IMG/VR virus record: IMGVR_UViG_3300047551_001494
Span: 1 to 23,655 of that record
Origin: a virus
Length of the DNA: 23,655 nucleotides
Strand: one strand, 5' to 3'
Position numbers and translations under genes: made by a program. The notes under the pieces are model-generated. The model had not been told where the DNA came from and did no database searches. It saw only the letters and a program-made list of their open reading frames with translations. This document shows, piece by piece, positions 1 to 23,655 of this stretch; positions within the stretch are counted from its first letter, which is position 1, and each line of letters begins with the position of its first letter.

Positions 1-2
1 GG

Positions 3-695
3 GAGGAAGAGCCGATTACGACATTTGACTTATTAAAAGAGCAGATAGACGCGGACGAAGGGATTAAGAACACGTTGATGTTACCGTTTAATATAGATGG
101 TGCCCGGCCGGAGGTTGGTTCTATACCCCAAGCGGACATAATAGGAAACACTTATTTAGATGCTATATGGTATGCTGACCAAGAGAGTGTAAGGCATATA
201 ATACCCTACTTTTTAATATCTGACAGAAGTTTAGGTTTAAATCCTGAGTCAGTGGAGAGAAGGATGGAGGTATTTTACGAGTCATTAGAAGCCAAAAGAG
301 AGCAATTAACTGCGGCGTTGATAAAGCAGGTATTTACGTTATTAATTCAATGGAATTTTAATAGGGAGTCAGCTAAAACTCCCCCAAGATTTACAAGAAT
401 ATACTCAGACCGTTCTGAGGATAGGGTAGCTACCATGCAAGTAATAAAAGGGTTAACTGAGATAGGATGTTTAAACCCAAGGAATGATGAAGACTGGAAA
501 ATGATAAGACAGATGGTTAGACTGGGTGGTAGACAAATCGAACCTGACGATTTGAAGTTTATCCAACAAGTGGTTGTAGAACCTAGACAAAAAACACAAC
601 CGTCAGACGTTGGACCAAACGGTGCAGGAAAGCCAGGTAGGTCTACAGGTTCCACCACCAAACAAATCAAAGCCAGAGATAAACAAACCTCTTAA
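3..695 (+). CDS. Portal protein, C-terminal part (truncated by window start)
   Basis: The reading frame is open from the first complete codon to a TAA at 693-695 (about 230 residues), with no need for an internal start, so this is the 3' end of a longer gene cut by the window edge. Residues from about nt 130 to 370 look like a long amphipathic helical stretch (DQESVRHIIPYFL, then SLEAKREQLTAALIKQVFTL and LIQWNF), which suits the helical stem and wing end of portal proteins. The last 45 residues are polar and low-complexity, probably a disordered tail. Position supports the call: it precedes the protease/scaffold and major capsid genes, the usual portal slot. In the head the portal forms the dodecameric ring for DNA entry and tail attachment. 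The identification rests on order and helical character, not on a diagnostic motif; another head protein is possible. Confidence 0.6.
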   Translation, partial: EEEPITTFDLLKEQIDADEGIKNTLMLPFNIDGARPEVGSIPQADIIGNTYLDAIWYADQESVRHIIPYFLISDRSLGLNPESVERRMEVFYESLEAKREQLTAALIKQVFTLLIQWNFNRESAKTPPRFTRIYSDRSEDRVATMQVIKGLTEIGCLNPRNDEDWKMIRQMVRLGGRQIEPDDLKFIQQVVVEPRQKTQPSDVGPNGAGKPGRSTGSTTKQIKARDKQTS

Positions 696-701
696 TCAAC
701 C

Positions 702-1313
702 TTAAACAATCTCCAGAACGCCGCTTAATTTATTCCTGTTAGATGCTAGAGATCTACCTGATCTTAAATGTTTACAGTCTCTATACACACTAAAAGTATC
801 ACAGGTACATGAATAAGTTGTTACCATATTTTGACTTAACTGACTGCTAATAAACAGGAAATGACTCCCCTTCACCTCTTTTATTTTGTACCCCTGACTT
901 AACATAGAGCACAATATTAAGTTGTTGTAAGTTACTTCTACTATCGGTTTGCTCGGTAATTCAATACAAACTTCTTTATGATAGAAAGTATAGTAAAGTT
1001 TTCCGTTTTTAATTGAAGAGTAGTCTATACTTGTTTTTATTAGCTCCTGTATACATAAGTTAGCTATACATAGTAGGAGGCTTGAGCAATCAAGTTTTAG
1101 GTTTAGGATTAAAGACTGAGCTGTTACTATGTTTATAGAGTAGTGGTAGAAACCGGGTATCTTATCAAAGTTTATCTTTAAAGTTTGTGCTTTGTTTTTA
1201 TACATTTCAAGATAAAACTCGATTTCTATAAAGTCTGTTTGTAGGCTAACGTTTTGGATACAAACGCCTTTATAGATATCAAAAAAAGACAACAAAAACG
1301 ATTTAGATTCCAT
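702..1313 (-). CDS. Antisense protein with SWIM-type zinc-finger motif, function unknown
   Basis: The only convincing minus-strand gene here. Read from the ATG at 1313 it is 203 residues; an in-frame ATG at 1340 would add nine residues but overlap the divergent gene at 1316, so I prefer 1313. Near the C-terminus it has C169-x-C171-x8-C180-x-H182 (YSCTCDTFSVYRDCKHL), which fits the SWIM pattern CxCx(n)CxH, including the hydrophobic residue between the pairs and a Leu after the His. SWIM domains are known as zinc-dependent DNA- or protein-binding modules in SNF2-type ATPases, MULE transposases and plant FHY3/FAR1 proteins. The rest is a hydrophobic, probably alpha/beta domain I do not recognise. 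The gene ends 6 bp from the portal stop (convergent) and starts 2 bp from the next gene (divergent), leaving no room for its own promoter outside neighbouring coding sequence. It may be a cargo or regulatory gene. Confidence 0.7.
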   Translation of the reverse strand: MESKSFLLSFFDIYKGVCIQNVSLQTDFIEIEFYLEMYKNKAQTLKINFDKIPGFYHYSINIVTAQSLILNLKLDCSSLLLCIANLCIQELIKTSIDYSSIKNGKLYYTFYHKEVCIELPSKPIVEVTYNNLILCSMLSQGYKIKEVKGSHFLFISSQLSQNMVTTYSCTCDTFSVYRDCKHLRSGRSLASNRNKLSGVLEIV

Positions 1314-1315
1314 AT

Positions 1316-2065
1316 ATGAATGACAATCAGTTAATATCAATGCTAATAAACAATACAGACTTAGAGAAAGTAGCTGAGTTAGAGGTAGAGCCTATTGTAG
1401 CTCAAAGGGAGGAAGTGTCAAAAGAACAGGTACAGAGGGTGCCAACGTTAGTTGACAGTAGTTCTGAAAGCAAGCCTGACGTGGCGGCGCCTGTAATTAA
1501 GCTATCTGACTATGAGTATAATGTACCTGCAGGCAATTCTTTAATGCTAGAGGATTGTAACATACCTAATTATAGGCTAGCAAAGTGTTGTGCTAATTGT
1601 ACTTTTTCTATTTATGATCCAGTGAAGCACAGCGCGAGATGTGTAAAGTGGGATTGTTGTATAGTACCGGTATATTACTGCGATGAGCATACAGACCCTA
1701 AGAGTTTGATTGATAGCAGTGAGGGGGAGTACGAGAGTTATTCTGAGAAGCCGGAGCAATCAGAGAAGCTTGTAGGTGATGTAGAGCCTGAACTTTTAGA
1801 TAGTGTAGCTGAAAAAAGTGCAGAGGTAGAGCTAGAAAGCGTGAATAGTGCTGAAGTTACTTCTGAAGTTACTTCTGAAGTTATTTCTGAAGTTGTAGAA
1901 CAACGACTAGACTTAGTAGAAGGTGGATACGAAGATAAAGAGCTATACCAACAGGTATTAACTAACGCTCCTAGCTTCGAGCCGGAAGTTTACAAGCAGG
2001 CTTACATAAAGAAAAAGTACGCACAACTTTACAAAGAAAAATACGCAAATACAGTTTCCAAATAG
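1316..2065 (+). CDS. Acidic protein with central cysteine cluster, function unknown
   Basis: 249 residues, strongly acidic overall with a basic C-terminal tail (KKKYAQLYKEKY). A compact central domain at about residues 81-125 holds eight cysteines and a histidine: C81, C91, C92, C95, C109, C114, C115, C122 and H125. The spacing C92-x2-C95-x13-C109 and the closing YCDEH suggest a small metal or Fe-S binding fold. It resembles the short phage proteins that carry a CxxC, single C and final YC pattern, but I cannot name a family. Flanking regions are low-complexity; residues 179-195 are a SEVT-type repeat encoded by 12-bp tandem repeats. The start is 2 bp from the divergent start of the minus-strand gene and has no Shine-Dalgarno sequence. 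Its place between portal and protease suggests a head-assembly or accessory role, but no function is visible. Confidence 0.7.
   Translation: MNDNQLISMLINNTDLEKVAELEVEPIVAQREEVSKEQVQRVPTLVDSSSESKPDVAAPVIKLSDYEYNVPAGNSLMLEDCNIPNYRLAKCCANCTFSIYDPVKHSARCVKWDCCIVPVYYCDEHTDPKSLIDSSEGEYESYSEKPEQSEKLVGDVEPELLDSVAEKSAEVELESVNSAEVTSEVTSEVISEVVEQRLDLVEGGYEDKELYQQVLTNAPSFEPEVYKQAYIKKKYAQLYKEKYANTVSK
1851..1898 (+). repeat. 12-bp tandem repeat, about 4 copies
   Basis: Four consecutive 12-bp units based on CTGAAGTTACTT: the first two are identical, the third differs at one base, the fourth diverges at its 3' end. They encode an in-frame SEVT-like repeat in the acidic C-terminal half of the cysteine-cluster protein. 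Unit length is a multiple of three, so copy-number change would lengthen or shorten the protein without breaking the frame. Confidence 0.85.
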
Positions 2066-2116
2066 GAATTTGTATTAAGTTTAATATTAATATGAACTTT
2101 TAAGATTATATTAAAC

Positions 2117-3103
2117 ATGACGAAACTTATAGAGATACAGCAGTTAGATTTAGCTGAGGTACAGGATCCAGTAAAGAAGTTATTAAAGGTACCCATAGCG
2201 ACAATAGGGAGTTGGGTGCATCCAGAGTATGGGGAGGTAAAGTTTTCGCAAGAGGATTTTAGGGAGATACTAGGGAATTGGAGTAAGAATATAGCAGGGT
2301 ATGAGCCGCCATTATTTTTAGGACATCCAACGGACACGAGTAGTGTAGAGGGAGCGCCGTCGGTAGGTTTTTTAGAGAAACTATACCAAGAGGGTTCTGT
2401 GTTATATGGGTTATTTGATCCAGTTGACGATAAAGTTTTCGAGGATGTTGCTAAGGGGTCCTACAGATATTCGAGTGCGGAGTTATCAAGAAATGCTGCC
2501 AGCAAAGAAACTGGGGAACCGATAGGGACGTTGCTGCGCGGGGCTGCACTTACCAACAGACCTTTTCTAACAGGACTACCTAGAGTAGAAGCTGTATATC
2601 AACAATTTAGTGAGCAAGAACCACAATCTAATTTAACCTTTTTATTTCATTTAAATACTATGTCTAATTCTATTGAAACTGCAGCTGCGGCACAAGTCGC
2701 ATCTGTTTCCGAACAAAAACTAGCTGAGGTAGCTGCTGACCTAACTCTAAAACTAGAGGAGCTAAGCAAGAAACTGGAAGCTACTGAGCACAAACTGTCA
2801 GAAGCTAACTCTGAAATCGAACGTATGACCGCTGAGTCTGCTTTAAAGCAATTAGCTTTACTTAACATCTCGGCTGATACAAAACAGGTTTTCTCTGAAC
2901 TGTTACCCTCCCTTAGTAAAGAACAACGCCGTGAGCAATTAGAGAAACTAATTAAACTCTCTGAAGGCAATTCTGAAAAGTTTAACCAAGCTCAAGGTGA
3001 ATCTAAACCTGAGTCCTCTGAACAACCTTCTAACCCCTACGAAGATATTATTAAACGTAATAAAGAAATCTTCGCAGAGCTTAACAAAGGTAAGTTCTAC
3101 TAA
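2117..3103 (+). CDS. Capsid maturation protease with C-terminal scaffold (Mu gpI-like)
   Basis: 328 residues in two visible halves. Residues 1-160 match the Mu-like I protein pattern: an early PIATIGSW and PEYGEVKF segment, LFLGHPTD at 66-73 with a conserved-looking His, SYRYSSAELS at 115-124 and GAALTNRPFLTGLP at 142-155. Members of this family cleave scaffold and capsid components during prohead maturation. Residues about 185-285 are a heptad-like, charge-rich coiled coil (LKLEELSKKLEATEHKL), as expected for an internal scaffold, followed by a short polar tail. An in-frame ATG at 2660 (residue 182, MSNSIE) lies exactly at the junction and could start a separate scaffold protein, as gene Z nests within gene I in Mu. 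Base composition also changes near this junction, from G-rich to C-rich on the coding strand. The gene directly precedes the capsid gene. No strong Shine-Dalgarno precedes 2117. Confidence 0.82.
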   Translation: MTKLIEIQQLDLAEVQDPVKKLLKVPIATIGSWVHPEYGEVKFSQEDFREILGNWSKNIAGYEPPLFLGHPTDTSSVEGAPSVGFLEKLYQEGSVLYGLFDPVDDKVFEDVAKGSYRYSSAELSRNAASKETGEPIGTLLRGAALTNRPFLTGLPRVEAVYQQFSEQEPQSNLTFLFHLNTMSNSIETAAAAQVASVSEQKLAEVAADLTLKLEELSKKLEATEHKLSEANSEIERMTAESALKQLALLNISADTKQVFSELLPSLSKEQRREQLEKLIKLSEGNSEKFNQAQGESKPESSEQPSNPYEDIIKRNKEIFAELNKGKFY

Positions 3104-3108
3104 GTAAA

Positions 3109-3119
3109 CACATATAAAA
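3109..3119 (+). promoter_or_regulatory. Candidate promoter element upstream of capsid gene
   Basis: CACATATAAAA lies 37 nt before the capsid ATG, in the 53-bp gap after the protease. The same 11-mer recurs at 13500-13510 just after the intrinsic terminator. It resembles the T4-type late promoter TATAAATA, but this is pattern matching in AT-rich DNA and no transcript data are available. Confidence 0.35.
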
Positions 3120-3156
3120 ATAACTTAAGTTAATATAACTTTTATAGGAACTAATT

Positions 3157-4473
3157 ATGGCAATTGAATTTGAAGCTGGTGTAAGTCCATACCAGTATAT
3201 AGGAGATGAATATACTTTTGGCTCATTGCAGTTAACGATGTTAGCGAGGTCATTTGAGCAGTTAGCGGTAACATCGCTGCAAGAGTTTTTCCCATCGAGG
3301 CTAATTAACGAGCGGACTATTGTAGTAGAGCAGATTATTGAAGGTGTAGGGATCATGCCGATTGTAAGATTTGGCATTCCCAGTGGTGGTTACTTAGAGC
3401 AAAACCGGGTAAGGTCAATGACGGCTCGCCCGGCTGTTGTTCGTGAAGATGACTTTATTGAGCAGCATTTTATCAACCAAGTACGCCGTGTAGGTACATT
3501 TAATGAAGCTTACCGCCCTGAAGAATTTATTCAGCGCCGCGTTCAACAACTCGTTGCCCGCCACTCCCGCACTAAAGACCTGTTTATTACTAAAGCTCTT
3601 CTGGGGGGTATAAAGTATACTGATCCTCGTACTGGCGTTAGTATAGATGTATCTTCTAATATTCCGGCTCATAATTTATTTAAATACGACGGTTTTAATG
3701 CTACAGTCACAGACGGTACAATTAACGTTGGTGGGTCTGGCCTAAAAGCTAATAAAGCTTTGACTAACAGTAAAGGTCGTCCAGAAGCTTTAATGTTTAA
3801 GTCAACCGACGCTAGATGCGCTGTACCCTGGACTGATAATAAAGCTGATATTATCTACTGTTTGCGTTTAATTAAAGAGTATTTGTATAAGACTAACAAA
3901 AATCGTCCAACCGACATTTTGATTAGCTCTGACTTGCTAACTATTTTGATGGAAAACGAGTACATCAAAGCATTAAGTAACGTACCTGGTGTTGTAATTC
4001 TAAATCAGCCAACATCAACCGTAGCTGGTAATGCTAATATTGCAGCTACAGCTAATACCCCAGCAAGTTACATTACAATGGGTGCCGGCGGAGAAATTTC
4101 TTCTATTGCCGGTTTAAGAATTATTGCAGTAGACGGACTATACAGAGACCCTGTAGATAACGTTATTAAAACCTACTGGCCAGCTCATAAAGTAGCTATT
4201 GTGTCTCGCTCCGCGTCTGGAGATCCTTCTGCTACTCTAGGCTTTACTTACCACTGCAGCGGTGAAGCTCCAGATGGACAGCCTGGTATGTATATGCGCA
4301 CCTCCGCTATGTCCGAACCACCTGCACCTCCTGGACGTGTTATGCAGCTAGGTGATGCCTTCTTACCAGTTGTTATCTATCCTCACTGGATCTCTATTCT
4401 GGATGTATGTGAACCTAACGAACTGTCTAACAAGTTTATCATTCAATCCAACCTCAGTTACGGTACTTTCTAA
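3157..4473 (+). CDS. Major capsid protein (lambda gpE-like fold family)
   Basis: 438 residues. The layout matches the lambda gpE capsid family: an N-terminal arm, then IVVEQIIEGVGIMPIVRFG (compare the beta-rich start of gpE), a SMTARPAVVREDDFI stretch where gpE has its GYVKPKHEV region, a helical segment QQLVARHSRTKDLFITKALL ending in a GGIKY-type turn, and a C-terminal segment after HCSGEAPDGQPGMYMRTSAM with the LPVVIYPHWISILDV strand. Capsid proteins of this family form the icosahedral shell in the HK97 fold. The start is supported by AGGA at 3146-3149, 7 nt upstream. The gene stands alone between a candidate promoter and a stem-loop, consistent with high expression. Oddity: arginine codons are AGG, CGG or AGA for the first six arginines (through residue 86) and then CGC or CGT for a long run from residue 91, with a matching change in G/C skew. 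Confidence 0.85.
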   Translation: MAIEFEAGVSPYQYIGDEYTFGSLQLTMLARSFEQLAVTSLQEFFPSRLINERTIVVEQIIEGVGIMPIVRFGIPSGGYLEQNRVRSMTARPAVVREDDFIEQHFINQVRRVGTFNEAYRPEEFIQRRVQQLVARHSRTKDLFITKALLGGIKYTDPRTGVSIDVSSNIPAHNLFKYDGFNATVTDGTINVGGSGLKANKALTNSKGRPEALMFKSTDARCAVPWTDNKADIIYCLRLIKEYLYKTNKNRPTDILISSDLLTILMENEYIKALSNVPGVVILNQPTSTVAGNANIAATANTPASYITMGAGGEISSIAGLRIIAVDGLYRDPVDNVIKTYWPAHKVAIVSRSASGDPSATLGFTYHCSGEAPDGQPGMYMRTSAMSEPPAPPGRVMQLGDAFLPVVIYPHWISILDVCEPNELSNKFIIQSNLSYGTF

Positions 4474-4479
4474 TCGTTT

Positions 4480-4503
4480 TACTCCTAGCTAACACTAGGA
4501 GTA
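4480..4503 (+). terminator. Perfect 9-bp stem-loop after capsid gene (attenuator or mRNA end)
   Basis: TACTCCTAG and CTAGGAGTA pair perfectly around a CTAACA loop, 6 nt after the capsid stop codon. There is no T-run after the stem, so this is not a classic intrinsic terminator. It may be a partial terminator, an mRNA 3'-end stabiliser or a processing site separating abundant capsid mRNA from downstream genes. Confidence 0.6.
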
Positions 4504-4509
4504 TAAATA
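4502..4509 (+). promoter_or_regulatory. TATAAATA box upstream of the post-capsid gene
   Basis: An exact match to the T4-family late promoter core TATAAATA, starting in the last two bases of the capsid stem-loop and 40 nt before the ATG at 4550. The distance matches the candidate elements before the capsid and sheath genes. Supported by position and resemblance only. Confidence 0.35.
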
Positions 4510-4549
4510 TACACATAGTCATTATATAAATTATTATTAAGAGGTTTAA

Positions 4550-5320
4550 ATGGCCACTCCAATTGAATTACAGGTAGCGCCTGGTTTTCGTTATTTAAAA
4601 GATTTATACCCAGAGTCAAGGGGTATGGGGTTAAACTACTACCCATACTCCTCTATCTACTCAGGCTTAGTTCCTAGTTGGACTGCTAATACTACAGGTA
4701 CAAATCCAGACCAAACAGTAGCTATTACAGCTGGTTCTGCGTATCTAGACAGTCAGCTATCTACATTAGCCTCCAATATTAGTGTAACTGTGGATATTAC
4801 TGCGGATACTCCAGCGGGGGACAATTTTTTCTATATTATTCTTAACCCTAGCCGTAGAGTTATTCCTTACGTTACCACTCAACCTACTACTTTGCTAAAT
4901 GGTGTTGCAGTAGCGGATGGGGATTGGGCAGTTAAATGTGCTGATTTAGATGAATATTTAATTGCTAACACTTTCTATAAAAGAGTTGCGGGCGCTTGGC
5001 AACAGTCAGTTTCTGGGGACCCTGTTAATGACCTTATCTTCCAAGCCCCTATTGTTCCTTCCCAAACCGGTAAAAATCGCCATTGGGGTAACCAAGTATC
5101 TCCTACAATTGCTGCCTCTAACTTCCAAGTGAATATCGTTGAAAAACGTGTTTATATTGGTAATGTATATCCCCCTTACGTTAACTCTAACTCTTTAGCT
5201 CTACTACGGGATTGTGCTTCTCTGCACATTGCTACTTTAGTTGCTCACATCAAGTCTGACAGAACTTTAGACACCGCAAAGAGTTATCTAGAAGTAGTTA
5301 ACAACGTTAAAAATCCCTAG
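4550..5320 (+). CDS. Putative head structural or decoration protein, unrecognised
   Basis: 256 residues, directly after the capsid gene and its stem-loop. The start has a good Shine-Dalgarno, AAGAGG at 4539-4544. The protein is rich in Thr, Ser, Asn, Val and aromatic residues and looks mostly beta-stranded (ISVTVDITADTPAGDNFFYI and VNIVEKRVYIGNVYPPYV), ending in a helix (ALLRDCASLHIATLVAHI). There is no signal peptide, membrane segment or enzyme motif. A beta-rich protein in this slot would suit a capsid decoration or head-completion protein, but I recognise no family. The role is inferred from position only. Confidence 0.7.
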   Translation: MATPIELQVAPGFRYLKDLYPESRGMGLNYYPYSSIYSGLVPSWTANTTGTNPDQTVAITAGSAYLDSQLSTLASNISVTVDITADTPAGDNFFYIILNPSRRVIPYVTTQPTTLLNGVAVADGDWAVKCADLDEYLIANTFYKRVAGAWQQSVSGDPVNDLIFQAPIVPSQTGKNRHWGNQVSPTIAASNFQVNIVEKRVYIGNVYPPYVNSNSLALLRDCASLHIATLVAHIKSDRTLDTAKSYLEVVNNVKNP

Positions 5321-5342
5321 AAGTTAATCACGTGAGGTTTGG

Positions 5343-5945
5343 ATGAGTTACAGATTAATAGCTATTAAGCCGGAGATATTATACTTAGATGGTAAAGGGA
5401 CAACAGTAGAAGTTGGAGACTGTTTACATTTAAGTAATGCTGATGGGGAAGCGCTGGTAAACTCACCAATTAGCGGGTCGTTTGTAGTTATTACTAAAGA
5501 CGACCCAACAGAGGTAAAGAAGTTTACTACATTTACTGAAGGCTCAGCTATAGAAAAGGTAGTAGATGAGGGGGAGGATTCGGTGCTAGGTGCGGCGGTC
5601 AAAGACCCTGTGGAGGAGATTTATGGGGAATACAAACAGGATGGAGAGCAGTTTTTTGAGGCGCTAAGAAGTGACCAAAATCTGCAACCCGGGCTTAATT
5701 TAGAGCCGGAGTCTAGTCAACAGGCACCTTCAATAGAAGGTTTTGATTCTGAGCTTATTAGGACTTTAGGCGAAACTCCTAGCTGGAAAACCCTCGTTAA
5801 CTACGTTAGAGAGCTTGGTAATCAACCTTCCCCTAACCTAGAGTTAATAAACTACATCCAGCAAAAGTACTCCTCAATGGGGTCTGTAGTTAATGAGTGT
5901 AAGAGAGTTATTACACAACTTCAAGAAAAACAAATAGAGAGTTAA
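5343..5945 (+). CDS. Putative head-tail joining region protein, unrecognised
   Basis: 200 residues, 22 bp after the previous gene with a GTGAGG ribosome-binding-like sequence at about 5332-5337. The N-terminal 65 residues look beta-rich (YRLIAIKPEILYLDG, FVVITKDDP). Residues 66-135 are acidic and low-complexity, probably flexible. The C-terminal 60 residues are helical (SWKTLVNYVRELG, INYIQQKY, ECKRVITQLQEKQ). No family is recognised. The nucleotide composition is strongly G-over-C on the coding strand through about 5750 and C-over-G after it, coinciding with the start of the helical C-terminal part. It may be two modules joined. Confidence 0.65.
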   Translation: MSYRLIAIKPEILYLDGKGTTVEVGDCLHLSNADGEALVNSPISGSFVVITKDDPTEVKKFTTFTEGSAIEKVVDEGEDSVLGAAVKDPVEEIYGEYKQDGEQFFEALRSDQNLQPGLNLEPESSQQAPSIEGFDSELIRTLGETPSWKTLVNYVRELGNQPSPNLELINYIQQKYSSMGSVVNECKRVITQLQEKQIES

Positions 5946-5949
5946 AAAT

Positions 5950-7614
5950 ATGAGTATTCAGTTAAATTTTTCTGACAGGTTTAGTTATCCAGAACCTAAT
6001 GGTATACCGGGGTATTCAGCTGACCAGATGGAGACTTTAACTGAAGCTCAAATTTTAGAGGCTGCGCCTGAGTTATCTAGTATGGTAGATATAGTTAGGC
6101 GCTCTTCTGTTCTTCTAAGAAGAAAAACAGCTCTTGAGATATTTAAGATTATTACATTTGAGTCTGACCCGCGTATTGCGTTAGTTTTAGCATCGGCCAA
6201 AAGGCGTTCTGACAGTACCTATCTTTTTCAAGGGCTTGTTCAAGTTCAAGAAGTAATGTTTGCTTCTACCACAAGAGGAGTTTCCGGACAGACAAATAGA
6301 ACTCTGTTCTCGGACGGCATTAAAAGAGTTTCTGCTATGCTAACTGCTTCTGTTTTAATAGGGCAGTTAGCACAAGTATCAGAGCAAGCGGAGCACGCTA
6401 AAGTTTTAGAGAAGCAAGCGCTTGAAGATTTAGACAGGGTGTGTTTAACCTATGAGTTATCAGGAAGTACTTCAAGTGGTTACACAGCGGAGATAGAGGA
6501 GCAGCCTTCTTTTATATTTAACTCAGGGAATTTAACTTTAGCCGCTAATGAGTCTATCAGATGCAGCTGGTATGCTACCCATCTTACTAATTCTTGGGTT
6601 GAATTACCAGCTTACACAGGCCCGGTAACCCCGGATAACCCTATTCCTGTTTGGCGTATAGTATCTGATATAGCAGATTCTATTAACCAAGTCAGTGTGC
6701 TGTATGAGGGTATTGGCTTAGTTGCTTCTGTTCAGCTAGCTGGTAAAAAGAATGAATTTTACTCTAATACCCATCTATTAAGATTTTACCCAAGAAGTGC
6801 TAACACAGGCTTAACTACCTTCTCACTAAACTTCAGAATACAGAAGTATACAGGTACAGTCCCTTCTAATCCTAATGTTGCTCCTTTTGTGTGGGGCATT
6901 AATATTAACTCTTTAACGAATAATATTATAAACGGTTTAATTTTCGTACTAAAGGATAGTAAGACTGCCTCATTAAGTGCGGAGCAAGAGATAGAGCCGC
7001 AGGTGCTGTACATAAGAAACAGAGTGCAGTATGTTGCAGGGGGGTCTGTACCGCCGACTACAGCTAAGGTAAAATACAGATTGCAGTTTTGGTCACCAAA
7101 TGAGATTATTGCTTCCTCAGACTTTGAGGAGATAACTATTATTCGAAAAGTAGATGAGGATCAGCAAAAGCAGTTAGATTTAGATAATTCGAGGTATTCG
7201 CAGGTAGCGGTAGAGCTTTTGCAAGCGATAACAACTGAGAGGAATTATAGTGGAATGACCGGGGCGTTAGTAAAGAACGACCCGTTGTTTTCTTATCCAC
7301 CCGAGGCGGCTATTGAGTTGATAGCTTGGACTCTTTCTAGATTAAATGTGTATGTAGTGTTAGATATATTAGAGTTGCCTATAGATATAGAAATAGCTAC
7401 AGGTAATCTTGTAAATGCTTATAGTATATATAGTAATAATCCTAAATCTGTGAGAGTAGAAGCAAGAACTTTAGCCGGCGGGGCTATAATTAACAACACA
7501 TCATTTACACAACCCCCCTTACTATCAACTCAATCTAAGAGAAGTAGTATTGTTAGGAATATAGAAGATGAAGTTAAGAACTTAGGGTACGGTCAATGGC
7601 CTCAAATACTGTAG
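5950..7614 (+). CDS. Large virion protein of head-tail region, unrecognised
   Basis: 554 residues, starting 4 bp after the previous stop. Three regions are visible: a helix-rich N-terminal part (about 25-160, with MVDIVRRSSVLLRRKTALEI and LEKQALEDLDRV), a beta-rich middle (about 165-395, with SIRCSWYATHLTNSW, TFSLNFRIQKYTG and KVKYRLQFWSPNEI), and a C-terminal mixed part (396-554). The lack of catalytic motifs and the tight coupling to the tail-terminator candidate suggest a neck or connector component. It overlaps the next gene by 19 nt, which implies translational coupling. I cannot assign a family. Confidence 0.65.
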   Translation: MSIQLNFSDRFSYPEPNGIPGYSADQMETLTEAQILEAAPELSSMVDIVRRSSVLLRRKTALEIFKIITFESDPRIALVLASAKRRSDSTYLFQGLVQVQEVMFASTTRGVSGQTNRTLFSDGIKRVSAMLTASVLIGQLAQVSEQAEHAKVLEKQALEDLDRVCLTYELSGSTSSGYTAEIEEQPSFIFNSGNLTLAANESIRCSWYATHLTNSWVELPAYTGPVTPDNPIPVWRIVSDIADSINQVSVLYEGIGLVASVQLAGKKNEFYSNTHLLRFYPRSANTGLTTFSLNFRIQKYTGTVPSNPNVAPFVWGININSLTNNIINGLIFVLKDSKTASLSAEQEIEPQVLYIRNRVQYVAGGSVPPTTAKVKYRLQFWSPNEIIASSDFEEITIIRKVDEDQQKQLDLDNSRYSQVAVELLQAITTERNYSGMTGALVKNDPLFSYPPEAAIELIAWTLSRLNVYVVLDILELPIDIEIATGNLVNAYSIYSNNPKSVRVEARTLAGGAIINNTSFTQPPLLSTQSKRSSIVRNIEDEVKNLGYGQWPQIL

Positions 7615-8807
7615 ATATCCAATTACTAGATAATGTATTTCCTACTCATGATCAGGCTGTGTTAGCGCTGCTTAGTGCTATATTAAATCACCCTGATATA
7701 AAGAATAGCCATATATATTATCCAGTTTTATTAGGAGAATCTACACCCCCGGAGCCGATAAGAATTACAAGTGCGCGGGACTTTAGTGGAATAGAGTTAA
7801 TAGAGCCGGGGCTAACATTAGCAGTATTTCCCTTACACGACGATTACGACCAAAAATCATCTACCTTTACATCTCGTAAATCAAGTAAATCTGTTGTATA
7901 TGGAGACCAATATCTTGGTAGAAGCTCTACACCTCACTACGGTGTAAAATGTACTTTTAACTTTGTAGTGCAGCTCTACTACCAAGATTCTTCATTTAAT
8001 GCCCCGGTAGAGCTGCTATCAGATGTAATAAACTTTGACAACGAAGAAACAGGCTTTTACCCTTTAACAGTACCCGCAGTCGATTCTTGGCAGTATAACG
8101 ATAAGTTACTCCAAAACCGCGTTCTTAGGTTAGAAGATAGACTAGAGTCTAGAGTTTACACTCTTCCAAGTAATGAGGACCCTTCAGTACCTGGTACTAC
8201 CCTCAAAAAACCTACTAACCTTAAATCTAAAGAACAACCTTACTCCGTAGAGTCAAAACTTGGAGGTATAGGTAGTGATATTAGTATAACTACTTTGCCT
8301 GGAGAACGTGTTATAAGGGCTTGGATGTCTTTACTAGTAAAAGTTATACGCTCTCTAGTGTATTTAAAACCATTTGCTTTAAGAAATCCAATAATTAGCA
8401 TGGTAGATTACCCGTCTACAAACTGGTACAGAAGTTCAGAGAATTTGGTATTTCATACAGGGTATTGTTTAGTCAGTTACGATCTTATAGAAGCAGATGA
8501 AGGTACTTATTACACGTATCCTAAACCGGATATACCAGAGCCGCCAAATCCGCCAGATCCACCAGATCCTCCAGACCCGCCGCTTCCGCCATTTCCTAAT
8601 ATTAAAACCTTAGTTATAGAAGATTCAGATGGGGAGATAAGACCTCAAACGGAGATAGATTTAGCTGCTTTAGACCAGCAGAGTGTGGCTACTAAAACAG
8701 TGAAAACTGAGAGAGTTGTTTATGTAGAACCAGACAATGAGGTTCTTATATCGCGTCTTGAAGACCTGTTTAGAGAAATAGCTGTTGTAGATGGTGGCTT
8801 TTTTTAG
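7596..8807 (+). CDS. Putative tail terminator or tail completion protein with PPD repeat
   Basis: 403 residues, starting inside the 3' end of the previous gene (19-nt overlap). The N-terminus has a helix (DQAVLALLSAILNH) followed by a strand-loop pattern (ISGIEL-type segment, LTLAVFPLHDDY) and later CTFNFVVQLYY. Another strand near residue 290 (LVFHTGYCLVSYDLIEADE) recalls the small alpha/beta proteins that cap tails. Its place immediately before the sheath gene is the usual tail-terminator slot. Residues about 313-332 are a proline-rich PPD/PPN repeat from a 9-bp repeated unit at 8540-8595, probably a rigid linker before a C-terminal segment of about 70 residues. At 403 aa it is larger than typical terminators, so the name is an inference from order; neck protein is an alternative. 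Confidence 0.45.
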   Translation: MASNTVDIQLLDNVFPTHDQAVLALLSAILNHPDIKNSHIYYPVLLGESTPPEPIRITSARDFSGIELIEPGLTLAVFPLHDDYDQKSSTFTSRKSSKSVVYGDQYLGRSSTPHYGVKCTFNFVVQLYYQDSSFNAPVELLSDVINFDNEETGFYPLTVPAVDSWQYNDKLLQNRVLRLEDRLESRVYTLPSNEDPSVPGTTLKKPTNLKSKEQPYSVESKLGGIGSDISITTLPGERVIRAWMSLLVKVIRSLVYLKPFALRNPIISMVDYPSTNWYRSSENLVFHTGYCLVSYDLIEADEGTYYTYPKPDIPEPPNPPDPPDPPDPPLPPFPNIKTLVIEDSDGEIRPQTEIDLAALDQQSVATKTVKTERVVYVEPDNEVLISRLEDLFREIAVVDGGFF

Positions 8808-9054
8808 AAACAATATTTTAATCATATAACTTTAGTAAAATGCATTATTTTAGCATTGGTTTTGTACCCTACACACGTACCTCTAGGTAAATGTAGGTTT
8901 CTTACAAACTCTTTTATAGTAAGAAGTAATACTACCGTTAGTTGAGCTAAACCATAACAAAACTAAAACTTTTCTGGTAGTAAGAATATTAATATTATTA
9001 TGTAGCTATATAAACAGCAAAGTACACTTATTTAAATTAGTAATTATTTAAACT
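8808..9054 (+). promoter_or_regulatory. 247-bp non-coding leader before the sheath gene, with inverted repeats
   Basis: No credible gene fits here; the longest ATG-started frame I see is 16 codons. It holds several inverted repeats: AATGC/GCATT at about 8840-8858; CCTACA (8868-8873) with TGTAGG (8892-8897) enclosing TACCT/AGGTA (8878-8889); TACTACC (8930-8936) with GGTAGTA (8976-8982); and the 12-bp palindrome AATATTAATATT at 8985-8996. A TAGCTATATAAA element follows at 9003-9014. This is by far the longest gap on the plus strand and lies before a highly expressed gene, so terminator, operator and promoter functions are all plausible. None of the stems has a following T-run. Confidence 0.5.
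9003..9014 (+). promoter_or_regulatory. Candidate promoter element upstream of tail sheath
   Basis: TAGCTATATAAA, 40 nt before the sheath ATG. The identical 12-mer occurs at 23033-23044 before another gene start. The spacing matches the capsid and post-capsid candidates (37-40 nt). Function inferred. Confidence 0.35.
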
Positions 9055-12000
9055 ATGCCTGCACCATCAATTAAATTTATAGACAGTTTGGTAGGGCCAT
9101 CACAGGTTACCAAGCAGTGGAGAGACACAGTAGGGGTTATTGGTACATTTAGCAGAGGGCCGGAGTCTCCTATTTTAGTAGAAGATCTTAAGACTTTTGC
9201 CAGTATATATGGAGTTGATTCGTCTAGCGGGTCTTTGTTTGTTCAGCAAGCAATGGCTAATGGTCTAAATAGATTTGTAGTAGTGAGAGCTTCCGCTAGT
9301 TCTAACCCATCATATTCAGCACTTACCTTTACTTCTGGTAATGCGCAGATAAGCCCTGTTATTGGTTATGTAGTAAATGGAAATAGCTTAGAGCCAAGTT
9401 CCTATAGAACTACTGGGTTAAAAATAGACTTTGATTACATAGGAAGTCCAATTTCTATAAATCCTACTTTTTCCCCTGTAAATTCTAGAAGAGGTCAAGT
9501 TAACTTACCCAATTTTGTAGGACAAGCTAGATTTAACTTCTACGTTACTAAAGCGGTAGAAGGTAGAAGTTCATCTCCCCTGTTGCACGACACAACTAAA
9601 AAACTAACAGTAGACACAATACTAGGGCCCACCCCAGGATACTTTTTAGGGCTTATTAACACAGCACCTAACAGCAATCCTGACTATGCCACACTGAAGG
9701 AATACATTCGCCCTGGTTATTCTTTAGTTTCAAATGAAACACACCTTTCAGATAATTTAATTATTGCTTCTGATATCATACCTAACTACTCCCAAGACAA
9801 TGATGCCTTGCTAATACGGTCTGATAAAAAGCATAGCCATGCCGTGTGGGGGGTTGTATCAGGGGTAGAAAGTGGTCAATCTCAAGTAAAAGTTGGTTTT
9901 ATTAAAGTAAAACCAAGGCCGGGTACTACTTTAAGCGAAGACTATATTCAGACAACAGAAAATGGAGGCACTGAGACAAATACTTTCAAAGCCCTAAAAG
10001 AGATGGTATTGCTTATAGACGGCGTTGAGTATAAGCAGTCCACCACCGCTCCAGTACCTGAAACTAGTTCTGTTTTTGCTTTAAACGCGGCTGTAAATAC
10101 CGTCGATGGTTTAGGGGATGATTTAGATTTTAGTTTTGATGACCTAATAGATGAAAATCTCTCTGAAGGTACTGCTTTAGATAATATTGCTGGCACCAGA
10201 TTTACATTTACCTTACCCTCTGACACTCAAACAAGAGCTATCCAAGGTGGCAGTACTGTAACCTTCTTGCCCAAAGTCAGCGCAAAAACTGATAACAACA
10301 AAACAATTACAATAACTGGCCTATACTCCTATACTGCGGCTATGGAAGGACAAGGGGTAATAGCTCCAGATGGTAACATACTTAGCGACACTACTAAAGG
10401 TAAATATTACATTGTTATTAAAGGCAAAAAGTACACTATAGCGGCTGTAGCCACAGTTACTAACCAACCTGAACAGCTAAGTATTACTTTAGTGGAAGAT
10501 TATACCGGTACTGTAGGGGATGCAGTATACATCTACTACAAACCTGATAATACAGAGATAAACTATAAAATCCATGCGCCAAAGATTGCTCAGTACGTAA
10601 TGGGTTATTCGTTTAATAGCCAATCTGGGTCTATGGATTCTGATTACTTTACCCTAACTCAATCGTACAATACAGGAACAAGTACTGTACAACTTGATAA
10701 TACTTTCTTATTAACGGAAAGGGCAGGGGGTAGGTATATTAGCTTTGGTTATTTCGTTAAAGCACCTTTCGAGACAGAGTATACTAGTAAGGCCTTTCCA
10801 GTATTAACTAAACCATTTGGTATCGAGTTAATGTATGGGACACAGGGAGTCGCGGCGCTACCGTTATCAACTGGAGGTTCTTTTGCTGTACCTTTTGCTA
10901 AAACTTCTATTACATTAGGTTCAAGTAGTGCTGGAGACCCTAATGCTTTCCAGGATGGAGATTTAGCTACGGACATTACTAAGAGCATAGAAACTGCTTT
11001 ACGGTCTAATAGTGTAATCTCATATCTAATAAGTAACATTACACTGGAAGATTCAATCTTAGTAGACAACGCTACAGAGTTTAAACCCTCTATCTCTTTC
11101 ACATCTTTTTATAGTGGTGAACAAGCTAATAGAATTAACTGGAAGGTCACTAGATACACAAATGACCTTCAGGGCAGCTCAACAAAAGTCAAAGATTTGC
11201 TATTAGGTGCAAAAGCTACGACAGACGCTAACTATGGAAGAACAAACTACTTTGAAGGTGGTTATGACGGCCCCAGTTTTGCGTTTAGAGACCTTTATTC
11301 TGCTGATGGAACTTTACTGTGGAGAATAGAATCCGGCACCCCTGGATTACACGGTAACAATATCTCTTGCACTGTAAGAAACCAAAAGACTAACGGCAAC
11401 TACGCCTCTTTTGAAATCGAAGTCCGAGACCAAAACACAACTGTTATTTCTTCAGATTCTAGAATTGTCACTGTTGTTAACAGCTCTTTGATTGACTTTA
11501 CTACAGGCCGAAGTTTAGCTTTTAGTAGCACTAGCTTAGTACAAGCTTACTTTATGCCAGTAGTAAGTGCTATTAGTGGGAATTTAGCATTAGACGCTAC
11601 TAAAAATAGATTCTTTAGATTATCGCCTCAGCGTCTTGCGCCTCCTTTGGAGAAGATAAGTTCAAGTTTTTCTGCTGGGGATACAGGCTTTTCTCGCCAA
11701 GGAAGTACAGCACTTTCCTCCTTCTTCTTAAAAGGTGGCAGTGATGGTACTTTAACAGCTCCGAGTAAAAAATCTCTAGCTCAAGGCTTAATACGCGGAC
11801 TAGAAGCTTTGGATAGTATTAATGTCGCAGCTATTGCTCTACCTGGCATCAACTACGGTGACCAAGATTATCAAGCTGTATTTGAGAAAGCTGTACACAG
11901 TGTTAATTCTTCTACTCCTGAATCAGGGCTAAGAACTGCAGTCTTTGAATTAGCTCCAGGTATTAACGCCGATCGAGCCGCAACCCTTGCTGCAGAACTT

Positions 12001-12636
12001 GATAATGAACGTATTGTACTGTTAGCCGGTAGCCAGCTTATGCGGGGCGATAATGGCCTGCTAGTACCTAACGTTGGCTCCTCTGGTTCATACCTCGGTT
12101 ACGACCTATCTCGTGCTCCTAACTTATCTCCTGCTGCATCATACTCGGGTGCTTTAGTTAGACGAGTAACTTCTGTCGACACACTTACTAATACCGCTTT
12201 CTTGGACAAAATGTCTGATGCCGGTGTTGAAGTTCTGCTGTTTGATGCTAACATCGGCGGTTTCCGCTTCTGTAATGGTTTAACTACTAGCAAACAGCTG
12301 GCTAAACGATACAGGTCAGTTGTTCGCACCTTAGACCAAGTCAAAACAGACTTATACTTAGCATTGCAATGGTGCCGTTCTCGCCCAAATACTCCTCAGT
12401 TACAGTCAGAAGTGGCCAGTGCATGTGATACCTATTTGTACAGTAAACTCAGAGATGGTTGGTTTAGTAATCTTCAGCCTACTATTTGCTCTGAAGCCAA
12501 TAATACTGTTAGAGATCAACTAGAAGGTCGCCTTAATGTCAGAATACGGTTTACTCCTTCATTCCCAGCGGACACTATTGTAGTATCCACAATTATGGAT
12601 ATTTCTGACGACTTTACTATTCAAACCACTATTTAA
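9055..12636 (+). CDS. Contractile tail sheath protein, unusually long
   Basis: 1193 residues. The N-terminus is typical of sheath proteins: GVIGTFSRGPESPILV, then an FASIYG segment and NRFVVVRAS by about residue 85. Conserved core features resume near residue 735 with GGYDGPSFAFRD and IESGTPGLHGNNISCTVRN, then GGSDG at about 893, INVAAIALPG, and a standard C-terminal sheath domain (LATSKQLAKRYRS-like segment, ALQWCRSRPN, LEGRLNVRIRFTPSFPADTIVV). Most sheath proteins are roughly 380-700 aa, so about 650 residues between 86 and 740 look inserted; that part is beta-rich with Ig-like character (TITITGLYSYTAAM, YYIVIKGKKYTIAAV). The sheath polymerises around the tube and contracts to drive infection. 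No Shine-Dalgarno precedes the start. The tube gene follows 20 bp downstream. Confidence 0.9.
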   Translation: MPAPSIKFIDSLVGPSQVTKQWRDTVGVIGTFSRGPESPILVEDLKTFASIYGVDSSSGSLFVQQAMANGLNRFVVVRASASSNPSYSALTFTSGNAQISPVIGYVVNGNSLEPSSYRTTGLKIDFDYIGSPISINPTFSPVNSRRGQVNLPNFVGQARFNFYVTKAVEGRSSSPLLHDTTKKLTVDTILGPTPGYFLGLINTAPNSNPDYATLKEYIRPGYSLVSNETHLSDNLIIASDIIPNYSQDNDALLIRSDKKHSHAVWGVVSGVESGQSQVKVGFIKVKPRPGTTLSEDYIQTTENGGTETNTFKALKEMVLLIDGVEYKQSTTAPVPETSSVFALNAAVNTVDGLGDDLDFSFDDLIDENLSEGTALDNIAGTRFTFTLPSDTQTRAIQGGSTVTFLPKVSAKTDNNKTITITGLYSYTAAMEGQGVIAPDGNILSDTTKGKYYIVIKGKKYTIAAVATVTNQPEQLSITLVEDYTGTVGDAVYIYYKPDNTEINYKIHAPKIAQYVMGYSFNSQSGSMDSDYFTLTQSYNTGTSTVQLDNTFLLTERAGGRYISFGYFVKAPFETEYTSKAFPVLTKPFGIELMYGTQGVAALPLSTGGSFAVPFAKTSITLGSSSAGDPNAFQDGDLATDITKSIETALRSNSVISYLISNITLEDSILVDNATEFKPSISFTSFYSGEQANRINWKVTRYTNDLQGSSTKVKDLLLGAKATTDANYGRTNYFEGGYDGPSFAFRDLYSADGTLLWRIESGTPGLHGNNISCTVRNQKTNGNYASFEIEVRDQNTTVISSDSRIVTVVNSSLIDFTTGRSLAFSSTSLVQAYFMPVVSAISGNLALDATKNRFFRLSPQRLAPPLEKISSSFSAGDTGFSRQGSTALSSFFLKGGSDGTLTAPSKKSLAQGLIRGLEALDSINVAAIALPGINYGDQDYQAVFEKAVHSVNSSTPESGLRTAVFELAPGINADRAATLAAELDNERIVLLAGSQLMRGDNGLLVPNVGSSGSYLGYDLSRAPNLSPAASYSGALVRRVTSVDTLTNTAFLDKMSDAGVEVLLFDANIGGFRFCNGLTTSKQLAKRYRSVVRTLDQVKTDLYLALQWCRSRPNTPQLQSEVASACDTYLYSKLRDGWFSNLQPTICSEANNTVRDQLEGRLNVRIRFTPSFPADTIVVSTIMDISDDFTIQTTI

Positions 12637-12642
12637 ATTATT

Positions 12643-12649
12643 AGGGAGA
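12643..12649 (+). promoter_or_regulatory. Strong ribosome-binding site of tail tube gene
   Basis: AGGGAGA, 7 nt before the tube ATG. It is one of the best Shine-Dalgarno matches in the window, in contrast with the sheath gene, which has none. The difference may help set the tube-to-sheath ratio. Confidence 0.6.
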
Positions 12650-12656
12650 TTTTATT

Positions 12657-13358
12657 ATGGCAGCAGGAACCGAAGGCTTTAATAGTACTACTAAAAGAAT
12701 TATTACTAATAACGCCTCGTTAGACCCTATACAAGGTTTCCACCTTAACGTATACATGAATGACCAGGCTAGTGGACTCCCAGTTTTAGTAGGGGGATTT
12801 ACTTCCTTCCAAAAGACTATGAGAAACGCCACAGAAGCATATATGCCATTTGGGCGTAAGCATGCAAGGCTATTAGACGGAGAATTTCAGTATGGTTGGG
12901 TGTTAGAGCGGGGGTTACTGGATATAGGAATTTTGAAGGACATATTTGGCGTTAATGACGTAGGTCCTGAGTTTAGGGCTGAGCCTACTCCCAGGTTTAC
13001 CATTACAGTCGAGATTAATGCTCCGGAACTTCACGACAAAGGAATAAACTTCCCAATAACGAGTCAATATAGCCAGACCGGCGACAGTCAAAAAAGGTCT
13101 GCAAAAGGGAAATATCAACTAATATTTGCTAAAATTGATTCTGTAACTTTAGGAGCAATGGCCGGCAGGTCTGTAGTAGCTACTAGATTTGAGGGTTTAT
13201 GCGAAAGTATTAGATTCATCGAAGACGGAAACTTCTTAAATAACTCTGGAAGTAGACTTGACAGTGGTAACCCCGGAACTACTGGTTTTAGCTCAACAAC
13301 CAATCTTAGCTTAGGACAAAGCAACGGCAATAAAGGCGGCAACTACCTTTACTTATAG
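12657..13358 (+). CDS. Tail tube protein
   Basis: 233 residues, directly downstream of the sheath. Key features are HLNVYMNDQASGLPVLVGGF (strand-loop-strand), FQKTMRNATEAYMPFGRKHA, and RLLDGEFQYGWVLERGLLD at about 76-94, a pattern typical of myoviral tube proteins in which a long loop and the inter-ring contact lie near the LDGE and LERG residues. A second beta half follows (RFTITVEINA, YQLIFAKIDSVTLGAM, FEGLCESIRFIEDG). The C-terminal 35 residues are Gly, Ser and Asn-rich and probably flexible. Tube proteins stack as hexameric rings inside the sheath and guide DNA. Fold and position agree well. Confidence 0.85.
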   Translation: MAAGTEGFNSTTKRIITNNASLDPIQGFHLNVYMNDQASGLPVLVGGFTSFQKTMRNATEAYMPFGRKHARLLDGEFQYGWVLERGLLDIGILKDIFGVNDVGPEFRAEPTPRFTITVEINAPELHDKGINFPITSQYSQTGDSQKRSAKGKYQLIFAKIDSVTLGAMAGRSVVATRFEGLCESIRFIEDGNFLNNSGSRLDSGNPGTTGFSSTTNLSLGQSNGNKGGNYLYL

Positions 13359-13382
13359 CGGCCGATTCATTTTAAGCAAGTC

Positions 13383-13424
13383 TAAAGGAAACCTGTAACT
13401 CTTATACAGTATCAGGTACCTTTA
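13383..13424 (+). other. Imperfect stem-loop in the 3' UTR of the tube gene
   Basis: TAAAGG (13383-13388) pairs with CCTTTA (13419-13424), and ACCTG (13391-13395) with CAGGT (13413-13417), giving 11 base pairs with a small internal bulge and a 17-nt loop. The loop can form an alternative CTGTA/TACAG hairpin (13393-13409). It lies 25 nt before the intrinsic terminator and could stabilise the sheath-tube mRNA end. Confidence 0.5.
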
Positions 13425-13448
13425 ATAACTGCAAGGTATTATATTATT

Positions 13449-13483
13449 AAAAGAGCATCAAAATAGTTGCTGCTCTTTTTTTT
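13449..13483 (+). terminator. Strong intrinsic terminator after the sheath-tube unit
   Basis: AAAAGAGCA (13449-13457) pairs with TGCTCTTTT (13471-13479) across a 13-nt loop, and the stem runs into an eight-T tract (13476-13483). This is a textbook rho-independent terminator and marks the end of the sheath-tube transcription unit. Confidence 0.88.
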
Positions 13484-13499
13484 ATTTAAGTTAGTAACC

Positions 13500-13510
13500 C
13501 ACATATAAAA
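13500..13510 (+). promoter_or_regulatory. Candidate promoter element after the terminator
   Basis: CACATATAAAA, identical to 3109-3119, lies 17 nt past the terminator T-tract. A new promoter is needed here if the terminator is efficient. It is only 5 nt from the ATG at 13516, so if it is a -10-type element the transcript would be leaderless or nearly so. Confidence 0.4.
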
Positions 13511-13515
13511 CGCGT

Positions 13516-15348
13516 ATGCCTAATGTACAAGCCTCATTTAAGAATAGTGAACATATGGGATTTCCGTCTGTCCAGCAGCAGCAGGACGGTCAAGTTCCTG
13601 TAGCATATGTAACTGATATAGAAGGTAAAGTCCTCATATACTATCGTCCAACAGAGTCTATCAGTTTATGGGCCGTATCAAGAGTAAGGGTTAATATCAC
13701 TAGGCTTTGGGCTTGCTCAACGGCTTTTATAAAATGTGTGTGTGAAATGCATAATAACGACGAGCCCCTCCCGCCTGTGTCTTACGTAGCCCCTTTTAGA
13801 CCCGCCCCTGCGCCTAGAGGTAATGCTTATGACAGTATAAAAGCAAATTATTCTAATGAAGGTTTAGGTATAGGTGATGAAATATGCGTACATATGGGAT
13901 ATATAGATAGTATTATGGAATTAAGCCCGCCCTTGAGCAGAGTATTTGTTGGGGTAATAGATACTATTACAGAGTCGTGCAATCCTAATGAGGGGGCGAC
14001 TTTAATAATTGAGTGCAGAGACAGAATGAAGTATATGATGGATAGCCTATCAACATACAATTCTGCTGAAATAACACCAGAAAGAGCTAACGAAAGTAGA
14101 GAGGGTAAAGAAAGGCGAGAATTTATAAAAGCAATTGCGCGAAACGCAGTCGGAGATTTTCAGGATAGTAATACCTGTACAGAAAATGGTTGCGGTTATA
14201 CAATATTCGATTCGGATGAGAATCTGGGGAATTATGAGGTTGATTATTACTACACGCCGGATAAAGAGGGTACATCTGTTTATAAGGTTGGTGAAAAGCC
14301 TAAGGTAAGCTTAATGCCAAGGTTTCATGTATTAAGTGGTAGAGACAAGTTTCATACAAACAACAACAACCAAAATTTTGCTTTTCCAAATGTTACAGAA
14401 AAAGTAGCCGTAGAACATATAAAATACCTTTCTTTGCAGGAACCTTACGTTACTGAGTTTTTTAGTCACAATGTCAATGGGGATTACTATTACATTCCAA
14501 GACACTGCGATGTTAGTAGTTTAGAGGATAGTAAACGACTGTACAGAACCTACTTTAATAGGATTGCACCCCCAGGATTAGGTAAGTTGTATGGTTCAAA
14601 AGATGATCTCCTACACCCCGCGCAGATGGCAATTATGTACCAAGAAGAAAACAGCTTAATAGCCTGGAGGTCAAACATAATTTTAAGAAATGCACAAAAT
14701 ATTGGCACAAATGAAAAATATATACATATGAAAACAACCCCATTTAGGTACAACAACAGAGGATTTCCTTGCTCGTACATTTTCGTAACAGACTCATCTT
14801 TAGAAAAACCGGCTGATTATCTCGCTGTAGGTCTTAGCTACCTAAGAAGAATAGCAAAGGAAACTAGGTCAGCTCAATTACATGTTATTGGCGATCCTAG
14901 TTTATCCCCAGGAGAGCTAGTTCAAGTAGTTGGAAGTATGAATAAGCACTACAAGGCGACTTCACAAAATGCGACTTCACAAAAAAATTATACGGCAAAA
15001 GATGAGCTTCAAAGAGCTCTAACTGATAGAGAAAATGTTATACAATACTTAAAAAGCCTCAAACAGGAGGTTAAGGATCTTATTACTGAGTCACAAAGTA
15101 GTACACCAGACAGTAGTACAACAATTAAAGGGGTTGGTTTTTCAGCAGAAGTAAATGTGAGAATAGCTGAGAACGACAGGGGCGTTCTACAATGCCCGAC
15201 AAACAACCAACAAAAAGTGCAGGCTGATGTACCTCTTGATTACGAATCCGAAGTAACGACTGTGTGGAGGATAGATGGAGTTAAGCATAGGTTAAACGAC
15301 GGATGGGCAGGATATAGAACTGAGTTAATACTACTACCTCCTTTTTAA
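13516..15348 (+). CDS. Baseplate hub protein (gp27 / late control gpD-like)
   Basis: 610 residues. A hub-like pattern is visible: a beta domain with ICVHMGYIDSI followed by RVFVGVIDTITESCNPNEGA and TLIIECRDRMKYMMDS at about 120-180. Near the C-terminus come LHVIGDPSLSPGELVQVVGS (about 457-476) and VWRIDGVKHRLNDGWAGYRT with a final LILLPPF, the usual ending of hub barrels of the gp27, gpD and VgrG type. The hub is a trimer linking the spike to the tube. It may be longer than usual owing to a charged helix and low-complexity segment at about 480-540. A 15-bp tandem repeat at 14956-14984 encodes ATSQN/ATSQK. It starts without a Shine-Dalgarno just after the terminator and candidate promoter. Confidence 0.6.
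   Translation: MPNVQASFKNSEHMGFPSVQQQQDGQVPVAYVTDIEGKVLIYYRPTESISLWAVSRVRVNITRLWACSTAFIKCVCEMHNNDEPLPPVSYVAPFRPAPAPRGNAYDSIKANYSNEGLGIGDEICVHMGYIDSIMELSPPLSRVFVGVIDTITESCNPNEGATLIIECRDRMKYMMDSLSTYNSAEITPERANESREGKERREFIKAIARNAVGDFQDSNTCTENGCGYTIFDSDENLGNYEVDYYYTPDKEGTSVYKVGEKPKVSLMPRFHVLSGRDKFHTNNNNQNFAFPNVTEKVAVEHIKYLSLQEPYVTEFFSHNVNGDYYYIPRHCDVSSLEDSKRLYRTYFNRIAPPGLGKLYGSKDDLLHPAQMAIMYQEENSLIAWRSNIILRNAQNIGTNEKYIHMKTTPFRYNNRGFPCSYIFVTDSSLEKPADYLAVGLSYLRRIAKETRSAQLHVIGDPSLSPGELVQVVGSMNKHYKATSQNATSQKNYTAKDELQRALTDRENVIQYLKSLKQEVKDLITESQSSTPDSSTTIKGVGFSAEVNVRIAENDRGVLQCPTNNQQKVQADVPLDYESEVTTVWRIDGVKHRLNDGWAGYRTELILLPPF
14956..14984 (+). repeat. 15-bp tandem repeat in hub gene
   Basis: GCGACTTCACAAAA occurs at 14956-14969 and 14971-14984, in frame, giving ATSQN then ATSQK. 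It sits in the linker between the predicted barrel and a charged helix, so it is probably tolerated slippage in a flexible segment. Confidence 0.8.
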
Positions 15349-15349
15349 T

Positions 15350-17176
15350 ATGGTTTCAATAGCAAGTAGTATTCTTGCCAATTCTGCTGTTGGGCAAGAA
15401 ACTTTAAGACAAATGCAGGCCACACATATAGAGTTGTTTGGTACTGTAATGCCAGAACTTCCTAGTACAAATCAAACAAATCACGTATTTGTTAGGATAC
15501 ACTGGGAAAATGTAGATGTTCTGTGTGAAAAACCAGCGCAATATAAAGATACAAATTTAACAGGATACCAAGTCCTGATAGAAAGAAGAGCAGATGAGGG
15601 CTTTAAAGTAGCTAGAATTAAACAGGCTTTTGAAAAAACAAACAAAAAGGAAATAGAAGACTTTATAAAGAACATTGGTACTCGATTATCTGTAACTGAG
15701 TTACAAAATGCAGGTTTTAATATAGAGACTAGAGAACAAACAGTTACTCAAACAACAGCAGGTCAAGAAACTAGAATAATTATAGTACGCGGGAAGGTTT
15801 CAACCACCGACAATAATGGCTCAACAACAGAAACTGCTGAAACTGTACATATAGAAGACAGTAACTCTATATTTATTAGCGGAGCTCGAATTAACCCAAC
15901 AACAGAAACGGCTCAGGAAGAGTATATACAACAGAGAAAAAAGCGTTTAGCGGACTTACGGGAGAAATTTAATAGTGGTAACAGCGACATTATAAGGGAC
16001 ATTAACGATAGTCAGTATAGACGCAATACTAAGTCATACGAGTTTTATAGCAAAGAGGAGATAGAAAAGGCATATAGAGAAATCTTTAAAGAGCATGCTG
16101 ATGACGAGTTAGAAGATATAAAGAAATATCTTGAGAACTTAGACAAGATAAAGAAATGCATGCAACCTACAATAGCGGAGACTAAAAGGAAAACAAGAAC
16201 CTTTTGGGACGATGTTTTGGATGAAGCTTTGAAGTTAGGGACTAATTTTGCTCTAAGTAATTTAAATAGTTTATTACCAGAATACCTAAGAGTAAATGTT
16301 AAAGTACAAAGAAACTTTGAAGATGGGTCTATAGTAGTTTCTGAGTTTTCTGTAGGTCAAGTAGTATATAACGTAAAAGAGGAAACAGTTACAATAAGCG
16401 GCGATATATTTAATCCTTTTATAAACTCAGGTATAGAAGAGGTAAACAAACTATTACCACCATTTCTACAGGTTAGCGCCTCAGAGTTGGGGTTAGAAGT
16501 GGGAGAGATAGTTATAAGAAAACAGGAGTTACAAAAAGAAGAGCAGGCACAATATAGAGTTAGAGAAGATATTATTGTTGTTAATAGCAACGCTACCACT
16601 TACATACAAATGAGAGGCAGTAGGTTTAATCTAGGTAATGCTAGAGAGTTATTTGTAGACAAGTCTATAAGAAAGGGGTTAGACGAGTTAAATAAAGAGT
16701 TACCTGATTTGTTCCAAGTAAGTGTGAGGAGAGACCCGGAAGACCGAGGTAGGATATTTGATTCTGGGCCTTTTAGCATAAAAGTTGAGGGTAAAAATGC
16801 CGGGTTATCAGTAGACCAAGAAAGGCTAAAAACGACTATAGAGTTACTACCTGAGAGGCTACTAAATGATGTACCAGCACCGCTGCAGCCAACTGCAAAA
16901 GTTGCTTGGAAAAGGGCTAGTATCTTTATAGTAGAAGATATTTTGTACGCCAAAGAAACAGCTGCTAGACGAAAAAGAGAAAAAGAACTAATAGAACAAG
17001 AAAAAGAAAAAACCCTCAGTTTAAAATATGACAGCTGTAAACAACAAAATGAAAGTGATAGCAAAGTCCCGGCTATACCCGGTACTAAAACCCTATCAGT
17101 TCCTGTTCCTGCAAACACACAACCTCCAACTACTAGAATCTCTTCACCCTCGGTCACTTCCTCCCCTTCTGGTTAA
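15350..17176 (+). CDS. Baseplate-region protein with three degenerate internal repeats, unknown
   Basis: 608 residues, starting 1 nt after the hub stop. The first 195 residues are mixed; 195-290 are a highly charged helical stretch (QQRKKRLADLREKF, LEDIKKYLENLDKIKK). Then comes a repeated module: ALSNLNSLLPEYLRVNV (301-317), GIEEVNKLLPPFLQVSA (361-377) and GLDELNKELPDLFQVSV (443-459), each followed by a beta segment (SIVVSEFSVG, GEIVIRKQEL, GPFSIKVEGK). A weaker fourth copy may lie near 493-508 (LKTTIELLPERLLNDV). The C-terminus is a Lys/Glu helix then a Pro/Ser/Thr tail. Between hub and spike genes, it is likely a baseplate component. I recognise no family; the repeats suggest tandem copies of one alpha-beta domain. 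Confidence 0.7.
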   Translation: MVSIASSILANSAVGQETLRQMQATHIELFGTVMPELPSTNQTNHVFVRIHWENVDVLCEKPAQYKDTNLTGYQVLIERRADEGFKVARIKQAFEKTNKKEIEDFIKNIGTRLSVTELQNAGFNIETREQTVTQTTAGQETRIIIVRGKVSTTDNNGSTTETAETVHIEDSNSIFISGARINPTTETAQEEYIQQRKKRLADLREKFNSGNSDIIRDINDSQYRRNTKSYEFYSKEEIEKAYREIFKEHADDELEDIKKYLENLDKIKKCMQPTIAETKRKTRTFWDDVLDEALKLGTNFALSNLNSLLPEYLRVNVKVQRNFEDGSIVVSEFSVGQVVYNVKEETVTISGDIFNPFINSGIEEVNKLLPPFLQVSASELGLEVGEIVIRKQELQKEEQAQYRVREDIIVVNSNATTYIQMRGSRFNLGNARELFVDKSIRKGLDELNKELPDLFQVSVRRDPEDRGRIFDSGPFSIKVEGKNAGLSVDQERLKTTIELLPERLLNDVPAPLQPTAKVAWKRASIFIVEDILYAKETAARRKREKELIEQEKEKTLSLKYDSCKQQNESDSKVPAIPGTKTLSVPVPANTQPPTTRISSPSVTSSPSG

Positions 17177-17207
17177 TTTTACATAACTTATTATAAAACC
17201 CCTTAAC

Positions 17208-17837
17208 ATGTTTTCTTCTTTTACCAACAAAGTAACTCCTCCACCTATCTTTATAGAAGAGCTAATAGAGACCACAAACTCTTTTAACTTGCAACTCTAT
17301 CTGTACTCCATCAAGCAGGCTGATTTAATCATACAGGCTTATAAGGACTTCATCACTACTAATTCTTTTTACTATTTGTTTGACCTAATATTGTTATCCT
17401 GTTACAATTCTGTGATTGCGTTACCGGTAGTAGCGTTACAGTATCACTTTACGGGGGCTACAAACGCCTTTTTGATGAAGCAGTTTATGTTTTCCGAGTC
17501 GTATGTTATGCAGTCCGTGACTAGTCTTAAGAGTGAGAAGTTAGTTTTAGAGTATATAGAAGAGTTTTTAGACTTTAGAGAGTTTTCAATTGAAGGGTTT
17601 TTAAAAGACCCCATGTATCTAATAGATTGGTGTACAGAAGCTGACCCGTCTATAAGTTACTTGCTTAAGGCTATAAAGGATAGAGATATAAGACAATTTT
17701 TTGTGAATTTAATATATAGAGAGACGGGTTGCGATATTACATTTCATGCTAATAGTTTAGTGGAGTTATCAGAAAATATACAAGTTGAGTACTTTGATTA
17801 TGTCCTAGGAGCTACAACAAGACATGTTACACTATAA
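17208..17837 (+). CDS. Helical baseplate-region protein, unrecognised
   Basis: 209 residues, mostly helical, with a notably hydrophobic stretch at about 54-82 (FYYLFDLILLSCYNSVIALP) that could be a buried or membrane-facing helix. There is no Shine-Dalgarno; TATAAAA at 17192-17198 lies just upstream. It overlaps the following gene by 14 nt, which implies coupling. The first 200 nt are C-rich on the coding strand and the rest G-rich, a clear switch near 17410. Tail assembly or baseplate component is possible by position, but no function can be assigned. Confidence 0.6.
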   Translation: MFSSFTNKVTPPPIFIEELIETTNSFNLQLYLYSIKQADLIIQAYKDFITTNSFYYLFDLILLSCYNSVIALPVVALQYHFTGATNAFLMKQFMFSESYVMQSVTSLKSEKLVLEYIEEFLDFREFSIEGFLKDPMYLIDWCTEADPSISYLLKAIKDRDIRQFFVNLIYRETGCDITFHANSLVELSENIQVEYFDYVLGATTRHVTL

Positions 17838-18936
17838 AGTTGGTTTACCATTATCACCATACAGCATGAAGTTTGGTTATGAAGTACCGGAGAGAAAAAC
17901 GCTAGAATCCGGAAGAAGTATTGCTGTAGTACTTGGTGAGATAAATCTAAAGTTAGAAGCTAATAAGTACAATATAGAAGGACTAACTAATTTAACTTTA
18001 TTAAATTACAGAGACTACTTCTTCTATAAAGCTGCTCAAGCTCTTATCCTAAACACCCAGTATTCTACTTTAGATAAAACGGAGCTAACAAACAAAGCTC
18101 AGCAAGCGTGGAGGTCGGTCTCATTCGACGGCATGTGGCCCTATGTAGGACCTGACATTAGTAATTTAGGGACTAACCCAAAGTATTGGGGTCAGCTAGG
18201 ATCTTTAGCTTACTACTCTAAGTATGTGGACCATAGTTTATTATTACCCTCTACCATAGAAGAAACTTTAAGGTTTATATGGTGTATATGCGGCACTACC
18301 TATGAGAATTTACCTGACAGCAGGTTATTATCAGTAGTAAAGGACGTAGGGTTTACTAAAGAGTTAGCGGAAGTTATAGAGGAGAGTAGTAGGGGGTTAT
18401 TTAGTTTAGATTCTGGTTCAGAGGACTACTTTTTATTAACGTTTGCGAGGCGGCGGGCTATAATTCCATCTACCTTTGATAATCTATTCCTTAAAGTATT
18501 ACTAGGAGAGTATAGCTCAGAGATATTTAACGTTGTTACCCCCCTCCTCTCCACCTTACAACAAACTAAAGTCCAAAAAGCACTATACAACGTTAACCAA
18601 TTGTTACTACCCTCAGGCTTTATTCTTCTGCTTCAAGCCCTTATATGCGAAGCTTACCTTAAAGCTGGCCTCTATATTACCTCTCTTGATCAATCTCTCT
18701 ATAATCTTTCCTTACAGCAAATAGAGGCATCAAAACAGTACACTGAAATAGGCTATCAAATAGCCCGCTTTTTATGCTTAGCTTTTGACTCATACTCAGC
18801 GTTATCTAAATACAGTACGTTTAAATATGCCCAGTATGAAGCTACCAGTCTAAAGTCTGACATATATTCCTGGTTAACTTTAGCCAAGTCTACAATATCA
18901 GACAAGGACGACTACCGTTTGTACTCTTTTATATAA
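17824..18936 (+). CDS. Helical baseplate-region protein, unrecognised
   Basis: 370 residues, starting 14 nt inside the previous gene. The upstream frame has a stop at 17806-17808, so the ATG at 17824 is a true start and not a frameshift product. It is largely helical with aromatic-rich loops (WPYVGPDISNLGTNPKYWGQ) and a hydrophobic segment (LLPSGFILLLQALICEAYL). There is no known motif. The coding strand is extremely G-rich at 18361-18420 (21 G, 3 C by count) and extremely C-rich at 18541-18600 (22 C, 3 G), an abrupt flip within one frame. It may pair with the previous product in one complex. Confidence 0.62.
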   Translation: MLHYKVGLPLSPYSMKFGYEVPERKTLESGRSIAVVLGEINLKLEANKYNIEGLTNLTLLNYRDYFFYKAAQALILNTQYSTLDKTELTNKAQQAWRSVSFDGMWPYVGPDISNLGTNPKYWGQLGSLAYYSKYVDHSLLLPSTIEETLRFIWCICGTTYENLPDSRLLSVVKDVGFTKELAEVIEESSRGLFSLDSGSEDYFLLTFARRRAIIPSTFDNLFLKVLLGEYSSEIFNVVTPLLSTLQQTKVQKALYNVNQLLLPSGFILLLQALICEAYLKAGLYITSLDQSLYNLSLQQIEASKQYTEIGYQIARFLCLAFDSYSALSKYSTFKYAQYEATSLKSDIYSWLTLAKSTISDKDDYRLYSFI

Positions 18937-18944
18937 CTATAATT

Positions 18945-20855
18945 ATGGCTATTGAGTTTAATCCAAATGACCAGAATAAAAGGAACTTAAGTGCTCCAGG
19001 CGCCGGTAGTTTAGCTGCAATTTCTATAAATGCGGAGTCAGCAACCTGTATTAAAAGCACTATAGTTAGAATTAACGGTGCCAATGCTAGTAGCTATAAT
19101 CTAGTACCCGTCTACCAATCCGAAAACACAAGTCCTTCTGTAACTATAACCCTGCAAAGTAGTACAACTTCAGCCGCAACTTATAAAGTTGAATTCAATG
19201 AGCCAGGAACTGTTCAGTTTGTAGCTATTGATGCGCAGTATGGAAAGCCTACTATTCAGCAGAGTACACTTTCTTCTAACCAGTACTCTTATAGCAGGTC
19301 TATACATATAACTAGTGCTTCACCGTCAGCTGCCGGCAGATCACAAGTAGATTCCAGCTTGTCAAGCGCTAATAGTGCTATAGAATCAATAGAAGCACTA
19401 AGTGCAACCAGTTACCCACCTAAACCATCTCATACAAACGGAACAAGAGATAAACAGCGGGGTGTTAGGGACTACAGAAATGACGATAATATACAGTTGC
19501 ACGAAGAGCAGAAAGATATAGTTTATAAAGCTGCCGGGGTAGCTATACTAACTAAGGATAAACATCTAGATAACGACTATCAAGCATTTCTTAGTTGGTT
19601 AAAGTCTCTCCCAGAGGAAACAAAGCATGAGTCTACTATTAATGAAGTTAAAAAGTATAAAACTCAGTTAGATTTTAGTAATTCTGCCTGGGGTAAATGG
19701 CAAGAAGATAGAATAGAACCCCCTGGATCAGGAAGACATACAGTTCAATGTACATTATTTACTAACAGGTCTTTCTGCTCTCACATGTACGCTAAAAGAG
19801 ATTTCTATGTGCAATCTCCACTTATATTTAACTCTTGCCAAAACTTTACAATACAAGGTTCTACTTTTACAGCTATAGCAGACCTACAGCGTAGCCATTC
19901 ATTTTTTAAATGGGATATAGCTGAGCAGTTATATACTTTACGGGCGGGGACTAAGATAGATTATTGTTCTACGGCCTTATACGAATACCTTGGTAAGCAG
20001 TATACGGTGAGCACCGGTGATATTTTTGTTTCTGGCTTGAATAAAAAAGAGCAGATAACTGGAACAACAGAACTTTTGGCTACGACTTACAATACTTACT
20101 GCTCTAATGATTACACTGTAAGAGCGGATAAGATAATTTACTTAAAGTCGAAAGCGAAGCTATATTCTTTAGCTGAGTCTGATGCTTACTATGTAGCTGA
20201 GGGTGAGCAGCATTTATCTAGTAAAGGGATTACTAATATTATATCTGGTGGTTCAGCTTACCTTAGTTCTTACTCCGATATTAACCTTAATTGTAGCGGC
20301 GCGGTTAATTTAAATGGCGGCATAGTGAGAATTGCTATGGGAGGCGCAACCAAACCAATTATAGACTTAGACACTTTAGAGTACAAGAATGTATCAACAG
20401 CCGCTGCTTTGGGCGTAGCTCCTAGTAGCAGCCCAGATAATAATTCAGGAGCTGTAAGCGATCCTAATGTAGATCCTGGTAGTGTTGCTACTAAACCTTC
20501 TGACACAAACAGTGACTCAGTTAGAGCAACTGGCGTTAACAATGAGATACAAAATAAGGGCAATGAAGGAGAGGGTAAAAATCCTGAAAAACGGACGATA
20601 GCACAAGAAGTTGCTTTAGATATTTTAAAAAACCCAGGTAAAGCACAGGAAATAGTAGAAAAACGGTTAGGGAAGTGGGCAATGGAAAAAGCAGAAAACA
20701 TAGGAAAAGATATTTTGGATGCGCTAACTAAAAAGAAAACTGAGCCATCTAAGGCTAGTAATCCTCCCACGCCCCAACCTACTCCACCTGTTCCTCCGAT
20801 TGCCCAAAACACAGACGTAGCTGAAGTCCCATCCTCAGGTAGATATTATGGATAA
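18945..20855 (+). CDS. Baseplate central spike (gp5/gpV-like beta-helix)
   Basis: 636 residues. Residues 1-106 look like a beta-rich domain. Residues 190-245 are charged and helical. From about 290 to 475 there is a repetitive strand pattern (YTVRADKIIYLKSKAKLYSL, YVAEGEQHLSSKGITNIISG, SAYLSSYSDINLNCSGAVNL) typical of the trimeric beta-helix needles of gp5, gpV and VgrG spikes. The needle is driven into the cell envelope on contraction. After it come a low-complexity linker, a helical segment at about 550-600 and a Pro-rich tail. I see no lysozyme domain of the T4 gp5 type, so it is likely a non-enzymatic spike. The next gene overlaps by 8 nt. Confidence 0.65.
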   Translation: MAIEFNPNDQNKRNLSAPGAGSLAAISINAESATCIKSTIVRINGANASSYNLVPVYQSENTSPSVTITLQSSTTSAATYKVEFNEPGTVQFVAIDAQYGKPTIQQSTLSSNQYSYSRSIHITSASPSAAGRSQVDSSLSSANSAIESIEALSATSYPPKPSHTNGTRDKQRGVRDYRNDDNIQLHEEQKDIVYKAAGVAILTKDKHLDNDYQAFLSWLKSLPEETKHESTINEVKKYKTQLDFSNSAWGKWQEDRIEPPGSGRHTVQCTLFTNRSFCSHMYAKRDFYVQSPLIFNSCQNFTIQGSTFTAIADLQRSHSFFKWDIAEQLYTLRAGTKIDYCSTALYEYLGKQYTVSTGDIFVSGLNKKEQITGTTELLATTYNTYCSNDYTVRADKIIYLKSKAKLYSLAESDAYYVAEGEQHLSSKGITNIISGGSAYLSSYSDINLNCSGAVNLNGGIVRIAMGGATKPIIDLDTLEYKNVSTAAALGVAPSSSPDNNSGAVSDPNVDPGSVATKPSDTNSDSVRATGVNNEIQNKGNEGEGKNPEKRTIAQEVALDILKNPGKAQEIVEKRLGKWAMEKAENIGKDILDALTKKKTEPSKASNPPTPQPTPPVPPIAQNTDVAEVPSSGRYYG

Positions 20856-21492
20856 CTCACTTCTTAAACCCAGCTCTGAAATATTTAAGCCCAGCTCTCG
20901 ACTCACTTTAACTAGCCAATATAGAATACTTTCTATAGATTTATCCAAGCAAGTATTTCCTTACTACTACGCTTACCTTTCTGCTGTGGATAGCAGTGTT
21001 ACTGTCAAAGCGGGACAAATAGTAGACTTTAAGTCGTGTAGGTTTTACATAAAAGAGGACATTTCTCAGATAAAGGCTGTCTATATAGACGGTGATATTA
21101 GCGCATTAGAGAACAATAGTTTAGGGTCAATAGTTAATATAGCTAAACCGGATTATGTAAAAAGTTTAGTAATGAGCGACCAGTTTCCCCTTGGGTCTTT
21201 GAGTGTGAGGGTAGAGGTTCCTTTTAACCATAAACAGGGATTTTTGGGTTGGACTTTCTTTAAAGACGATATTGTATTAGTTGTAGGTAACGACTTAGAA
21301 GAAGCTGGTTATATATCTTATCAGGGAACCTCTGCCTGGGCCCCGGGGTCTTATAGATTGGTTGTAGCTGCTTACGAACAATACAGCCAAACTCTAACTA
21401 AACTAACTGATAAGGAATTTGAATTAACAACTGCTACCGAATCTATTACCGTCGGAACTTCCTCCGATGACGGCCTTCCACTTACATTATAA
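20848..21492 (+). CDS. Small baseplate-region protein between spike and gp25-like gene, unrecognised
   Basis: 214 residues, overlapping the spike gene by 8 nt. Predominantly beta by inspection (YYYAYLSAVDSSVTVKAGQI, DIVLVVGNDLEEAGYI, YRLVVAAYEQYSQTL). The N-terminus has a duplicated KPSS motif encoded by a 14-bp near-identical repeat at 20864-20877 and 20885-20898. There is no catalytic motif. Possible roles are spike adaptor or wedge component; the assignment rests on position alone. Confidence 0.62.
   Translation: MDNSLLKPSSEIFKPSSRLTLTSQYRILSIDLSKQVFPYYYAYLSAVDSSVTVKAGQIVDFKSCRFYIKEDISQIKAVYIDGDISALENNSLGSIVNIAKPDYVKSLVMSDQFPLGSLSVRVEVPFNHKQGFLGWTFFKDDIVLVVGNDLEEAGYISYQGTSAWAPGSYRLVVAAYEQYSQTLTKLTDKEFELTTATESITVGTSSDDGLPLTL
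20864..20898 (+). repeat. 14-bp imperfect direct repeat (21-bp period)
   Basis: TTAAACCCAGCTCT and TTAAGCCCAGCTCT differ at one base and are spaced by exactly seven codons, so the duplicated LKPSSE/FKPSSR motif stays in frame at the start of the gene. Confidence 0.7.
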
Positions 21493-21506
21493 AAGGATTT
21501 ATTTAA

Positions 21507-21899
21507 ATGCGCAGTATTATGTTTAAAGAGGGGGATTTAGTATTAGACTGGGTTTATGATAGGGATGTGGTAAAGGAGGAGGTTAAAGCGAGGTTAGGAA
21601 GTACGAATCCTGCGTATTCGAGATATGTATTAGTTAAGGAGTTAGACTCAAACAACAATAGTAGTTATGAGATAGTACAAGCGGACCCTGACTATGGTTG
21701 TGATTTAAGTTATTTGTTATCGACACCGGAATCTGACTTATCGGACGATACTATTAACGAGATAGTAAGAAGCTCTTTAGCTTTTGACCCTAGGATCAAT
21801 GTAATAGATTGCACTTACGTAGGCGGCGGCCAGATCTCCCTGCAGTACTCCTTCTCAAACTCAGTTTCTAATAACGAAGAAGATATAATAACTATTTAG
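21507..21899 (+). CDS. Baseplate wedge protein, gp25 / gpW-like
   Basis: 130 residues, the usual length for this family. It shows DPDYGCDLSYLLSTP at about 60-74, equivalent to the conserved P-x-YG-x-x-L region, and SLAFDPRINVIDCTYV at about 89-104, matching the conserved DPRI motif followed by a strand. Family members form the wedge core that links the hub to the J-like protein. AAGGA at 21493-21497 is a good ribosome-binding site. It sits directly before the J-like gene, the standard pairing. The 5' half is strongly G-rich (24 G, 2 C at 21541-21600). Confidence 0.8.
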   Translation: MRSIMFKEGDLVLDWVYDRDVVKEEVKARLGSTNPAYSRYVLVKELDSNNNSSYEIVQADPDYGCDLSYLLSTPESDLSDDTINEIVRSSLAFDPRINVIDCTYVGGGQISLQYSFSNSVSNNEEDIITI

Positions 21900-21909
21900 T
21901 AGGTTAAAT

Positions 21910-23001
21910 ATGTATACACCTAGAAGTTTTAATGATATTCTAAATGATTATGTACTTACAGTAGAAGAACAGAGTGGGGGTTTAGTAGAAGTAAACCCTT
22001 CGTCTCCGTTTTATGTTTTAGCGAGGTCAAACGCTGCGGTGATAGCGGATTTAGAGTCTAGGATGGTAGAGGTATATGAATCCAGCTCTCCGCTTACTGC
22101 CAAGGGTTCCGACTTAGATTCTTTGATGTTTATTCCGCTTATAAGTCGTACATCAGCTTCTAGATCTCAAGGCTCTGTAATTATAAAACCTACTATCTCA
22201 GCTATACCTATCCCCAATCAAACAACTTTAACAGACCTCGACAGCGGGCTACAATTTTATACAACACAGCAAGCAACAACGTCTACAGCTTTAAATACAA
22301 TAATTTCTATTGAATCTTATACAGAAGGCTTTTCAAATAATTTACCTGCTGGGACAGCGTTGTTTAGTCCTTTGTTTCCGGCTATAGATTTCTACATAGG
22401 GGAAGTGGTAAATACAGATGGAACGTTTGTGGGGGATTTATTTGGGGGAGCGGACGAAGAAAACGATGACTCTTTAAGAAGTAGGTTTTTCTCTGCTCTG
22501 ACATCAGTAGACACAGAGGCTTCTATTGGGCGTATTAAAAATGTTATTAGTGCTTACTCTGGTATAAGTAAATTTTTTGTTAAGAACCGAGTACCTGGGA
22601 TTATAGAGTTGTGGGTTAGATTTAGCTCAGAAAATGGTACTACCACCTTTTTAGAGGAACATATAAATGCTCTTAAGGAGTACCTTTTGCAGTATGTGCC
22701 GGCAGGGATAAATATTTCAATAAACGAGGCTAAAATTAAATATTTCAGCTTATCAATATCAGTTGTACCGTACTCCTCCTTCTACGACTCAAGTTCTCTT
22801 AATTCTGATATATCAGCAGCTATAAATAACGTTATATCGGAGTTAGACATAGGGGAAACCTTATCTATGTCCTCTATTACAAATGCTATTCTACCTTTTG
22901 TAGCTAAGGTTGTAGTAACAGAACCTACAGCAGATGTAGTTCCTAAATTTGATGAAGTTATTATGGTTTCTTCTGTTAAACTTACACTGCCGACTTACTA
23001 G
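21910..23001 (+). CDS. Baseplate J-like wedge protein (gp6 / Mu gp47 type)
   Basis: 363 residues. Standard features: an N-terminal helical region with EVNPSSPFYVLARSNAAVIA and the LDSLMFIPLISRTSAS segment (about 68-83), beta strands carrying the IPNQTTLTDLDSGLQFYTT-type segment, GGADEENDDSLRSRF at about 179-193 (the conserved GG-x-DEE-D-x-xR-x-R motif), and a C-terminal region with YLLQYVPAGINISI (compare the V-PAG-V motif). Such proteins form the baseplate wedge ring that triggers sheath contraction. Length and motifs fit well. It begins 10 nt after the gp25-like stop. Confidence 0.88.
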   Translation: MYTPRSFNDILNDYVLTVEEQSGGLVEVNPSSPFYVLARSNAAVIADLESRMVEVYESSSPLTAKGSDLDSLMFIPLISRTSASRSQGSVIIKPTISAIPIPNQTTLTDLDSGLQFYTTQQATTSTALNTIISIESYTEGFSNNLPAGTALFSPLFPAIDFYIGEVVNTDGTFVGDLFGGADEENDDSLRSRFFSALTSVDTEASIGRIKNVISAYSGISKFFVKNRVPGIIELWVRFSSENGTTTFLEEHINALKEYLLQYVPAGINISINEAKIKYFSLSISVVPYSSFYDSSSLNSDISAAINNVISELDIGETLSMSSITNAILPFVAKVVVTEPTADVVPKFDEVIMVSSVKLTLPTY

Positions 23002-23032
23002 AATAGTTATTAAAGGGACGTAATAATAGGCC

Positions 23033-23044
23033 TAGCTATATAAA
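23033..23044 (+). promoter_or_regulatory. Candidate promoter element before the last gene
   Basis: TAGCTATATAAA, identical to 9003-9014, lies 14 nt before the ATG at 23059 and partly overlaps the palindrome TAGGCCTA (23027-23034). It sits in a 57-bp gap after the J-like gene. Confidence 0.3.
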
Positions 23045-23058
23045 GACTTTAATTTACT

Positions 23059-23655
23059 ATGAGACAATTTTTAACATCTATATTTCTTAAGACTAAAGGA
23101 ACATCAACTATATCTAGTGTAGAGTTACCTGATTGTAACTTGTTTACAGACCCTGCTTTAGATGATAGGTCTATTGTAGTTACTCCTACTTCTTATATAT
23201 TTAAGCCGTTTACTCTATCTTGCACAGAGCATACGCTCCAAACTAAATGTTCGCACCAAGTTCTCCTTAGCAGCAAATCTTCTATTAGCTCTACTATAAA
23301 CATTAAGTCTGTTAGCAGCACAGTTACTAAAAACGAGGAGTTAAGAACTATAGTTCTGTCTAGCGAAGAAGAACCTAAAATAAAAGCTTATGAGGATAAT
23401 ACATACACATACAAGAAGTCATTCTATTTTGACGGCTATAATATAAACAGATTTCCTAATGAGATAGTAACTGTAAAGGCCGGGTTAAACTCAGACAATA
23501 CAGAGGTAGAGTTTACGTTACCTGTTTATAGCGGGGGATGTACAGCTTCAACGTCTATTAGTAACGTAGATAAATCAGTGTCTTCTGCAGCGTGGGGGTT
23601 AATACTAGCCGCCGCGTCGGATTCTCAAAGTCTTGTTATATCTTCTCTTAACAGC
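23059..23655 (+). CDS. Unknown protein, N-terminal part (truncated by window end)
   Basis: An ATG at 23059 opens a frame that stays open for 199 codons to the last base of the window, so the gene continues beyond it. It begins MRQFLTSIFLKTKGTSTISS and is Ser/Thr-rich with a mainly beta character (TINIKSVSSTVTKN, EIVTVKAGLNSDNTEVEFTL). Downstream of the J-like gene one expects an I-like or gp53-like wedge protein or a fibre, but nothing recognisable confirms either. There is no Shine-Dalgarno. Confidence 0.6.
   Translation, partial: MRQFLTSIFLKTKGTSTISSVELPDCNLFTDPALDDRSIVVTPTSYIFKPFTLSCTEHTLQTKCSHQVLLSSKSSISSTINIKSVSSTVTKNEELRTIVLSSEEEPKIKAYEDNTYTYKKSFYFDGYNINRFPNEIVTVKAGLNSDNTEVEFTLPVYSGGCTASTSISNVDKSVSSAAWGLILAAASDSQSLVISSLNS

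Follow-up and report, generated by a model that had tools for sequence, protein, structure and literature searches.

The head operon of a family of large cyanobacterial myophages holds, between the portal and the protease genes, a gene that runs against its structural neighbors, is under selection as a coding sequence, shows family-wide homology, encodes a SWIM-type zinc-ligand motif, keeps its place and orientation, and shares its slot with other antisense genes. Since tailed phages usually pack their head genes tightly and in one orientation, a conserved single antisense gene among these is unusual. In the searchable literature, we found no description of a fixed antisense place across this family, and no paper dealing with SWIM proteins in these phages. 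The persistence of the antisense gene in one slot in phages whose capsid proteins are ~30% identical suggests that place and direction matter, and not only the protein. In addition, phrog_32834, which PHROGs lists as being of unknown function, now has a motif and a confidently predicted structure.

The antisense frame and its neighbors

The window, that is, the whole analyzed stretch of 23,655 nucleotides, is an IMG/VR virus contig; an identical SWIM protein is encoded on a second contig, IMGVR_UViG_3300035670_006854. The original prediction described a minus-strand frame of about 203 codons with a CxCx8CxH motif, separated from its neighbors by 6 and 2 bp, and both points are confirmed. The gene (702-1313, minus strand; 203 aa; homolog of Ma-LMM01 gp084 and phrog_32834) starts with an ATG at 1313 and ends with a stop codon at 702-704; an alternative in-frame TTG lies upstream at 1340, and the ATG at 1313 is also found in the closest relatives. 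The codons of the motif CTCDTFSVYRDCKH occupy positions 768-809 on the minus strand (residues 169-182, counted from the ATG at 1313). The C-terminal part of a Mu-type portal gene (3-695, plus strand; PF06074, E=1.3e-5), the start of which lies outside the window and which is full-length in relatives, converges on the antisense gene, its stop codon ending at 695, 6 bp away. On the other side, a divergent gene for a Cys-rich protein (1316-2065, plus strand) begins after a gap of 2 bp, in the sequence CAT-AT-ATG. It is followed by the Mu-like head maturation protease (2117-3103, plus strand; PF10123, E=2.2e-9; phrog_976, E=2.3e-13), which forms the downstream border of the slot, and by the major capsid protein (3157-4473, plus strand; PF03864, E=3.1e-14), 30% identical to the major head proteins of the Ma-LMM01 type; the major capsid gene served as the family marker for finding relatives. 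According to a greedy ORF call, 702-1313 is the sole minus-strand gene in the window.

In the window's clade, the Cys-rich gene is kept between the SWIM gene and the protease. An alignment of eight homologs of its product shows C92, C95, C109 and C122 to be invariant, in a CxxC...C...C pattern that might form a metal or Fe-S site. Farther downstream, the tail sheath gene (9055-12636, plus strand; 1193 aa) matches sheath proteins at residues 635-1182 only, which leaves a long N-terminal extension.

A coding gene under selection

The 702-1313 frame is a real gene under selection and not a chance frame. Not one of 1000 mononucleotide shuffles yielded an ORF of 150 aa or longer in this slot, and the other five frames of the slot contain 11-25 stops. 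The frame is intact in orthologs with 57-23% identity (L003/L005, 57%; L006/L007, 35-36%; L011, 33-35%; L009, 23-24%). Comparison with L003 gave dN = 0.315 and dS = 1.394, a ratio of 0.23 that is only approximate because dS is high (for more distant pairs, the ratio is unreliable or not computable), and the numbers of differences at the three codon positions are 62, 49 and 91, an excess at the third. Thus, relatives with frame-breaking changes and no purifying selection, which the original prediction had named as evidence that would count against it, were not seen. It is true that the window protein, taken alone, has no significant match in Pfam, PHROGs or NCBIfam, as might be expected of a chance antisense ORF; nevertheless, the existence of homologs, the invariant ligands, the purifying selection and the frames open throughout make such an origin virtually impossible, and the conservation over 21 sequence clusters is enough to refute it.

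The same constraint bears on another possibility, namely, that the functional product is the antisense transcript, a regulatory RNA over the portal-protease junction, rather than a protein. The fixed antisense orientation and the tight or overlapping gene ends would suit such an RNA, but the constraint acts at the protein level, as seen in the invariant ligands, the third-position excess and the dN/dS ratio, and the window contains no match to an Rfam family; hence, we regard this possibility as very improbable.

The SWIM protein evolves much faster than the head proteins: between the window and L003, it is 57% identical, as compared to 95% for the portal, 85% for the protease and 94% for the capsid protein, and the 1316-2065 gene alone evolves as fast (52%). 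In the window's clade, the SWIM gene has a G+C content of 0.319 versus 0.40-0.42 in its neighbors; in Microcoleus phage My-WqHQDG, the G+C content of the gene is not deviant, and in Ma-LMM01, it is slightly low.

Zinc motif and predicted fold

All four zinc ligands (C169-x-C171-x8-C180-x-H182 in the window protein) are kept in each of the 30 distinct SWIM proteins, which form 21 clusters below 80% identity, the spacing n in CxCxnCxH varying from 5 to 13. The SWIM zinc finger (PF04434) is known from SNF2-associated proteins, MuDR transposases and Shu2/SWS1. The phage family shares with it the CxCxnCxH knuckle, with a beta-hairpin before it and a helix after it, but differs in that the phage protein stands alone and has an alpha-beta N-terminal part. 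Two homologs exceed the curated PF04434 cut-off of 19.6 bits (L047, 30.4 bits; L048, 21.3 bits), and 15 of 23 family members match at E<=0.1, whereas the window protein itself does not reach the cut-off and has no PF04434 match. The SWIM reading is, accordingly, supported at the level of the family and not by a match of the particular protein for which it was proposed; this protein is a putative zinc binder. No ATPase, transposase or recombinase partner of the kind found with PF04434 proteins was seen at the locus; in particular, Shu2/SWS1 mediators pair with a Rad51 paralog, and the phage locus shows no such partner.

When the window protein was searched by tblastn against 50,697 phage records, no match was obtained, and the connection to Ma-LMM01 was established through synteny and profiles. 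An hhalign comparison of the window's clade with ten short-form homologs, including the gp084 type, gave 97% (E=3.8e-11); L011, a member of the window's clade, matches phrog_32834, to which Ma-LMM01 gp084 (YP_851098.1) belongs, at 1.5e-4; and the L080 protein matches gp084 in tblastn with E=1e-16. Like the window gene, gp084 is antisense between portal and protease, and its product has the alpha-beta-beta-beta-alpha and SWIM core with the zinc ligands kept; it differs in having one N-terminal unit and 140 aa (two units and 203 aa in the window protein) and a CxC-CxH spacing of 5 rather than 8, with ~22% identity. In Fukuivirus, gp084 and phrog_32834 are recorded as hypothetical protein, with no function or SWIM annotation. 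The My-WqHQDG protein WOL31290.1 is likewise encoded antisense upstream of the protease and carries the SWIM motif CTCAASTYSKDNTPCKH, but it is of the short form, and a plus-strand gene separates its gene from the portal.

Structure prediction, which had been proposed as a check, yielded a confident model: AlphaFold2, supplied with 23 sequences, gave pLDDT 93.8 and pTM 0.89 for the window protein. The predicted order in this long form is helix, three strands and helix, a repeat of that unit, a hairpin, the knuckle and a C-terminal helix, whereas the short form (L080, pLDDT 87.7) has a single helix-three strands-helix unit. The N-terminal duplication is a structural impression, visible in the predicted secondary structure only, because the sequence profiles of the two halves do not match each other. 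Foldseek searches of the long model against PDB and BFVD, and of the short model against PDB, produced no credible match (none at E<=0.001, TM ~0.2), matches to Pur-alpha, glyoxalase and sliding clamps being dismissed as noise, and a PDB sequence search returned one non-significant match.

One more identity, that of a HicA-like RNase toxin, was considered because residues 149-151 form a GSH motif and Pfam gave a weak match. HicA_toxin is matched with E=0.023 in L006, and phrog_353 (toxin) with E=0.0099 in L011. However, the HicA score (PF07927) of 15.2 lies below the Pfam cut-off of 27 bits; the GSH stretch, which would contain the catalytic histidine, is confined to the window's side of the family, being missing in Ma-LMM01, Microcoleus phage and most IMG/VR members; it corresponds to the hairpin that precedes the SWIM knuckle; and no antitoxin gene adjoins. 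This identity, extremely improbable in our view, was rejected.

Distribution among relatives

By capsid protein, the nearest annotated phages, at ~30% identity, are Microcoleus phage My-WqHQDG and members of Fukuivirus (Ma-LMM01, MaMV-DC, MaMV-DH01 and others). In Ma-LMM01, MaMV-DH01 and My-WqHQDG, the corresponding interval contains a minus-strand gene with the motif. A profile of these proteins together with those of the closer relatives finds exactly one copy per record with a covered slot, and no second copy in the rest of the records to which it was applied. A wider scan with the capsid yielded 62 loci: 36 with the gene, 11 with a covered slot and no profile match, and 15 in which the contig ends before the slot. 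As for the presence of the gene at this locus in related phages, which had been suggested as a check, in all 36 gene-bearing IMG/VR loci it lies upstream of the Mu-like protease in minus orientation, and it follows the portal in every locus that includes the portal; in about one third of the 36, the portal lies beyond the end of the contig or locus, so that the position upstream of the protease is what these loci demonstrate. 

A capsid tree of 28 rows shows the gene in two clades (of 7 and 13 rows), in which every covered slot holds it, L040 excepted; seven gene-less rows form one clade, and the eighth, L040, falls inside the window's clade. The presence/absence label changes twice on this tree, fewer times than in any of 500 shuffles. 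As the root is uncertain, the tree does not distinguish a single gain, followed by loss or change in L040, from an older origin with two losses, and the absences are to be read with caution because a divergent homolog may escape the profile. The slot of L040 contains an antisense frame of 185 aa (2764-3318, minus strand), which lacks the zinc ligands and is followed by a plus-strand Cys-rich gene like the 1316-2065 gene of the window. The C-terminal part of this frame, WSLKEVKGEGYIV, resembles the stretch before the motif, YKIKEVKGSHFLF, and the match is weak (hmmsearch with two sequences, E=0.022; hhalign probability 1.8%); a zinc-less homolog of the SWIM family is plausible.

The SWIM gene is thus a core, apparently vertically inherited gene of a family of large cyanobacterial myophages. 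This pattern bears on the suggestion, made in the original prediction, that it might be a host-directed cargo gene, i.e. an independently transcribed, moron-like gene for a host-directed or counter-defence protein. With phage morons it shares the opposite orientation inside a structural operon and a presumed promoter of its own; its low G+C content in the window's clade, its fast evolution and the admission of varying genes to the slot would also agree with cargo. Yet cargo genes come and go and spread sporadically, whereas this gene is core in two large clades and tracks the capsid tree; its G+C content is not deviant or only slightly low in the annotated relatives; and 292 cyanobacterial genomes gave just two short matches, both to the knuckle only. 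We therefore disfavor a host-directed cargo role, which seems unlikely, as does a recent cargo gene. A scan of genome contigs with the capsid profile found a related capsid gene on one contig of a cyanobacterial genome assembly (L100; Elainella saxicola E1, LUGL01000101.1), which ends before the slot.

The portal-protease slot as an antisense island

In 25 representative loci, the portal-protease interval contains 22 plus-strand and 51 minus-strand ORFs (of 73), as compared to 177 plus-strand and 7 minus-strand ORFs (of 184) downstream of it; a few entries in these counts may be false because the ORF call was greedy. The description of the gene as a lone antisense gene holds for the window and not for the family, in that the slots of several relatives hold two to six antisense genes, and a single one is characteristic of the window's clade only. 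The SWIM gene is the constant member of this slot, and in several phages it closes the antisense run, while its companions vary between lineages. A Dps-like gene (phrog_3636) heads the run in L048, L050, L057, L061 and L080; an HNH gene belongs to the run of L048, a DHH phosphoesterase to that of L059, and a phrog_37791 gene, with a homolog elsewhere in Ma-LMM01 (gp045), to those of L059 and L080; in L031/L033, a dUTPase gene comes after the SWIM gene, and the slot of L036 includes a winged-helix gene. By the guilt-by-association logic, these companions point to DNA metabolism or regulation.

Several other features of the slot deserve mention. Antisense runs are found in L048, L050, L053, L057, L059, L061 and L080, and the slots of L050 and L053 contain tandem paralogs of one uncharacterized family. 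In L080, a long perfect inverted repeat, TAATATCTATATTGAAATATTTCAATATAGATATTA, is located on the minus strand near 3221-3260, immediately upstream of the start codon of the Dps-like gene that opens the antisense run. The element TGTAGGCATTTA is common to L050, L053, L057 and L061, where it sits in A+T-rich DNA that separates the protease from the antisense run.

Promoter and expression

With 2 bp of non-coding space left, the promoter of the SWIM gene in this genome must overlap the 1316-2065 gene, as had been argued originally; a conserved promoter for the gene was looked for and not found. Among the promoter-like matches on both strands of the first 4.6 kb, TTGACA-N16-TACAAT scores highest (11 of 12 positions); it lies inside the 1316-2065 gene on the minus strand (1394-1421, read from 1421 to 1394). 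It is a candidate only, since sigma-70-like matches in these 4.6 kb are just as numerous as expected from shuffles and L003 has not retained the -35 hexamer.

For Ma-LMM01, an RNA-seq study distinguished an early set (gp054-gp063), a separate cluster (gp037-gp041), 162 middle genes and five late genes (PMC5780444). The main text of that paper gives no expression class for gp084, which is not among the three late genes that it names (PMC5780444). As gp084 is outside the early set, it is, by the class counts given there, most likely expressed in the middle phase. The published libraries do not separate the two strands, so that reads from plus-strand read-through would be assigned to gp084.

Proposed role

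We suggest, with a probability of about 0.45, that the SWIM gene provides an accessory protein that binds zinc and acts in phage DNA metabolism or regulation, forms its own transcription unit, and is damped by interference from the head operon. The product would be a small soluble zinc-binding protein with one or two alpha-beta-beta-beta-alpha units followed by the SWIM knuckle, probably an adaptor that binds nucleic acids or proteins and takes part in the DNA metabolism of the phage or in the regulation of that metabolism. Its promoter would overlap the 5' end of the adjacent plus-strand gene or lie close to it, and would most likely be active in the middle phase; increasing plus-strand transcription across the head genes would then turn the SWIM gene down through convergent polymerases and antisense RNA. 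Zinc binding, the role, the timing of expression and the interference mechanism are what we infer from the data above.

The main competitor of this proposal is an accessory of head assembly or DNA packaging that acts on the portal, the protease or the packaged DNA, the antisense direction keeping its dose low. The fixed place beside the portal and the protease, kept across capsid identities down to ~30%, would equally fit such a role, as would the presence of a single copy in the records searched. Structural genes, however, are normally co-transcribed with the head operon; sister phages build heads without a detectable SWIM copy; and the SWIM protein evolves much faster than the portal, protease and capsid proteins. 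Furthermore, the genes that accompany it in antisense are of the nucleic-acid or stress type, and, because the companions are DHH phosphoesterase, phrog_37791, HNH, dUTPase, Dps-like and winged-helix genes, a regulator or nuclease accessory fits better than a structural protein. The head-assembly role can, in our opinion, be considered possible, if rather doubtful. Against the proposed role in DNA metabolism, it should be noted that the fold searches gave no functional analog and that the companions, changing as they do between lineages, may be unrelated to the role of the SWIM gene.

A more specific and improbable version of the regulatory role can be envisaged, in which the SWIM protein would be a middle-phase regulator of the head genes and would itself be shut off by late plus-strand transcription. 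It would, with the same low likelihood, imply a convergent-transcription switch built into the head operon family-wide, in phages that apparently use only host sigma-70 promoters. The authors of the Ma-LMM01 study raise the question of how near-identical, host-type promoters can give rise to three expression phases (PMC5780444); the silencing of gp084 upon the rise of plus-strand transcription would be one candidate answer, to which we ascribe a low probability.
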